Assembly: GCF_019968905.1 (NCBI RefSeq)
Contig: NZ_CP079946.1
Span: 3,906,001-3,970,000, forward strand
From: Corallococcus sp. EGB
Lineage (GTDB): Bacteria > Myxococcota > Myxococcia > Myxococcales > Myxococcaceae
Length of the DNA stretch: 64,000 nt
Direction of reading: 5' to 3'
Shown here one piece after another: positions 1 to 64,000 of the stretch. The number at the start of each line of letters is the position of its first letter. Positions within the stretch are counted from its first letter, which is position 1. The notes below the pieces were generated by a model. It was not told the origin of the DNA. It made no database searches and worked only from the letters and a program-made list of their open reading frames with translations. The position numbers and the translations under genes were made by a program.

Positions 1-1
1 G

Positions 2-289
2 AGCTTCAAGGGCTCGCAGACCAAGACGCACGGTACGCACGAGTATCAGCGTCACCCGGGCGCCATCGGTCAGCGTAAGACGCCGGGCCGCACCTACCCC
101 AACAAGAAGATGCCGGGTCACTACGGCGTCGAGCGCGTCACCACGCAGAACCTGACCGTGGTGGACGTGGACGTGGAGAAGGGCCTGGTGCTCGTGAAGG
201 GCGCGGTCCCCGGCCACAACGACGGCATCGTCATCGTGCGCCCCTCCATCAAGGTGGCCATGCGCGCGCAGCACAAGGCCGCGCGCTAG
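2..289 (+). CDS. rplC: 50S ribosomal protein L3, C-terminal part
   Basis: The last 95 residues of ribosomal protein L3, which binds 23S rRNA near the peptidyl-transferase centre and starts 50S assembly. The frame is open from the window edge and carries the L3 hallmarks [21 protein letters not shown] and the closing [12 protein letters not shown]. The 5' part lies outside the window. In most bacteria rplC is followed directly by rplD, rplW and rplB; here it is followed by a hairpin terminator and then gliding-motility genes, so the ribosomal operon ends or is broken at this point. Confidence 0.97.
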
Positions 290-309
290 TTCGCGGTCGC
301 TTCAGCGCC

Positions 310-331
310 GGGGCGTTTCACGCAACGCCCC
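310..331 (+). terminator. Hairpin terminator after rplC
   Basis: A perfect 8-bp stem, GGGGCGTT (310-317) with AACGCCCC (324-331), and a 6-nt loop lie 20 bases after the rplC stop. There is no long T run behind it, only ATTCG, so it is a hairpin of terminator type rather than a textbook intrinsic terminator. The rest of 290-595 holds no gene; it is the leader/promoter region of gltA, in which I see no convincing -35/-10 pair. Confidence 0.6.
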
Positions 332-595
332 ATTCGACGCCTCGCTTCGGGCACCTTCGGGTGGCCGGGCGGGGCGTTCGTCGTTTCCGGGCGTGAGGCG
401 CATCTCCGCCTGGAAACGTTGAGTGCTGGTCGCCCTGGCGCCAAAGGGCGAAAACTTTACCGACTCCCGCTGGGATCCGCTTGCGGTGGATGGGCGCCGT
501 GCTCACATCGCTGTCCCACGCCGGTGCCTCGCCGTCGCAGGAGACGGGACGCGACCGGATCACCCAACGGCCCACCCCCGGGCCGGGCAGGAGAT

Positions 596-1414
596 ATGAA
601 CGCACGCACGCTTCGCGTCTTCGCCGCGCTGAGCCTCTCGCTGACGGCGCTCGGCGCCGCCGCACAGGAAGACGGCGTCCTGGACACGGCGGTCGTCCGC
701 AACCGGCTCTACAAGCCCGCGGGCCATCCGGAGCTGTCCCTGTCCGTGGGTCTGCCCGTGCAGACGCACCTGACGGCGCACTACTTCTTCGACGTCGGCC
801 TGGCCTACAACCTGTTCGACACCTTCGCGCTGGAAGCACGCGCGGGCTACGCCGCCAGCCGCAACACGGGCCTGGCGCGCTCCATCTCCGAGTCCTTCCT
901 GGACCGCGAGGACAAGCGCGTCACGGACGAGCTGGAGGACATGTGGCGGATGGGCCTGCACGGCGTCGTCGGCGCCAGGTGGGCGCCCATCTACGGGAAG
1001 ATCAGCCTCGTCGCGGACATCCCGGTGCACTTCCAGACGTACCTCTGGGCGGGCGGCGGCCTCACCAACCTGAAGCGCCAGTCCGTCATCCAGTGCACCC
1101 GCGTGGTGGACCGGGCCGCGGGCGTCTGTGACAACCGCACGTCCGTGGATGACCGGGGCAGCGCCACGGAGAACTTCTGGGTGAAGGAGTCGCGCGTGGC
1201 GCCGGTGGTGTCCGCCGCGCTGGGCTTCCGCTTCTTCATCAACGAGCAGCACGGCGTGCGGCTGGAGCTGCGCGACTGGATCTTCAGGGACAGCTACCGC
1301 GTGAACCTGCTGCGCGACGACTGGGAGGCTGGCCGGCCCACCGGTGAGCCCGCCAGCAGCCCGGGCCTCACGCACCTGGTGCAGTTCGACCTCGGCTACA
1401 CCTTCTCCTTCTGA
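596..1414 (+). CDS. gltA: Gliding-motility outer-membrane barrel protein GltA
   Basis: Predicted outer-membrane beta-barrel of the Glt gliding complex. The ATG at 596 (after GGCAGGAGAT) starts a signal peptide ending around residue 21 (GAAAQ). The mature part alternates hydrophobic and polar residues like a barrel and ends in Phe (GYTFSF), the usual signal for outer-membrane insertion. It is 272 aa long. gltB begins 9 bases after its stop and gltC follows directly, so the three probably form one transcript. Assignment as GltA rests on the order gltA to gltH and the pairing of two barrels with a TPR protein, not on a close sequence comparison. In Myxococcus, GltA/B/C form an outer-membrane/periplasm subcomplex that is thought to contact the substratum. 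Confidence 0.75.
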   Translation: MNARTLRVFAALSLSLTALGAAAQEDGVLDTAVVRNRLYKPAGHPELSLSVGLPVQTHLTAHYFFDVGLAYNLFDTFALEARAGYAASRNTGLARSISESFLDREDKRVTDELEDMWRMGLHGVVGARWAPIYGKISLVADIPVHFQTYLWAGGGLTNLKRQSVIQCTRVVDRAAGVCDNRTSVDDRGSATENFWVKESRVAPVVSAALGFRFFINEQHGVRLELRDWIFRDSYRVNLLRDDWEAGRPTGEPASSPGLTHLVQFDLGYTFSF

Positions 1415-1423
1415 CCCATTCCT

Positions 1424-2644
1424 ATGCGACCCTTCCGTTCCATCGCGCTCCTCGTTGCCGCGGTGCCTGCCCTCGCGTTCGCGCAAGGCGCCTCTCCGGC
1501 GCAGCCGCCGGCCGCTCCGGGGCCGGATGCGACCGCGCCGGCCTCACCTTCACCCACGGAACCGCCGGAGCGCCAGCGCACCCAGCGCGCAGCGCCCGTG
1601 GTGCCCCAGTCCCAGCCTGAAGCCGCGCCGGCCACACCGTCCGCGCCCGCCACCCCGGACGACGACGACACGGACGGCACGCCGTCCACCCCGTCCCCGG
1701 AGTCCACCGGTGCGCAGGCTCCGGCCGCCACCGCGCCGTCGGACGCGCCGGTCCTGGACTCGGGGGAGGCGCCGCGCACCACGGACGCGCAGCAGCAGCG
1801 GCTGGTGAATGGCGCGCCGCTCTACAACCCGAACGTCAACGTCCACATCGTCCAGAAGAAGCGCTTCGCGGACGAGGGCAAGCACGAGCTGGTGCTGTAT
1901 CCCGCCGCCGTGCAGGTGAACGGCAAGTTCACCAACCACGTGGGCACCGCGCTGAACTACGTCTACCACCTGCAGGAGAACTTCGCCCTCCAGGTGGGCG
2001 GCCAGTACAACTGGTACTCCGACGAGAGCGACTTCAACCTGGAGCTCATCGACAAGGTGCGCGAGCAGGCCCAGGCCGCGTCGTCGCTCCTGCTCCAGTG
2101 GGGCGCGACCGCGGGCGTGGAGGTCACGCCGCTCTACGGCAAGTTCGCCTTCTTCAACAACTCGCTGGCGCAGTTCAGCGTGGTGCTGTCAGGCGGCGCG
2201 GGCATTGGCAAGACGCGCCACCTCATCCGCCCGGAGGTGTCCAACGAGGTGGATGGACAGACGTTCCGGGTGCCCGCGCGCTTCGGCGACACGGGCAACA
2301 AGTTCCTGGGGGAGGTGGGCGGCGGCTTCCGCGTGCAGTTCGGCGAGAGCTACGCCCTCCGCCTGGAGGTGCGCGACCTCATCTACACCGCGCGCGTGGA
2401 CAAGGTGGACGGCTGCAACCTGGCGGACTTCGAAGCGCTGGAGGCCGCGCGCGCCGCCAACGAGCCCTTCAGCGGCCTCACCCTGAGCGGCAGCTGCCAG
2501 GTGTCCAAGTTCGACGGCGTGGACCCGAAGACGAAGAAGAACTACCGCGAGGACATCATCCTCGGGCGGGACCTCGTCGCCGAGCCCTCGTCGGACGTCC
2601 TCAACAACGTCAGCTTCTACGCTGGCTTCTCGGTGCTCTTCTAG
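1424..2644 (+). CDS. gltB: Gliding-motility outer-membrane barrel protein GltB
   Basis: A 406-aa envelope protein: signal peptide (residues 1 to about 20, cut after LAFA), a long Pro/Ala/Thr-rich stretch to about residue 125 likely to be disordered in the periplasm, then a barrel-like domain ending in Phe (AGFSVLF). The last strand and terminal Phe mirror GltA, its probable partner in the outer membrane. The start ATG follows the gltA stop by 9 bases with no clear Shine-Dalgarno sequence, suggesting translational coupling. The gltC ATG starts 2 bases after its stop. The family assignment comes from the architecture and the gene order in the glt block. Confidence 0.75.
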   Translation: MRPFRSIALLVAAVPALAFAQGASPAQPPAAPGPDATAPASPSPTEPPERQRTQRAAPVVPQSQPEAAPATPSAPATPDDDDTDGTPSTPSPESTGAQAPAATAPSDAPVLDSGEAPRTTDAQQQRLVNGAPLYNPNVNVHIVQKKRFADEGKHELVLYPAAVQVNGKFTNHVGTALNYVYHLQENFALQVGGQYNWYSDESDFNLELIDKVREQAQAASSLLLQWGATAGVEVTPLYGKFAFFNNSLAQFSVVLSGGAGIGKTRHLIRPEVSNEVDGQTFRVPARFGDTGNKFLGEVGGGFRVQFGESYALRLEVRDLIYTARVDKVDGCNLADFEALEAARAANEPFSGLTLSGSCQVSKFDGVDPKTKKNYREDIILGRDLVAEPSSDVLNNVSFYAGFSVLF

Positions 2645-2646
2645 CC

Positions 2647-4185
2647 ATGTCCCGACTGCTCCGACTCCTCGTCGTCCTCGGGCCCCTCGCCGTGCCCGCC
2701 GTCGCGTTCGCCCAGCAGGACGTGGGCACCTACAACCGCGCGCTGTCCGCCTTCAACGCGGGCCAGCTCGACACCGCGGCCCCCCTCTTCGCGAAGCTGG
2801 CGGAAGGGGAGGACGCGGACCTCAAGGGCAAGGCCGAGTTCTACCTGGCGCAGACCCTCGCCAAGAAGGACCTGCCCGTCGCGGCCTTCATCTCCTACGC
2901 GGCCATCGTCAACGCCGGCCCCAAGCACCCCTCGTACCTCAAGGCCATCGAGGGGCTGGTGGACATGCAGCAGCGGCTGGACGAGCAGAACCTCATCCCC
3001 AGCATCCTCAACCAGGCCTACACGGATGAAGTGCGCGACCAGTGGGCCACGCTGCCCAAGGAGGTGCTCGCGCGCATCAACTACCTGGTCGGCACCGCCA
3101 GCCAGCGCCGCATGCGCTTCGAGGAGGCCCGCGCGCTGCTGGAGGCCGTGCCCGCGGACAGCCGCGTCTACGCGAAGGCCCGCTATCTGCTGGGCACGGT
3201 GCTCGCCGATCCGCGCTTCCCGGGCCGTCCCGGCGAAGGGGAGACGCTGGACCAGGAGGCCCTCGCCGCGTTCCAGGCCGTGCTGAACGCGAAGGAGCCT
3301 CAGGTGGAGCTGCGGGAGACGCGTGAGCTGGCGCTCCTGGGCCTCGGCCGCGTGCACTACCGCCGCGGCGAGTACGCGGAGGCGGTGAAGGCCTACGAAG
3401 GCGTGCCCCGCTACGCGCGCTTCTGGGACCAGGCCCTCTTCGAGAACGGCTTCGCCCGCTTCCAGAACGAGGACTTCGGCGGGGCGCTGGGCAGCCTCCA
3501 GGCGCTGCACGCGCCGCAGTTCGAGGGCGCCTTCCAGCCCGAGTCGTGGATCCTCAAGGCCACCGTCTATTACTACTCGTGCCTCTACGACGAGGTGAAG
3601 ACGACGCTCGCCGCGTTCGACGAGCGCTACGGCCCCATGGCCCGGCAGCTGGAGCCCTTCACCGGCGAGGACGTGGCGCCCATCCAGGCGTTCAACCTGG
3701 TGGCCTCCGAGAACCGCCGCCTGCCGCGCGCGGTGTACCTGTGGATCCGCAACAACGAGCGCATCCGTGAGGTGATGCGGACGCTGGCGCGCGTGGACCA
3801 GGAGAAGCGCGCCATCAGCGAGGGCCCGTGGCGCGGGACGCCGTTCGCCGCGCAGACGGTGGCGTCGCTGGAGGACATCCGCACCACGCTGCTGCAGGTG
3901 GGCGGCACGCTCGCCAAGAACCGCATCCAGGAGGCCGCGGACAACCTCCGCACCTTCTCCGACCAGGCGGAGATCATCCGCGTGCAGACGGCGCTGGATG
4001 AGAAGGACCTCTTCTCCGAGGGCGTGGACCAGAAGGCGCTGCTGTCCCGCCAGACGCTCTACCGCCCGAAGATGCCCGGCGCGGCGTGGAACTACTGGCG
4101 CTTCCAGGGCGAGTTCTGGATCGACGAGATCGGCTACTATCAGTACACGCTCAAGCGGGGCTGCCCCGCTCGCCAGGAGAAGTAG
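2647..4185 (+). CDS. gltC: Periplasmic TPR gliding protein GltC
   Basis: A 512-aa exported protein with a signal peptide (MSRLLRLLVVLGPLAVPAVA, cleaved before QQD) followed by tetratricopeptide-like helical pairs, visible as repeated patterns such as YNRALSAFNAGQLDTAAPLF and GRVHYRRGEYAEAVKAYEG. TPR proteins act as scaffolds; GltC of the gliding machinery is the periplasmic partner of the GltA and GltB barrels. It is the last gene before a strong terminator at 4230-4275, so gltABC looks like a closed transcription unit. The start ATG 2 bases after the gltB stop gives the signal peptide directly. Confidence 0.78.
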   Translation: MSRLLRLLVVLGPLAVPAVAFAQQDVGTYNRALSAFNAGQLDTAAPLFAKLAEGEDADLKGKAEFYLAQTLAKKDLPVAAFISYAAIVNAGPKHPSYLKAIEGLVDMQQRLDEQNLIPSILNQAYTDEVRDQWATLPKEVLARINYLVGTASQRRMRFEEARALLEAVPADSRVYAKARYLLGTVLADPRFPGRPGEGETLDQEALAAFQAVLNAKEPQVELRETRELALLGLGRVHYRRGEYAEAVKAYEGVPRYARFWDQALFENGFARFQNEDFGGALGSLQALHAPQFEGAFQPESWILKATVYYYSCLYDEVKTTLAAFDERYGPMARQLEPFTGEDVAPIQAFNLVASENRRLPRAVYLWIRNNERIREVMRTLARVDQEKRAISEGPWRGTPFAAQTVASLEDIRTTLLQVGGTLAKNRIQEAADNLRTFSDQAEIIRVQTALDEKDLFSEGVDQKALLSRQTLYRPKMPGAAWNYWRFQGEFWIDEIGYYQYTLKRGCPARQEK

Positions 4186-4229
4186 GCAAGTAGGAGCCGG
4201 GCGCACCCGGCCGCCCGTGAGAAACACCC

Positions 4230-4275
4230 AAGAGGCCCCGCCACCGTGCGTTTGTCACGGGGGATGGGGCCTCTT
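4230..4275 (+). terminator. Intrinsic-type terminator after gltC
   Basis: A 10-bp perfect outer stem, AAGAGGCCCC (4230-4239) with GGGGCCTCTT (4266-4275), encloses a second stem (CCGTG/CACGG). It separates gltABC from gltD and implies that gltD has its own promoter within the 170 bases that follow. Confidence 0.8.
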
Positions 4276-4445
4276 CACTTGATGTTGAGTCCTGGAAGTT
4301 GGCTCGGACTGATCGCGTACGGCGGGGCACAAGGCACGTTCCGGGCCACTTCTCAATCTGGGTACCCGCGTCTACTTTCCGTCGTCCCTCCCAGATGGGC
4401 AGAAGTTTTCCCAGACAGGCGAGGCGCGGTTCTCCAGGAGCTCGC

Positions 4446-7400
4446 ATGAAGGTGGTTCTTCGGTTCGGTGCACTGGCGGTGGGCGTCGCGCTCGCGGCCG
4501 GTGGGGTGGGGGAGGCGGCGGAGGAGACGGCACCGCCGCGCAAGGTGGCGACGAAGAAGTCCTCCTCGAAGGCGGCGGCCAGGAAGGCCGAGGCCGCGAG
4601 CAAGAAGGACAAGGAGGAGGCCAAGAAGGCAGAGCTGCCGCCCGGCGTCGCGCCCCAGGACATGCGCAAGGGCCCGGCGCGGGTGAAGCCCGCCACGGCC
4701 AAGTTCGCGGACACGCCGCGCATCGCGGACTCCCAGAAGAACGCGCTCGCGGACAAGAAGCGCGACGAGGCCATCGAGGGCTTCAAGCGCCTCATCCCCA
4801 AGCTGCAGGAGACCTCCACGCAGAAGGCGGAGATGCAGTACCGCCTGTCGGAGCTCTACTGGGAGAAGTCCAAGTACCTCTACCAGCTGGAGATGGAGAA
4901 GTTCCTCGCGGCGGAGAAGGCCTACGACGCCGCCGTGGCGCGCGGTGAGAAGGCCACGCCGCCGGAGCAGGACCACCGCGAGTCCGAGCACTACCGCGCG
5001 GAGACGATGCGCATCTACGAGGCCATCCTCAGCGAGTACCCGGACTACCCGGCCCGCGACGAGGTCCTCTTCTCCCTGGGCTACAACCTCTACGAGCTCA
5101 ACCGCAAGCAGGACGCGGTGGCCCGCTACGAGGAGCTGATCCGCGACTTCCCGAAGTCGCAGTTCGTCCCGGACGCGTACATCCAGCTGGGCAACCACTA
5201 CTTCGACAACAACAAGCTCGCGCCCGCGAAGGAGAACTACCAGAAGGCGCGCGACTCCGGCGTGCCCAAGATCTACGCCTACGCCACCTACAAGCTGTCC
5301 TGGTGTGACTACAACGCGGGCGACCTGGACGCGGGCCTGAAGAAGCTGCACGAGGTGGTGGACTACGCGGGCCAGCACGGCGCGGAGCTGGGCGACCTGC
5401 GCACGGAGGCCCTCAACGACCTCACCGTCTTCTACGTCCAGTTGGATCAGCCGAAGGAAGCGCTGGCCTACTTCAAGGAGAAGGCTCCGCCGAAGCGCCA
5501 GGGCCGGCTGCTCGCGAAGACGGCCGCGGGCCTGGTGGACGCGGGCCACTTCGACAGCGCCATCCTGGTGTACCGCACGCTCATCGACGACGCGCCCATG
5601 GGCGCGAACGCGCCGGAGTACCAGCAGGCGGTGGTGCGCGCGTACGAGGGCCTGCGCCAGCGCCAGCAGGTCCGCAAGGAGATGAAGCGGATGGTGGACC
5701 TCTACCGCCCGGGTGGCGAGTGGTGGACCGCCAACGCGAGCAACGCGGGCGTGCTGCGCAACGCCTTCAGCGTCACCGAAGAGGCCATGCGCGTGATGGT
5801 GACGGAGTACCACCAGGAGGCGCAGAAGACGCGCCAGGTGGAGACCTACCGGCTCGCGCGTGACATCTACAAGCAGTACGTGGACGCGTTCGCCTCCAGC
5901 GACAACCCGGAGTTCGTCGCGGACTCCGCGTTCAACATCCGCTTCTTCTACGCGGAAATCCTCTGGGCCCTGGAGGAGTGGGAGGCCGCCGCCGCCGAGT
6001 ACGACGCCGTGGTGGCGTTCAAGATTCCGGATCGCGACTCCGCGAAGGAGGTCTCCAACGAGTCCTACCGCAAGTCCGCCGCGTACAACGCGGTGCTCGC
6101 CTACGACAAGCTCGTCAAGATCGAGCGCGGCCAGCTCTCCAAGAGCGACCTGAAGGACGGCCAGAAGGTCGACGAGAAGAAGGACAAGGGCGACGTCGCC
6201 AAGCAGAAGCTGGTGAAGCGCGACGCCAAGGACCAGGCCGAGCAGCCGCTCACGAAGTTCGAGGACCGGCTGGTCGCCGCGTGCGACACGTACAACAACC
6301 TGTATCCGGGCAACCAGGATGAGATCGACCTGCGCTACCAGGCCGCGGTCATCCTCTACGACCGCGCGCACTTCGTGGACGCGGCCCGCCGCTTCGGGGA
6401 GATCATCGACAAGTTCCCGGAGGAGCGCCGCTCGCGCGACGCCGCGGACCTGACCATGTACGTGCTGGAGAGCCGCGAGGAGTGGCAGGAGCTCAACACG
6501 CTCTCGCGCAAGTTCCTGAATAACAAGAAGCTGTCCAAGCCCGGCTCGGACTTCGCCCAGCGCGTGGCCCGCGTGGTGGAGGGCAGCCAGTACAAGTACG
6601 TGGACGAGGTCGTCTACAAGAAGGAGAAGAACCCCGCCAAGGCCGCCGAGGAGTTCCTCCGCTTCGTGACGGAGTTCCCCAAGTCGGAGAACGCGGACCG
6701 CGCGCTCACCTACGCGATGGTCATCGCGCAGGAGGCCGGTGAGGTGGACAAGGGCATCACCGCCGGTGAGCGCGTCCTCAAGGAGTACCCGAACAGCAAC
6801 TTCGAACTGAAGACGCGCTACACGCTGTCCGGCCTCTACGAGAAGGTCGCCGAGTTCAAGAAGGCCGCCGCCATGTCCGAGTCCTTCGTGGCCGCCTACG
6901 ACGCGGCGATGAAGGCCCGCGAGGCGCAGGCGAAGAAGACCAAGGAGCCGAAGGCCAAGCCCACCGCCGTCGCGAAGAAGGACGACACGCCGGGGGCCGC
7001 GGAGGACGCGGACTCCAAGCGCGCGCAGAAGGCCGCCGAGCGCAAGGCGCAGGTGGACGCCGCCGGCGAGTGGGTGGCGGACGCGCTCTTCAACGCGGGC
7101 GTCTGGTACGACGGCCTGGGTGAGTCCCAGAAGGCCGTCAACGCGTGGAACAGCTACCTGGCGCGCTTCAGGGACCGGAAGGACGTGCCCCAGGTGGCCT
7201 TCTCCATCGGCCTGGTGTGGGAGAAGGAGAAGAAGTGGGGCGACGCGGCCCGCGCCTTCAACCGCTTCGTGGAGGACTACGGCCGCGACTCGCGCACCGC
7301 CGCGGGCCAGGCGTACCTGGCGCGGTACCACGAGATGCTCGCGTACCAGAAGATGCGGGACGTGCGCGGCCAGGAGAAGGCACAGGACGACCTGGTGCGC

Positions 7401-8105
7401 GGCTGGACCCGGCTCTCGGAGAACGTGCGCAAGGACACCGCGGTGCTCAACGCGTACGGCCACGCGCGCTTCCTGGCGCTGGAGCCCACGTGGAAGCGCT
7501 TCTCGGACATCAAGTTCACGCGCGTCTCCACCATCCGCCGCGACCTGACGAACAAGCAGCGTGAGATGCAGCGCGTGGAGAAGGAGTACGCGGCGGTGCT
7601 CGCCACGGGCTCCGGCGAGTGGGGCATCGCGGCGCTGACGCGCATCGGCCTCGCGTACGCGGACTTCGCGCGCAACATCCTGGACTCGCCGGACCCCTCC
7701 GGTCTGGACGACGAGCAGCTCAGCATGTACCGCGGCGAGCTGGAGAACCTGGCGCTGCCCCTGGAGGACAAGTCCAGCGAGGCGCTGGAGAAGGGCCTCC
7801 AGAAGGCCTACGAGCTGGGCATCTACAGCGAGTGGACGCTGGCCGCGCAGGACCAGCTCAACCGCTTCCGTCCGGGCGTCTACGCCCAGGTGAGGCCGGT
7901 GACGTACCGGGGCAGCAGTGATTCGCGCATCGCCTCGGGCGTGCTGAAGGACCTCAACGGCCCCGCCAGCGCCTCCGCGGAGCCCCAGCCCGCCGCCGCG
8001 CCGGAAGCCGCGCCCGCGGAGAACGCGAAGCCCGCAGCCACGCCGGAAGGGACGGAGGCCGCGAAGCCCGAGCCCACCGCGTCGCTCGAGGGGGTTCAGC
8101 CGTGA
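4446..8105 (+). CDS. gltD: Large TPR gliding-motility protein GltD (AgmU)
   Basis: A 1219-aa protein whose length matches Myxococcus AgmU/GltD, a scaffold of the gliding motor reported from periplasm and cytoplasm. The ATG at 4446 begins a signal-like hydrophobic segment (about residues 1-25), then a Lys/Ala/Glu-rich stretch (about 28-65), a long array of TPR-type helical repeats, a second Lys/Ala-rich spacer (about residues 818-865) and an Ala/Pro/Glu tail. An upstream in-frame start at 4299 would add residues that look non-coding. Its stop overlaps the first possible gltE start (GTGA), so gltD and gltE are co-translated. It lies after the gltC terminator and should have its own promoter. 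Confidence 0.85.
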   Translation: MKVVLRFGALAVGVALAAGGVGEAAEETAPPRKVATKKSSSKAAARKAEAASKKDKEEAKKAELPPGVAPQDMRKGPARVKPATAKFADTPRIADSQKNALADKKRDEAIEGFKRLIPKLQETSTQKAEMQYRLSELYWEKSKYLYQLEMEKFLAAEKAYDAAVARGEKATPPEQDHRESEHYRAETMRIYEAILSEYPDYPARDEVLFSLGYNLYELNRKQDAVARYEELIRDFPKSQFVPDAYIQLGNHYFDNNKLAPAKENYQKARDSGVPKIYAYATYKLSWCDYNAGDLDAGLKKLHEVVDYAGQHGAELGDLRTEALNDLTVFYVQLDQPKEALAYFKEKAPPKRQGRLLAKTAAGLVDAGHFDSAILVYRTLIDDAPMGANAPEYQQAVVRAYEGLRQRQQVRKEMKRMVDLYRPGGEWWTANASNAGVLRNAFSVTEEAMRVMVTEYHQEAQKTRQVETYRLARDIYKQYVDAFASSDNPEFVADSAFNIRFFYAEILWALEEWEAAAAEYDAVVAFKIPDRDSAKEVSNESYRKSAAYNAVLAYDKLVKIERGQLSKSDLKDGQKVDEKKDKGDVAKQKLVKRDAKDQAEQPLTKFEDRLVAACDTYNNLYPGNQDEIDLRYQAAVILYDRAHFVDAARRFGEIIDKFPEERRSRDAADLTMYVLESREEWQELNTLSRKFLNNKKLSKPGSDFAQRVARVVEGSQYKYVDEVVYKKEKNPAKAAEEFLRFVTEFPKSENADRALTYAMVIAQEAGEVDKGITAGERVLKEYPNSNFELKTRYTLSGLYEKVAEFKKAAAMSESFVAAYDAAMKAREAQAKKTKEPKAKPTAVAKKDDTPGAAEDADSKRAQKAAERKAQVDAAGEWVADALFNAGVWYDGLGESQKAVNAWNSYLARFRDRKDVPQVAFSIGLVWEKEKKWGDAARAFNRFVEDYGRDSRTAAGQAYLARYHEMLAYQKMRDVRGQEKAQDDLVRGWTRLSENVRKDTAVLNAYGHARFLALEPTWKRFSDIKFTRVSTIRRDLTNKQREMQRVEKEYAAVLATGSGEWGIAALTRIGLAYADFARNILDSPDPSGLDDEQLSMYRGELENLALPLEDKSSEALEKGLQKAYELGIYSEWTLAAQDQLNRFRPGVYAQVRPVTYRGSSDSRIASGVLKDLNGPASASAEPQPAAAPEAAPAENAKPAATPEGTEAAKPEPTASLEGVQP

Positions 8106-8152
8106 AGACGAACCACAGCATCGCCATGAGCAGCCAGTGGAAGGGGACGGGG

Positions 8153-9547
8153 ATGGAAGGCTTTCGCACCAAGCGCATGTTCCTGGCGGGGGCCTTCGCC
8201 TTCGCCTTCACCACGGCCTGCGCCACGGGGCCCAGGCCCACGCCCGTCGCGATGAACGCGGTGGAGAAGCCCGCCGCCACCGTCCCCGCCGCGCCGCCTC
8301 CCGCTCCGGTGGAGAAGGGCGACGCCAACGGCCGGTTCGCGCAGGCCCTGAAGGCCTATGAGGCCGGGGACCTGGACGGCGCGCGCAAGGGCTTCGAGGA
8401 CGTCGTGTCGCAGGAGCCCAAGGCGCTCAACGCGCGCTTCAACCTGGGCGTCATCGCGGAGAAGCAGGGCCGCCCCGCGGATGCCCGCGCGGCGTACGAG
8501 CAGGTGCTCGCGTTGGATCCGGCGCACACGCCGTCGGTGATGAACCTGGGGCTGATGCGCCGGCACGAGGGCCAGCTGGACGAGGCCATCTCGCTCTACA
8601 CGAAGGCGCTCCAGACGCCGGGCCACGAGCACGACGAGCCGGTGCTCAACGCGCTGGCCGCGACGTACCGCCTGGCCGGCAAGCTGGACGAGGCGGAGGC
8701 CACGGGCCGGCGCGTGCTCGCTCGCAGCAAGGACAACCCGGAGGCGTACAAGACGCTGGCGCTGGTGGCGTACGACCGGGGCCAGTACCGGCTGGCGGAG
8801 CTGCTGATCATCAACGCGCGCAAGGTGGCGCAGGACGACCCGGCCATCTCCAACACGCTGGGGATGATCTACCTGAAGATGGAGGACCGTCCGCGCGCGC
8901 TCGCCCAGTTCCAGAAGGCCGTGTCGCTGGATGACAACTTCGCGCCCGGCCACCTCAACCTGGGCGCCCTGGCGCTGAGCTACCGCGACTACGCGGGCGC
9001 GGAGCGGGCCTTCACCAAGGCCCTGGCCCTGGAGCCCGACGGCCTGGAGGGCCAGCTCTACCTGGCGTACGCGCTGGACGGCCAGAAGGGCCTGGATCCG
9101 AAGAAGGGCGTCGCCGCGGGCGAGGCGTTCGAGAAGGTGCTCGCGCGCGCCGCGGACAAGCCGGAGGCGGTGTGCGGCGCGGGCTGGGCATACGCCGCGG
9201 ACCGCGCGGGCTTCGAGAAGGCCATCGCGTTCCTGGACCGCTGCAAGGGGCTGTCCTCCACCTCCGAGCAGGACAAGCAGCTCATCACCGCCAAGGTGAA
9301 CGGCCTGCAGAACATGCTCAAGAACCCGCCGCCGGCCGCCACGGCGGAGGCGAAGGACGAGCCCAAGAAGGACGCGGAGGCCACGGGAGGCGCGGGTTCG
9401 TCCGTGATGAACCAGCTGCCCCAGGACCCCAACGCGCCCGAGCAGGAGGCCCCGGCGGACGAGGGCACGGCCGCGCCTGAGGCGGCGCCCGCCAACGAAG
9501 CGTCTGACAATGGACAGACGGCTCCGACGCCTGCTCCAACGCCCTGA
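8153..9547 (+). CDS. gltE: TPR lipoprotein GltE (AglT)
   Basis: TPR lipoprotein of the gliding machinery. From the ATG at 8153, preceded by AAGGGGACGGGG, a short basic n-region and hydrophobic core end in the lipobox FTTAC, so Cys23 should be lipidated. The mature protein has a Pro/Ala linker, then six or more TPR units (for example ALKAYEAGDLDGARKGFEDV and AISLYTKAL) to about residue 390, and a low-complexity Ala/Pro/Glu tail. A GTG at 8102 (overlapping the gltD stop as GTGA) and an ATG at 8126 are in frame; both would leave an odd N-terminal extension before the signal peptide. Outer- or inner-membrane anchoring cannot be told from sequence alone. Confidence 0.85.
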   Translation: MEGFRTKRMFLAGAFAFAFTTACATGPRPTPVAMNAVEKPAATVPAAPPPAPVEKGDANGRFAQALKAYEAGDLDGARKGFEDVVSQEPKALNARFNLGVIAEKQGRPADARAAYEQVLALDPAHTPSVMNLGLMRRHEGQLDEAISLYTKALQTPGHEHDEPVLNALAATYRLAGKLDEAEATGRRVLARSKDNPEAYKTLALVAYDRGQYRLAELLIINARKVAQDDPAISNTLGMIYLKMEDRPRALAQFQKAVSLDDNFAPGHLNLGALALSYRDYAGAERAFTKALALEPDGLEGQLYLAYALDGQKGLDPKKGVAAGEAFEKVLARAADKPEAVCGAGWAYAADRAGFEKAIAFLDRCKGLSSTSEQDKQLITAKVNGLQNMLKNPPPAATAEAKDEPKKDAEATGGAGSSVMNQLPQDPNAPEQEAPADEGTAAPEAAPANEASDNGQTAPTPAPTP

Positions 9548-9599
9548 AGAAACAACAGTCGTACTGGCGGGAAGGACGAGAACTTTCTTCCCACCTCCA

Positions 9600-9627
9600 G
9601 CCGCCCAGGTGCAAGCGACCGGGCGGC
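9600..9627 (+). terminator. GC-rich hairpin between gltE and gltF
   Basis: A 7-bp stem, GCCGCCC (9600-9606) with GGGCGGC (9621-9627), 53 bases after the gltE stop, followed by TCCCTT. It could end or attenuate the gltDE transcript before gltF; the short T tract makes termination uncertain. Confidence 0.4.
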
Positions 9628-9706
9628 TCCCTTAGAATCCAGGGACTTGGAGTTGGTGCGAGCCCTGCATTGGAATTCTTGAAGCGGGCCTTGGCGGAGA
9701 CATCAC

Positions 9707-9994
9707 ATGAAACGACTGCTGGCAGCGATGGTGATGGTGGGCGGGCTGGGGGTGGCGGCTCCCGCCCTGGCGCAGGACAGCGGCAAGGACTCGGTGAAGA
9801 TCATCCAGGAGGAGGATCGCACCGTGTACCGCAAGAAGACGGTGATTGATTTCACGGACGTGGCGGTGGAGGGCGAGCTCACCAAGCCGGAAGGCTCCTA
9901 CGTCCTCAACCGCAAGAAGACGGATTTCCAAAGCCTCATCAAGGTCCGGGAGAACTTCGACCCGGAACTTCAGAAGTCCGCGGACAATCTCTAG
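9707..9994 (+). CDS. gltF: Small periplasmic gliding protein GltF
   Basis: A 95-aa exported protein with a clear signal peptide (MKRLLAAMVMVGGLGVAAPALA, cleaved before QDSG) and a charged mature part of about 73 residues with no domain I recognise. It is placed between gltE and gltG exactly where a small periplasmic GltF is expected, and the name rests on that order. GGCGGAG lies 8 bases before the ATG. A 56-base gap separates it from gltG, so the two are probably co-transcribed. Confidence 0.72.
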   Translation: MKRLLAAMVMVGGLGVAAPALAQDSGKDSVKIIQEEDRTVYRKKTVIDFTDVAVEGELTKPEGSYVLNRKKTDFQSLIKVRENFDPELQKSADNL

Positions 9995-10050
9995 ACGGCA
10001 CAGGTGGCGTTGAACGTTTTCGGGACGGGAAGGGAAGAAGGAAGAACTTC

Positions 10051-12114
10051 ATGGCGGCGGCGAAAAAAAACGGATTGACGCTTCGGATCACCACTCCGGA
10101 CGGCTCCACCCAGGAGACGGTTTCGGAGGCGGAGAGTGTCATCGTGGGGTCGGGCGCCCAGGCGGCGGTGAAGATTCAGGATCCGCGCGTGTCCAACCTC
10201 CACGTGATGCTGAAGGTGGACAACGATGGCTCCGTGACGGCCATCGACCTGGGCAGTGAAGGTGGCACCCAGGTGTCCGGGCAGAAGCTCATCATCCCCA
10301 CGGCGCTCAAGCCGGGGGACGTGCTCACGGTGGGCACCTCGCGGGTGGAGGTGCTCTTCGGTGACGCGCCCCGGCCGGCGGCTCCGGCGGCGGCGGTGGC
10401 GCAGCCCGGCGCGTTCCAGCAGCGCCCGGTGATGCCGCCCCCGGCGCCCCCGGCTTCGGCGACGCACGCGGCTCCGGTGCCGCCCAACATGCGGCAGGCC
10501 CCGCCTCCGCGGCCTGCGATGAGCGCCGCGCCCGCGGCCAACGTGATGGGCGCGGTGAGCACGCCGCGCTCCGCTCCGGTGGGCGCGATGGGCACCCAGG
10601 TGTCCACGAACGTGACGTCCACGCCGGTGTTCGGCCCTCCGCCGCCTCCAGTGGAGGCGCGCAAGGCCACGCCTCCCCAGGTGGCCGCGGCCCGCAAGCC
10701 GCAGCCTCCGCCGCACCTGCAGGAGCCCCTGCCCCTGGACGCCCGGCCCACGCCGGAGGCGAAGGTGCTGCAGGTGGCCATGCTCTGGGGCGACCAGATG
10801 CTGGAGGTCCGGCACTTCAAGGACGGCGCGCCGGTCACCATCGGCGAGGGCGCGAAGAACACCTTCACCGTGTACTCGCCGCAGGTGGGCAAGAGCCACG
10901 TGCTCGCGGTGAGCAAGGGCGACAAGCTGGAGGTGCGCGCTCCGGCGGGCTCCGGCGTGTTCGTCACCAACAACGGCGATGTGCGCACCAAGGACGCGCT
11001 GCGCGCCGCGGGCCAGCTCACGGGCGCCGGGCCGGACCAGGAGCAGCTCTTCACCCTGGGCCTGCATGACCGGGCCGAGGTGTCGCTGGGCACGCTGGCG
11101 TTCGTGCTGCGCTACGTGAAGCCCTCGCCGGCCATCCTGGCGACGTCGCTCCAGGACCGCGACTTCGGCTTCTTCAAGATCGCCGCCATCTGCATCCTCG
11201 CGGCCGCCGCGTTCGTCACCGCCATGGTGCTGACGCCGCACACGGAGACGCGCTCCGCGGACGACGTCTTCGAGTCCCAGCAGCGCGTGGCCAAGTTCCT
11301 CATCGCCCCGGAGAAGAAGGTGGAGGCGAAGAAGCTCCAGCTCTCCGGTGTGGAGGAGGGGGCCAAGGCCAAGGACGAGGAGGGCAAGTTCGGCAAGCAG
11401 GAGGCGAAGCAGGAGGAGGCCGCGCCCTCCAAGCCGGGCACCCCGGTGGTGGACAAGTCCAAGAAGGAGAAGGACCGCCAGGTGGTGGGCAAGGTGGGCC
11501 TCCTGGGCGCGCTCAAGGGCATGAAGGGCGGCGCTTCCGACGTGTTCGGTCCGGGCGGCATCGGCACCGGCATCAACAACTCGCTGGGCGGCCTCAAGGG
11601 CGGCGCGGCCATGGGTGACGCGCACGGCGTGGGGGGCCTGGGCTCGCGCGGCACGGGCAACGGCGGTGGTGGCACGGCGCTGGGCATTGGCGGCCTGGGC
11701 ACCCAGGGCACCGGCCGGGGCACGGGCGGCTCCGGCGGCATCGACCTGGGCGGCCGCGGCAAGTCCGTCACCAAGGTCATCCCCGGCAAGACGACGGTGA
11801 TTGGCGGCCTGGACAAGGACGTCATCGCCAAGGTCATCCGGCGGCACCAGAACGAGATCAAGTACTGCTACGAGTCGGAGCTGAACAAGAACCCGTCGCT
11901 GGCCGGCAAGGTGGCGGTGGCCTTCACCATCGACCCGGCGGGCGCGGTGGCCGACGCCAGCGTGTCCGAGTCCACGCTGGGCAGCACTCCTGCGGAGCAG
12001 TGCATGATCTCCCGCATCCGCCGCTGGAAGTTCCCGGAGCCCAAGGGCGGCGGCGTGGTGAACGTGACGTACCCGTGGCTGTTCTCGCCCTCGGGCGCGG
12101 ACGCCGCGGAGTAG
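10051..12114 (+). CDS. gltG: FHA / TonB-C gliding-motility protein GltG
   Basis: An inner-membrane protein of 687 aa thought to pass energy from the cytosolic motor to the periplasm. In order: an N-terminal FHA-like domain (residues 1 to about 105, with IVGSG and RVSNLHV); a Pro/Ala linker; a second FHA-like fold (about 235-355, with TIGEG and GKSHVL); one transmembrane helix (about 372-394); a charged, then Gly-rich periplasmic stretch (about 480-580); and a C-terminal TonB-like domain of the AgmX/PglI type (from about 590: RHQNEIKYCYE, GKVAVAFTID, RIRRWKFPEP). Myxococcus GltG has the same plan. A strong terminator follows the stop. Confidence 0.85.
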   Translation: MAAAKKNGLTLRITTPDGSTQETVSEAESVIVGSGAQAAVKIQDPRVSNLHVMLKVDNDGSVTAIDLGSEGGTQVSGQKLIIPTALKPGDVLTVGTSRVEVLFGDAPRPAAPAAAVAQPGAFQQRPVMPPPAPPASATHAAPVPPNMRQAPPPRPAMSAAPAANVMGAVSTPRSAPVGAMGTQVSTNVTSTPVFGPPPPPVEARKATPPQVAAARKPQPPPHLQEPLPLDARPTPEAKVLQVAMLWGDQMLEVRHFKDGAPVTIGEGAKNTFTVYSPQVGKSHVLAVSKGDKLEVRAPAGSGVFVTNNGDVRTKDALRAAGQLTGAGPDQEQLFTLGLHDRAEVSLGTLAFVLRYVKPSPAILATSLQDRDFGFFKIAAICILAAAAFVTAMVLTPHTETRSADDVFESQQRVAKFLIAPEKKVEAKKLQLSGVEEGAKAKDEEGKFGKQEAKQEEAAPSKPGTPVVDKSKKEKDRQVVGKVGLLGALKGMKGGASDVFGPGGIGTGINNSLGGLKGGAAMGDAHGVGGLGSRGTGNGGGGTALGIGGLGTQGTGRGTGGSGGIDLGGRGKSVTKVIPGKTTVIGGLDKDVIAKVIRRHQNEIKYCYESELNKNPSLAGKVAVAFTIDPAGAVADASVSESTLGSTPAEQCMISRIRRWKFPEPKGGGVVNVTYPWLFSPSGADAAE

Positions 12115-12149
12115 CGCCCGGACGCGATTCGTAGACTGGAAGACCCAAG

Positions 12150-12185
12150 TGGCGTGGACGAAACGGTCCACGCCATTTTCATTTT
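12150..12185 (+). terminator. Strong intrinsic terminator after gltG
   Basis: A 10-bp perfect stem, TGGCGTGGAC (12150-12159) with GTCCACGCCA (12166-12175), a 6-nt loop and the T-rich run TTTTCATTTTT. gltH therefore needs its own promoter in the 80 bases that follow. Confidence 0.9.
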
Positions 12186-12265
12186 TCCCCGCTGCCGTTT
12201 CGTGCCGGGCATCACTACTGTCCGAGCCACTGCCTCCCGGAGTGCGAGGGGGGCAGGAGGACAAC

Positions 12266-12880
12266 GTGACGGGAGGAGTCGTGAGGAAGTCGCTGCTGTT
12301 GGCCGCGCTCGCGCTGGCGACGCCGGCCCTGGGGGCCACGCCACCGGAGGGCGTGCCGTTCGAGCCGCGCCGGGGGTTCTACACCGAGACCGACGTCGGG
12401 GTCTTCTTCACGGTGGGCGGCGCGAACTCCTACTCCAACGCGCAGTCGTACCTGCAGCTGGGCATCGGGTATGACCTGACGGAGCGCATCTCGCTGGGGG
12501 CCCACTTCGGCCTGGGCTCCTCCGCGCAGAACTGCTTCGCGGGCTACCTGCCGGACTCCAACGTCTGCGCGCTCTCGGACAACTTCACCGTGGCCTTTGG
12601 CGACCTCACGGCCGCGTACCACGTGCCGCTGGCCCACCGCTTCTACCTGACGCCCAAGGTGGTTGCGGGCTACACGCGGTTGGAGCCGCGGCCGGTGGAT
12701 CCGGACAAGGGGGATCCGGGCCAGTCCATCAACGCCTTCAACGCCGGCCTGGGCGTGGGCATCGAGTACGCGACGTCCCTCGACCACTTCTCCGTGGGCG
12801 CGGACCTGCTCGGCCGCTACATCGTCGGGCCCAACATCATGTCGTTCGCGGTGTTCCCGCGCGTGAAGTACACATTCTAG
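12266..12880 (+). CDS. gltH: Gliding-motility outer-membrane barrel protein GltH
   Basis: A 204-aa predicted outer-membrane barrel. The GTG at 12266, 5 bases after AGGAGG, is the chosen start; a second GTG at 12281 also has a good Shine-Dalgarno (GGAGGA) and would begin right at the signal peptide VRKSLLLAALALATPALG. The mature part has amphipathic strands, two Cys in a loop (NCFAG, NVCAL) and ends in Phe (RVKYTF). Identity as GltH comes from its place after gltG plus barrel features. Its TAG stop overlaps the stop of the convergent AraC gene (shared CTAG). Confidence 0.7.
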   Translation: MTGGVVRKSLLLAALALATPALGATPPEGVPFEPRRGFYTETDVGVFFTVGGANSYSNAQSYLQLGIGYDLTERISLGAHFGLGSSAQNCFAGYLPDSNVCALSDNFTVAFGDLTAAYHVPLAHRFYLTPKVVAGYTRLEPRPVDPDKGDPGQSINAFNAGLGVGIEYATSLDHFSVGADLLGRYIVGPNIMSFAVFPRVKYTF

Positions 12881-13692
12881 CGTGCCGCCTGCCGGGCGTA
12901 TCCGGCGGGCGTGCGGCCCACGATGCGCCGGAAGTCGCGGATGAAGTGGGCCTGGTCGAAGTAGCCCAGCTCCAGCGCCAGCCGGGCCAGCTCCGGGGGT
13001 GGTGACTCGCACAGCCGCTCCGCCGCCTCGTGCAGGCGGTAGCGCTGGATGACCCACTTGGGGTTCACGCCCACGTAGCGGCTGAACAACCGCTGGAGCG
13101 TGCGCAGGCTGGGGCCTCCAGGCGTGAGCAGGTCCTCCACCTTCGTCACGGCGCGGTCCTCCAGGATGCGCGCGACGAGCCCCTGCACGAGCGCCACGTT
13201 CGGATCCGCCCGAGGCCTGCGAGCCCGCAGGAAGCCTTCCGCCAGGGCGATGCGCTCACGGTCCGCGTCGCGCGTGACGTCGGTGGCGAGGATGGCCGCC
13301 TCCAACGCCAGCGCCTCCGGGCCCAGCAGCGGGCCCGGTGAGACGGTGCGCCGCGTGAGGGCGGACATGGGCGTGCCCACGAAGGGGAAGAAGCCACCGG
13401 GGCGGAACTTGATGCTGAACACGCCGCCCAGGCCCTCCAGCGTGATGCAGAAGCGGCCCGGGTTCACGCCCCCCACGCGCGACGTGCCGTCCTGGAAGGC
13501 CCAGTGCACGGAGGGATGCGGCAGCGTCTGCGGAAGCGCCGGCGGCTGCCCGCGCAGGTCCCATCGCACGGCCCAGAAGTGCTCGACCCACGGGCGCAGA
13601 TCCTCCGAGGGCAGGACGCGCACGTGCTCGAAGTGCCGGGAGTCCGGACGGGGGTACAACAGGCCCCGAGGCTTGCCCGCGTTCGACTCCAT
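12877..13692 (-). CDS. AraC-family transcriptional regulator
   Basis: A 271-aa DNA-binding regulator. The N-terminal two thirds is an effector/regulatory domain of the DUF6597 type (about residues 15-150, with LRPWVEHFWAVRW and IKFRPGGFFPFVG). The C-terminal ~100 residues carry the two AraC helix-turn-helix motifs, with the signature LGYFDQAHFIRDFRRIVGRT. The ATG at 13692 has GGGAGG 11 bases upstream; a start further out (13815) would add a low-complexity Arg-rich segment. It converges on gltH with overlapping stops and has no obvious target gene beside it. Confidence 0.85.
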   Translation of the reverse strand: MESNAGKPRGLLYPRPDSRHFEHVRVLPSEDLRPWVEHFWAVRWDLRGQPPALPQTLPHPSVHWAFQDGTSRVGGVNPGRFCITLEGLGGVFSIKFRPGGFFPFVGTPMSALTRRTVSPGPLLGPEALALEAAILATDVTRDADRERIALAEGFLRARRPRADPNVALVQGLVARILEDRAVTKVEDLLTPGGPSLRTLQRLFSRYVGVNPKWVIQRYRLHEAAERLCESPPPELARLALELGYFDQAHFIRDFRRIVGRTPAGYARQAAR

Positions 13693-13853
13693 CGGCCGTA
13701 CCGCCTCCCGCGCCGGACGCTGCCGCCCGTGCGCGCTTCTACTACCGCTTCGATAGACGGCGGACACGCGCCCCGCTCCGGCGGGCGGATTCAGCTCCGT
13801 CGGCCGTGTGCTCACCCTGAAAGGAACTCTCGCAGTTCTTTCCAGGTAAGCAC

Positions 13854-14663
13854 ATGTCTCCCGTTCTCTGTTTCCACGCTCGCGTGTGGGTGCTGGTGCT
13901 GTCGTTGCTGTCCGTCCCCGTGTTCGCGCAGGGCATCCCGGACCTGCCGTCCGCGGAGGCGTGTTGGGGCCAGGGGCCGGACGAGGACCACGACGGCGTG
14001 AGCGACGGGTGCGAGCTCCAGGTGGCCGCGGCCTTCATGCCTACGCTCTGGATTGCCCGGGGGGAGAAGGGCGTGGCGCGCCGGCCGTACTTCGCGGCGC
14101 GGCCGCTCGACTCCGCGTCGCACGCGCTGCGCATCTTCTACCTGGACGCGTACTTCGAGGACCATGGCATCCCCAGCCTGGGCGTCTTCAACGTCTTCGC
14201 GCACGACGGGGACTCCGAGTTCCAGGTGCTGGACGTGCACTGCGACGCCGACGGCCGCTGGTACCTGGATCAGGCCTTCCTGACCGCGCACCTGGAGACG
14301 GTGTGCGACGCGTCGGGCTGGTACGACTACGCGCAGCTCGAATACGCGGGCGAGTACCGGGGCGCGCCGCGCGTCTACGTGGCCGTGAACAAGCACGGCT
14401 CATACAACTCGAGGGCCGCGTGCGCCCGGGGCTGCTTCTTCACCGACAGCTGCTCCCAGGGGTGGCAGGAGGCGCTGGATCCGGAGAACCGGCTCGCGGA
14501 CCGCAACGTGGGCTCCGTCAGCGTGCCGCTGATCAACGCCGTCACCCTCCACGGCCAGACGGAGCGGCTCCTGGACGACGTGGAGTTCAAGGGCTGGGAC
14601 GACCAGGCGTACCGGAGCAACTCCCCGCCGTACCGCGCGCGCCTCGTCCGCTTCGGCTTCTAG
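13854..14663 (+). CDS. Secreted hypothetical protein with a calcium-loop-like motif
   Basis: A 269-aa exported protein I cannot assign. The signal peptide runs to about residue 26 (SVPVFAQG). A DEDHDGVSDGCE stretch (about residues 43-54) has the D-x-D-x-DG spacing of calcium-binding thrombospondin type 3 or EF-hand-like loops. Later segments, AHDGDSEFQVLDV and AVNKHGSYNSRAACARGCF, hold the most conserved-looking residues. They faintly recall the GHRHDWE motif of NPP1-type or Vps62-like secreted proteins, but this is weak. It carries seven Cys. It lies between divergent and convergent genes, so it is monocistronic. Confidence 0.75.
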   Translation: MSPVLCFHARVWVLVLSLLSVPVFAQGIPDLPSAEACWGQGPDEDHDGVSDGCELQVAAAFMPTLWIARGEKGVARRPYFAARPLDSASHALRIFYLDAYFEDHGIPSLGVFNVFAHDGDSEFQVLDVHCDADGRWYLDQAFLTAHLETVCDASGWYDYAQLEYAGEYRGAPRVYVAVNKHGSYNSRAACARGCFFTDSCSQGWQEALDPENRLADRNVGSVSVPLINAVTLHGQTERLLDDVEFKGWDDQAYRSNSPPYRARLVRFGF

Positions 14664-14679
14664 GCCTGGGGCACGAAAG

Positions 14680-14711
14680 AGGGGCCGCCACCCGCGAAGG
14701 TGACGGCCCCT
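14680..14711. terminator. Bidirectional terminator hairpin
   Basis: A 13-bp stem with one mismatch, AGGGGCCGCCACC (14680-14692) with GGTGACGGCCCCT (14699-14711) and loop CGCGAA, between the convergent ends of the secreted protein gene and typA. Confidence 0.75.
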
Positions 14712-14741
14712 GGATGCTTCAGGAGGCTCGCGCGGCGGGGA

Positions 14742-16592
14742 CTACTCCGCCTCGGCGCGCTCCTCGCGCTTGCGGTCGCGCTCGGCGCGGTAGCGCTCGC
14801 CCACGGCCAGCGCCTTCTTGCGCATGCGCACGGACTTGGGCGTCACCTCGACGAGCTCGTCGTCGGCGATCCACTCCAGGGCCTTCTCCAGGCTCATCTC
14901 CTTGGGCGGCACGAGGATGACGTTCTCGTCGCGGCCCGCGGCGCGGATGTTGGTGAGCTTCTTCTCGCGGCAGCAGTTGACGTTGAGCTCGGACGGGTGC
15001 GCGTGCTCGCCGATGATCATGCCCTCGTACACGGTGACGCCCGCGCCGATGAAGAGCTGGCCGCGCTCCTGGATGCTGAAGAGCGCGTAGGGCACCGTGT
15101 CGCCCAGGCGGTCGGAGACCATGGCGCCGTTGGCGCGCTTCGGGATGTGGCCGAACCACGGCTCGAAGCCGTCGAACTGGCTGCTCATGATGCCCTCACC
15201 GCGGGTGATGGTGAGGAACTCCGAGCGGAACCCGATGAGGCCGCGCGCGGGGATGCGGAACTGGAGGCGGGTGCGGCCCGAGCCCAGCTGCTGCATGTCC
15301 GTCATACGGCCCTTGCGGGGCCCCAGGCGCTCCGTCACGACGCCCACGCTGTTCTCCGGCACGTCGCAGAAGAGCAGCTCCATGGGCTCGTGCGTCTGCC
15401 CGTCCACCACCTTGGTGATGGGCTCCGGGTTGGAGGCGGTGAGCTCGTAGCCCTCGCGGCGCATGTTCTCGATGATGACCGCCAGCGCCAGTTCGCCACG
15501 GCCCACCACGCGGAACGCGTCCGGCGTCGCGGTGTCCTCCACGCGCACGGCCACGTTGCGGTAGGCCTCGCGGTACAGGCGCTCGCGCAGGTTGCGGGAG
15601 GTGACGTACTTGCCCTCCTTGCCCGCCAGCGGCCCGTCGTTGACCTTGAAGATCATCATCATCGTGGGCTCGTCCACGGTGATGCGCGGCAGCGCCACGG
15701 GCTTCTCGAAGTCCGCGATGGTGTCGCCGATGGAGATCTCTTCGATGCCCGCGATGGAGACGATCTCCCCGGGGCCCGCGTCCGGGATCTCCGTGCGCTT
15801 CAGGCCGGAGAAGCCGAACAGCTTCACCACCTTGCCCTGCTGCACCTTGCCGCCCTCGCGGACGACGGACACGGGCATGTTCGGGGTGATGCGGCCCGCC
15901 TGCACGCGGCCCACCGCCAGGCGGCCCACGTAGTCGTCGTAGTCCAGGTTGGCGACGAGCAGCTGCAGCGTCGTCTGCTCGGCCGGCGGCGCGGGCGGGG
16001 GCGGGATGTGGTTGATGATGGCGTCGTACAGCGGCTCCAGCGACTTGCCCGGCACCTCGAGCGACGTGGAGGCCTGGCCCTGGCGCGCGATGGTGTAGAG
16101 GACCGGCATCTCCAGCTGCTCCTCGTTCGCCCCCAGGTCGATGTAGAGCGAGTACACGAGGTCCAGCACGTCCTTGGCCCGGGCGTCCTGGCGGTCGATC
16201 TTGTTGATGACCAGCACCGTCTTCAGGCCCATGGCCAGCGCCTTGCTGAGCACGAAGCGCGTCTGGGGCAGGGGACCTTCGGCCGCGTCCACCAGCAGGA
16301 TGACGCCATCGACCAGGCGCAGACCGCGCTCCACCTCGCCACCGAAGTCGGCGTGGCCCGGGGTGTCGATGATGTTGATCTGCTTCCCCTTGTAGGAGAC
16401 AGCGGTGTTCTTCGCGAGGATGGTGATTCCCTTCTCGCGCTCGAGGTCGTTCGAGTCCATCACCCGTTCAGCGACGTGCTCGTTTGAGCGGAAGGTTCCC
16501 GCCTGGCGGAGCAGGTGGTCGACGAGGGTGGTCTTGCCGTGGTCGACGTGGGCGACAATGGCGACGTTGCGGATGTTTTCGCGAGAGATCAT
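14742..16592 (-). CDS. typA: Ribosome-associated translational GTPase TypA/BipA
   Basis: A 616-aa GTPase of the EF-G/LepA class that acts on ribosomes in stress and assembly. From MISRENIRN come the G1 motif [10 protein letters not shown]2 (EREKGITI), G3 ([11 protein letters not shown]) and G4 (NKIDRQDAR). Domain II and the TypA-specific C-terminal part follow ([32 protein letters not shown]). Length is normal for TypA. An upstream in-frame ATG (16655) adds 21 residues with no similarity to the family, so the start was set at 16592. A sigma-70-like promoter lies about 85 bases upstream. Confidence 0.97.
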
Positions 16593-16675
16593 GCGGACCA
16601 ACTGACGGAAAAAGGTGCGAGGAGACACGCCCGGAGCGGGGAATCTCAATCCCACCGGAACCCGGAAGGCCGGGG

Positions 16676-16704
16676 CTTATATGCCGGGGGCTTCCCACCT
16701 GCAA
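16676..16704 (-). promoter_or_regulatory. Sigma-70-like promoter for typA
   Basis: On the minus strand TTGCAG (16704-16699) and TATAAG (16681-16676) are 17 bases apart, an ideal spacing, with the -10 box about 84 bases upstream of the typA ATG. This is one of the few near-consensus vegetative promoters readable in the window. Confidence 0.6.
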
Positions 16705-16755
16705 TGAAGGCGGGTGTCCAGCAGGTAAACAATCAAGCCCCCCTGCCACCGGCCA

Positions 16756-17679
16756 TTACCCGGCCTGGGGGCCGGGCGGGGCCGTCTCCACGCCCAACCG
16801 CTCCCTGAGGAAGCGCTCCACCCGCAGCTCCACGAGGCCCGGGACTTCCAGTGGGGCGGTATGGGTGCCCTCGGAAATCATCAGGAGTTCGGAGGCCGGG
16901 ATTCGCTCGGCCATCTTCCGGGACAGCCAGCCGGGGGTGAAGCGGTCCTTCTCCCCGGCGACGACGAGGGTGGGCACGTCCACGTGCTCCAGGTGGTCCT
17001 CGGCGGTGTGGTTGGCCAGCGAGTCCAGGGTGCGGACGAACACCACGGGGTCCATGCGCGCCAGGTGGGTGAAGTAGGGGGCCAGGTCGTTGCGCGCGAT
17101 GAGGTCGGGGTTCATCTCCAGGCGGATGGCCAGCTGCACCACCAGCTCCGTGGTGAGCGCCCCGTGCACGATGCGCGCGGCGTGGCGGGGGAAGCGCTCC
17201 ACCGCGGACCTCAGGGTGGGGAAGATGCGCTTGAGCAGCGTGGAGTCGTGGAAGGTGTCCAGCGGCATGCCGTAGCTGCCGCACACCAGCACCAGCCCCT
17301 CCACGCGCCGCGCGTAGCGGCGGTGGAACTCCAGCGCCACCTGCACGCCCATGGAGTGGCCGAAGAGGACGGCCTTGTCCATCTCCGCCGCGTCCATCAC
17401 CCGCGCCAGGTCGTCGCAGGTATACGCCATGCCAATGCGCGTGCGGTCGGTGGGGACGGTGCTCTTGCCGTGGCCCCGGTAGTGCCAGCGCAGCACCCGG
17501 TGGCGCCGGCCCAGGTAGGGCAGGAGGTACTTCCAGGCGAAGCCGTCGCAGCCCAGGCCGTCGCACAGCACCATGCCCGGGGCCCCGCTGCCCCGCACCT
17601 GGTAGTAGAGGTCCGCGCCGTCCGGGACCCGCAGCGAGTCCTGCCGGAAGGAGACCGCCTGTCCCTGGGGTGCGCTCAC
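16756..17679 (-). CDS. Alpha/beta-hydrolase
   Basis: A 307-aa alpha/beta-hydrolase-fold enzyme (esterase, lipase or haloperoxidase-like; substrate unknown). The catalytic triad can be read: Ser109 in the nucleophile elbow GHSMG, Asp245 in GEKDRFTP and His273 in EGTHTAP; HYRGHGKS gives the conserved strand-4 loop. No signal peptide, so cytosolic. The GTG start overlaps the stop of the upstream sigma-54 activator gene (GTGA), which couples their translation and suggests that the activator's signal and the hydrolase's substrate are related. Confidence 0.9.
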   Translation of the reverse strand: MSAPQGQAVSFRQDSLRVPDGADLYYQVRGSGAPGMVLCDGLGCDGFAWKYLLPYLGRRHRVLRWHYRGHGKSTVPTDRTRIGMAYTCDDLARVMDAAEMDKAVLFGHSMGVQVALEFHRRYARRVEGLVLVCGSYGMPLDTFHDSTLLKRIFPTLRSAVERFPRHAARIVHGALTTELVVQLAIRLEMNPDLIARNDLAPYFTHLARMDPVVFVRTLDSLANHTAEDHLEHVDVPTLVVAGEKDRFTPGWLSRKMAERIPASELLMISEGTHTAPLEVPGLVELRVERFLRERLGVETAPPGPQAG

Positions 17680-19265
17680 GCTTCTGCCTCGTCCGTGTCC
17701 ATGCCTTCGGGGATGCCCTTGTCCAACCCGTAGCGGGAGATCTTCAGGAGGAGGTTGGAGCGGCTGATGCCCAGCTCCCGCGACAGCCGGCTCTTGTTGT
17801 AGCGGGTGCGCACCAGGCCCTGGTGGATCATCTCCTTCTCCAGGGACTCCACCGCTTCATGCAGCTTGCCGTGCGCGCGAGGGGCGATGAACGGCCCGCC
17901 TCCGGGGACGACCGCGTCGCGGATGCGGCTGGAGAGCAGCTCCGCGGGGATGACCTCCAGCTCGCCTCCCAGCACGAGGAGCCGTTCGATTTCGTTCTCC
18001 AGCTCGCGGATGTTCCCGGGCCACGCGTACGCGCCCAGGATGGCCAGGGCCTCCGGCGCGAGGCCCCGCGCGCGCTGGCCCTCGCGGTGGTGCTTGCGCA
18101 GGAAGTGGTCGATGAGGACGGGCAGGTCGTCCTTGCGCTCGCGCAGGGGCGGCAGCTGCAGGCGGATGACGTTGATGCGGTAGAAGAGGTCCTCGCGGAA
18201 CTCGCCGCGCTTCACCAGCTCGGCCAGGTCCTTGTGGGTGGCGGCGATGACGCGCACGTCGACCTCGCGGGACTGGGTGCCGCCCACGGGCAGGAAGGTG
18301 CCCTCCTGGAGCACGCGCAGCAACTTCACCTGGAGGGCAGGGGACATGTCGCCCACCTCATCCAGGAAGAAGGTGCCCTGGTCCGCGACCTCGAAGAGGC
18401 CCTTCTTGTCCTTGAGCGCGCCGGTGAAGGCGCCGCGGGTGTGGCCGAAGAGGGCGCTCTCCAGCAGGTTGTCGTTGAAGGCGGAGCAGTTCTGCACGAC
18501 GAACGGCTTGTCCTTGCGCGGGCCGTTGTGGTGGATGGCGCGCGCCACCAGCTCCTTTCCCGTGCCGGACTCGCCGTTGATGAGGACGGTGGAGTCGGAG
18601 TGGGCCACCTTCTCCATCAGGCGGAAGACTTCGTTCATGGCCCCGGAGCGGCCGATGATCTTCTCGAAGCGGTAGCGGTTGGACAGCTCGGAGGCCATGG
18701 ACTGGATGGTCTCCTCCTTGCGCGTGAGCTCCACCTCCTGGTTGGCGATCTCCGTCACCGCGAACTCCAGCAGGTCCGACAGCTTGCTCAGCTCCGAGCC
18801 GTCCAGCACCGGCACGCGCTCCGCCGCGCCCTCCAGCTCCGGCAGCGCCCCGGGCGCGATGTCGCGCATCTTGCTCATGAGCACGTGTCCGTCGCCGGGC
18901 GTGAGCGGCTGCCGGGCGAAGCCCTCCACGAAGAGGAAGCCCTCGTACTCGTTGCGGATGTAGAGCGGCGCACCCACGATGGACAGGCGCAGGTGGCAGT
19001 CGTGGAAGAGCGAGCGGCGCAGGTTCTTGGCGGCCTTGAACTTCTCATGGAGCACCCGCACCGACTGGGCACACCGCCGCATCCCCTCCCGAGCCCCCAG
19101 CGAGTGGCGGCAGAAGTCGTTGGGCGGGGGGATGAAATCCCCGCGCTGCCAGTCGTGCACCACGCCGTTGCGGTCCGCGAACGACAGCTCCACCTGCCAC
19201 CACTTGCGGATGACATCCCTCAACATGACAATGGTGTGCAGATTCTGATGCTTCTCGAAGTCCAT
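17676..19265 (-). CDS. PocR-domain sigma-54-dependent activator
   Basis: A 529-aa enhancer-binding protein. Residues 1-120 form a PocR-type ligand-binding domain with the Cys/His set C52, C65, H88, C90, H91. A coiled segment (about 160-195) links to the AAA+ domain with Walker A GESGTGKE (231-238), the sigma-54 contact loop GAFTGA (278-283) and Walker B (TFFLDEVGDM). The last 50 residues hold a Fis-type helix-turn-helix (LSRELGISRSNLLLKISRYG). It should open sigma-54 promoters on binding a small ligand. It is co-translated with the downstream hydrolase gene; a perfect inverted repeat sits just upstream. Confidence 0.93.
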   Translation of the reverse strand: MDFEKHQNLHTIVMLRDVIRKWWQVELSFADRNGVVHDWQRGDFIPPPNDFCRHSLGAREGMRRCAQSVRVLHEKFKAAKNLRRSLFHDCHLRLSIVGAPLYIRNEYEGFLFVEGFARQPLTPGDGHVLMSKMRDIAPGALPELEGAAERVPVLDGSELSKLSDLLEFAVTEIANQEVELTRKEETIQSMASELSNRYRFEKIIGRSGAMNEVFRLMEKVAHSDSTVLINGESGTGKELVARAIHHNGPRKDKPFVVQNCSAFNDNLLESALFGHTRGAFTGALKDKKGLFEVADQGTFFLDEVGDMSPALQVKLLRVLQEGTFLPVGGTQSREVDVRVIAATHKDLAELVKRGEFREDLFYRINVIRLQLPPLRERKDDLPVLIDHFLRKHHREGQRARGLAPEALAILGAYAWPGNIRELENEIERLLVLGGELEVIPAELLSSRIRDAVVPGGGPFIAPRAHGKLHEAVESLEKEMIHQGLVRTRYNKSRLSRELGISRSNLLLKISRYGLDKGIPEGMDTDEAEA

Positions 19266-19294
19266 CCCCGCGTCCCTCGGCCTGTTGCGGATCA

Positions 19295-19319
19295 GGACAA
19301 CGGATCTACGGGGTTGTCC
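19295..19319. promoter_or_regulatory. Inverted repeat in the divergent activator / CDF promoter region
   Basis: GGACAAC (19295-19301) and GTTGTCC (19313-19319) form a perfect 7-bp inverted repeat with 11-bp spacing, 30 bases upstream of the activator gene and 59 upstream of the CDF gene. Spacing of about 18 bases centre to centre fits a dimeric operator binding nearly two helical turns; the cognate protein is unknown. Confidence 0.45.
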
Positions 19320-19377
19320 GAAATCAATCCAGCGGCACCTGTCCGACGAAGGCGCTGATCGCTTACCCTGGTTCCCT

Positions 19378-20385
19378 GTGAGCGCACCCCCACATACACA
19401 CGGCAGGGCAGGGCACGGCCATTCCCACGACCCTGAGCATGACCCCTCGCACCATGGGCACTCGCACGGCCATGGGCACGGTCACTCGCACGGTCCCCGC
19501 AAGGGGGGGCTGGCGGAGGAGCGGCGCAAGGACCGCCGCCGGCTGCTGTTCGCGCTGGGGCTGACGGCGACCATCATGGTGGCGGAGGCAGTGGGCGGTT
19601 TCCTCACCAACTCGCTGGCGCTGCTCTCCGACGCCGGACACATGATGACGGACGTGTCCGCGATGGTGCTGAGCCTCCTGGCGCTGTGGTTCTCCGGGCG
19701 GCCCGCGGACCTGAAGAAGACCTACGGCTACTACCGGATGGAGATCCTGAGCGCGCTGCTCAACGGGGTGCTGCTCCTGGTCATCACCATCTTCATCCTG
19801 ATGGAGGCGTGGCAGCGGGTGCGCACGCCGGCGCCGGTGGAGCTGGGGCCCATGGCGCTGGTGGCGGGCATCGGCCTGGTGGCGAACCTGGCGGCGCTGG
19901 GCTTCCTGCACCAGACGCACTCCATGAACGTGCGCGGCGCGTTCCTGCACGTGCTGGGGGACACGCTGTCGTCGGTGGGCGTGCTGATTGGCGCGGGCGT
20001 GATGGCGTGGACCGGCTGGTTCGTGGTGGACCCCATCATCTCCGTGGCCATCTCCATGATCATCGTCGTGGGCGCGGTGCGGCTGGTGAAGGACGCGGTG
20101 GACGTGCTGCTGGAGGCGGTGCCCCCGCACGTGGACATGGAGCAGGTGCGCGGGCTCATGGAGAAGGTGCCGGGCGTGCAGGCGGTGCATGACCTGCACG
20201 TGTGGACCATCTCCAGCGGGATGTACGCGCTGTCCGCGCACCTGGTGGTGGCGGACCCCATGGTCTGCAACAACGACGACATCCTGTCCGCGGTGAAGCA
20301 CGACCTCTTCGACCGCTTCGGCATCGACCACACGACCATCCAGATCGAGAGCGAGTCCTACGCCCACCTGGGCGAGGTGCACTGA
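19378..20385 (+). CDS. Cation diffusion facilitator (Zn/Co/Cd exporter)
   Basis: A 335-aa CDF exporter, probably zinc, of the CzcD/ZitB type, moving metal out of the cytosol against protons. A His/Gly/Ser-rich N-terminus (about residues 5-45) can bind metal. Six membrane segments follow; the metal-site motifs are SDAGHMMTD in TM2 and HVLGDTLSS in TM5. The C-terminal cytosolic domain carries DLHVWTISSG. The GTG at 19378 was chosen since the upstream in-frame extension from 19285 overlaps the divergent promoter region and is unlike the family. Confidence 0.93.
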   Translation: MSAPPHTHGRAGHGHSHDPEHDPSHHGHSHGHGHGHSHGPRKGGLAEERRKDRRRLLFALGLTATIMVAEAVGGFLTNSLALLSDAGHMMTDVSAMVLSLLALWFSGRPADLKKTYGYYRMEILSALLNGVLLLVITIFILMEAWQRVRTPAPVELGPMALVAGIGLVANLAALGFLHQTHSMNVRGAFLHVLGDTLSSVGVLIGAGVMAWTGWFVVDPIISVAISMIIVVGAVRLVKDAVDVLLEAVPPHVDMEQVRGLMEKVPGVQAVHDLHVWTISSGMYALSAHLVVADPMVCNNDDILSAVKHDLFDRFGIDHTTIQIESESYAHLGEVH

Positions 20386-20430
20386 CGTCCTTGCGAAAGG
20401 CGCGCGGGGCGGGGATTCTCGTCGGCTCCT

Positions 20431-21474
20431 ATGAGCGTGCTGGACAAGGTGCTGTCGCTGCGGCCGGGCAACGTGGTGTCGAGGGTGGGCCCGGGCTCCC
20501 GGGTGCCCCTGTTGGATCCGCGAGAGCTGCTCGGGGCGCTGGAGTCCACGCCCATGGCCCTGCCGTGCGTGCCGGTGCTGTCCAAGGGCGCGGTGCCGGG
20601 CCTGTTGCGCGCGGCCCGCGCGGAGGACGCGGTGCTGGGCCTCTGCTGCCCGCACCCCCTGGCGGACCGGGGCGCGCCCGAGCGCTTCGTGCAGGCGGTG
20701 CACGCGGCGGCCCAGGAGGCCGAGCACACCCGGCCCCTGTTCCTCCAGGCCGGTCCCCTGCGCGTGGTGTCCACGGACGCGGACGTGCTGGACGCGCTGA
20801 ATGACGGACTCTTCCGCGTGGTGGACGCGGGCTTCGCGCTGGTGTCGTTGGAGCTGTCGCGCCTGAGCTCCTACGAGGCGGTGGAGGCGGTGAACGCGCT
20901 GGTGGGCCCGCTCAAGGAGCGCGAGCTGTCACTGGAGGTGTCTCCGCCCCAGCTGTCCTCGGGCGGGCTGGTGGACGCGTGCGCGACGCTGCTGGAGGGC
21001 CTGGCGCAGTGGCAGGTCCCGGTGCGGCTCCTGCGCGTGCCGCACGCACAGCTGGGCGAGGGCGAGCTGGACGTGGAGCTGCTCCGGCGCGTGGTGGAGA
21101 CGGCCGCCGCGAAGGGCGTGGCCGTGGCGGTGGCGGATGCGTCCACGGGGCCCGCGCGGGGGCTGTCCAGCTACGTGGCCGCCGGCGCGCGCAAGGTGGA
21201 CCGGGCGGGCCCCTTCGGGCCGCTGGCCCTGCGCGCGTGGCCTCCGGAGGTGCGTGAGCCGCTGGTGACGAGGGCCCAGGCGGCGGGCATGCCCGCTGGG
21301 GAGCTCTTGTCCGTGGTCGAGGAGGGCCTGCCGCCGCTGACGCAGGTTGCCCGCGACACGCTGGAGGCCCTGTCCTTCGCGGAGGCCACGGAGGCGCTGG
21401 GAGCGCTGGGGGCGCGCCGGTCGGCGTCGGTGGCCATGGCGTTCCTCGCGAACCCGGGCGGGGACCTGGGATAG
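20431..21474 (+). CDS. Hypothetical cytosolic protein, possibly TIM-barrel
   Basis: A 347-aa soluble protein that I cannot name. It has no signal peptide or membrane segment. Alternating short hydrophobic strands and helices (for example RPLFLQAGPLRVVS, FALVSLELSRLSS, GVAVAVADASTG, SYVAAGARKVDRAG) suggest a beta/alpha-barrel, reminiscent of class II aldolase or TagF/GatZ-like non-catalytic proteins, but no metal-site motif is clear. It lies 10 bases upstream of rsmD and likely shares its transcript. Confidence 0.75.
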   Translation: MSVLDKVLSLRPGNVVSRVGPGSRVPLLDPRELLGALESTPMALPCVPVLSKGAVPGLLRAARAEDAVLGLCCPHPLADRGAPERFVQAVHAAAQEAEHTRPLFLQAGPLRVVSTDADVLDALNDGLFRVVDAGFALVSLELSRLSSYEAVEAVNALVGPLKERELSLEVSPPQLSSGGLVDACATLLEGLAQWQVPVRLLRVPHAQLGEGELDVELLRRVVETAAAKGVAVAVADASTGPARGLSSYVAAGARKVDRAGPFGPLALRAWPPEVREPLVTRAQAAGMPAGELLSVVEEGLPPLTQVARDTLEALSFAEATEALGALGARRSASVAMAFLANPGGDLG

Positions 21475-21484
21475 AAGGGCGCGC

Positions 21485-22042
21485 ATGCGCATCGTGGCAG
21501 GCAGCGCGAAGGGCCGGGCCCTGACGGGGCCCAAGGCGTCGTCCGGACACATCCGCCCCACGGCGGACCGGGTCCGCGAGACCATCTTCAACATGCTGGG
21601 CCAGTTCCTGGACGGCCAGGCCGTGCTGGACCTGTACGCGGGGACCGGGGCCCTGGGGCTGGAGGCCCTGTCGCGGGGCGCGGGCCGGCTCGTCCTGGTG
21701 GACCAGGACCGCGAGGCCCTGGCCCTGTGCCGCAAGAACACGGACGCGCTGGGCTTCGCCTCCCAGGTGTCCATCCTCGCGCAGCCCGTGGCCCGCGCGG
21801 TGGAGACGCTGGGCAAGCAAGGGGAGAAGTTCGAGCTCATCTTCGCGGATCCGCCCTACGCGGCGCGCGTCGTGGAGACGGTGCTGGAGGCGGTGGTGGC
21901 CGCGGGGCTGGTGGCGCCGGGCGGCACGGTGGTGGTGGAGCACGACAAGCGGGAGGCGGCCCCGGACGCCCACGCGGGGCTGGCCCGGGAGGACCAGCGC
22001 CGCTTCGGAGACACCCTGGTGAGCTTCTACCGGGCGCCGTGA
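21485..22042 (+). CDS. rsmD: 16S rRNA (guanine966-N2)-methyltransferase RsmD
   Basis: A 185-aa SAM-dependent methyltransferase that makes m2G966 in 16S rRNA. The N-terminus MRIVAGSAKGR and HIRPTADRVRETIFNML are typical of RsmD; the SAM pocket is VLDLYAGTGALGLEALSRG, and the catalytic motif is ADPPY (of the N/D-PPY type for amino-group methylation). The ATG at 21485 gives the family-standard N-terminus. As in many genomes it is followed directly by coaD. Confidence 0.95.
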   Translation: MRIVAGSAKGRALTGPKASSGHIRPTADRVRETIFNMLGQFLDGQAVLDLYAGTGALGLEALSRGAGRLVLVDQDREALALCRKNTDALGFASQVSILAQPVARAVETLGKQGEKFELIFADPPYAARVVETVLEAVVAAGLVAPGGTVVVEHDKREAAPDAHAGLAREDQRRFGDTLVSFYRAP

Positions 22043-22089
22043 CGTCCGCTTGACCCGCCCCGTGGGCCCGCCGAGACTTCCGAGCACCC

Positions 22090-22572
22090 ATGCCGGTTGC
22101 CATCTATCCTGGTTCGTTTGATCCGCTCACCAACGGGCACCTGAGCCTCATCCAGCGCAGCCTGAAGATGTTCGACCGGCTCATCGTGGCCATCGCGGTG
22201 AACCCGAAGAAGACGCCCCTCTTCAGCCGGGAGGAGCGCGTGGAGCTCATCCGCGAGGCGGTGAACGACCCCCGCGTGGAGGTGGACGCCTTCCACGGCC
22301 TGCTCGTGGACTACGTGCACCAGCGCAACGTGAGCGTGGTCATCCGCGGGCTGCGCGCGGTGTCGGACTTCGAATACGAGTTCCAGCTGGCGAACATGAA
22401 CCGCAAGCTGGCGCCGGACATCGACACCGTCTTCATGATGACGGGCGAGGACTACTTCTACATCTCCTCGCAGCTCGTCCGGGAGGTCGCCACCTTCGGA
22501 GGGAACGTGGAAGGGCTCGTCCCCCCGAACGTCAACGCGGGTCTGAAGAAGAAGTTCGGCCCGAAACCCTAG
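22090..22572 (+). CDS. coaD: Phosphopantetheine adenylyltransferase CoaD
   Basis: A 160-aa enzyme of coenzyme A synthesis that joins 4'-phosphopantetheine and ATP to dephospho-CoA. It shows the nucleotidyltransferase motif [10 protein letters not shown] (positions 9-18) and the closing [10 protein letters not shown] loop. Length matches the family. It lies 47 bases after rsmD, a frequent pair. Confidence 0.97.
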
Positions 22573-22641
22573 CGGCGGCCGGGCAACCCCATGTCCTCGT
22601 AGTGCTTGTCGGGTTCGGAGGTTCCGCGCTAGGCAGGGCGC

Positions 22642-23835
22642 ATGAAACTCGCCCGCCGGCTGCAAGCCATCAAGCCCTCCGCCACCCTCGCCCTCAACGC
22701 GCGCGCCAAGGCGCTGGCCGCGAGCGGGAAGGACGTGGTGGTGCTGGCCGCCGGCGAGCCGGACTTCGACACGCCGGAGTTCGTGAAGCAGGCGGCCATC
22801 GACGCGCTCCGCACGGGCTTCACCAAGTACACCGCCACCGCGGGCATGCCGGAGCTGCGCGAGGCTGTCTGCCGCAAGCTGGAGAAGGACAACGGCCTGA
22901 AGTACGCGCCGGATCAGGTGGTGGTGACGGCGGGCGGCAAGCAGTCGCTCTACAACTGCTTCCAGGCGCTGCTGGATGAAGGCGACGAGGTCATCATCTT
23001 CGCGCCGTACTGGGTGAGCTACCCGGACATGGTGCACCTGGCGGGCGGCACGCCGGTCATCGTCCCCACGCGCGAGGAGGACGGGTACGCGCCGGATCCC
23101 GCGGCCATCAAGAAGGCGCTCACCCCGCGCACGCGCGCCATCGTGCTCAACAGCCCGGCCAACCCCACGGGCGCGGTGTACTCGCGCGCCACGCTGGAGG
23201 GCATCGCGGACGCGGTGCGCGGGCACGACTGCCTGCTCGTCACGGACGACATGTACGAGAAGCTCCTCTACACGAAGGAGCCTTTCCTCAACATCGGCAA
23301 CGTGGCGCCGGACCTCCTGCCCCGGCTGCTGGTGTCCAACGGCCTGTCCAAGTCCTACGCGATGACGGGCTGGCGGCTGGGCTACGCGGCGGGACCCAAG
23401 GCGCTCATCTCCGGCATGCAGCTGGTGCAGGACCAGTCCACGTCCAACGCGTCCTCCATCACGCAGAAGGCGGCGCTGGCGGCGCTCAACGGCCCATCGG
23501 ACACCATCACCGCGATGGTGAACGAGTACCGCGAGCGCCGGGACTTGTTCGTCGCGGGGCTCAACGCCATCCCGGGCATCCGCTGCCGCCTGCCGGAAGG
23601 CGCCTTCTACGCGATGGCGGACGTGCGCGCCCTCCTGGGCAGGACGTACAAGGGCAAGCCGCTGACGGACTCGCTCCAGCTCTCCGAGGCGCTGCTCAAC
23701 GACTTCCTCGTGGCGGCGGTGCCGGGAGATCCATTCGGCGCGCCGGGCTACATCCGCATGAGCTTCGTCACCTCTCGTGAGGTGCTGCAGAAGGGCCTGA
23801 CGCGCCTGCGTGACTTCGTCGCGGCGCTGGGCTGA
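22642..23835 (+). CDS. Class I/II pyridoxal-phosphate aminotransferase (aspartate type)
   Basis: A 397-aa aminotransferase of fold type I, closest to aspartate aminotransferase (AspB/AspC group Ib). Motifs: AAGEPDFDTP near the N-terminus, the conserved NSPANPTGAVYS, and the PLP-binding Lys237 in NGLSKSYAMTGWRLG, with the phosphate/carboxylate Arg in the final YIRMSF. A Shine-Dalgarno is not clear. It probably feeds aspartate/glutamate exchange; the exact substrate cannot be settled from sequence. Confidence 0.93.
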   Translation: MKLARRLQAIKPSATLALNARAKALAASGKDVVVLAAGEPDFDTPEFVKQAAIDALRTGFTKYTATAGMPELREAVCRKLEKDNGLKYAPDQVVVTAGGKQSLYNCFQALLDEGDEVIIFAPYWVSYPDMVHLAGGTPVIVPTREEDGYAPDPAAIKKALTPRTRAIVLNSPANPTGAVYSRATLEGIADAVRGHDCLLVTDDMYEKLLYTKEPFLNIGNVAPDLLPRLLVSNGLSKSYAMTGWRLGYAAGPKALISGMQLVQDQSTSNASSITQKAALAALNGPSDTITAMVNEYRERRDLFVAGLNAIPGIRCRLPEGAFYAMADVRALLGRTYKGKPLTDSLQLSEALLNDFLVAAVPGDPFGAPGYIRMSFVTSREVLQKGLTRLRDFVAALG

Positions 23836-23867
23836 CGGCGGGAACGCCGGGGGGCGGCGTGCCGGCT

Positions 23868-24599
23868 TCAGTCCGTGTACGCGAAGGCGTGCCAGCTCAG
23901 GTCCGGGCTGCCACGGAAGAGGAAGATGGCCGCGTGGCCGGAGAGGTTGCCCACCGCGGCCCAGGTGTCCTTGAGCGCGCGCGGATCCAGCCCCAGGCGC
24001 GCGGGTGGCTTGCCGTACTTCTTCTCCATCTCCGCCATGGGCAGCACCTCGATGTCGTAGAGGGTGACCAGGTCCGTGCGCCGCGCGCGCAGCTGCTTCA
24101 CCCACGCCTGCACCAGCTCGTCCGCCGTGTTGAAGCGCTTGTCCTCCAGTTGGAACGGGTACGACAGCTCCGCGGACGCGTTGCGCACATCCCCCGTCAG
24201 CAGGCTCTGGAAGAGGAAGCGCGCCTCGTTGTGGATCATCGTCCGGGCGAGGCCCTCGGGGGACAGGTCCTCCTCGCTGGGGCGCGCTCCCTCGCGGCCG
24301 GGGCCCAACGGGACCGTGCCCACGGAGGAGGGCGTGGGCGGCGTCGGCGGGCGCGCCGTGGGGGACACGGGCGCGGAGCCTGGGGGCGGGGTGGGGGCGG
24401 GCGTGGGCTTGCGAGGAGCCGGCGCGGGAGGCTTGGGCGCGGGAGCCTGGGGAGCCTGGGGAGCGGGCGTCGGCGCCGGGGTGGGGGCCTCCGGGGCCGG
24501 GGTGGGCTCGGCGGGGGCGGGCGTGGCGGCGGGAGCGGTGTCCTGGGCGAGGGCAGGCGCTGAGAGAAGTACGAGCAGGGCCAGGGGCCAGCGACGCAT
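23868..24599 (-). CDS. Secreted Pro/Ala-rich hypothetical protein
   Basis: A 243-aa exported protein: signal peptide MRRWPLALLVLLSAPALA, then about 85 residues of Pro/Ala/Thr repeats (disordered, perhaps wall- or membrane-spanning linker), then a C-terminal globular domain of about 130 residues (from RPSEEDLSPEG) with FLFQSLLTGDVRNAS and LVQAWVKQLRARRTD. That domain looks like a small NTF2-like or DUF fold, but I do not recognise it. It is divergent from carB over 142 bases and convergent with the aminotransferase gene. Confidence 0.8.
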   Translation of the reverse strand: MRRWPLALLVLLSAPALAQDTAPAATPAPAEPTPAPEAPTPAPTPAPQAPQAPAPKPPAPAPRKPTPAPTPPPGSAPVSPTARPPTPPTPSSVGTVPLGPGREGARPSEEDLSPEGLARTMIHNEARFLFQSLLTGDVRNASAELSYPFQLEDKRFNTADELVQAWVKQLRARRTDLVTLYDIEVLPMAEMEKKYGKPPARLGLDPRALKDTWAAVGNLSGHAAIFLFRGSPDLSWHAFAYTD

Positions 24600-24741
24600 G
24601 GAACCTCCGGAGGGAAGCGCGGCAGCGTAGCAGAGGACGCCGGGGCGGGGTCCTCCGAGCGGGCAAGCGTCGGACGGTTCCTCCGCATGTCACAACGCAC
24701 CGCGTGCATGTGGGGGCGGACGTTGGTATGGGGGGCGCCCG

Positions 24742-27993
<3,252 letters not shown>

Positions 27994-28004
27994 GAGCGTC
28001 AGGG

Positions 28005-28040
28005 TCCGCGGCCCCTGGGCGACCGGGGCCGCGGATTTCT
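28005..28040 (+). terminator. Intrinsic terminator after carB
   Basis: An 11-bp perfect stem, TCCGCGGCCCC (28005-28015) with GGGGCCGCGGA (28025-28035), followed by TTTCT. Confidence 0.88.
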
Positions 28041-28055
28041 GTTGGAGGGGGATGG

Positions 28056-28253
28056 ATGCGCATCGAGGACTTCGACTTCCAGCACACCCTGGCGTTCAAC
28101 GTGGAGGCGGTGAACGAAGCAGGGGCCTGGGACATCGTGAGCGCGGAGACGGGATTCCAGGACACCCTCACGATGGCGGGCTTCTGGTCCAACAAGGTCT
28201 TCGCCTGGGTCATGCGCCAGCGACGCATCTGGGCCGAGGAGTACCTTCTGTGA
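28056..28253 (+). CDS. Small hypothetical protein (65 aa)
   Basis: An ORF of 65 residues rich in Phe and Trp, with GGAGGGGG just before the ATG. It has no signal peptide, Cys or motif that I know. It lies between the carB terminator and a 365-base gene-free stretch. It may be a genuine small protein or the remains of a longer gene; codon third positions are only moderately GC-rich, so the call is tentative. Confidence 0.45.
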   Translation: MRIEDFDFQHTLAFNVEAVNEAGAWDIVSAETGFQDTLTMAGFWSNKVFAWVMRQRRIWAEEYLL

Positions 28254-28618
28254 CAGGGCAGTGAGCCTGGCAGTGGAGGGCCCGGCTTCGGTGTGTTGAA
28301 GACATCGGCTGAGTCCTCCCGTCTTGGCCTCCATGAGGCATTCACGAACTCACTGAGGCAACGTGGAGCTGCGTCGTCCTAGACCCAGGTTTGCAAAGCC
28401 TGGGGACTCTGGTACTAACGTAGGCCCGTAGTTGTAGTCGCTCCCCTTCATTCGAGTCGACCCTGAGGCCCGATTCCTCACAGGAGGAGTCTGCCTTCAG
28501 GGCGTCTTGTATCAACGGCCATGAAGGGCTGCCCCATCGCAGGGGCTCCTTTCCACATATTCGAGGAAAACAGGCGCCGCGTCCCTAGACGTGTGCGTCA
28601 TGAGGAGACGTGCGCGTG
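28254..28618. other. Gene-free interval upstream of the lipoprotein/RHS operon
   Basis: No ORF with coding character in either strand. GC is lower than in the neighbours. One imperfect hairpin, CCCAGG (28384-28389) with CCTGGG (28399-28404), can be seen. It must contain the promoter of the lipoprotein-RHS unit, but I find no convincing -35/-10 pair. Confidence 0.5.
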
Positions 28619-29008
28619 ATGAACGTCCGATGGATGGTTGTATGGCTTTTCGCCCTGGCTCTGGGTTGTACGCCGCAAGGGGAATCTACGAAGTCTCCGC
28701 CGCCGCAAGCCTCGCCTGAAGGCAGGGTCGTCACCGAATGGCGGCCCCAAGCGCTCAGCGCGGACGCACCCAAGCGTGAAGTGGGGGAGTCCTGTGTCGA
28801 CGGCGGCGACAGCGCATGCATGAGCGGCCGATGCGTGCACGCGCCCGGGGCGGGATTGGGGCAGGGCTACTTCTGCACAAAGGCTTGCTCGCAGAACGAG
28901 GAATGCCCGGCGGGCTGGCCCTGCGCAATCCTGGATTCGAATACGCGTGAGGGATTGTGTCAGCCCCGTCTGGCCGCGGAGCCGGCGAAGGACCCGCGCA
29001 ATGAGTGA
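28619..29008 (+). CDS. Cys-rich lipoprotein preceding an RHS gene
   Basis: About 129 aa. The signal peptide ends in the lipobox LALGC, so it should be lipid-anchored. The mature part has a Ser/Pro linker and a small disulfide-type domain with eight Cys (CVDGGDSACMSGRCV, YFCTKACSQNEECPAGWPC), a pattern seen in many myxobacterial surface lipoproteins. GTG codons at 28610 and 28616 are alternative starts; GAGGAG at 28602-28607 fits any of them. Its end overlaps the possible RHS start (ATGAGTGA), so it is co-expressed with the RHS toxin and may help its display or export. Confidence 0.8.
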   Translation: MNVRWMVVWLFALALGCTPQGESTKSPPPQASPEGRVVTEWRPQALSADAPKREVGESCVDGGDSACMSGRCVHAPGAGLGQGYFCTKACSQNEECPAGWPCAILDSNTREGLCQPRLAAEPAKDPRNE

Positions 29009-32000
29009 GTTTCGAGAGGAAGGCAACGTGGAAGACAACGGAAAACCCAACGTAGGCGCAGGAACCGTGATGAAAAAGAGATGGAGCAGAGGGGCCGTCC
29101 GGGGCCTGATTGTCAGTGGCGTGGTATTGGTGGGACTCGGCGTGGCGGTGGCGACCGAGTACACCAATGAGCAGGTACAGCAGCGTGTGGATCAGGCTCC
29201 GCTCAGTCCGGCGCCGCCGCTGGGGGGGCCAGGCAGCGCAGGGGTCTCTACGGAGGCCGCGGTGCCTGTCGGGTCTCTGCGTCCCACATACACGGAGACG
29301 GACTTCAGCCTGTCTTCGGCGATTGGTGACTTCGCATTCACCCGCACCTTCACTGCGTCCACCGAGGCGAACGACCTGGGGATTCCGGAGAAGCGGATGC
29401 TCACGCCCTTCGGGCGTGTGATGAGTCCAAACGGGACGAGTAATTCCTTCCGCTGGACGCACAATCTCTACAGCTACGTCCTCATGGGGGTGAACAGGTT
29501 GAAAGATCCCTCGGAAACGGATGTCGTTGAACGGAATTTCGCCACGGTGGTGGCCCCATCCGGAAACACCTACCGCTTCGACCTCTTTGACCTGGAGACG
29601 CCGGGAACGTTCGCGTATTCGACGCGTGATCAGCACGTCAAACTCCGGTGGGACGGCGACGGCTTCACGCTCATCAGCCCCGAGGGCCGTTTTCGCTACA
29701 CTCAGGACGTCCTGGTTGGGGGACAGACGCAGGTTGCCCTTCCCCATACGCGGTGGAGTAGTGCCTTTTTCCTGACGGAGATTGAGCCTACCTCCTATGG
29801 CACGAGCATGGTTGCGGGAAATGCCGGCCGGCGCCTGATCGCGTCGCTTCAGTATCACACGGCGACGCCGGCGGGCTGCACGGCACCCTCGACAACTTAC
29901 GCGAGGCCTACAGCGATGGTTCGCTATGTCAACCTGGCCAATGGCGCTCGGCTGGCCTTCTCGTACGCCGCCCTGCCGACCCAGGACACGACGCTGACTT
30001 CCACGCACGAGTGTGTCCTCTCCAAGGTCGACCTGGAGGAGGGCACGTCGGGGACGGGACTGGGGACGCGCAATGTGGTGACCTACGACTTCGCGATGCA
30101 CGACATCAACGGGCTGGTGGTTTCGAATCCCGCCGGCATGTTGGGAGGCGCCCGCTACTATGTGGGCGTGGCGCCAAACGTGCCCGCGGGCGCGGAGGCC
30201 CCGGTGCCGACGCAGATGACCTACATCTGGTCGGACCTGGGAGCCACGTTTGGAACAGTGCGGTGGAAGGTGTTTCGTGACGGAGTGCTCGTCTCGAACA
30301 AGCTTCTGGACCGCCAGCGGTTCTATGTCAAAGAGGACGAGGATTCCTGGAGGAAGCAGTGGGTTACGGCAGTGAATGCCGTCACGGGGCCATGGTGTGG
30401 CCCCGGAATGCTGAGCGGAAGCTGTGCGAGCTCACAGAAGCAGAGCTTCGACGAGTTGGTGAGTGCCGGAGATGGCTTTCAGCAGTCCCGAGCCAACCTG
30501 GTGCGTTCGTTCATTGCGACGAACTCATGGACCCATGGTGTCACCACCACGGGCGCTGAAATCAAGTGTGGGACGGACGGCTTCTACAATGAGCCATACT
30601 GCAAGGGCGTGGGCATCAGCCTGACGCCGCAGCATCCGCGCGGCTGGAACGCCGAGTACCTTGGGGACGCCCCCTACTATGAACGTTGGACTGGAATGGC
30701 CAAGAACCAGAAGGACGCGCGCGGCTTCTACTCCGTCTACACCAATGCGCTGGCTACGAATGGAAACGGCAGCCGGGCGGAGATTCCTCTCGGCCTCTAC
30801 ATGAAGCCAGGAGAGATGCGCAAGGCGGAATTCGGCGCTTTGGATTACTCGGGCAATGGAGCTTTGCTCACGAAGTTCTACTCCTACGAGTATGGCCGTG
30901 CCGGCACCTATCCGGGGTATGAGCAGCAGTTGAAGACGGAGACGGGGACCTCCGCCATGGCCAGCCGGGTGGGCCCCAGTGCTCAGGCAACGTGGACGTA
31001 TCAATACGAGCCCACGACCAACCGCCTGATGGCCAAGGTTCGGAGTGGGTACACCTGGGACTTCACGACCAGCTTTGGTACGCCCACGCTGAAGCACCTG
31101 GCGACTTTCTATCGCACCTATCGCTCATGCTCGGCGGAGTCCCAGGCGAACGCGGATCCGCAGGCGCGCGCTGTGGAAATCGAAGGGCCCTGCTGGGTCT
31201 CGAGTGAGACGGCGACGTCTTGCAATGGTCCTGCGCCAGTCACGCACTACTTCTACGGGGCGGCGACGGCGTCCAACGGCCAGCAGCAGCACCTGGTGCG
31301 CAAGCGCGTATTCACGCAGCTTGTCAGTGCGGGGCAGTGTGGCACGGCGCCCTATCTCGACACCACCTACGACGCCTACGACGACGCGGGCCGGCTGCTG
31401 CAGAGCACGGACTCTGCTGGCATCCAGACGCGCTATGCCTATGCGGCGGGGAAGTTGGTCCGCAAGACGGTGAAGGCGGGGCTGCTGGCGGACCTGGTCA
31501 CGGACTATGGCTATGACAATGGCTTGCATGGCGACTACATCCGGCACCCGGATGGGCGCTACGAGGTGCAGTGCTACCGGACCGGGACGGGAAGTAGTGG
31601 CTGCGTGGGCGGGACGCTGACGGATAAGCTGCAGTGGAAGGCGACAGCCGCTTCTGCCTCGGGCGCGAACTACAGCGAGCGCGTGAACTACTTCTATCGC
31701 TGGGGACGGCTCAGCAAGGAGGAGACGCTGGCGGCGGGCGGCGTGCTCCGGTCGCGTCGCACGTATGACGCGGACCCGCTGGGGCGGCCGACCTTCCAGG
31801 GCTTTGGTGAAGAGTGGGGCGAAGGAGCCAGCTGGAACTCGACGTACTCTTACACGAAGCTTTTTGACTCTGAAAACAACCCCATCCGTGAAGGGCTGCC
31901 GTACCTCGCCAGCTATGGCCGTCCGGCTGCGTTCTGCGGCGGTTTCAATTCGAGCGGGGCGTTGACTACCCTGCCTCCCGAGTGCCGGGCCTTCGAGTAC

Positions 32001-35000
32001 GACCGGCTCAATCGCTTGGTGTCGATGCTGGAGGCGGCGGGCCCAGCGGGTGGTCCGGCGGCGACGGCGACCCACGTCGCCTACGACGGCGCGGGCAACG
32101 TCCGGAGCATCAAGCAGGGCTGCGCGGCCGGCACCACGCTGGATACCTGCGCCAATCAGCCGGCCATTGAGTACCTGCATGACGACTTCGGCAACCTGCT
32201 GGAGGTGAAGGCCCCGTGGGGCATGGCCGCCACGCCGGGTCAGACGCCATCCGCGGGCCCCAGCGTCATCCAGTTCGCCTATGACACCCTGGGCAACCCC
32301 ATCGTCAAGCAGACCTCCAGCATGGCGCAGACGGCGAGCTGGACGGCCTATCAGTACGATGCCATCGGTCGGCAGCTCTGGGCTGACGCGCGGAGGAGCA
32401 CGCAGTCCGAGCGTCTCTACCAGTATTGGTACGCAGGGCAGGTTCCTGGCGTCCCCACGGGGTGTCCGGCGGCCTTCCCCGGGCAGCAGCACGTCATGGT
32501 GGATTCGTTTGGATCGACCTGGTTCCAGTACGATGCCTTCGGGCGCGTCACCGCGAAGTACCGCGTCCGTGGCGCGCAGACGCACCCTCCGTCGCAGGGC
32601 TGCAATACGTCTCCCTTCTTCTCTGGGAAGGACAGCCCGAACCACTTCTACTCCTACGACTACGCTGGGCGGTTGATGGGTGAAATCTACCCGTATGGCC
32701 GGGGTATCGAATACCGCTACTACGCGGCCAGCACGGGCATGCCTCACCGGATCAGCGACATCTATGCGGCTCACCTGTATCCCGACGGCAGCTCGGGCCA
32801 GGACCCCCTGATTACTGCGGTGGAGTGGGAACCCTACGGTGGCTTGAAGGCGTACCGGGTGCATTCTCGAGGCGAGTCGGGCATTCCGGTTTCCGCCCAG
32901 GTTCGCTACCACCAGGGGGGGAGTAACGCGGGGATTGCAGACTGCTCCACGGCTTCTTTCTCGCAGGCGGTAGATTCCGCGGGCGTTCCGTTTGGTCGGC
33001 TTTCAGGTTTGAGCGTTACCCGGAGCACCACAGGAGACGTCTTCAAGCGGGCCTACCGCTACCAGGCCGACCAACTGTTGGGAGAGGACACGTGCATCCT
33101 TCAGACCTCGAGCACGCAGATGCCCGCCACGCAGGACTACGCAGGGCCATCTGGAGAGCCAGGGTATGATGCTCGTCTCCAATTGCGCCGCGTGCGTAAT
33201 GGGCATGGGGTCGGCGGAAATATGTCTGTGACGGATCGGACTATGTCTTATTCGTACGATGCGCGCGGCAACCGGACGAGCGAAACTCAGAACAACTTCA
33301 CGGTACAGTCCGAGTACACAAGCGCCTTCCCCAGAGTGGATCAGCTTGTGACCCGCAAGCACTCGGCCCCCGCGTGCCCGACTGGGCAGGTCGGCTGCCT
33401 GAGCTACGGCATCACGACCCGCTATCAGCATGACATGGCGGGCCGGATGAGCAATGCGTCCTGGTATCTCACCCAGACGTCGCCTTCTCCGTACTACTCG
33501 CTGACGCTCAATGCGACCACGGCTTCCCCCGTGGACCTCGGGGCGGTCTACCGGCAGGTTTCGAGTACTCAGACGGGCGGTTCGGGCAGCAACTACGAAT
33601 ACTTCTACGACGCGGCAGGTCGGCGGCGCCTGAAGCGCAGTTGGGACGGACGTGAAGACGAGTACTTTTACTCAGGCACGCAATTGCTGGTGGATGTGGG
33701 GCAGATCTCCGCGAATCCGAGCACGACGGATTATGTGTTGGACGAGTACGTGTGGCTGGATGGTCGGCCCGTGGCGATCATCAAGTCCCGCTTCGAACAT
33801 ACATCGTTCGTGCGGATGGCGGATAACACCCAGGACTGCGCGCGTTTCAGTGTGGAGTCGGACGTTCCCTGCGGCACGTACTTCCCAGTGACGGATGGCA
33901 TTGGGAAGCCCGTTCTCCTGCTGGATTCAAAGGGACGGATCAGCGGGACGGGGGATTACGAGCCATTCGGCCATGTCAATCGCGTTGCCCAATATGCTGC
34001 GGCTCAGGATCCCATCCCTTCCATGGCGACGCTCCAGGCGCCGGCGAACCCGGCGCTGGTCACCCAGGTCCGAGGCCGCTTTGAGTGGGTTTCCGTAGGG
34101 GTCCAAGAGGGTGTTTATCTCTCTGATGCCCAGAGCACTCCTTTGCAGGGCGCCAACAGCGGGGATGGACAGCTAGTGGGGGGAACCAGGGGGCATGTGC
34201 TTACGCCTGGCTGGGTGAATACCCCCTCGGATGGCACCTTCTATGTGGTTATTGCGCTCGATAATGATAGCCAGACTCATGCTACGGCCTATCTCAGCGG
34301 CTTCGAGTATCGCCGATATGAGCCCACCACTAAGCCGGTGTGGCTGCCTTTGCGTTACCCGGGACAGTATTATGATTCGGAAACCGAGCTGTTTGAAAAC
34401 TGGAACCGGTACTACGACGCAAGCATTGGAAGGTTCTTTGCTCCTGACCCTGCTGTAGCTGAGCCCGTATTGATGATCGCGGCTTTGGAGAAAGGCCGTT
34501 CTATGGGGGCATATGCATATGCAGCAAATTCTCCTGTCGTGATGGTCGACACAACTGGGCTTCATGAGGCCGGTGAGACAGATATTTCTTCGGCATCGTC
34601 GGCCCAGGGGGAAGGAGTGGCTGAGTGCGCAAAAGATCCTCAATGCGCAGAGTTCATGGCGAGCTACGCCGTATCGGTTTCGCTATTGCAGGTTCAAGTG
34701 CCATTTGCGGCAGGTGTGGCACTCACGATCCTCGCAAATCCCGGTGAGTTGTCGGCGAATGATGGCTCGCAGCCATCGTCGAACGACACGACGGTTGCGC
34801 CACCATTGACCGAAACCCCTGCGACTGAGCCTTACGCGAGACCCGCAAATGCAACGACACCGGAGATGCGGGCGTCCGTTCAGGGAAAGCCATGTGCTGA
34901 TTGTGGTGCTGTTACTCCCAACCAGAGGGCTGATCATATCAAGCCGCTCGTTGTGGAACATTACGAGACCGGAAAGATTGACCTGCAGAAGATGAGGACG

Positions 35001-35099
35001 ATTGAGGCTGTTCGGCCACAGTGCCCTACGTGCTCGGCTCGGCAAGGAGGGATTTTGCGGCAGTTCTCTATGGCGATGAGGAGATTGATCAAGCGATGA
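29001..35099 (+). CDS. RHS/YD-repeat polymorphic toxin with HNH-like nuclease tip
   Basis: A ~2032-aa RHS protein. Residues 33-52 form one hydrophobic segment (signal anchor). The next ~1700 residues are RHS/YD repeats (YDYAGRLMGEIYPYGRGIEY, YDAIGRQLW) that build a closed shell. The core-end motif YYDASIGRFFAPDP is near residue 1805. Beyond it is a variable tip of ~200 residues with a Cys2...Cys2 HNH-like nuclease module: C1965, C1968, D1978-H1979 (ADHIKPLV), C2008, C2011. The tip DNA is visibly AT-richer than the shell, as expected from module exchange. A GTG at 29028 after AGAGGAAGG and an ATG at 29070 are other possible starts. The stop overlaps the immunity gene (ATGA). Confidence 0.92.
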   Translation: MSEFREEGNVEDNGKPNVGAGTVMKKRWSRGAVRGLIVSGVVLVGLGVAVATEYTNEQVQQRVDQAPLSPAPPLGGPGSAGVSTEAAVPVGSLRPTYTETDFSLSSAIGDFAFTRTFTASTEANDLGIPEKRMLTPFGRVMSPNGTSNSFRWTHNLYSYVLMGVNRLKDPSETDVVERNFATVVAPSGNTYRFDLFDLETPGTFAYSTRDQHVKLRWDGDGFTLISPEGRFRYTQDVLVGGQTQVALPHTRWSSAFFLTEIEPTSYGTSMVAGNAGRRLIASLQYHTATPAGCTAPSTTYARPTAMVRYVNLANGARLAFSYAALPTQDTTLTSTHECVLSKVDLEEGTSGTGLGTRNVVTYDFAMHDINGLVVSNPAGMLGGARYYVGVAPNVPAGAEAPVPTQMTYIWSDLGATFGTVRWKVFRDGVLVSNKLLDRQRFYVKEDEDSWRKQWVTAVNAVTGPWCGPGMLSGSCASSQKQSFDELVSAGDGFQQSRANLVRSFIATNSWTHGVTTTGAEIKCGTDGFYNEPYCKGVGISLTPQHPRGWNAEYLGDAPYYERWTGMAKNQKDARGFYSVYTNALATNGNGSRAEIPLGLYMKPGEMRKAEFGALDYSGNGALLTKFYSYEYGRAGTYPGYEQQLKTETGTSAMASRVGPSAQATWTYQYEPTTNRLMAKVRSGYTWDFTTSFGTPTLKHLATFYRTYRSCSAESQANADPQARAVEIEGPCWVSSETATSCNGPAPVTHYFYGAATASNGQQQHLVRKRVFTQLVSAGQCGTAPYLDTTYDAYDDAGRLLQSTDSAGIQTRYAYAAGKLVRKTVKAGLLADLVTDYGYDNGLHGDYIRHPDGRYEVQCYRTGTGSSGCVGGTLTDKLQWKATAASASGANYSERVNYFYRWGRLSKEETLAAGGVLRSRRTYDADPLGRPTFQGFGEEWGEGASWNSTYSYTKLFDSENNPIREGLPYLASYGRPAAFCGGFNSSGALTTLPPECRAFEYDRLNRLVSMLEAAGPAGGPAATATHVAYDGAGNVRSIKQGCAAGTTLDTCANQPAIEYLHDDFGNLLEVKAPWGMAATPGQTPSAGPSVIQFAYDTLGNPIVKQTSSMAQTASWTAYQYDAIGRQLWADARRSTQSERLYQYWYAGQVPGVPTGCPAAFPGQQHVMVDSFGSTWFQYDAFGRVTAKYRVRGAQTHPPSQGCNTSPFFSGKDSPNHFYSYDYAGRLMGEIYPYGRGIEYRYYAASTGMPHRISDIYAAHLYPDGSSGQDPLITAVEWEPYGGLKAYRVHSRGESGIPVSAQVRYHQGGSNAGIADCSTASFSQAVDSAGVPFGRLSGLSVTRSTTGDVFKRAYRYQADQLLGEDTCILQTSSTQMPATQDYAGPSGEPGYDARLQLRRVRNGHGVGGNMSVTDRTMSYSYDARGNRTSETQNNFTVQSEYTSAFPRVDQLVTRKHSAPACPTGQVGCLSYGITTRYQHDMAGRMSNASWYLTQTSPSPYYSLTLNATTASPVDLGAVYRQVSSTQTGGSGSNYEYFYDAAGRRRLKRSWDGREDEYFYSGTQLLVDVGQISANPSTTDYVLDEYVWLDGRPVAIIKSRFEHTSFVRMADNTQDCARFSVESDVPCGTYFPVTDGIGKPVLLLDSKGRISGTGDYEPFGHVNRVAQYAAAQDPIPSMATLQAPANPALVTQVRGRFEWVSVGVQEGVYLSDAQSTPLQGANSGDGQLVGGTRGHVLTPGWVNTPSDGTFYVVIALDNDSQTHATAYLSGFEYRRYEPTTKPVWLPLRYPGQYYDSETELFENWNRYYDASIGRFFAPDPAVAEPVLMIAALEKGRSMGAYAYAANSPVVMVDTTGLHEAGETDISSASSAQGEGVAECAKDPQCAEFMASYAVSVSLLQVQVPFAAGVALTILANPGELSANDGSQPSSNDTTVAPPLTETPATEPYARPANATTPEMRASVQGKPCADCGAVTPNQRADHIKPLVVEHYETGKIDLQKMRTIEAVRPQCPTCSARQGGILRQFSMAMRRLIKR

Positions 35100-35452
35100 A
35101 CAAGATCGATAGGCGTGAGCAGATTGCGGTCTGCGATCAGTATGGTGCCGAATTTGTTGACAGCCCCGAGAACATGAAGATTGGCATTGCTGATAACGTC
35201 AAGTCCGGGCTTCTCCCAATTAATGGGTTGAGGCATCCCATTGAGAATGGGACTGCGGGCTGGTACATATGGGCTGGGAAGGGGGACATTCCGCAAGATG
35301 ATCCGGATTTTTTCAAGCCGATGCATGTCGCGCACTTGCCTCGCATTTGCCCAGGCATTGTTCGATTCCTCGGTCTTGCTCCTGGGTGGCGCTTCCTTGT
35401 GGCGGGTGACTATCAGGATGTGTGGTTCGACCCTGCTTTGCTGAAGATTTAG
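35096..35452 (+). CDS. Imm33-like immunity protein for the RHS toxin
   Basis: A 118-aa cytosolic acidic protein, translated by ATGA overlap with the RHS stop, the typical place of a cognate immunity gene. The central block (SGLLPINGLRHPIENGTAGW, then WAGKGDIPQDDPDFF and GWRFLVAGDYQDVWFD) matches what I remember of the Imm33/DUF2185 immunity fold. Low GC matches the toxin tip rather than the chromosome. It should bind and block the HNH-like tip in the producing cell and its kin. Confidence 0.82.
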   Translation: MNKIDRREQIAVCDQYGAEFVDSPENMKIGIADNVKSGLLPINGLRHPIENGTAGWYIWAGKGDIPQDDPDFFKPMHVAHLPRICPGIVRFLGLAPGWRFLVAGDYQDVWFDPALLKI

Positions 35453-35500
35453 TGCAGATGGCTCCTGGTTCGGCATTCGGGCTCTGGTAGGGCAGGCCGA

Positions 35501-37822
35501 CTATCGAACTAGCAGTTCCACGATGAACGTCGCGCCCTGCCCGGGTTGGCTGTCCACGCGCAGGGTGCCGTGGTGGGCTTCGACAATCTGCCTCGTGATG
35601 AAGAGGCCCAAACCCAAGCCACCGTAGTGCCGGGTGGAAACGGCGCGGGTGAACTTCTCGAAGATGGCCTGGAGGCTTCCTGGCGCGATGCCGATGCCTT
35701 CGTCCCTCACGCTCAGCCTGGCCCGGCCCCGGTGACGCTCCACACGCAGCGTCACCGGGTGCCCGGCGCCGTACTTCAGCGCGTTGGACACCAGGCTGCT
35801 CGCCACCTGCTCCAGCCGGTGGCGGTCCCAACGGCCCACGATGCCCGGGGGCGCTTCGACGATGAACTCACAGCCCGCCTTCGCGGCCTGGGGCTGGAAA
35901 CGCTCCACGACGGTGCGCACCACGTCGGCCAGGTCCACGTCCTCCAACTGCAACGGCGCGGAGGGGCCCGTGAGCTGTGTCACCTCCAACAGGTCGTTGA
36001 TCAGCGTGGTCATCTTCCGGATCTGCCCTGAGATGGTCTCCGCCGTCTTCACCACGTGCTCCCGCAGCGCCTCCAGCGTCTGCTCCGCCTGTGCATCCCT
36101 CACCAGGGATTGGAGCCTGAGCTGCAACGGTGTCAGCGGCGTCTTCAATTCGTGGGACGCCACCGTCAGGAATTCGTCCCGGAGCGACACCGCGTGCTGC
36201 AACTGGGCCTGCGTCTTGCGCAGCTCGGTGACGTCCTGGAGCGCCAGGAGGACCGTGTCCGGATGGCCGTGCTGGGCGGGCAGGGGAGCCGCTTCCACCA
36301 GCAGGGAGTAGTGCCCGGTGGGCGTATGCCAGACGACTGCCTCGCCGTGCACCGGGATGCCCTTCACCGCGCGGATGCCGGGGATCTCATCCATGCGGAG
36401 CTCACGGCCTGCTTCATCCGTGAAACGGTGCGAACCCTGGCTGTAGGTCTCCTCGCTCAGGCCACCGGGAATTTCACCACCGGCCATCTGCCTGGCCGCC
36501 TGGTTCGCGAAGAGGATGCGGCCGGTCCAGGGCTCGACCAGGATCATCGCCACCGGCGTGCGGTCCAGCACCGCCTCCAACCACTGCTGCTGGGTGCTGA
36601 GCGAGGCGGCCCACTCCTCCAGCTTCCTGCGCGCCTCCACCCGCTCCGTCACGTCGATGGCGAATGACAGCACGGAGTCCACGTGGCCCTTCACGTCGCG
36701 CAGCGGCTGGTACGCCACGTCGAATTGCCGCGTCGCCTTCATGCCATCACCCTCGAGGTTGAGGGTGACCGGGACCTCTTTCTCCACGAACGGCTCTCCC
36801 TCGGTGTAGGCCTTGTCCAGCAGCCGCGAGTACTCGACCGCCCGCTCACTGTCGAAGTCCTTGATGGAAAGGCCCATCAGGTCCGCGCCCCCGGACAGGG
36901 ACTTGTAGAGGGGGTTCACCAGCGTGAAGACCTGGCGCTCGCCGGAGAGGATGGCGATGGAGGCCGGGGCGCTCGTCAGCACGGCGCGCAGCCTCGCGCG
37001 CTCGTTCTCCGCCTGGGCCTCCGCCTGCTTGCGCTCGGTGATGTCCTCCGCCGTGGCGACCCATTCGCGGATGGTGCCTTTGTCACCAAACACGGGTACG
37101 GCCCGGCCCACCACGTCCCGATAGCCGCCCGCGTGGAAGCGCAGGCGGAACTCGCCCCGGTAGGACTTCTTCGTGCGCAGGGACTCCACCCAGCCTCGCA
37201 CCACGCGCTTTCGATCATCCGGGTGGATGCCGGCGAGCCAGCCCAGCCCCAGGTGCTCCGTGTGCGTCTGGCCGGTGAAGGCCATCCAGCGCGGCGCGGG
37301 CTCCAACACCTCGCCGCGAGCGTTGGTTGTCCACACCGGCTGCGCCATGGCTTCCACCAACGAGCGGTAGCGCTGCTCGCTGGCCACCAGCGCGTCATGG
37401 GCCCTGCGCTGCTCGGTGACCTCCACCACGATGACGCCGATGCCCAGGAGGACTCCCGCGCCCGTGCGCACCGGGTAGTAGCTGACGAGGAAGTGGCGCT
37501 CGACGCCCAGCTCCTTGGCGGTGACACCCCTGACCTCCACCGTCTGCGCGGCCCCGCCGTCCATGATGCGCTGGTACTGGGGCCGCAGCGTCGGCCACAT
37601 CTCAGGGACGATCTCCTGGACCTTGCGGCCCAGGTGGGCGGCGCGGGGGACACCGTTGATCTCCGCCAGCGCGTCGTTGACCTGGACGAAGCGCTGCTCC
37701 AGGTCCACCACGGCAAGCCCCACGGGCGTGCTGGCGACCAGCGTCTCGAGGAGCAGCCGGGAGTGCGCATCGGTGCGCGCCTCGGAGTCCTCCCGGTCGA
37801 AGCTTGCGCTGGGGCTCTCCAC
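35501..37822 (-). CDS. Multi-PAS sensor histidine kinase
   Basis: A 773-aa soluble histidine kinase with no membrane segment. Four PAS-type sensor domains lie in tandem (each ending in a DxTER/DVTE linker: EVTEQRRAHD, DITERKQAEAQ, DVTERVEARRK, DVTELRKTQAQ). They are followed by a HisKA dimer domain with the phospho-His in VASHELKTPLTPL and a HATPase_c domain with N box (SNALKYG), G1 (DEGIGIAPG) and G2 (GGLGLGLF). The GTG at 37822, 5 bases after AGAGGAGG, was chosen over an ORF start 24 codons upstream. No response regulator is nearby, so it is an orphan kinase, common in myxobacteria. Confidence 0.92.
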   Translation of the reverse strand: MESPSASFDREDSEARTDAHSRLLLETLVASTPVGLAVVDLEQRFVQVNDALAEINGVPRAAHLGRKVQEIVPEMWPTLRPQYQRIMDGGAAQTVEVRGVTAKELGVERHFLVSYYPVRTGAGVLLGIGVIVVEVTEQRRAHDALVASEQRYRSLVEAMAQPVWTTNARGEVLEPAPRWMAFTGQTHTEHLGLGWLAGIHPDDRKRVVRGWVESLRTKKSYRGEFRLRFHAGGYRDVVGRAVPVFGDKGTIREWVATAEDITERKQAEAQAENERARLRAVLTSAPASIAILSGERQVFTLVNPLYKSLSGGADLMGLSIKDFDSERAVEYSRLLDKAYTEGEPFVEKEVPVTLNLEGDGMKATRQFDVAYQPLRDVKGHVDSVLSFAIDVTERVEARRKLEEWAASLSTQQQWLEAVLDRTPVAMILVEPWTGRILFANQAARQMAGGEIPGGLSEETYSQGSHRFTDEAGRELRMDEIPGIRAVKGIPVHGEAVVWHTPTGHYSLLVEAAPLPAQHGHPDTVLLALQDVTELRKTQAQLQHAVSLRDEFLTVASHELKTPLTPLQLRLQSLVRDAQAEQTLEALREHVVKTAETISGQIRKMTTLINDLLEVTQLTGPSAPLQLEDVDLADVVRTVVERFQPQAAKAGCEFIVEAPPGIVGRWDRHRLEQVASSLVSNALKYGAGHPVTLRVERHRGRARLSVRDEGIGIAPGSLQAIFEKFTRAVSTRHYGGLGLGLFITRQIVEAHHGTLRVDSQPGQGATFIVELLVR

Positions 37823-38042
37823 GCACGCCTCCTCTGGCACCGACCCTTCCTGGCGAGCTTGGAGGCAGGGCCTCGTGACGCCGCTTCCCCTCATGGAAGT
37901 GGCCTGACCTGGAGGGTGTGCATCCCGGTCTCATGCGGTCAGCCCGTGCCCACCCGGAGACGCAGCCGTTGTCCGGCTGTCACCCAATGACGGATATGGC
38001 AGGGAGCCGGGCCCTCTCTTCCGGCGCATGCCTTCCGCACCA

Positions 38043-38417
38043 TCAGACGCGTGGCGGGCCGGCCCTGTCCTCGGCGCGGGGGCGTTGCTGCCAGGGCCAG
38101 CGTCCGTCGATCTCCACCTCCAGCGTGAAGCTGAGGAAGGTCCGGATGAGGACGATGAGGCCCAGGATGAACACCTGCCTGAGCGTGGGCGCCTCGGCGA
38201 CCGTGCGGATGATGTCCGCCGCGACGAGCAGCTCCAGCCCCAACAGGATGGCGCGGCCCAGATACTGGCGCAGCTGGCGGTAGGGGTTCGCCTGGCGTGC
38301 CCCCCGTGCGTCCCGGACGACGAAAGCCACGGAGACCGCCGCCCCCACCACCATCACGATCACGCCCGAGGCCTCGAACAGCTGGGCGGCCAGGCTCACG
38401 AAGTCCACGAATCGCAT
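38043..38417 (-). CDS. DUF1622 small membrane protein
   Basis: A 124-aa inner-membrane protein of the DUF1622 family (function unknown): helix 1 (FEASGVIVMVVGAAVSVAFV), then a basic YRQLRQYLGRAILLGLELLVAADIIRTV segment typical of the family, and a last helix (VFILGLIVLIRTFLSFTLE) with a polar tail. The ATG at 38417 has GGAAGGGAG 9 bases upstream and starts at the conserved region. It is divergent from the GHKL ATPase gene over 266 bases. Confidence 0.85.
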   Translation of the reverse strand: MRFVDFVSLAAQLFEASGVIVMVVGAAVSVAFVVRDARGARQANPYRQLRQYLGRAILLGLELLVAADIIRTVAEAPTLRQVFILGLIVLIRTFLSFTLEVEIDGRWPWQQRPRAEDRAGPPRV

Positions 38418-38683
38418 CCGCCGCTCCCTTCCCCAGAAGGTGCGATGCGCCAACGCGGCCAGCCACCCCGTCCCGGTTTCCCCGCGGGGCAAGCCTTCCG
38501 TCGCACGTGCGGGCCGGCGGCATCGCGCGTGGCTTCATGCCGCTCGGGCATACCTCCTTCAGGGGAGAGGCAAGGCGGAGGAGGTGCGCTAATGAATGAA
38601 TTCAGGCGCGAACCTGCCAGGGCGGCCATGTGAAGGGTTGCGCGCCAACCCTTGTTCCCCGACGTGCCGTGCAAGGAGTGCCG

Positions 38684-40609
38684 ATGTCCGCCAGGAAATC
38701 ATCGAGCTTGATCCATGCGATGCAGTCCAAAGGTACGCACCACTTCATTGAGCGGACGTACCGGGAAGGAGGGCAGTTCCAATGGGTTCGAGAGACGCTG
38801 GTGAATGCCATGGAGGCCGGAGCCACCCGCGTCGAGTACACGATTGAATGGCAGGCCGTCGAACGCCGAGGCGTCTACCGGCGCGTCATCGCCGACAATG
38901 GCAAGGGCATGCGCCGCGACGAGCTCGTCGAGTTCTTCAACACCTTCGGTGGAGGCGGCAAGCCGATTGGCGGCGTGACGGAGAACTTCGGCGTCGGCTC
39001 GAAGACGTCGTTGCTGCCGTGGAACCGCTACGGGATGGTGGTCGTGTCCTGGGTTGACGGTGAGCCCTCCATGGTCTGGCTCAAGCAGGATCCGGACACA
39101 GGCGAATACGGCCTGAAGTACTGGGAACTCCCTGCGGAGGACGAGGATGACAGCGGTCGCATCGAAACGGTGTGCTACCCGTTCAACGATGAAGAGCATG
39201 GCTGTGACTGGGAGGCCATCAAGCCGGAGTGGCTCGAGAACCATGGAACCGTCATTGTCCTCCTTGGAAATTCACCGACGGAAGACACGGTGTTGGGCGA
39301 TCCAGGCCGGGATGAGAAGACCGTCCATGGAATCCCGAAGTACCTCAACCACCGCTTCTGGGAGATTCCAGAAACCGTCTCCGTCTCCGTGGATGTCCTC
39401 CAGAGTGACGCCAAGGAGAACTGGCCGCGCAACTTCCAGGATTCGCGTCCTCGAGGCCTCCATCCAACGATTGTTCGCAAGGTCCACGGCGCCAGACATT
39501 GGATTGTTTTCAAACGGGGGCACGACGGAGGAGCGCTGTCGGATTCGGGCTCCCTCACGCTCAGCGACGGAACCCACGCGGATTGGTTCCTGTGGTCCGG
39601 CGAGCGCCCCAACATCCACGGCTATGCCGCGCAGACCGGCTACATCGCGGCGCTCTATCGCAACGAGCTTTACAACTACCAGACCCACCACTCGGTCTAC
39701 CGGTCACTGGGCGTGAGCGCCACGCAGGTCCGGCAGCGGCTCTGGATTGTGTTCCGGCCGCCGGAGCTCGACGCAGAGGGCCGCGCCGGTGTCTTCCCCA
39801 CCACCGACCGGAACTCCTTGAAGATGCGGGGCGGGCCGGGCTCGAACGACGACCTGCCGTTGAACGAGTGGGCCATCGAGTTCGCGGACAGGATGCCGGA
39901 GCCCATCCGGAAGGCGCTCGCGGAGGCGCGGACGGGCGAGGCCCGCAGCATCGAGGACGAAGCCTGGCGGGAACGCCTGATTGAACGCTTCGGGGCCCGC
40001 TGGAAGATGACCCGGCTCTCGGCCAAGAAGGAAGGCTCCGAGAACGTGAGCCCCGTCCAGAAGGGCGGACAGCTGGCGCTGCCTGGAACGCCGAGTGCCT
40101 CACGGCGCCCGCGCCCGGAGACCACCTCGCCTCGAAGAGGCGCGAGAGGCCCGGACAACCTCGGCGCCATGTCCGGGCCCGTGTCCGCCCGGAGCGCCCG
40201 CGTCGGCGGCGGTCTGCCGCACTGTCGACGGGTGAAGAAGGACGTAATGGAGAAGCCGGGCTACCTCGCGGTCTGGCAGCCCCGCGACCCCGAGTGCCCC
40301 AACGGGGTCGTGCTCCTGAACGTGGAGCACCCCGTCCTGCTGAAGCAGATCGCGCACCATCAGGCGCAGTATCCGGATCACTTCGCGAGTGACGTGGAGA
40401 CGGAGGTGCTCGGCGTCTACGAGGAGGTCGCCATCGCGAAGATCGCGCACTCGGAGTTCCTGCGCTCCATCCTCCCTTCGCCGGAAGTGGACGGGGAGCT
40501 GCGCTCGCCCCACGCGCTGACGCTGGCCTTGCTGGGGCTCGTGTCGGAGGACTTCGTGATCAACAACCGGCTCAGCAAGAAGCTCGGCAAGGCGCGCCCG
40601 GCCACGTAA
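38684..40609 (+). CDS. Orphan GHKL (HSP90/MutL-fold) ATPase
   Basis: A 641-aa cytosolic protein whose first ~250 residues are a GHKL ATP-binding domain: E37/N41 in the N-box helix (RETLVNAMEAG), the DNGKGM motif (71-76) and the lid ENFGVGSKTS (100-109). The middle (about 280-430) resembles an S5-fold transducer region. A low-complexity linker (about 475-530) leads to a separate C-terminal domain of about 110 residues (KPGYLAVWQPRDPECPNGVV...). No kinase, topoisomerase or HSP90 middle-domain signature is evident. AAGGAG lies 5 bases before the ATG. It stands alone between unrelated genes. Such orphan GHKL proteins occur in defence islands, but nothing here proves that role. Confidence 0.8.
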   Translation: MSARKSSSLIHAMQSKGTHHFIERTYREGGQFQWVRETLVNAMEAGATRVEYTIEWQAVERRGVYRRVIADNGKGMRRDELVEFFNTFGGGGKPIGGVTENFGVGSKTSLLPWNRYGMVVVSWVDGEPSMVWLKQDPDTGEYGLKYWELPAEDEDDSGRIETVCYPFNDEEHGCDWEAIKPEWLENHGTVIVLLGNSPTEDTVLGDPGRDEKTVHGIPKYLNHRFWEIPETVSVSVDVLQSDAKENWPRNFQDSRPRGLHPTIVRKVHGARHWIVFKRGHDGGALSDSGSLTLSDGTHADWFLWSGERPNIHGYAAQTGYIAALYRNELYNYQTHHSVYRSLGVSATQVRQRLWIVFRPPELDAEGRAGVFPTTDRNSLKMRGGPGSNDDLPLNEWAIEFADRMPEPIRKALAEARTGEARSIEDEAWRERLIERFGARWKMTRLSAKKEGSENVSPVQKGGQLALPGTPSASRRPRPETTSPRRGARGPDNLGAMSGPVSARSARVGGGLPHCRRVKKDVMEKPGYLAVWQPRDPECPNGVVLLNVEHPVLLKQIAHHQAQYPDHFASDVETEVLGVYEEVAIAKIAHSEFLRSILPSPEVDGELRSPHALTLALLGLVSEDFVINNRLSKKLGKARPAT

Positions 40610-40745
40610 GGCCAGGTCCAAGGTGTCGGAGAGTCGACGCGCCTCCAACCGGGGCCGGGCGGCTCCCTGCCACCCCATTGGTATTCCGCCAATGGATTGG
40701 AGGAAGTGCTGACCGGGTGGCGGGCCGGGTGGTAGAGACCGCCAC

Positions 40746-41246
40746 ATGACTCAGAGCGGCACTGAAGGGGTGTCGGCCCCGGACTTCCGGGAGGCGATGT
40801 CCCGGTGGGCGAGCGGGGTGGCCGTGGTGTCCGTCCGTGACGCGGACGGGATCGCGGCGACGACGGTCAGCTCCTTCAGCTCCCTCTCCCTGACGCCTCC
40901 GCTGATTGTCCTGGCGCTGCAGCAGTCCTCCCGCACGCTCAAGCGGGTGGAGGTTGCCCGTCGCTTCAGTGTGAGCGTGCTGTCCACCACCCAACGCGAC
41001 GTGTCCGTCCAATGCGCGAAGGGAGAGGCCGAAGGCCGGGTGTTCGACGAAGAGGCCTTCGTGCAGGACAGCCTGGTGGGTCTGGCGTGCGCTCTGTTGG
41101 ATGTGCACCGTTACGGCGATCACCTGTTGCTGGTGGGCCGCGTGGAGCGCATCCAGCGGGGAGTGGACGGAGAACCGCTGCTCTACTGGAACCGGGCGTA
41201 TCGCGCGCTGACGGCGCATCCGGAGCCAGGGCCCGCCCCGAAGTAG
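40746..41246 (+). CDS. Flavin reductase-like FMN-binding protein
   Basis: A 166-aa split-barrel flavoprotein of the flavin-reductase (DIM6/NTAB) family, which reduces FMN or FAD with NAD(P)H for partner monooxygenases. Family signs: FREAMSRWASGVAVVSV at the N-terminus, the flavin-contact segment ATTVSSFSSLSLTPPLIVLA, and the closing GDHLLLVGRVER. No partner oxygenase is adjacent. sodB follows after 43 bases and may share the transcript, which would link it to redox defence. Confidence 0.9.
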   Translation: MTQSGTEGVSAPDFREAMSRWASGVAVVSVRDADGIAATTVSSFSSLSLTPPLIVLALQQSSRTLKRVEVARRFSVSVLSTTQRDVSVQCAKGEAEGRVFDEEAFVQDSLVGLACALLDVHRYGDHLLLVGRVERIQRGVDGEPLLYWNRAYRALTAHPEPGPAPK

Positions 41247-41289
41247 CGAACGTAGACGAACCTCACTGTATCCAGAAAGGACGCACCCG

Positions 41290-41874
41290 ATGCCCTTCAC
41301 GCTGCCCGAGCTCCCCTACAAGAAGGACGCGCTGGCCCCGCACATGAGCGCGGAGACGCTGGAGTACCACCACGACAAGCACCACGCGACGTACGTGAAC
41401 AAGCTGAACGAGCTGACCGCCGGCAAGCCCGAGGCCAGCAAGTCGCTGGAGGAGGTCATCCTCAGCAGCGACGGTCCCGTGTTCAACAACGCGGCCCAGG
41501 TGTGGAACCACACGTTCTTCTGGAACTGCATGAAGCCGGCCGGCGGCGGCAAGCCGACGGGTGAGCTGGCGGACGCCATCAACCGCGACTTCGGCTCCTT
41601 CGACGAGTTCAAGAAGCAGTTCTCCGACGCCGCCGCCACGCAGTTCGGCTCCGGTTGGGCCTGGCTGGTGAAGGATGGCAACAAGCTGGCCGTCATGAAG
41701 ACGTCCAACGCGGACCTGCCGATGAAGCACGGCAAGAAGGCGCTGCTCACCATCGACGTGTGGGAGCACGCCTATTACATCGACTACCGCAACGCGCGCC
41801 CCAAGTTCATCGAGACCTTCCTCAACAGCCTCGTGAACTGGGACTTCGTGGCCCAGAACTTCAAGAACCCCTGA
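41290..41874 (+). CDS. sodB: Iron superoxide dismutase
   Basis: A 194-aa cytosolic Fe-type superoxide dismutase. Metal ligands: His in YEYHHDKHHATYV (N-terminal helix), His in NHTFFWNCM, and Asp/His in DVWEHAYY. The residues NNAAQVWNHTFFW, with Gln just before the second ligand, favour iron over manganese. AAAGGA lies upstream of the ATG. A GC-rich hairpin follows. Confidence 0.96.
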   Translation: MPFTLPELPYKKDALAPHMSAETLEYHHDKHHATYVNKLNELTAGKPEASKSLEEVILSSDGPVFNNAAQVWNHTFFWNCMKPAGGGKPTGELADAINRDFGSFDEFKKQFSDAAATQFGSGWAWLVKDGNKLAVMKTSNADLPMKHGKKALLTIDVWEHAYYIDYRNARPKFIETFLNSLVNWDFVAQNFKNP

Positions 41875-41895
41875 TGTGAAGCGGTGAAGTCACGG

Positions 41896-41939
41896 GAACC
41901 GCGCGGCCCGGCTCGGCACGGTCCGGAGCGGCGCGGTTC
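41896..41939 (+). terminator. Hairpin after sodB
   Basis: A 9-bp perfect stem, GAACCGCGC (41896-41904) with GCGCGGTTC (41931-41939), 22 bases after the sodB stop; no T run, so efficiency is uncertain. Confidence 0.5.
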
Positions 41940-41949
41940 TCGGATGCGG

Positions 41950-42102
41950 TCAGTGAGGCTCGCACCAGTCGATGCGGCGCTTCTGGCCCTGGGCGTAGCA
42001 GGCCTCTTCCTACGCCGGCGTCGTCGCGCTGTGCATGCACGCAACCTTGCTGTCGATACAGTTCGCACAAGGACCTGCCGCCAGCGCCATCTTGAGCTTC
42101 AT
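41950..42102 (-). pseudogene. Cys-rich mini-gene with an in-frame TAG
   Basis: On the minus strand, GGAGG stands 5 bases before an ATG (42102). The frame gives 30 residues (with C12, C15 and C22), a TAG at 42012-42010, then 19 more residues in the same frame with two Cys (EEACYAQGQKRRIDWC) and a TGA at 41952-41950. The regular Cys spacing across the TAG and the good ribosome site suggest one 50-residue Cys-rich peptide interrupted by a nonsense mutation. It could instead be a working 30-residue peptide. The remaining 42103-42346 shows no gene. Confidence 0.4.
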
Positions 42103-42346
42103 CACGACCTCCGGTTGGGGTCGGACCGCAATGGCAATCCAACACTGTCAGTGTGATGAAGGCCGGCTCCCGTCAATCCCTCCACAAGAAACAGTCGGGA
42201 TGGAGGGTTTGTCTTCAGGGGACGACTCGCAGGCGGAGACGGCGGCGGCGAGCCGGGACAGGACGCGCGTGGGCTTTCCTCGGTGAGGCAAGGACGGGGC
42301 CTTTCGACGCCCTGACACCGGCCGGGAAAATCCTTGCAGCGAAAGT

Positions 42347-42926
42347 TCAGCGGGCCGGACCGAGCAGCCGCGCCAGGCTGAGGTCCACCTGGCTCAAGAC
42401 CCGCGCGGCGATGCTGTCCACCGATGCGGCGCTGACCCCCAGGCGTTCGCAGAGCTGCCGCGTCGTGGCCTCCGCCACCTGTTCCCGTGTGCGGCTGAGC
42501 CAGCGCGACACGGTGGACATGGGCACGCGGTAGAGCGCCGCGATGGCCTCCAGGGACAGCGCCTCCACGTGGGGGCGAGCGATCCACCCCGGACACGAAC
42601 GCGCCAACGTCGCGGAGGTAGTGGTCCTCGAAGCACTGGAGCGCGGCGTGGTCGTGCCGCAGACATCCGAAGGTCAGGTACAGCTCCAGGAGGGCAGGGG
42701 AGGCCCCGCTCAGGACGTCCAGGAGCGTGGAGGGGGACGTCAGCCGCTCCGCGACAAAGGCCGCGAAGGCGGAAGGGTCCAGCTCCAGCCCGGGCCAGTG
42801 CAACCGGGCGCGGTCCACCGCCGAGGCGAGCAGGGCCTCCAGTCGAGCGGGCTCCGGAAGCGAACCCGGGGCACAGCCAGAGGCCGCGAGGAAGGCGGAG
42901 GCCAGCGGTGTGGGAAGGGAGGACAC
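42347..42926 (-). pseudogene. Broken myxobacterial sigma-70-like gene
   Basis: Two frames together resemble the sigma-70-like family typical of Myxococcales (TIGR03001 type). Frame one (42926 to about 42590) gives ~112 residues ending [20 protein letters not shown]...YLRDVGAF. Frame two (about 42600 to 42347) gives the C-terminal helix-turn-helix, [20 protein letters not shown], ending SQVDLSLARLL. The middle ~80 residues usual for the family are missing and the frames do not join, so an internal deletion with frameshift has destroyed it. Genome-sequence error could explain a frameshift but not the missing middle. Confidence 0.65.
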
Positions 42927-43040
42927 GCCTGGAACGCTACCACCCGTTCACCATCGTCGGCGGAGCCCACGTTGCTGGTGACCCCCATCTGTTCCGCGGG
43001 CAAGAATGCCGGCGCGGTTCACCTTCCAGAGGAAACGGCC

Positions 43041-44129
43041 ATGCGCGTCATCAACTTCAATCCCGGCCCCGCGGGCCTCCCCACAACAGCGCTGGAGCGA
43101 GCCCGGGACGAGCTGCTCGACTTCCAGGGCACCGGGATGTCGATCATCGAGCACAGCCACCGGGGCAAGGCCTTCGAGGCGGTCCACAACGAGGCCATTG
43201 GCCTGGTCAGGGAGCTGCTCGCCGTTCCGGACACCCATGAGGTCCTCTTCCTCCAGGGCGGCGCCTCGCAGCAGTTCGCGCAGGTGCCCATGAACTTCCT
43301 CACCCGGGACGCCTCCGCGGACTACGTGGTGACGGGAGGCTGGAGCGAGAAGGCGGTGGACGAGGCGCGCTACTACGGCACGCCGCGCATCGCCGCGAAC
43401 ACGATGGACAAGGACAAGCGCTTCACGCGCGTGCCCACGCAGGCGGAACTCCAGCTCGATCCGAAGGCCGCCTACGTCCACATGACGAGCAACAACACGC
43501 TCTTCGGGACGCAATGGCACACGTTCCCGGACGTGGGGCAGGTGCCGCTGGTGGCGGACATGAGCTCTGACATCCTGTGGAAGCCCATTGACGTCAGGCG
43601 CTTCGCGCTCATCTACGCGGGAGCGCAGAAGAACATCGGGCCGTCAGGCATTGTCCTGGTGCTGGTGGACAAGGCGTTCATGGCGAAGGGCCGGAAGGAC
43701 ATCCCGAAGATCTTCCGCTACACGACCTACGCGGAGAACAACTCGCTCTACAACACGCCCCCGACCTTCTCCATCTACCTGTGCCGCAACGTGCTCGCGT
43801 GGATCAAGGGCGTGGGCGGCCTGAAGCAGGTGGAGGCCTGGAACCGCGAGAAGGGCGATTTGCTGTACTCGGCCATCGACCGCAACGCGGGCTTCTACCG
43901 GGCCCCGGTGGAGAAGGCGTCACGCTCGTACATGAACGTCGTCTTCCGCCTGCGTGACGAAAAGCTGGAAGAGGCCTTCGTGGCCGAAGGCGCCAAGGCT
44001 GGCATGGTGGGAATGAAGGGCCACCGCATCACGGGCGGCATCCGCGTGTCGCTGTACAATGCGGTGACCGTGGACCACGTGAAGACGCTGGTGTCCTTCA
44101 TGGACGACTTCGCGAAGCGGAACGGGTAG
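43041..44129 (+). CDS. serC: Phosphoserine aminotransferase
   Basis: A 362-aa fold-type I PLP enzyme that converts 3-phosphohydroxypyruvate and glutamate to phosphoserine (serine and vitamin B6 pathways). N-terminal [23 protein letters not shown], the substrate loop [16 protein letters not shown] and the PLP Lys197 in [11 protein letters not shown] identify SerC. AGAGGAAACGGCC precedes the ATG at 43041. serA/serB are not adjacent. A strong hairpin terminator follows. Confidence 0.97.
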
Positions 44130-44149
44130 CTCCAGCGTCCTCCCAGGCA

Positions 44150-44180
44150 GGCCGGGGCGATCACCAGCGCCCCGGCCTTG
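44150..44180 (+). terminator. Terminator after serC
   Basis: A 10-bp perfect stem, GGCCGGGGCG (44150-44159) with CGCCCCGGCC (44168-44177) and an 8-nt loop, followed by TTGAATC. Confidence 0.8.
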
Positions 44181-44218
44181 AATCACGGCGGCTCTGACGG
44201 AAAGAGGGGGGACGACGC

Positions 44219-44533
44219 GTGGAGTCCTTCGAATGGCTCGCGAATGTCCTCGCCCGAATCGACAGCTTGCCGGAGCGGACACATGGACTCTAGGTCCAGG
44301 GGAAGCCTCCGCTGAGCGTGCGGACCCGCACGATTGTTCTGGAGCGGGATTTCTACTCGGACGAGCTCCCTGAGTTCGCACGCATGCACGGGTTGAGCGA
44401 GACGCTCTCCATCTCTGCCGCACAACAAATCGTCTCGAACGCCCGGCTCCAAAAGGCGAAGGCCACTCCGGCGGAGTTCGTGGCGGCCTTCAACTTCTAC
44501 TGGGATAACGATGCGTTCATCAATCTGGAGTGA
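44219..44533 (+). pseudogene. DUF7716-like gene with an in-frame TAG
   Basis: A GTG at 44219 after AGAGGGGGG opens a frame reading VESFEWLANVLARIDSLPER, then a TAG at 44291-44293, and the same frame continues to 44533 with ERDFYSDELPEFARMHGLSE, a Val-rich helix and TPAEFVAAFNFYWDNDAFI. The two parts together match the layout that I remember for DUF7716 (an immunity-associated small protein). A single nonsense codon appears to have silenced it. A GTG at 44318 could restart translation of the C-terminal 71 residues. Confidence 0.55.
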
Positions 44534-44599
44534 ATGGCGGATTCAATCGGCTTCTGGCTCGTTGACGCGAGTGTCCTGCCGTTCGCATCAGGCTGCCGG

Positions 44600-44723
44600 A
44601 TTCGAGTTCGTGGAGACAACCCTGCTGGTCGATATGCATAACTCCGGCGTGCAGCGGCTGTCTTTCAAGGCACAGCTCAACACTGCGACCTCGACCACCA
44701 CGATCTACAGGAGTCCGCCGTGA
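44600..44723 (+). pseudogene. Possible C-terminal remnant of a toxin gene
   Basis: A frame open from 44511 gives a coding-like end (about residues from FEFVETTLLVDMHNSGVQRL to TTIYRSPP) without any good start. Its stop overlaps the start of the following small gene by GTGA, the same arrangement as the RHS toxin and its immunity gene earlier in the window. This suggests a toxin tail whose main body has been lost. The evidence is positional; I recognise no motif. Confidence 0.3.
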
Positions 44724-45055
44724 CCGCCGAGGAGATGACACGCATCATTGACACCCTTTACGCGCACAGGGCTCCGGCGCTTCCTGCGCATGCCCTCGCC
44801 GAGATCTTTAACAGGATGCTCTGGTGTCTGGACGACGAGGGCGCTGCACTGCTCCAGGTCGGAGAGGACTGGCTTTCGTCAGATGATCGCGGCCGGGTGG
44901 CGATCGCTCTCGCCATGGATGAGACGTTCCCGTTCAATGATTCGAAGAAAATGGATGAGGTTCTGAGCTGGATTTCGTCCAAGTGGCCCGACCTGTCCGC
45001 AAGGTGCCAGAGGATCCGAGAAATGCGAGCGGCCAGCGAGTCCGGTGACTCGTAG
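44720..45055 (+). CDS. Small hypothetical protein, putative immunity protein
   Basis: A 111-aa soluble, acidic, all-helical-looking protein with no signal peptide. The GTG at 44720 is 6 bases after AGGAG and overlaps the stop of the preceding remnant (GTGA). Trp/Asp-rich segments (LLQVGEDWLSSDDRGRVAIA) and its place behind a toxin-like tail suggest an orphan immunity protein kept for protection against siblings' toxins. No family is recognised. The 236 bases after it hold no gene. Confidence 0.6.
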   Translation: MTAEEMTRIIDTLYAHRAPALPAHALAEIFNRMLWCLDDEGAALLQVGEDWLSSDDRGRVAIALAMDETFPFNDSKKMDEVLSWISSKWPDLSARCQRIREMRAASESGDS

Positions 45056-45291
45056 CCACAACCTTCACCTTCCACCACACCCCGCTGCTCCGAGGGAGCT
45101 GCAGTTCCAAAGATTCTTCTTCGTTACCGCCCCGAGCCTGCTGCATCCGCTTCCCAGGGGCATCTGCCACTGACTCGCAGCAGGCTGCCAGACCCATGCG
45201 AGGGAATGACACTCACGGAAGATGACAGTTGGGAGTCAGTTCCCACTGGAGGGGGCGGAATCGTGTGGGTCGAGGCGGGATACTTCGCCCC

Positions 45292-46155
45292 ATGACGCCA
45301 GGTAAAGAGTTGCAGCATCACCCCGGGGCCTCCGGGGCGGCGCGGCGGGGGCGTGCGGGAGTCGCGCGGCTCGCCTTCGAGCGGGTCGGCGCCCGCACCG
45401 TGGTGCGCAGCGCGCTCGCACACAGTCCCTTGCGGCTGCTCACGCCGCGCAACCACGGACACGCCGCCTGGGTCTACACGAGCTCGCTGGGTGGCGGACT
45501 CGTGGATGGTGACCACCTCTCCCTGGACATGGACGTGGCCGGGGGCGCCGCCGCGCTGCTGTCCAGTCAGGGCGCCCACCGCGTCTACCGCTCGCCCCAC
45601 GGCTGCCGCAGCGACCTGTCGGCGCGCGTGGGGGCGGGGGCGTTCCTCGCGCTCGTGCCAGACCCCACCATGTGCTTCGCTGGAGCCCGGTACACGCAGC
45701 ACCAGGAGATCCACCTCGCCCCGGACGCCTCGCTCGTCGTGATGGACCTGGTCGTCGCCGGCCGCAGCGCCAACGGGGAGCGTTGGGCCTTCACCCGGTA
45801 CGCCTCCACCCTGCACGTCCACCGGGAGGGCAGGGCCCTGGTGGACGAGCGCTGGCTCCTGGACCCCGCCCATGGGGCGCTTCCCGAGCGGCTGGGCCGC
45901 TTCGACGCGCTCGGCACCGTCCTGCTGGTGGGACCTGCTCTGGCCTCGGCCCGTGAGGCGCTGGCGGCGCGCATTGGCGCGATGCCCCTCTCCCCGCGCG
46001 CGGGGCAGGTCTGCTCCGCCAGTCCCCTGGGCGCGGAGGGGCTGCTGGTGCGGGCCGCGTCCACCTCGGCGGAAGGTCTGCTGAGGACGGCCCGCGAATG
46101 GCTGTCATTTCTTACCCCGCTGCTGGGAGACGACCCCTGGACGCGGCGGGCATGA
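45292..46155 (+). CDS. ureD: Urease accessory protein UreD
   Basis: A 287-aa UreD (UreH) protein, the scaffold that binds apo-urease and, with UreF and UreG, guides nickel and CO2 into the active site. Motifs: LTPRNHGHAAWVYTSSLGGG, then GDHLSLDMDVAGGA, SSQGAHRVYRS and PDPTMCFAGARY. It opens the urease operon; ureAB follows after 183 bases that hold no other gene. The ATG at 45292 was chosen because the upstream extension is not coding-like. Confidence 0.93.
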   Translation: MTPGKELQHHPGASGAARRGRAGVARLAFERVGARTVVRSALAHSPLRLLTPRNHGHAAWVYTSSLGGGLVDGDHLSLDMDVAGGAAALLSSQGAHRVYRSPHGCRSDLSARVGAGAFLALVPDPTMCFAGARYTQHQEIHLAPDASLVVMDLVVAGRSANGERWAFTRYASTLHVHREGRALVDERWLLDPAHGALPERLGRFDALGTVLLVGPALASAREALAARIGAMPLSPRAGQVCSASPLGAEGLLVRAASTSAEGLLRTAREWLSFLTPLLGDDPWTRRA

Positions 46156-46338
46156 GTGTTCAGTACTGACAGGAGATGCCCCCGAGGTCAGTGGTTATGT
46201 TTGGAATTGTTCGTAGCGCTGCCGGTGACGTCCCCTGGAAACGCTCCATGGGCTTCCCGCTCGCTGCGTCTGGCCAATCCCGTGTAGCTCGGGCGCCGGC
46301 CCGTCAGGTGCCTGCCTGGGGCCACCCGGAGTCTGAAC

Positions 46339-47099
46339 ATGCACCTCTCGCCGAGAGAGATTGACAAGCTCTTGCTGCACGGCGCTGGCTTCCTGGCCCA
46401 GAAACGACTGGCGCGAGGAGTTCGGCTCAACTACCCGGAGACGGTGGCATTGATTGCCACCCAGCTCCTGGAGTTCATCCGCGACGGCCGCGGCGTCGCC
46501 GAGCTGATGGACCTGGGGCGGAAGCTCCTGGGGCGCGCCCAGGTGATGGAGGGCGTGCCGGAGATGGTGGTGGAGGTGCAGGTGGAAGGCACCTTCCCGG
46601 ACGGCACGAAGCTGGTGACAGTGCACCACCCCGTCGAGGCCGAGCACGGGGACCTGTCCCTGGCGCTCCACGGCAGCTTCCTGCCGGTGCCGCCGCTGGA
46701 GCGCTTCGCGCGCTCGCCGCAGGACGAGGTGAAGCCGGGCGAGCTGTGGGTGAAGCCGGGCGAGGTGCTGCTCAATGAGGGCCGCGACGCCGTCACCCTG
46801 GAGGTGACGAACCGGGGCGACCGTCCCATCCAGGTGGGCAGCCACTACCCGTTCTTCGAGACGAACCGGGCGCTCGTGTTCAACCGCGCGAAGGCGTACG
46901 GGCGCCGGTTGGACATCCCCGCGGGCACGGCGGTGCGCTTCGAGCCCGGCGAGAAGAAGACGGTGTCCCTGGTGTCCATTGCCGGAGCGCGGGTGGTGTG
47001 GGGCGGCAACGCCTTGGGCAACGGCCCGGTGACGCCGGAGAACGAGCAGCGGGCGCTTGCCGAGGTGGCCGCGCGGGGCTTCGGTCACGAGGAGGGCGC

Positions 47100-47103
<4 letters not shown>
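46339..47103 (+). CDS. ureAB: Fused urease gamma-beta subunit
   Basis: A 254-aa natural fusion of the two small urease subunits. Residues 1-100 are gamma ([50 protein letters not shown]), a linker follows, and from about residue 130 comes beta ([54 protein letters not shown]). Fused forms are known from Helicobacter and some other bacteria. Its stop overlaps the ureC start (ATGA), so the ratio to UreC is fixed by coupling. Confidence 0.95.
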
Positions 47104-48815
<1,712 letters not shown>

Positions 48816-48824
48816 GGGACGGCC

Positions 48825-49487
48825 ATGGGCTTGGCGTGGAGGGTGCTGCAGCTGGGCGACTCGGCGTTCCCCACCGGGGGCTTCGCGCACTCGGGCGGGT
48901 TGGAGGCGGCGGTGCAGCAGGGCGAGGTGCGCGAGCGCGAGGGGCTGGCGCGCTTCGCTCGGGAGCTGCTCTGGCAGACGGGGCACGGGGCGCTCCCGCT
49001 GCTGGGGGCGGCCTGGCGTGAGCCCGCCACGCTGGAGGCGCTGGACGCGCGCGCGGAGTCCTTCCTCACCAACCACGTGGCCAACCGGGCCAGCCGCACG
49101 CAGGGGCGTGCCTTCCTGGACACGTGCGCCCGCATCTTCCCCGGGCAGGTGGGGCCCCTGCGGGAGAAGGCGCGGGCGGCGGGGCTGCGCTTCCACCACG
49201 CGCCCCTCTTCGGCGCGGTGCTGCGCGCGCTGGAGGTCGAGCTGTCCGACGCGCAGCAGCTCCTGCTCTCCCTGACGCTGAGGGGAGCGCTGTCCGCGGC
49301 GGTGCGAATCGGCATCGTGGGGACGCACGAGTCGCACCAGTTGCAGCACCAGTGCGCGCCGTTGCTCGACGAGGTGCTGGAGGCGTGTGCCGGGCTGGGG
49401 CCGGAGTCGCTGGCCCAGACGGCGCCGCTGCTGGACCTCTTCGGCGCGACGCACGACCGGCTCTACTCGAGGCTCTTTCTCTCCTGA
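48825..49487 (+). CDS. ureF: Urease accessory protein UreF
   Basis: A 220-aa UreF that acts as a GTPase-regulating partner of UreG within the UreD-UreF-UreG complex. The N-terminal LGDSAFPTGGFAHSGGLEAA is the family signature and the central TNHVANRASRTQGRAFLD and C-terminal RIGIVGTHESHQLQH agree. It stands 9 bases after ureC. The usual ureE gene is absent between ureC and ureF. Confidence 0.93.
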   Translation: MGLAWRVLQLGDSAFPTGGFAHSGGLEAAVQQGEVREREGLARFARELLWQTGHGALPLLGAAWREPATLEALDARAESFLTNHVANRASRTQGRAFLDTCARIFPGQVGPLREKARAAGLRFHHAPLFGAVLRALEVELSDAQQLLLSLTLRGALSAAVRIGIVGTHESHQLQHQCAPLLDEVLEACAGLGPESLAQTAPLLDLFGATHDRLYSRLFLS

Positions 49488-49495
49488 GGTGAACC

Positions 49496-50230
49496 ATGCA
49501 CGACGACCATCGCGGCCACGGCCATGACGACGACAACCACACCCATGAGGAGTGGGATCATCCGGGGCACTACCACGAGCGGGAGGTGCCACGGACGCGC
49601 GACTACTCCGCGAGGGCCTTCACCATCGGCATTGGCGGGCCGGTGGGGAGCGGGAAGACGGCCCTGGTGCTGGCGCTGTGCAAGGCGCTGCGCGACACGT
49701 ACCGGCTGGGCGTGGTGACGAACGACATCTTCACGAAGGAGGACGCGGAGTTCCTCACCCGGAACAAGGCGCTCGCGCCCGAGCGCATCAAGGCGGTGGA
49801 GACGGGCGGGTGCCCGCACGCGGCCATCCGCGAGGACATCAGCCACAACCTGCTGGCGCTCGAGAACCTGATGGAGGAACTCAAGCCGGAGCTCCTCATC
49901 GTGGAGAGCGGGGGCGACAACCTGGCGGCGCAGTACAGCCGGGAGCTGGCGGACTACACGGTCTACGTCATCGACGTGGCGGGCGGGGACAAGGTGCCGC
50001 GCAAGGGCGGGCCGGGGATTACCCAGTCGGACCTGCTCATCATCAACAAGACGGACCTGGCTCCGCACGTGGGCGCGGACCTGGGCGTCATGGACCGCGA
50101 CGCGAAGAAGATGCGAGGCGACGGCCCGTTCGTCTTCACGCAGGTGACGAAGGGCGTGGGGCTGCAGGAGGTCATCGACCACCTGCTCGCAGCGTGGCGC
50201 AAGGCCACGGGCGCCAAGCTCCGGAGCTGA
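49496..50230 (+). CDS. ureG: Urease accessory GTPase UreG with His-rich N-terminus
   Basis: A 244-aa nickel-delivery GTPase (SIMIBI class). Residues 1-28 hold nine His in an Asp/Gly-rich context and can bind nickel. Then P-loop [14 protein letters not shown], the metal-site CPH motif ([15 protein letters not shown]), [11 protein letters not shown] and the base-specificity NKTDLAP. Most UreG proteins lack such a tail, which is common where ureE is missing. It ends 4 bases before the convergent urea channel gene. Confidence 0.96.
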
Positions 50231-50234
50231 AGGT

Positions 50235-51326
50235 TCAGCGACGCAGCGGGAGGTGCTCCTCCGGACTCGTGACCTTGGGGAGCGGGACGGCCCGGAACAC
50301 CGGGCTGGCGTGCTGCAGGGCGAGGAAGACGAGCGTGGCGAGACAGAAGGGGAGCGTCAGCGCGGGAAGTCCCAGCGGGCCGAACAGCGCCGCGAGTCCG
50401 GCATAGAGCCCGGTCGCGGCAGCGGCGCCCACGACGCCATAGAGGGCGGTCTTCCAGTCCCACACGAGGAAGACGCCCGCCAGGGCCTCGGCGGCCACCA
50501 TGGCGTTGTAGCCCCACAGCCCGTGGTAGGCGTCGTGCCCATCGCCGCCGAGCAGCATGCCCACGATGAGTCCCACCACCGAGCCCACGAGCGCGAAGAG
50601 GGCTCCGATGCGGGACCACACGAGGAGGCCGAGCAGGATGAGCACGCCGGCCAGGGGAACATCGGCGAAGACGATCTGCCCGACGCCGCGGAGCACGGCC
50701 TCGAGCAGGGCTCCCACCTGGCTGCCAGCGACGCCGGAGGCGCCCTCGCGCAGGGCGGTGTTGATGGGCCCCTCCACGTGCCGGACGAGCATCGGGCTGT
50801 GGTGGAGATGGGTGGTCGTGAAGCTGACGAGGAGGCATGGCAGGGTGACGAGGTTGAAGGGCAGCGTCAGGGGCGGCAGGTGGAGCTGGTCCACCAGGAC
50901 GAGCGAGACGGCGACCATGACGAGGGTGCTCATGGCCGAGGCGACGACGGCGTAGAGGAGGAGGCTCGGGCTCCACGCCGGAAGGAGGAACGTCGCCAGG
51001 GCACCGCCGACGAGCGCGCCGTTGTATCCATACAGGCCCGCGCGAATGCGGGAGCGGTCGAGTCGCAGGAGGTGGGCGGTCGCGGTGGAGGCGACCACGC
51101 CGACCAGGGTGGCGACGCCGAGCCAGGCAGAGGCGGCGAAGATGCCGCAGAGGATGAGCAGGCCGCTCACCGGGTTGTTCGCGAAGAGGATTTGGCCAAC
51201 GCCTCGCAGGCAGGAGTCGATGAAGGCGAGCAAGGTACTGCGGTCCGCACGCTCGCCAAAGCGTGGCATCACGCCATTCCAGGGGAACCGCGTGCGCGAG
51301 AGGGGTTCGGTCGGGTCTGTCTGCAT
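50235..51326 (-). CDS. Urea channel of the UT family
   Basis: A 363-aa inner-membrane protein with about ten helices in two similar halves. Repeat signatures are seen twice: GVGQILFANNPVSGL/GVGQIVFADVPLAGV and LYGYNGALVGGALA/LWGYNAMVAAEALAG, each followed by LPPLTLPFNLVT/LPALTLPFCLAT. This is the plan of UT-type urea channels, which let urea in by diffusion. It is convergent with ureG and divergent from the nickel transporter gene; together they supply substrate and metal to urease. Confidence 0.92.
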   Translation of the reverse strand: MQTDPTEPLSRTRFPWNGVMPRFGERADRSTLLAFIDSCLRGVGQILFANNPVSGLLILCGIFAASAWLGVATLVGVVASTATAHLLRLDRSRIRAGLYGYNGALVGGALATFLLPAWSPSLLLYAVVASAMSTLVMVAVSLVLVDQLHLPPLTLPFNLVTLPCLLVSFTTTHLHHSPMLVRHVEGPINTALREGASGVAGSQVGALLEAVLRGVGQIVFADVPLAGVLILLGLLVWSRIGALFALVGSVVGLIVGMLLGGDGHDAYHGLWGYNAMVAAEALAGVFLVWDWKTALYGVVGAAAATGLYAGLAALFGPLGLPALTLPFCLATLVFLALQHASPVFRAVPLPKVTSPEEHLPLRR

Positions 51327-51384
51327 GCGATAGGGCGTGGATACTTCCGCTTGGCAGAGAAGGCCAATGTCTGGAATGAGTCAG

Positions 51385-51396
51385 GCAAGGCCTTGC
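51385..51396. promoter_or_regulatory. 12-bp palindrome between urea channel and nickel transporter genes
   Basis: GCAAGGCCTTGC is a perfect 12-bp palindrome, 59 bases upstream of the channel gene and 35 upstream of the transporter gene. It is a candidate operator for a shared nickel- or nitrogen-responsive regulator; I do not see a second copy before ureD. Confidence 0.35.
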
Positions 51397-51430
51397 AGGG
51401 GCGAGGGGCGCGACTGGGAGGCCCGAAGCA

Positions 51431-52153
51431 ATGGAAAGCAGACAGCCGCCCTCCCGGGGGATGGCTTGTGAGCGCGAGCCCGGCTATGGGCTTGTCCGCG
51501 TGCCTCCTCTTCTCTTCGCATTCACAGTGGGGCTGGGGCAGGGATTGCTCCACGCGGTGGGGCCTGACCACTGTGCGGCCATGGCCACGCTCGGCGCGCT
51601 GGGAGGTGGCCGTCGCCGGGCGGCGCTCCTGACGGCCCTGCGCTTCGCCCTGGGACATGCGGCCATGTTGGCCGGTGTGGCGGGCGTATGTCTGTTGGCG
51701 GGCGTGGGCCTCTCCGAGGCGTTCGAGCGCTGGGCGGAGATATTCGGGGGCGGGGTGCTCATCGCCCTCGCTGTCACGGCGCTGCTCTATCCGAACAGCG
51801 TGGGGCACGGCCATCCACACCTGCCCGGTCATGACCGGGAGCCGCACCTGCACACCCATGCCTCCGGCCACGTCAGCACCGCGGCCGGTGCGCTCATGGC
51901 GGTTTCAGGTGTGCGCTCACTGCTGCTGGCACTTCCGCCGCTACTGGTGGGAGGCAGCCTGAGCACGGCCGGCTGGACGTACCTGCCGGGCTTCGCCCTG
52001 GGAATCCTCCTGGGCATGGGGGCCGTGGGGCTGCTCTTCGCCGAGGGCTACTCGCGGATGAACCAGCGCCTCGGCGCCTGGCTCCATCGCGCCGTGGCGC
52101 TGGGGTCCGGAGCGCTGGGCCTGTTCTGGATTGGCTCGCGGCTGCGGCTCTGA
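51431..52153 (+). CDS. Nickel/cobalt transporter (NicO/UreH type)
   Basis: A 240-aa inner-membrane protein with six helices. The hallmark HAVGPDHCAAMATLG in helix 2, the His-rich cytosolic loop (GHGHPHLPGHDREPHLHTHA) and SGVRSLLLALPP are typical of NicO/UreH-like nickel permeases found with urease. It should bring in Ni2+ for the urease. The ATG at 51431 has GGGAGG 9 bases upstream; an ATG at 51461 would also keep all helices. A tRNA-Sec remnant starts 18 bases after its stop. Confidence 0.88.
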   Translation: MESRQPPSRGMACEREPGYGLVRVPPLLFAFTVGLGQGLLHAVGPDHCAAMATLGALGGGRRRAALLTALRFALGHAAMLAGVAGVCLLAGVGLSEAFERWAEIFGGGVLIALAVTALLYPNSVGHGHPHLPGHDREPHLHTHASGHVSTAAGALMAVSGVRSLLLALPPLLVGGSLSTAGWTYLPGFALGILLGMGAVGLLFAEGYSRMNQRLGAWLHRAVALGSGALGLFWIGSRLRL

Positions 52154-52171
52154 CTTCGGGCCGCAGGCAGA

Positions 52172-52238
52172 TGGCGGTAGGGCACGGGAATCGAACTCGC
52201 CAGGGACTGCTCTCGCAGCCCCTCACCGGTTTTGAAGG
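52172..52238 (-). other. 3' half of selenocysteine tRNA: attachment-site end of the mobile element
   Basis: On the minus strand, from the anticodon loop CTTCAAA (anticodon TCA, 52235-52233) to a genomic CCA (52174-52172), the sequence gives the 3' side of a tRNA-Sec. It shows the anticodon 3' stem ACCGG, a long variable arm (GGGGCTGC with GCAGTCCC), a T loop TTCGATT and the acceptor end GCCCTACCG-CCA. The 5' half does not exist upstream: no GGTAGGGC partner and no matching 5' anticodon stem. One A-C mismatch in the T stem shows decay. It is the displaced chromosomal fragment left when an element inserted into selC; the intact tRNA should lie at the other end. Confidence 0.7.
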
Positions 52239-52296
52239 CGAGTTCGCGCCGCCAGCGCCACAGAGGGAAAACGCCCCCATTTAGGACTCGGAAGGC

Positions 52297-52318
52297 ACGC
52301 GCTAACGACGCGCTAACG
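52297..52318 (+). repeat. 11-bp direct tandem repeat before the integrase
   Basis: ACGCGCTAACG occurs at 52297-52307 and again at 52308-52318, between the tRNA remnant and the integrase start. Adjacent short direct repeats next to an att site are typical arm-type integrase or excisionase binding sites. Confidence 0.5.
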
Positions 52319-52331
52319 ACCGAGGACCGAA

Positions 52332-53582
52332 TTGGGAGCAGCTCCGAAGTGGATCGGGAAGTGGGCAGGGGGAAGGGTCCGTGAGGCCCGAGGACGCCAA
52401 GTTTGGGTCATTGAGCGACAACGCCGGGTAGTGGCCCTCGATGCCGCCAGCGAGCGTGAGGCCCTGGCGGAGTTGGCTCTCTGGGAGCGCAACCCGGACG
52501 GCTATCGCACGCGACGACAGTCGGCGGCTGACGATGCGCCGGTTCGGATCGATGAGGAGGCCTTGTCCGGCCTGATGGCGCATCTCACCGAGAAGGGACG
52601 CAGCAAGGACTACCGGCGTGACGTTCGGAACTACCTCGCGGCGTGGGCCGAAGCCCTTGGTGGGCGGGACCTGCGGAAGGTCCAGCTTCGAGAGTTGCGC
52701 AAGCACCTCGCTGACTGGAAGACAGCTCGCAAGGGCCGCATCATCGCGTTGAAGACGCTGACTGCGTGGCTCCGTGAGGATGACCAGCTCAAGCCGTCCG
52801 AGGACCCGACGCTGGAACTCAAGGTGCCGCCCTCCGTTGCGGAGAAGGGACGGAGGAAAAAAGGCTACCCGATGGCAGTGGTTGAGAGTTTCTACTCTGC
52901 TATCAAAAGCCAGTCCGTCCGAGACGTGTTGTGCCTGCGTGCGAAGACGGGCATGCACGACTCGGAGATTGCGCGGATAGCCTCGGGTGATGGGGAACTA
53001 CGCGATGTGAACGACCCATGCGGCATCCGGGGGACAGCTTGCTTCCGTCATAAGAATGGGCGTGTACACGTTGTCAGCTTGGATGCGCAGGCGTTCACGG
53101 CAGCGCAGCGACTCCAGGCCCGGAAGAAGTCTCCGAGCCGAAGCACCGTTCATGAGTGTCTTGGGGCAACAGCTGCCCGACTCACGAAGCGCTCTCCGGA
53201 GGGGCGCGTCGCGCCCATTCACCCTGGCGAGCTGCGACACTGCTTCGCGACGTGGTCCTCGGAGTGCGGTCGGGTAGTGAAGCCCACTTCGGGTGGCGTT
53301 GCCCTTGAGATGGTCGCCGCCGTCATGGGGCACCTGAGTACTCGGACGACCAAGCTGTTCTACGAGGGAGTCCAAGTGCCTCCGATGATTGTGTTCCCGC
53401 TTCGGCTGGTTCATCCCGAGGACCCCGTCGTGGTCATTCCGGAGGCCCAGCAGGCCGCCCGGCGTGGCCGTCCAAGGGGACGGCTCGGAGTACAGCTGCC
53501 CGGTGCTCGGAGCGCACCGCCCGGCGTCGGGCGGGCTCGGGAGGAGGCGACCCAAGCCGCAAGACGGACAGCACGGATGTAG
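52332..53582 (+). CDS. Tyrosine-recombinase integrase
   Basis: A ~416-aa phage-type integrase. N-terminal arm/SAM-like region to about 170 (KDYRRDVRNYLAAWAEALGG), catalytic domain to about residue 345. Seen in the active site: R302 in GELRHCFATW, the GH of AVMGHLSTRTT and the nucleophile Tyr in KLFYEG. Not canonical: the first Arg box reads TGMHDSEI (His for Arg) and the HxxR His is Gly. The best start is a TTG at 52332; no ATG is available without crossing stops. The 3' end overlaps an antisense excisionase gene. The ~70-residue C-terminal tail is Pro/Arg-rich. Confidence 0.85.
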   Translation: MGAAPKWIGKWAGGRVREARGRQVWVIERQRRVVALDAASEREALAELALWERNPDGYRTRRQSAADDAPVRIDEEALSGLMAHLTEKGRSKDYRRDVRNYLAAWAEALGGRDLRKVQLRELRKHLADWKTARKGRIIALKTLTAWLREDDQLKPSEDPTLELKVPPSVAEKGRRKKGYPMAVVESFYSAIKSQSVRDVLCLRAKTGMHDSEIARIASGDGELRDVNDPCGIRGTACFRHKNGRVHVVSLDAQAFTAAQRLQARKKSPSRSTVHECLGATAARLTKRSPEGRVAPIHPGELRHCFATWSSECGRVVKPTSGGVALEMVAAVMGHLSTRTTKLFYEGVQVPPMIVFPLRLVHPEDPVVVIPEAQQAARRGRPRGRLGVQLPGARSAPPGVGRAREEATQAARRTARM

Positions 53583-53748
53583 CGAGGACGGTTGTCCGCC
53601 GTCCAAATCGAGGGGCGCGAACAAGGCGCCCCTCTTTCAAGAGCGCGAAGATGCGAGCCCGACTGCAATGCAGCAGCTCCGCAGCGCGCTCCACGGTGAC
53701 GGCGGGGCCATCGAGTCCAGGGCCGGTCAGTTGAAGGGCCATGCTCAC
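53434..53748 (-). CDS. Excisionase-like helix-turn-helix protein
   Basis: A 104-aa protein whose residues about 15-65 (VTVERAAELLHCSRARIFAL, then KEGRLVRAPRFGRRTTVLAT) form the winged helix of MerR/excisionase-type DNA-binding proteins. It would control the direction of the integrase reaction. Its start overlaps the stop of the RuvC-like gene (ATGA), which makes it the last gene of the minus-strand series. Its 3' half is antisense to the end of the integrase gene and reads through low-complexity sequence, so the true protein may functionally be the first 70 residues. Confidence 0.65.
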   Translation of the reverse strand: MSMALQLTGPGLDGPAVTVERAAELLHCSRARIFALLKEGRLVRAPRFGRRTTVLATSVLSVLRLGSPPPEPARRRAVRSEHRAAVLRAVPLDGHAGRPAGPPE

Positions 53749-54311
53749 CTCGGGAGGACGCGACGGGGGGCGAGCCGGCCAAGGGCGTGCAGCCCGATGC
53801 CGATGGCGTCCCAGACGTTGTGGTGGAGGTCACGCGCGGCGGGCAGCTCCACGCGCAGGTGCTCGCCCGCGTCGAGGCGCTGTTTGATGCGCTCGATGAA
53901 GGCGTCCGCGTCGAGGGTGCCCTTCCAGTCGCGCGGGTAGACGCTGCGGCGGTCTGCGACTTGCGCCAGAGCCCCGCCTAGCGTGCCGACGATGCCGGCA
54001 AGCTGGATGAGGTCGTTCTGATCGCCCTTCTGGTGCGCAGCGGCGTAGACGCGCGGCAGCTCGATGACGAGGTGGAAGGCCACGTCGCCGACGCGCGGCC
54101 AGAGCCACTCCTGGACGGCGCTGGCCATGGATGCCCAGGAGGACAGGGACAGCACGCCGTGGGCCGGCGCGGGGTTCTTCGGGAGCCCAGCGCAGATCAG
54201 GGACGCGGAGGGGACGTCGAAGAGTGCCACGCCGCAGTGGCGCAGCCCCGGGTCGATGGAAACGAGCCTCGTACAGGGCTCGCCGCTCATAGTGCTGGGG
54301 TTGGAGTTCAC
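53745..54311 (-). CDS. RuvC-like Holliday-junction nuclease
   Basis: A 188-aa RNase H-fold resolvase. The acidic active site can be traced: Asp in SIDPGLRHCGVALF, Glu in LVIELPRVY and Asp in HHNVWDAIGIGLHALG, the order and spacing of RuvC. It is divergent from the housekeeping RuvC in length and ends, as phage-type versions are. It would resolve replication intermediates of the element. The GTG start has no strong Shine-Dalgarno, but the conserved GCCCCCATTG motif lies 7 bases upstream. Confidence 0.82.
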   Translation of the reverse strand: MNSNPSTMSGEPCTRLVSIDPGLRHCGVALFDVPSASLICAGLPKNPAPAHGVLSLSSWASMASAVQEWLWPRVGDVAFHLVIELPRVYAAAHQKGDQNDLIQLAGIVGTLGGALAQVADRRSVYPRDWKGTLDADAFIERIKQRLDAGEHLRVELPAARDLHHNVWDAIGIGLHALGRLAPRRVLPR

Positions 54312-54318
54312 TACCCAG

Positions 54319-54328
54319 CAATGGGGGC
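54319..54328 (-). promoter_or_regulatory. GCCCCCATTG motif, copy 1
   Basis: An exact 10-bp copy on the minus strand, ending 7 bases before the start codon of the RuvC-like gene. See the copies at 57933 and 62450. Confidence 0.5.
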
Positions 54329-54357
54329 AGGTTCAAGCGACTGGATGGGGCTCAAAT

Positions 54358-55161
54358 CTAAAGATTGAAAGAGTGCTGCCTTGGAGGTCCGCCCTTTTCC
54401 AGAAGGGTGATGGCTGACTGAAGTGCCTGAACGATATCGGCATGCGATGTGCCAATTTTGTCGTTCCAGTCTTGGAGTTCTTGAATGTCCTTGCAGGTAA
54501 GTGTGGTCCCGACGCAATGGAAGACCATGCGCTGCTGGTCTGCGTCCAGGGCTTGTGTTGCGGCATGGAGTGCGCCAACGATGCTAAACGCATATGCCTT
54601 GGGGCTGTCCCATGTTGTCTTTCTCTTGTTTCGGTCCTTGGCGAAGGCGTCCTTGCACCAGTTCTCTTGGTGGCCTAGAACCAGAATGGCCCTCTTTAAT
54701 GCTCGTATGGCTGGTGCTTGCTGAGAACCCTTGGGGAGGCTTCTCTTCTTGATTAGTCGGTCCCGCTCTAGTTCACGGGCGAGTTCTTTGGCTGCGTTGT
54801 ATGCTTTTTCGAGATGGAACTCGACGACATACATGCACATGTTTCGGCGCTGCTCAGTCGCAAGCGGATGAAGGAACTGCTGTCTCCCATCTGAAGCGCG
54901 TCTTACGTCCTCAATGATTCCTGCGGCTGTTCGCATCCACGCACGGCGGATATCGGCCGAGTAGCTATTGATCTCGGTGGTCTCTAGAAGCCAGCAGACG
55001 CGCTCACAGCGTTCATGCAGTTTTTCGGCTATAGGCGGGGGCTCGAACTGCGCCCACGTTGGGGATTTATTCCAGGCGCGAACGGAGTCCCGCATGAGAC
55101 TAAGCGCCTCACCAATCTGCGGAGCCTCCGGATTCTCGATTGCCTCGGCTAATAGCTTCAT
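54358..55161 (-). CDS. Hypothetical helical protein (AT-rich cargo)
   Basis: A 267-aa cytosolic protein with no recognised domain, mostly helical, rich in charged residues, with a few Trp and Cys. Third codon positions are far less GC-rich than in the polymerase gene next to it, which marks recent acquisition. It sits between the polymerase and the RuvC-like gene on the same strand; 98 bases separate it from the polymerase stop. No transmembrane or signal segment. Role unknown; possibly an accessory (defence or regulatory) gene of the element. Confidence 0.75.
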   Translation of the reverse strand: MKLLAEAIENPEAPQIGEALSLMRDSVRAWNKSPTWAQFEPPPIAEKLHERCERVCWLLETTEINSYSADIRRAWMRTAAGIIEDVRRASDGRQQFLHPLATEQRRNMCMYVVEFHLEKAYNAAKELARELERDRLIKKRSLPKGSQQAPAIRALKRAILVLGHQENWCKDAFAKDRNKRKTTWDSPKAYAFSIVGALHAATQALDADQQRMVFHCVGTTLTCKDIQELQDWNDKIGTSHADIVQALQSAITLLEKGGPPRQHSFNL

Positions 55162-55259
55162 AGCTCCATCTTATGGCTGTCGGACCCATGGTGGAGAAGA
55201 TCTGAACGTGGTGTCCTTGCGGACCCAATGAATGTCGTGCCTGTCCGGGAAGTTCGTGC

Positions 55260-57263
55260 TCAGAAGTGGGTGGGTTCCCACACCAGCAATCGGCCTGCCG
55301 CGTCGCGCACCGTGGCTGCGTTCTTCGACAGCACCCGCGATAGGGCGGGCTCCGCCTCAATGGCATCGGCGAGGTCCGGGGTCGTCTCGCGCATGGCCTG
55401 CCGCATGAGGTGCGCCATGCGCTCCGCCGCGTCGTGGAGGCGGTTGGGGCAGTCCGCGCGCAGCTCCGCCACCAGCTCATCGTGCACCATGAGGACGAGC
55501 CGCGAGCCCCAGAGAGGGGAGCGCCGGGCCGTATACATCTCGCGGGCGACGCGCCAGGTGGCCAGCTTCGCCCCCACGGCGCCGAGGGCCTGAAAAGGCG
55601 TGTTGAGCCACTGCGTGTAGCCGCAGCCTCCCCGGAGGATGTTGGCCCCGGGAGTGAGCACGTCCACGAACTGCCCGCCGTAGGTGAGCCGGCTGGCGCG
55701 GGAGAACAGCTCCCGTTGCTCGGGCCATGCGTCCAGCCACCTGTCGCCGTAGCGTTGGGAGACTTCCACGCACGCGGCGCAGACCATTTTCACCTTGCCC
55801 TGGACACGCACCGGCACGCGCTCGATTCCGCATGCCTCCGCCACCTTGGCCAGCAGGCAGAAGCGGACGTCGTCCTTCGCTCGCGCGTGGTAGGCCATGG
55901 CGCCCGCGCCCATGCCGCCGCCCTTGCCGAAATTGAAGACCTTGGCGAGCGCACGGAAGGACGTGGCCGTGGCCTCCTTCGCCTTCACGCGAGGCCGCAG
56001 GGCCGCGTAGCTCTCGCCGAGGAACGTCGCTGCGGCGGAGGTGTGGACGTCCTCCTGCGCCAGCAGGGCCTCGGCCATGCGCGACCAGCCCACGTCCCAG
56101 ATGGCCCGCTGGGCCATGGTGCGCAGCTCCAGGCCGGCGTAGTCCACGGAGCAGTAGACGAAGCCAGGGCGGGCCTCGTGGCACTCGCGGACGCCGCCGC
56201 GCTGGGGCAGCTGCTGGTAGTCGCTGGAGACGCGCGTCGTGGACACCAGCACGTTGAAGCGCGGGTTGAGGGGGCGCGTGACGCCAGCCTCCAGCTTGCC
56301 CAGGTAGGTGGAGCGGTACTTGTCCACCTTGCCTGCCTTGCCCAGCTCCTCCAGCAGCGGGTCCCCCGAGTCGAGGAGCGTGTCCCTGTCGGTAGCCACC
56401 TGCCCGTCCGGGAAGCGCTCCGTGGGCGAGGTGACGGGCGGCAGGCCGTTGTAGGCGGCGGACACGAGGGCGGAGAGGCGCTTCGAGTCCTTGGTGCCAT
56501 CGGGCCGGAAGATGCCCGCCGCGAGGAAGCGGGCGCGGTTGGCGCTCCACTCCGCCTCCACGCGCTGGCGCAGCTGGGCGACGCGCCCACCATTGGTGCG
56601 CAGGCCCCAGAGGGAGGCGAAGTGCAGCGCCAGGGCGGCGCGGACCTGGTGCCCTTCCGCGTGGAGGTTGCCGCCGGTGGGGCTGTCGGTGGCGGCGCGT
56701 TCCTGGGCGTGGTGGACGTCGAGCGTGAAGCGAGCGTCGCGCTTCGGGTAGTCCACGGCGGCAGGGGGCCACTCCTCCAAGGGGACGCCGTCGAGCTGCG
56801 CGTACCGCAAGCGCCATGCGTCCGGGGCGTGCTTCTCCGCGCTGATGTCGAGTCCCAGGTGGCGCTTCACCAGGAGGGCCAGCGGGTAGCGGGCTCCCTC
56901 GTCGTCGTCCAGGGGGCGGCCTGTCTCGGGGTCAACGCCGTGGAGTCCTCGGGCGATGTCCAGGAGGGCCTCGCGGATGGCGACGTCATGCAGGCGCCCG
57001 GCGTCGGCGGCGTCGAAGACAGCGTCCACGAGCCGCGCGTCGTCCGCGCACATGACGCCCAGGTCGTAGGCGAGGTTCGCGCCCGTGAGGTGGACGCCTG
57101 GGGATGCGATGGCCTCGCGGAACCACTTGCGTGCCTGGGCGGCGGAGAGGAGGCGCTCGCTCCCCGGGGCCGCGTCCGCTACGGAGGCGCAGACGAGCGG
57201 CGGGGCGAGGAGGCCGGGTTGAATCAGGTGCGTCTCGGTGTCGAAGCTGAAGAGGGTGGGCAC
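55260..57263 (-). CDS. Family A DNA polymerase, phage type
   Basis: A 667-aa replicative-type polymerase. The 3'-5' proofreading exonuclease is complete: Exo I DTE (FSFDTET), Exo II NxxxD (GANLAYDLGV), Exo III YxxxD (DYPKRDARFT). Polymerase motif A (CSVDYAGLELRTMAQ) and motif C (VMVHDELVAE) hold the two metal-binding Asp. Motif B reads RALAKVFNFGKGGGMGA: the Arg, Lys and Phe of the O helix are there but the usual Tyr before Gly is replaced by Gly. No 5'-nuclease domain, as in phage enzymes. The start is GTG with a weak ribosome site. It should copy the element's DNA. Confidence 0.92.
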   Translation of the reverse strand: MPTLFSFDTETHLIQPGLLAPPLVCASVADAAPGSERLLSAAQARKWFREAIASPGVHLTGANLAYDLGVMCADDARLVDAVFDAADAGRLHDVAIREALLDIARGLHGVDPETGRPLDDDEGARYPLALLVKRHLGLDISAEKHAPDAWRLRYAQLDGVPLEEWPPAAVDYPKRDARFTLDVHHAQERAATDSPTGGNLHAEGHQVRAALALHFASLWGLRTNGGRVAQLRQRVEAEWSANRARFLAAGIFRPDGTKDSKRLSALVSAAYNGLPPVTSPTERFPDGQVATDRDTLLDSGDPLLEELGKAGKVDKYRSTYLGKLEAGVTRPLNPRFNVLVSTTRVSSDYQQLPQRGGVRECHEARPGFVYCSVDYAGLELRTMAQRAIWDVGWSRMAEALLAQEDVHTSAAATFLGESYAALRPRVKAKEATATSFRALAKVFNFGKGGGMGAGAMAYHARAKDDVRFCLLAKVAEACGIERVPVRVQGKVKMVCAACVEVSQRYGDRWLDAWPEQRELFSRASRLTYGGQFVDVLTPGANILRGGCGYTQWLNTPFQALGAVGAKLATWRVAREMYTARRSPLWGSRLVLMVHDELVAELRADCPNRLHDAAERMAHLMRQAMRETTPDLADAIEAEPALSRVLSKNAATVRDAAGRLLVWEPTHF

Positions 57264-57295
57264 AACACCGAAAGGCCCGTGTCGTGGGCCAGCCG

Positions 57296-57317
57296 TGGCG
57301 CGTTGGGGGACGCGCCA
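57296..57317 (-). other. Hairpin between the small protein gene and the polymerase gene
   Basis: TGGCGCG (57296-57302) pairs with CGCGCCA (57311-57317) around an 8-nt loop, between two minus-strand genes 86 bases apart. It could lower polymerase expression or mark an RNA processing site. Confidence 0.4.
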
Positions 57318-57349
57318 AACGTGTCAGCGATGGAAGGAAGGACTGCGGG

Positions 57350-57880
57350 CTACGCCAGGGCGTTCGCGAGAGTCGGCAGCTTCGCGGCGGCGCGCTTCTC
57401 GTCGAGGGCGGACAGCTCCGCGTCAGTGGGCGTGACGGTGCTCCAGCGGTAGCCCTCGATGACCTTCCCGGGCTTGCCATCCTTCTCGGGCAGCACCTTG
57501 GGGAAGACTTCGCAGTCGATGGGCAGGAAGGCGCCGGCCTGCAAGTCGCCCGTGAACTTGGCGAGCTGCTCCAAGGAAAGCTCCGCCTCCTCGGCGCCAG
57601 CCAGGGCCATGACGAAGGCCTTGAAGCGCCCTCCACCGTTCTTCTTCACGTCGGAGAGGTTCTCCACGTAGGAGATGACAGCCCCGACGCGGTTGGGCTC
57701 GGTGGCGGGCTGCGTCCGCTCGGCGGACACCACCTTCAGCTCCGCGATGGCAGACAGGCCCTTGAAGCCGTCCTTGGTGCGGATGGACTGCACCTCCAGG
57801 CGGTAGCGGCCGGCCTTGAGGTACTGCGCGCCGAGCTGCGCCTGGGCGCTGACGATGCGTGCGAGGGCTGCGTTGTTCAT
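57350..57880 (-). CDS. Element-encoded protein of the replication module
   Basis: A 176-aa cytosolic protein that I do not firmly recognise. It resembles small phage proteins of the DUF669/ssDNA-binding-associated type (YRLEVQSIRTKDGFKGLSAI, GGGRFKAFVMALAG, GYRWSTVTPTDAELSALDEK), which are found just upstream of phage polymerases. The start used is the ATG at 57880 with GGAG 9 bases before it; an ATG at 57895 is in frame. It is the first gene of a short minus-strand unit with the polymerase. Confidence 0.75.
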   Translation of the reverse strand: MNNAALARIVSAQAQLGAQYLKAGRYRLEVQSIRTKDGFKGLSAIAELKVVSAERTQPATEPNRVGAVISYVENLSDVKKNGGGRFKAFVMALAGAEEAELSLEQLAKFTGDLQAGAFLPIDCEVFPKVLPEKDGKPGKVIEGYRWSTVTPTDAELSALDEKRAAAKLPTLANALA

Positions 57881-57932
57881 GTCCCGTTGCTCCATTGAGG
57901 GTGGGACGTCGGAAGGACGTCCTCACCTGCTT

Positions 57933-57942
57933 CAATGGGGGC
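57933..57942 (-). promoter_or_regulatory. GCCCCCATTG motif, copy 2
   Basis: An exact 10-bp copy on the minus strand, 52 bases before the chosen start of the replication-module gene (37 before its alternative start). Confidence 0.5.
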
Positions 57943-58022
57943 AATTTCTGGAAGTGGCTCAAGAAGTTCTCTCGGGCACGCCCCAATGCGTTTCACATAG
58001 GATCAACGGGGGATAAGGGGGA

Positions 58023-58080
58023 ATGAACAAGAAGGGCTGGCAGGAACTAAAAAGGATGGTCGTGTAGCTTTGTCACGACC
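58023..58080 (+). promoter_or_regulatory. Leader ORF and inverted repeat before the cargo gene
   Basis: A 14-codon ORF (MNKKGWQELKRMVV, 58023-58067) starts right after the ribosome-site-like AAGGGGGA. Its last codons lie in the left arm of a perfect 7-bp inverted repeat, GGTCGTG (58058-58064) with CACGACC (58074-58080). A translated leader that ends inside a hairpin arm has the layout of an attenuator; alternatively the repeat is an operator. It is 78 bases before the cargo gene start. Confidence 0.35.
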
Positions 58081-58158
58081 ACTCCGGCTTTACAGCGGCC
58101 ACACGGTTCGGGCAGGATTGAAAAGGCGACGCCCCAAGAGAAAGCGATAGGAGGCACA

Positions 58159-59250
58159 ATGCTGAGCGCACTGTATTATCCATATATGAGCATTGGCAGT
58201 AGGGATGTTCTGAAGAATGCTCTTTTGCTGTGGGACAAGGTGGAGGTCATTGTCCCGTCTTTGTATGTCTCTTTGCGCCGTTTTGAGAGGACATGGCCCT
58301 CTGAGTCTAAAGAGGAAATCAAACTATTGCGAGAGGCTGAGGACTTGGTCGTAAGCCCCAGGATTCCTACGGGTGAAGAGCAAGTGAAAGCTCACAAGGC
58401 ATTGGAGGAGATGGCCAATACTGGGGAGCTTGCAGCGCTAGCCCAGAAGAAACTCCCTGAAGAGAATGGCGTTTTATTTTCTGTGGACTCCGATAAATTT
58501 CTCCATGAGACATGGGATATGTTGCGGCGGCGTAAAATCGTGCATTGGAGTGGCCTGAGGCGCGATCGCGAAGTGCCGCCGGCCATTGGTTTGTTGCTGA
58601 TGTCGGTCTTGTCTGATATATGCGCGGGCACGCAAATTCAGATGATAACAGATCACGCTGAGGCATATGCATGGCTGGCTAAGCAGAGGGCCGGGATTCT
58701 TGGTAGCCAATATGTTACGGGGGTGAATTTGTGTCAAGTTGAGCCCGAGCTTGATCGGCTTGTTGCTCTGTCTCTCGGTGTGGTGGGTGGTCAGAATATC
58801 GGGCTTCGTGAGCTTGTTGATATGCGTAAGCGTGAAGCCAATGGCCGCACTGGTGACTACAGGGCGATGCGCCATCGCTACTCAAAGACGCTGGCCGCGC
58901 ATGTGGCAAGAATCATGAAGGAGGCTAGGTCGGAAGCTGATTTACAAGAACTGGACAGGCAGTTTCGGGATGATGTGGAGCAGGATTTTTCGGATTTGAT
59001 GTGTGAGCTTAAGGTTGCTGGAAGAAATACGCTTATTTCTGGGAGTGTAATCGTGTCTACTATCTTGGCAAAGGGAGGAGTTACTGAGCCGATTGACGGA
59101 CTCGCGGCGCTAGCGCTGCGAGTAGGGGTTGGAATTATTCCACTGGTGGGTGCGTGGAATCATTATCGCGGCGCGCGACGTGACGTGCTAAAGAAGCACA
59201 CGATGTCATGGTTGTTTGTCGCAAAGCAGCGGCTTGTGTGTAAATTTTAG
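58159..59250 (+). CDS. AT-rich cargo protein, DUF6236-like N-terminus
   Basis: A 363-aa protein whose opening, LSALYYPYMSIGSRDVLKNA followed by LLLWDKVEVIVPS, resembles what I remember of the DUF6236 family (function unknown). The rest is helical and charged, with a hydrophobic patch near residues 295-345 (VIVSTILAKGG, VGVGIIPLVGAW) that might enter a membrane. Base composition is clearly lower in GC than its neighbours, so it is a recent import, and it is the only plus-strand gene inside the minus-strand replication module. AGGAGG precedes the ATG. Its 3' end is overlapped by the convergent helicase frame. A defence or fitness role is an inference only. Confidence 0.8.
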   Translation: MLSALYYPYMSIGSRDVLKNALLLWDKVEVIVPSLYVSLRRFERTWPSESKEEIKLLREAEDLVVSPRIPTGEEQVKAHKALEEMANTGELAALAQKKLPEENGVLFSVDSDKFLHETWDMLRRRKIVHWSGLRRDREVPPAIGLLLMSVLSDICAGTQIQMITDHAEAYAWLAKQRAGILGSQYVTGVNLCQVEPELDRLVALSLGVVGGQNIGLRELVDMRKREANGRTGDYRAMRHRYSKTLAAHVARIMKEARSEADLQELDRQFRDDVEQDFSDLMCELKVAGRNTLISGSVIVSTILAKGGVTEPIDGLAALALRVGVGIIPLVGAWNHYRGARRDVLKKHTMSWLFVAKQRLVCKF

Positions 59251-61126
59251 GTGTTTGAGATGTGTTAATTTTCTCGTGAGCTGAAACGACTATTGACATG
59301 TCGTTTCCCGTGTAGTGTGTGTATGCAAGGGCCTTTTGTGGCTGCCCATCCGTCTGCTGGATGAACAGCGCCCGCTCCTGCGCCGTTGTAAAGGCCGCCG
59401 CGTAGTCCTTCGTATGGAGGCACACCTCCACCTCGACGCCTCCCGCCTGCTGCCCAGGGCGATGCGTGCGCGCGAGGAGCTGCTCCCACAGGGCACCGTC
59501 CGAGGGCGGCGTCACCACGAGGTTTCGGGAGAACTGCTGAAGGTTCTTCCCCGTCGCATGCGCCTTGATGCTCGCGACGATGGAGCGCCGGCCGTGCTCC
59601 ATGAGGATGGCCTCGGACGCGGCCCGGCCTCCGCCGTAGTACGGCACGCCAGCCGTACGGGCGATCCGCTCCCCCAGCTCCGGGAACTCCACCCAGACGA
59701 TGCCCACCCGCGAGCGCGCCCACTCCGCCGCGTCCTGCACCAGGAAGTCCGACACCCAGACGGCCTCGGGCTCGGGCTGGACCGCATCGTGAATCTCCGC
59801 CCAGTCCCGCCATGTCTCCGCTTCCCAGATGGGCTTGTCGCCCTCGTAGGGCGGTGACAGGTGCGCGCGGATGGCGGCCTTGGTGAGCAACCCCGGTGAG
59901 TCCAGGTGCTCGCGCCGCTTGCCCTTCAGCTCCTCCCACACTTCTTTGTTCCACGCCTTCCGCCGCGCGAACCACTTCTCCACCAGCTCCGGTGGCTCGC
60001 CCCTCGGGTAGCGCCAGCGGTGGAAGAAGCCGGCCGACAGCTGCCGCGCGCAGGCCATGGCCTGGAGCTGCTCCTGGAACTGCTCCCCGTCCGGACGCTC
60101 CCCCGCGTGCGCCAGCTTGATGAAGGCCAGCACCTCGGCCGGCACCGGGCCCAGTTGGCGCGGGCGGATGATGAGGGGCTTGTCCAGGGCGCTCTCATCC
60201 GTGGCGACGACGCCGCGCGTGTCGTTGCGGCGGCGCCGGAAGCCTTCGCGGACGTGCTCGTCGGGCTCGCACAACCGCTCCAGGGCTCCGGGCGGGGCTA
60301 CCACCTTGGCCGGGTCCAGCGCCGTGCCCCACTCCTCCACGACGTGATGAGCCAGCGGCAAGGGCGACCCTTCGCGCAGCGCCAGCCGCGACAGGTGCGC
60401 GTAGTCCTTGATGCTCTTGGACGCGAACGTGCCGGACAGGGCTACGAGCCTCGTCTCCGGGCGCTTCTCGAAGTAGCGGAGGAAGCGCCCGGTGCGGGAA
60501 GCCTTCGGGTCCTTGAGGTTGTGCGCCTCGTTGAGAATCACGAGGTCCGGGCGGATGCGCTCCAGGAGGTTCGTGGCTTCCTGGCTGGAGAGCTTGTTGT
60601 TGGTGATGACGTGCAGCACCGGCCGGCCGGGCCAGAACCACCGTCCGCCCGCGAGGTTGGGCAAGCGCCAGTGCGCGCCGTAGTAGTCCCACTCCGCGTT
60701 GAACTGGGGCAGGAGGCTGGCGGGGATGAAGAGGCAGGCCACGCGGCAACTCGGCATCACCATGGGCATGAGGAAGGTGGTCAGCTCCTTTCCATGGCCG
60801 GTGCCGATGGGCCCCAGCAACCCGCCCACGCGCGAAGCCTCCAGCAGTGCCAGGGACTGGATGTGCCGGAGCCGCGAGGGGCACGGACGCGGCGCGCAGT
60901 TGCACGGCCCCGGAGGCGCGCGCAGCTGGGACTCCAGCGCTTCGAGGTCCGCCGCCGCGTCGGACGTGGCGAGGTCGCGGCGCGGTAGCGCGAGAATGCG
61001 CGAGAGGTCCGACGACCAACCCACGGGCGAGCGGCCGGTGCGCGAGGAGTGCTCGGCAACCTGGGGCACGTCGCCCGGGGGCGTGGACGGCCGTGCCGTG
61101 ACGCCGAAGCGCTGGAGGCGGCCCAC
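59135..61126 (-). CDS. SNF2/DEAD-type helicase of the element
   Basis: A 663-aa superfamily 2 helicase-like protein. Walker A region GPIGTGHGKELTTF, motif II ILNEAHNLKD, motif III-like LSGTFASKS, a C-terminal RecA half with ATGKNLQQFSRNLV and motif VI ARTHRPGQQ (the SNF2-style Arg finger). Two residues are unusual: Glu replaces Thr/Ser after the Walker A Lys, and Asn replaces the first Asp of DEAH. The GTG at 61126, just after the stop of the upstream nuclease gene, is the likely start. The frame runs on to 59135, overlapping the convergent cargo gene by 116 bases. Helicase plus Cas4-like nuclease suggests replication or recombination of the element. Confidence 0.82.
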   Translation of the reverse strand: MGRLQRFGVTARPSTPPGDVPQVAEHSSRTGRSPVGWSSDLSRILALPRRDLATSDAAADLEALESQLRAPPGPCNCAPRPCPSRLRHIQSLALLEASRVGGLLGPIGTGHGKELTTFLMPMVMPSCRVACLFIPASLLPQFNAEWDYYGAHWRLPNLAGGRWFWPGRPVLHVITNNKLSSQEATNLLERIRPDLVILNEAHNLKDPKASRTGRFLRYFEKRPETRLVALSGTFASKSIKDYAHLSRLALREGSPLPLAHHVVEEWGTALDPAKVVAPPGALERLCEPDEHVREGFRRRRNDTRGVVATDESALDKPLIIRPRQLGPVPAEVLAFIKLAHAGERPDGEQFQEQLQAMACARQLSAGFFHRWRYPRGEPPELVEKWFARRKAWNKEVWEELKGKRREHLDSPGLLTKAAIRAHLSPPYEGDKPIWEAETWRDWAEIHDAVQPEPEAVWVSDFLVQDAAEWARSRVGIVWVEFPELGERIARTAGVPYYGGGRAASEAILMEHGRRSIVASIKAHATGKNLQQFSRNLVVTPPSDGALWEQLLARTHRPGQQAGGVEVEVCLHTKDYAAAFTTAQERALFIQQTDGQPQKALAYTHYTGNDMSIVVSAHEKINTSQTPKIYTQAAALRQTTMTSCASLARHVARRDNDSTHPPVE

Positions 61127-61128
61127 GG

Positions 61129-62442
61129 CTACCGGACGCCTCGGACGAAGTGCCCCGGGCCGCAGAGGGGCTCCAGGGCTTCCACGGCCACCTGCATCAA
61201 CTCGCTGCCCGCCACGCCCAGCGCGGCGTAGGTGCCGGGCTCGGGAGGCTCGGCGCGGATGGTGGCGGCCAGGACGCCCTTCCACTTCCCATAGGCCAGG
61301 GGCGAGTCATTGGGGGCGACGCGGATATCCACGACGCCGCACTCCTGCTCAATCCTCGCCACCACGCGGCCGACGTAGCCGGAGAGAAGCTCGGCGGGGC
61401 AGTTGGGCACGCAGTCCACGAACAGGGACAAGCCGTGCGCGGCCTCCATCTCCGCCTTCGTCCGACGCTTGCGGCGCGGCGCCTCGTCGCTGGCCGGCGC
61501 GGTGGCCTCGGGCGCGGTGACGGAAGCGAGCGCCGGATCGCTCTTGGGCGCATCGGGAGGCAGCACGGCGGCGAGCTCCTGCTCGGGAGCGGCCGGGGTC
61601 GGCGCGGTGGACGCGGCGGACTCGGGGGACTTCATGAAGCGATTGGCGATGGTCATGAGCGGCTTTCCTTGGGACTGCGTGTTGAGACACTGCGCCTGGA
61701 AGGGGCACCCGCCGTACTTCTGGCAGGCGCTCCAGTTGGGCTTCACCTGGTTGGGGGACGTGGCCCGCGCGACGTCGCGCATGAGGCGCGCCATCGGCTC
61801 GACGTGCGCGTGCCACTCGTCGCGGACATGCTCGGCGCTGACGGTCGCGACGACGGAGCGGGTCTCCCGCGCACCGCGCGTCTGGAAGTAGAGGTGCTCC
61901 AACTCCAGCCGCTTCAGCCCCGGAAAGCGCTTGGCGGCGAGGACGGCCCAGTAGCCGTAACCCACCATCTGGATGCCGGCGTCATGCGCGGCGGTGGCGA
62001 GCTGCTCGGGCGTCGCGGCGTAGCGGGTGATGGAGGACGTCGTCTTGTGGTCCGTGACGCGCAGCACGCCCTCGGCGAGCTGTCGCGGGTTGACGAGGTC
62101 GATGAATCCGGTGAGCGGGACGCCATCCGCGAAGAGGGGCGAGGGTTCGCCGAAGTGCTCCTCCACCAGCAGGTCCGGTCCCGGCGCGGGCAGCAGGTTC
62201 TTGCCGGCCGCCGCGATGGGCCCCAGCACGTCCTCGCCCGTGCGCAGGTAGTGCTCCAACTGCGCGTGCGTGATGGTGCCGACGTCCCGAGCCTTTGAAG
62301 TCCGCTCGGGAAGTCGGAGCACCTTGGAGAAGAACCACGCGCGCTCGCAGAGAGCGAACTTCCGCAACTGCGAGACGGACAGGTGGCGGAGGACGCCGTC
62401 CTCAACGGCGTGGGACTCCGGTGCTTCGTGGGCTGGACTCAC
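61129..62442 (-). CDS. Cas4/RecB-like Fe-S nuclease with C-terminal extension
   Basis: A 437-aa PD-(D/E)XK nuclease. His59 (TITHAQLEHYL), Asp115 (TGFIDLV), Asp131 and Lys133 (VTDHKTTSS) and Gln158/Tyr162 (QMVGYGY) form the catalytic set. Cys32 (ALCERAWFF), Cys240, Cys246 and Cys252 (CQKYGGCPFQAQC) match the four-Cys Fe-S cluster of Cas4, AddB and phage exonucleases. After an Ala/Pro-rich linker (about 270-335) there is an extra ~100-residue domain from about 340 that I do not know. It is followed 2 bases later by the helicase. The GTG start at 62442 is 7 bases after a GCCCCCATTG motif. Confidence 0.83.
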   Translation of the reverse strand: MSPAHEAPESHAVEDGVLRHLSVSQLRKFALCERAWFFSKVLRLPERTSKARDVGTITHAQLEHYLRTGEDVLGPIAAAGKNLLPAPGPDLLVEEHFGEPSPLFADGVPLTGFIDLVNPRQLAEGVLRVTDHKTTSSITRYAATPEQLATAAHDAGIQMVGYGYWAVLAAKRFPGLKRLELEHLYFQTRGARETRSVVATVSAEHVRDEWHAHVEPMARLMRDVARATSPNQVKPNWSACQKYGGCPFQAQCLNTQSQGKPLMTIANRFMKSPESAASTAPTPAAPEQELAAVLPPDAPKSDPALASVTAPEATAPASDEAPRRKRRTKAEMEAAHGLSLFVDCVPNCPAELLSGYVGRVVARIEQECGVVDIRVAPNDSPLAYGKWKGVLAATIRAEPPEPGTYAALGVAGSELMQVAVEALEPLCGPGHFVRGVR

Positions 62443-62449
62443 CCCTATT

Positions 62450-62459
62450 CAATGGGGGC
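62450..62459 (-). promoter_or_regulatory. GCCCCCATTG motif, copy 3
   Basis: An exact 10-bp copy on the minus strand ending 7 bases before the start codon of the Cas4-like gene, the same distance as copy 1. A near copy (CCCCCATTG) lies on the plus strand at 63079-63087. Confidence 0.5.
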
Positions 62460-62540
62460 GGCTTGGCTCCGGAGCTTGGTTAGTATCGCTCGTCAGTGTC
62501 CCCTATGTGTGGTGGACTCTCGTTTCATAGGAGGTGTGCG

Positions 62541-62930
62541 ATGGGGAGATATCGGGATAGGTTTGATGATTTGTATAGTGCCGCTGTGCTTGACCGGCGA
62601 AGGTGCCAGGAGGCACTAGTCGCGCTTGATGCGGAGGCGTCGACTTGGGGGGATGTGCGGCTTGTTTCAATACGGGCGCATATTAAGTTGCTGGCGGGAG
62701 ACGGACAGGGCGCCCTTGCTGATTTCGGGCGAGCGATTGAGTTGGAACAGGAATGCGGGGGCAACTATTACAATCGTGGCTGGGCGCATGAGCAGCTTGG
62801 GATGAAGCGAGAGGCCCTTTGTGATTTCTCTAGGTGTGCAGAGATTGCAAAGGCGACGAGTGATGAGGAATTGCTCGATGCTGTTGAGCACCATGTGTCG
62901 TGGAATGGGGATGGCTATATTCTGGTGTGA
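62541..62930 (+). CDS. Small TPR protein (cargo)
   Basis: A 129-aa cytosolic protein with about two and a half tetratricopeptide units (QGALADFGRAIELEQECGGN, YYNRGWAHEQLGMKREALCD). AGGAGG lies 7 bases before the ATG at 62541. Codon use is AT-richer than in the neighbouring nuclease gene. It is divergent from the Cas4-like gene over about 100 bases and followed by two hairpins. Function unknown; small TPR proteins are often partners or immunity-type proteins. Confidence 0.7.
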   Translation: MGRYRDRFDDLYSAAVLDRRRCQEALVALDAEASTWGDVRLVSIRAHIKLLAGDGQGALADFGRAIELEQECGGNYYNRGWAHEQLGMKREALCDFSRCAEIAKATSDEELLDAVEHHVSWNGDGYILV

Positions 62931-63023
62931 GGTGGGGAGGGTGGCTGATTTGTGAAATTGCTTTCAGGGGATGTGCATGTGGCTCCCTCGCAGGAGTCTG
63001 GTCGCGTGCTTGGTGCGGCCAAT

Positions 63024-63061
63024 GCTCCAGCAGGACGTATCCTTTCGTGTCCTGCTGGAGC
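63024..63061 (+). other. Perfect 13-bp hairpin
   Basis: GCTCCAGCAGGAC (63024-63036) and GTCCTGCTGGAGC (63049-63061) form a perfect stem with a 12-nt loop, 93 bases after the TPR gene. No T run follows, so it may be a recombination, replication or protein-binding site rather than a terminator. Confidence 0.55.
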
Positions 63062-63091
63062 CGTTGATGAATGAGAGCCCCCCATTGAGGA

Positions 63092-63119
63092 GCCGCCTCT
63101 CGGGTGCGGCGGCGTTTTT
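63092..63119 (+). terminator. Intrinsic terminator
   Basis: GCCGCC (63092-63097) pairs with GGCGGC (63108-63113), followed by GTTTTT. It faces away from the TPR gene and likely ends its transcript. Confidence 0.7.
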
Positions 63120-63127
63120 CGGAGAGG

Positions 63128-63265
63128 CTACGATGCCCTCTTCAACTCTTGGCCGAGGGCGATGAACGCATCGGCGAGCCCCTCTCGCTCCCACTGGCCG
63201 GCAATTCGGAGGCGCACCCGGGTGGAAGCGTGGTTCTCGGTAACCGTCCGGCCAACGACGTGCCG
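63128..63265 (-). pseudogene. C-terminal remnant of a gene cut by the IS66 insertion
   Basis: On the minus strand about 45 codons ending in a stop at 63128 look coding (VTENHASTRVRLRIAGQWER, then EGLADAFIALGQELKRAS). The same frame upstream of about 63265 turns into Pro/Arg/Thr-rich antisense of the IS gene. This fits the tail of a gene truncated by the insertion. I recognise no family. Confidence 0.35.
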
Positions 63266-63309
63266 TGAGGGATTGCCGGGGTAGCGGGGCGCGGCGGACG
63301 CTGCTGGGC

Positions 63310-63624
63310 ATGGCGAAGCAGGTGGAGAAGCCGGAGTGGGCGCGCATCGCGGAGGCCTTTGAGGCGAGCGGGCAGACGCAGCGGGAGTTCGCGTTGGCGC
63401 ACGGCATGCGGCTGAGCACGTTGCAGTCGTGGGTGTACCGGCATCGGCGGTCCGCTCCATCGCGAGCGGAAGCCGTGCGGCTGTTGCCGGTGCGAGTGGC
63501 GAGCGCCCCCGCGGCGCCGGAGTCCCTGCTGGAGGTGGTGGCCACGAGCGGAGCGCGGGTGCGATTCGCGGTAGGCACCGACGTCGGTTACGTGGCCCGG
63601 CTCGTCGCGGCGCTGGGGCGGTAA
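63310..63624 (+). CDS. tnpA: IS66-family accessory protein TnpA
   Basis: A 104-aa helix-turn-helix protein of IS66 elements: WARIAEAFEASGQTQREFAL, then MRLSTLQSWVYRHRR, followed by a basic linker and VRFAVGTDVGYVARLVAALG, the usual C-terminal part. It binds the IS ends with TnpB and TnpC. The ATG at 63310 was chosen over an upstream start in the IS end. tnpB starts 3 bases after its stop. Confidence 0.88.
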   Translation: MAKQVEKPEWARIAEAFEASGQTQREFALAHGMRLSTLQSWVYRHRRSAPSRAEAVRLLPVRVASAPAAPESLLEVVATSGARVRFAVGTDVGYVARLVAALGR

Positions 63625-63627
63625 GTC

Positions 63628-63993
63628 GTGTTCGCCCTGCCTGCGTCGGTGCGCGTGGTGCTGGCGATGGAGCCGGTGGACATGCGCAAGTCGATTGACG
63701 GCCTCATGGCGCTGGTGCGCACGGCGTGGGGCGAGGACGTCTACTCGGGGCACCTCTTCGCCTTCGTCTCCAGGCGGGGCGACCGCATCAAGGTACTGAC
63801 GTGGAGCCGGGGCGGCTTCGTGCTGCTGTACAAGCGGCTGGAGACGGGCCGCTTCCGGCTGCCGCCGGTGGACGCGGGCGCGCAGGCGGTGACGCTGGAC
63901 GCCACGCAGTTGGCCATGCTGCTGGACGGCATCGACGTGGCCCAGGTGAGGCGCCAGCCCGCCTGGGCACCTCCCGGGCGTCCGGGCACCTGA
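63628..63993 (+). CDS. tnpB: IS66-family accessory protein TnpB
   Basis: A 121-aa protein of the IS66 Orf2 family. The hallmark MEPVDMRKSIDGLMALVR and the later GDRIKVLTWSRGGFVLLYKR, then LETGRFRLP are all there. The start is a GTG 3 bases after tnpA. Complete; its exact biochemical role in transposition is not known. Confidence 0.93.
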   Translation: MFALPASVRVVLAMEPVDMRKSIDGLMALVRTAWGEDVYSGHLFAFVSRRGDRIKVLTWSRGGFVLLYKRLETGRFRLPPVDAGAQAVTLDATQLAMLLDGIDVAQVRRQPAWAPPGRPGT

Positions 63994-64000
63994 CGTGCCC

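Follow-up and report, generated by a model that had tools for sequence, protein, structure and literature searches.

A three-gene unit of Corallococcus sp. EGB that joins a cysteine-rich lipoprotein to an RHS protein with a putative HNH-like tip and an Imm33-like partner

Many RHS toxins of gram-negative bacteria that carry nuclease tips are effectors of type VI secretion (T6SS). In M. xanthus, nine large signal-peptide Rhs genes have been described, rhs4 and rhs5 take part in kin discrimination, and a CDI-like surface display is presumed for myxobacterial toxins of this kind (PMC10433427); what these toxins require for recognition was marked as unknown in a 2023 review (PMC10047993). Teneurin-like proteins (TLPs) of bacteria are reported to be frequent in Myxococcota (PMC13018210). 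The NGO1392-like (Tox-SuFu-Nuc) class of HNH/EndoVII toxins is described by the signature CxxC, DH, CxxC, Q (Zhang et al., 2012; PMC3482391); it is placed there on RHS and filamentous scaffolds, with Imm33 among its immunity partners.

Here, we report a three-gene unit, consisting of a Cys-rich lipoprotein gene, an RHS carrier gene and an Imm33-like gene, in a 64,000-nucleotide window (the whole stretch of DNA that was analysed) from Corallococcus sp. EGB. In our judgement it is likely to be a contact-dependent sibling-killing toxin operon of the signal-peptide RHS kind, in which a Sec-exported toxin would be aided or tethered by the lipoprotein, armed with a nuclease tip and countered by a cytoplasmic immunity protein. 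The features are as follows.

24742-27993, + strand: left flank, carbamoyl-phosphate synthase large subunit gene (Pfam)
28020-35511, no strand: interval missing from the same site in the close relative G020
28619-29008, + strand: Cys-rich lipoprotein gene, 129 aa; lipobox ALALGC, then an eight-cysteine domain
29001-35099, + strand: RHS polymorphic toxin gene, 2032 aa
29070-29153, + strand: signal-peptide-like segment, RHS residues 24-51 (MKKRW...VAVA), after a 23-residue extension
29154-34449, + strand: RHS/YD shell with PF05593 repeats; nucleotide similarity to the allele at this site in two relatives stops at 34450
34548-34562, + strand: end of the RHS core, DTTGL, residues 1850-1854; possible tip release site
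34812-35096, + strand: putative toxin tip, HNH-like CxxC-DH-CxxC-Q domain, RHS residues 1938-2032 (from alignment A2, AlphaFold2, fold search and the published signature)
35096-35452, + strand: Imm33-like immunity gene, 118 aa; PF24719
35501-37894, - strand: right flank, PAS-domain histidine kinase gene (Pfam)

The initial annotation, made from the DNA letters, had proposed a toxin unit of these three parts, and the gene frames together with Pfam and TIGR matches confirm it; the RHS protein matches RHS_repeat (PF05593, E 3.5e-18) and, over residues 1783-1854, Rhs_assc_core (TIGR03696, 53 bits). Both of the gene overlaps that it had reported are present, ATGAGTGA at 29001-29008 between the lipoprotein and RHS genes and ATGA at 35096-35099 between the RHS and immunity genes. 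The tip and the immunity gene are indeed AT-richer than the shell: the G+C content is 55.8% in the tip domain and 52.8% in the immunity gene, versus 62.5% in the shell, and reaches 68% in the two flanking genes. The RHS start at 29001 is supported by a region, MSEF/MSDF...VED, which the window shares with three relatives, with in-frame changes in length; two further relatives have not retained it. PADLOC returned no match for the lipoprotein, the RHS protein or the immunity protein.

The N-terminal hydrophobic stretch of the RHS protein, previously taken for an anchor, has AVA at its end (AWA in the closest relatives), and because of this ending it is at least equally readable as a cleavable Sec signal peptide. 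Moreover, the anchor has become doubtful since 70 of 72 related RHS frames have a signal-peptide-like hydrophobic segment, as judged by hydropathy and by eye. The putative cleavage point lies after AVA. The core motif reads DTTG here and DPxG in many relatives, and 50 of 65 related RHS proteins have a loose form of it; by analogy with other RHS proteins the tip may be released by cleavage after this motif.

Against sequences of the PDB, the RHS protein matched RHS-family proteins including Tse15. We take these to be T6SS proteins, and the matches would favour a T6SS effector, although they extend over 36-40 core residues only. A T6SS Rhs effector is expected to have an N-terminal PAAR region, to be without a signal peptide and to lie near VgrG or EagR. 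The N-terminus here is signal-like, however, and no VgrG, PAAR or EagR chaperone family of Pfam was matched within the RHS protein at E up to 1 or, at E up to 0.001, among 10 chosen neighbouring ORFs (17.7-44.1 kb), in agreement with what had been noted earlier for the neighbourhood. We therefore consider a T6SS effector extremely improbable. Of the FN-plug, NHL propeller and YD shell that make up the superfold of TLPs, Pfam at E up to 1 matched only the RHS repeats; teneurin-type domains may nonetheless be present. An identity with MXAN_0050/MXAN_0049, described as a PAAR-linked AHH nuclease delivered by T6SS, was dropped because the locus is without PAAR and has a different tip.

The locus displays tip exchange at one chromosomal site among close relatives, where three different tips and one empty site are found. 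Comparing the locus between such relatives, as had been proposed, gave a similar shell with other tips in two, their carriers being 68-70% identical and accompanied by other small genes, and absence of the unit in G020, where 96 bp stand instead. Both flanking genes occur in 16 of 16 genus genomes; the carbamoyl-phosphate synthase gene is present once in 15 and twice in one, and the histidine kinase gene is in two pieces in one. The 62 tips of lipoprotein-linked RHS genes fell into 48 clusters, after four frames without the core motif and six with tips shorter than 75 aa had been dropped from 72 RHS frames of at least 1300 aa. The same-site alleles, the empty site, this number of clusters and the tip-immunity pairing described below uphold the earlier view of a toxin-immunity unit with an exchangeable tip. 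It might be argued that this is a locus in decay or no longer active, given its deviating DTTG motif and a related copy elsewhere in the genome (4783580-4784551) that is broken by one TGA. Nevertheless, the three frames are open, the overlaps are intact and the invariant tip residues are present, and we regard a remnant as very improbable.

For the tip of the presumed sibling-killing toxin, an alignment of 13 tips (A2) has both CxxC pairs, the H and the Q invariant, with the D in at least 90%. The initial annotation could not match this tip to a named RHS toxin class; the signature and the Imm33 partner contradict this, and the tip matches the NGO1392-like/Tox-SuFu-Nuc class (PMC3482391) by signature and Imm33-type partner. 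The HNH-like character it had proposed is supported by the alignment, an AlphaFold2 model and a fold search. The model (a 132-aa construct) has a mean pLDDT of 81.5, with 10-residue means of at least 87 over construct residues 41-130, an HNH-like secondary structure and top structural neighbours that are mostly HNH nucleases. The structure prediction points to an HNH-like fold, but with weak scores: the best Foldseek E is 0.19 and the best VIA-align Z is 5.9, where a Z under 8 may reflect merely a common arrangement and VIA-align, which re-ranks the Foldseek matches, is not independent of them. The tip is probably DNA-cutting. No Pfam or NCBIfam model matches this tip branch, a PDB sequence search with the tip gave no match, and none was found in phages at E up to 0.01.

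Thirteen contigs and a Methylosinus plasmid carry relatives of the tip. A first contig scan found none; a second, with a two-row profile, found the 13 loci, one of which (L186) lacks a single frame and was left out of the pairing count. In one collection the tip occurs in one of 195 genomes of the phylum, namely its own, and in another collection also in a Myxococcales MAG. At E up to 1 it matched 219 plasmid records; of the 40 listed, two are from Methylosinus, and the other 38 carry an HNH gene at 27.8% identity. The one such gene that was inspected is free-standing, and none was used as a tip relative.

The immunity protein covers the full PF24719 Imm33-like model (E 3.8e-38; 129.9 bits against a gathering cut-off of 27), which bears out its earlier naming. 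Imm33 as published is DUF2185 (PMC3482391), whereas PF24719 is a separate 'like' model, and DUF2185 itself gave no Pfam match in the protein at E up to 1. Against PDB sequences the immunity protein gave a single match at chance level, to a flavodoxin. In a search of the frames lying up to 1.5 kb downstream, all 13 readable loci elsewhere proved to have an Imm33-like homologue after the tip; two of these loci are near-identical Rhizobium loci; in L185 it starts about 0.4 kb past the tip. The pairing recurs on different scaffolds and in organisms labelled as several phyla. Distances between tips and between immunity proteins are modestly correlated (Mantel r 0.34, p 0.019, 12 pairs). Imm33-like relatives also occur in 16 plasmid records, often without the tip; among nine loci inspected, only that of Methylosinus had it. 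At a gonococcal Imm33-like locus, no CxxC-DH-CxxC frame lies nearby on the gene strand.

The tip class and its Imm33 partnership were already known; the lipoprotein is the less expected part. The searched literature contains no report of a Cys-rich lipoprotein as an RHS partner and, within that reach, agrees with the earlier statement that it is not a known RHS delivery factor. In 25 aligned lipoproteins (A5), hand-chosen from 85 loci, nine cysteines (that of the lipobox and eight others) and a Trp are invariant; Pfam gave for these 25 only a weak WAP four-disulfide match, at E 0.0098 in one, plus one at E 0.096. Across 96 family genomes, 76 of 85 lipoprotein matches precede an RHS gene of this subfamily by no more than 6 kb, these counts being lower bounds from up to four RHS and up to 44 lipoprotein candidates scored per genome. 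The initial annotation had named absence of the lipoprotein gene beside relatives' RHS genes as evidence that would speak against it; since the gene is found there, its reading withstands this comparison. Nine matches have no RHS match within 6 kb: four are near contig ends, one (G009) directly precedes an 1801-aa frame, two precede shorter frames (814 and 674 aa), and two are Cys-rich stretches in larger frames. Conversely, 26 of 102 RHS matches were unpaired in the first count. Eleven regions fetched for these yielded a lipoprotein by profile in four (L200, L201, L202 and L205), and two further RHS genes (G009:C561 and G050:C53) gained one from a whole-genome profile list with 22 candidates scored per genome. 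None was found in L198, L199, L203, L206 and L207, where the RHS frame starts at a contig end, runs off it or begins no more than about 0.8 kb from it, and for the second RHS copies in G060 and G003 no separate lipoprotein gene was found in the stretches retrieved.

Lipoprotein and shell divergence are correlated over the 25 chosen loci (r 0.825, permutation p 0.0002). In its own genome, both lipoprotein genes stand beside this RHS subfamily, and RHS genes of other kinds have no such partner. A lipoprotein that goes with one RHS subfamily in most genomes of the family having this subfamily, co-diverges with the shell and does not stand beside the other RHS kinds of this genome is a candidate for the missing delivery step of signal-peptide RHS toxins, and a concrete, deletable one. 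Tentatively, and with less than even confidence, we propose that the eight-cysteine protein is a dedicated, lipid-anchored delivery factor that docks or carries the cocoon at the outer membrane and is required for its transfer into neighbours, by a route apart from T6SS, CDI and SitA exchange, with a beta-propeller-like protein as an extra part in a sub-branch. If so, shells of one kind would bring nucleases into the cytoplasm and metallopeptidases into the periplasm. The division of downstream genes into exported and cytoplasmic, made by our own start-codon and hydropathy rules, was noticed post hoc, and its p-values are descriptive.

In the mechanism that we propose, the RHS protein would cross the inner membrane via Sec and fold as a YD cocoon enclosing the tip. 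The lipoprotein, presumably a lipid-anchored module of four-disulfide size, would carry it to the outer membrane or hold it there; its role, be it tether, export chaperone or transfer factor, is the point of which we are least sure. Upon contact, the cocoon would be delivered to the neighbour, the tip would be released past the core motif, enter the cytoplasm and cut DNA, and the Imm33-like protein in the cytoplasm of clonemates would protect them. The parts read from sequence are the three-gene unit, the export-type N-terminus, the common shell, the tip/Imm33-like pairing, the tip variety and the co-diverging lipoprotein. Counting against a killer are the DTTG core in place of DPxG, the weak fold scores, the modest tip-immunity correlation and the lipoprotein not being beside every such RHS gene, as well as the length and prophage location of rhs4 and rhs5 compared below.

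An RHS protein paired with a small exported protein may also have a different role. In Bdellovibrio, pili are described as controlled by a small exported protein and an RHS protein, Bd0108/Bd0109 (PMC4267844, PMC3818213), and MXAN_6679 is reported to affect social motility and predation. The pair could by this token mainly regulate motility or pili, the tip being a signal or a passenger. A toxin is the better fit, however, for the many tips found on similar shells, for a tip of a nuclease class next to its known type of immunity gene and for the lack of the unit at the same site in a relative, and Bd0109 is described without a toxin tip (PMC4267844), so that mainly regulatory function seems quite improbable.

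The sibling-killing toxin might instead be passed on by outer-membrane exchange (OME; TraA/TraB), which the initial annotation had mentioned, with the lipoprotein ferrying its RHS partner into the outer membrane that the cells share, in a SitA-like manner. The partner has a lipobox, and the order accessory-toxin-immunity with overlapping starts resembles sitBAI (PMC5562445). In that account, however, the lipoprotein is the toxin SitA, and SitB carries a type I signal, the reverse of the arrangement here: a SitA toxin would require a lipobox of its own, but the RHS protein has no cysteine immediately after its hydrophobic segment, and the partner has a type II lipobox, its cysteine invariant in 25 of 25 aligned, where a SitB accessory requires a type I signal. 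The link to OME therefore comes down to an analogy. Furthermore, killing by M. xanthus rhs4/rhs5 is reported to have persisted with OME and T6SS both inactivated (PMC10433427), and we consider this route unlikely.

Among the described systems, the sibling-killing toxin proposed here is close by description to the signal-peptide Rhs proteins of M. xanthus, which exceed 1500 aa and have a signal sequence and a variable C-terminal toxin (PMC10433427); RHS/YD repeats, such a length, a signal sequence (by hydropathy and eye) and a variable C-terminus are all found here. Encoded on Mx-alpha prophages and about 4000 aa in length, rhs4 and rhs5 differ from the present 2032-aa protein, and that description mentions no lipoprotein partner. 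The NGO1392-like toxins share with the tip the CxxC/DH/CxxC/Q signature, the RHS scaffold and an Imm33-type partner (PMC3482391). The sitBAI genes share the gene order and the overlap of accessory and toxin genes, with the two signal types exchanged (PMC5562445). Bd0108-Bd0109 likewise place a small Sec-exported protein beside an exported RHS protein, and the two bind each other; Bd0108 is described as disordered and is not called a lipoprotein there (PMC4267844). Finally, the TLPs resemble this unit in their YD shell, variable toxin tip and downstream immunity gene, but in those of Myxococcota the lipid anchor is predicted on the toxin itself (PMC13018210), whereas here it belongs to a separate lipoprotein gene.

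The window spans positions 3906001-3970000 of a 9.43 Mb genome in one contig; this size, the G+C content of about 68% in the genes beside the unit and a single match to the OMP_myx_plus family point to Myxococcaceae as the probable source. The unit is flanked by a carbamoyl-phosphate synthase gene and a histidine kinase gene. Its three genes overlap on the forward strand, as initially annotated, and the third was rightly recognized as Imm33-like:

28619-29008, + strand, lipoprotein gene, overlapping the RHS gene
29001-35099, + strand, RHS gene, with PF05593 repeats and an RHS core
35096-35452, + strand, immunity gene, Imm33-like (PF24719, 129.9 bits)

The lower G+C content first noticed in the last two parts was also borne out, with 55.8% in the tip and 52.8% in the immunity gene versus 62.5% in the shell and about 68% in the two flanking genes. 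The sequence itself shows an operon, an export-type N-terminus, a tip class paired with its immunity protein, a chromosomal site at which the tips differ, and conservation of the lipoprotein partner.

The lipoprotein is a regular neighbour of RHS genes in relatives ('family', 'genus' and 'phylum' follow the kinship labels of the genome collection used). Whole-genome searches found the lipoprotein in at least 51 of 96 family genomes (E ≤1e-4) and the RHS shell in at least 56 (E ≤1e-30). In these 96 genomes, 76 of the 85 lipoprotein matches have an RHS match on the same strand within 6 kb downstream; of the other nine, four are near contig ends and one is followed by an unscored 1801-residue frame. 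A 25-member profile placed the lipoprotein in 62 of 195 phylum genomes, 58 of them in the same family, the weakest matches being short Cys-rich stretches within frames of several hundred residues that may be unrelated. The lipobox cysteine, eight more cysteines and one tryptophan are invariant in 25 aligned lipoproteins. Lipoprotein and shell divergence are correlated across 25 chosen loci (r 0.825, permutation p 0.0002), which we read as linkage rather than contact because co-inheritance alone could produce this value.

The genome itself holds two lipoprotein genes, one at the window RHS gene and the other at a 37% identical RHS paralogue at 7.53 Mb. This second unit (G000:C1:7529205-7535127; loci L019 and L141) has a shell 37% and a lipoprotein 35% identical to those of the window. 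RHS frames of other kinds occur at 0.60, 3.03 and 6.44 Mb, and no lipoprotein gene was found beside them; likewise, RHS copies in two relatives (G060 and G003) had no lipoprotein of their own within the stretches examined. At G000:C1:4783580-4784551 there is a related RHS gene fragment, broken and containing a single internal stop. In one sub-branch (loci L102, L123, L133, L134, L148 and L159), the lipoprotein and RHS genes are separated by a 274-294-residue frame in which SPDGK-type motifs recur; this frame looks β-propeller-like by eye and is possibly a fourth component.

Comparison of the locus among relatives upheld the proposed tip exchange. Both flanking genes are present in all 16 genus genomes. 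In G020, the match to the window ends at 28019 and resumes at 35512, with 96 bp between; this genome carries an empty site. At the same site in G018 and G025, the lipoprotein gene and shell match window positions 28388-34450 at the nucleotide level, after which there is no match and the tips are unrelated to that of the window. Protein identity to the window's shell is 68% and 70% over 1776 positions and collapses past about residue 1860. G018 carries, after the first tip at this site, a second copy of a piece of the kinase gene's 3' end (L191:8134-8344), possibly the scar of an earlier exchange. Family-wide, clustering of 62 tips of lipoprotein-linked RHS genes gave 48 clusters. Domain matches among these tips (alignment A4) include Ntox47, Ntox34, DUF4329, Aspzincin_M35, Prok-JAB, nucleotidyltransferase and Tlde1; Tlde1 is a toxin of periplasmic type. 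G018 has an HExxH tip, and the next frame (L191:7692-8021) is itself small, Cys-rich and lipoprotein-like. Two members of the genus have different inserts, 31-34 kb long, at the carbamoyl-phosphate synthase/kinase site (G028:C1:5901293-5935620 and G029:C6:146559-177532; L194-L197), and the G028 insert contains a 2292-residue frame with Ig-like HYDIN/ASH domains.

The tip had been left without a named class, and no model in Pfam or NCBIfam matched it. Among plasmids, tblastn detected one tip with 55% identity, on a Methylosinus plasmid (two records, one strain), in a frame with an Imm33-like gene directly after it. A two-row profile then retrieved tip relatives in 13 contigs, many of which are metagenome assemblies; the organism labels span several phyla. 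In all 13 readable loci (12 of the 13 profile contigs, including two near-identical Rhizobium loci, plus Methylosinus), an Imm33-like homologue lies no more than about 0.5 kb downstream of the tip, with phmmer E ≤2.3e-31. Scaffolds vary, some frames having RHS cores and others, by eye, a filamentous-adhesin look. The 13 aligned tips share the two CxxC pairs, the histidine of DH and one Q without exception. The NGO1392-like (Tox-SuFu-Nuc) class is described by an HNH/EndoVII fold, the residues CxxC, DH, CXXC and Q, and Imm33 among its immunity partners (Zhang et al., 2012, PMC3482391). Because the signature residues agree, we regard the class as settled, contrary to the initial annotation: judged by these published residues rather than by alignment to NGO1392, the window tip is NGO1392-like. 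The suggested HNH-like fold fared less clearly. The AlphaFold2 model of residues 1901-2032 (mean pLDDT 81.5, pTM 0.62) runs helix, strand, helix, short helix, strand, long helix; its closest structural neighbours are mostly HNH nucleases, but every score is weak: Foldseek gave E 0.19 at best, and VIA, which re-ranked the Foldseek list, a top Z of 5.9 (71 residues, rmsd 2.0). A related RHS gene in a different genus of this family (L037/L143) ends in a CxxC...DH...CxxC tip with DHQPP, possibly a distant cousin of the window tip. Near the Imm33-like gene of a Neisseria gonorrhoeae locus (L209), the gene's strand has no frame with CxxC-DH-CxxC; therefore, this immunity family also occurs without a window-type tip.

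For the RHS N-terminus, a membrane anchor had been proposed. The hydrophobic segment exists (within residues 24-51), and 70 of 72 related RHS frames have such a 16-residue segment (mean hydropathy ≥1.6) within residues 1-200 of the open frame. Since a signal-peptidase-like AxA, recognized by eye, follows it in most frames, a cleavable Sec signal peptide is preferred over an anchor. The 23 residues ahead of the segment are probably translated, because an MSEF/MSDF...VED start is kept in the window and three relatives with in-frame length changes.

HExxH occurs in 19 of the 62 tips (L090, L096, L097, L099, L100, L107, L110, L117, L124, L125, L128, L130, L138, L151, L152, L158, L161, L166 and L167). 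The gene taken as immediately downstream has a signal- or lipobox-like start in 19/19 of these loci versus 17/43 others (Fisher p 2.5e-6), or 14/14 versus 11/34 with one locus per tip cluster (p 1.1e-5), the start being chosen by an ad hoc rule and the split noticed after looking at the data. This pairing suggests two destinations for what such a shell delivers: the envelope for metallopeptidases, where these tips would act, and the cytoplasm for nucleases. The window Imm33-like protein has no signal- or lipobox-like segment.

In the mechanism we propose, the RHS shell would form a cocoon, and the lipoprotein would tether the RHS protein at the outer membrane or transfer it. The toxin would be delivered on cell contact; the tip, freed at the RHS core motif, would cut DNA. 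The tip and immunity protein are of already known kinds, as is the carrier, and the lipoprotein partner is the new element; among the titles, abstract openings and passages covered, in a library with few subscription papers, none mentioned a lipoprotein encoded beside RHS toxins. Reviews describe the large signal-peptide Rhs proteins in M. xanthus as mediators of kin discrimination that probably sit at the cell surface (PMC10433427; PMC10047993), and in the sit system SitA is a lipoprotein and SitB has a type I signal (PMC5562445). In Myxococcota teneurin-like proteins a lipid anchor is predicted on the toxin itself (PMC13018210), and in Bdellovibrio an exported RHS protein is bound by a small exported protein (PMC4267844).
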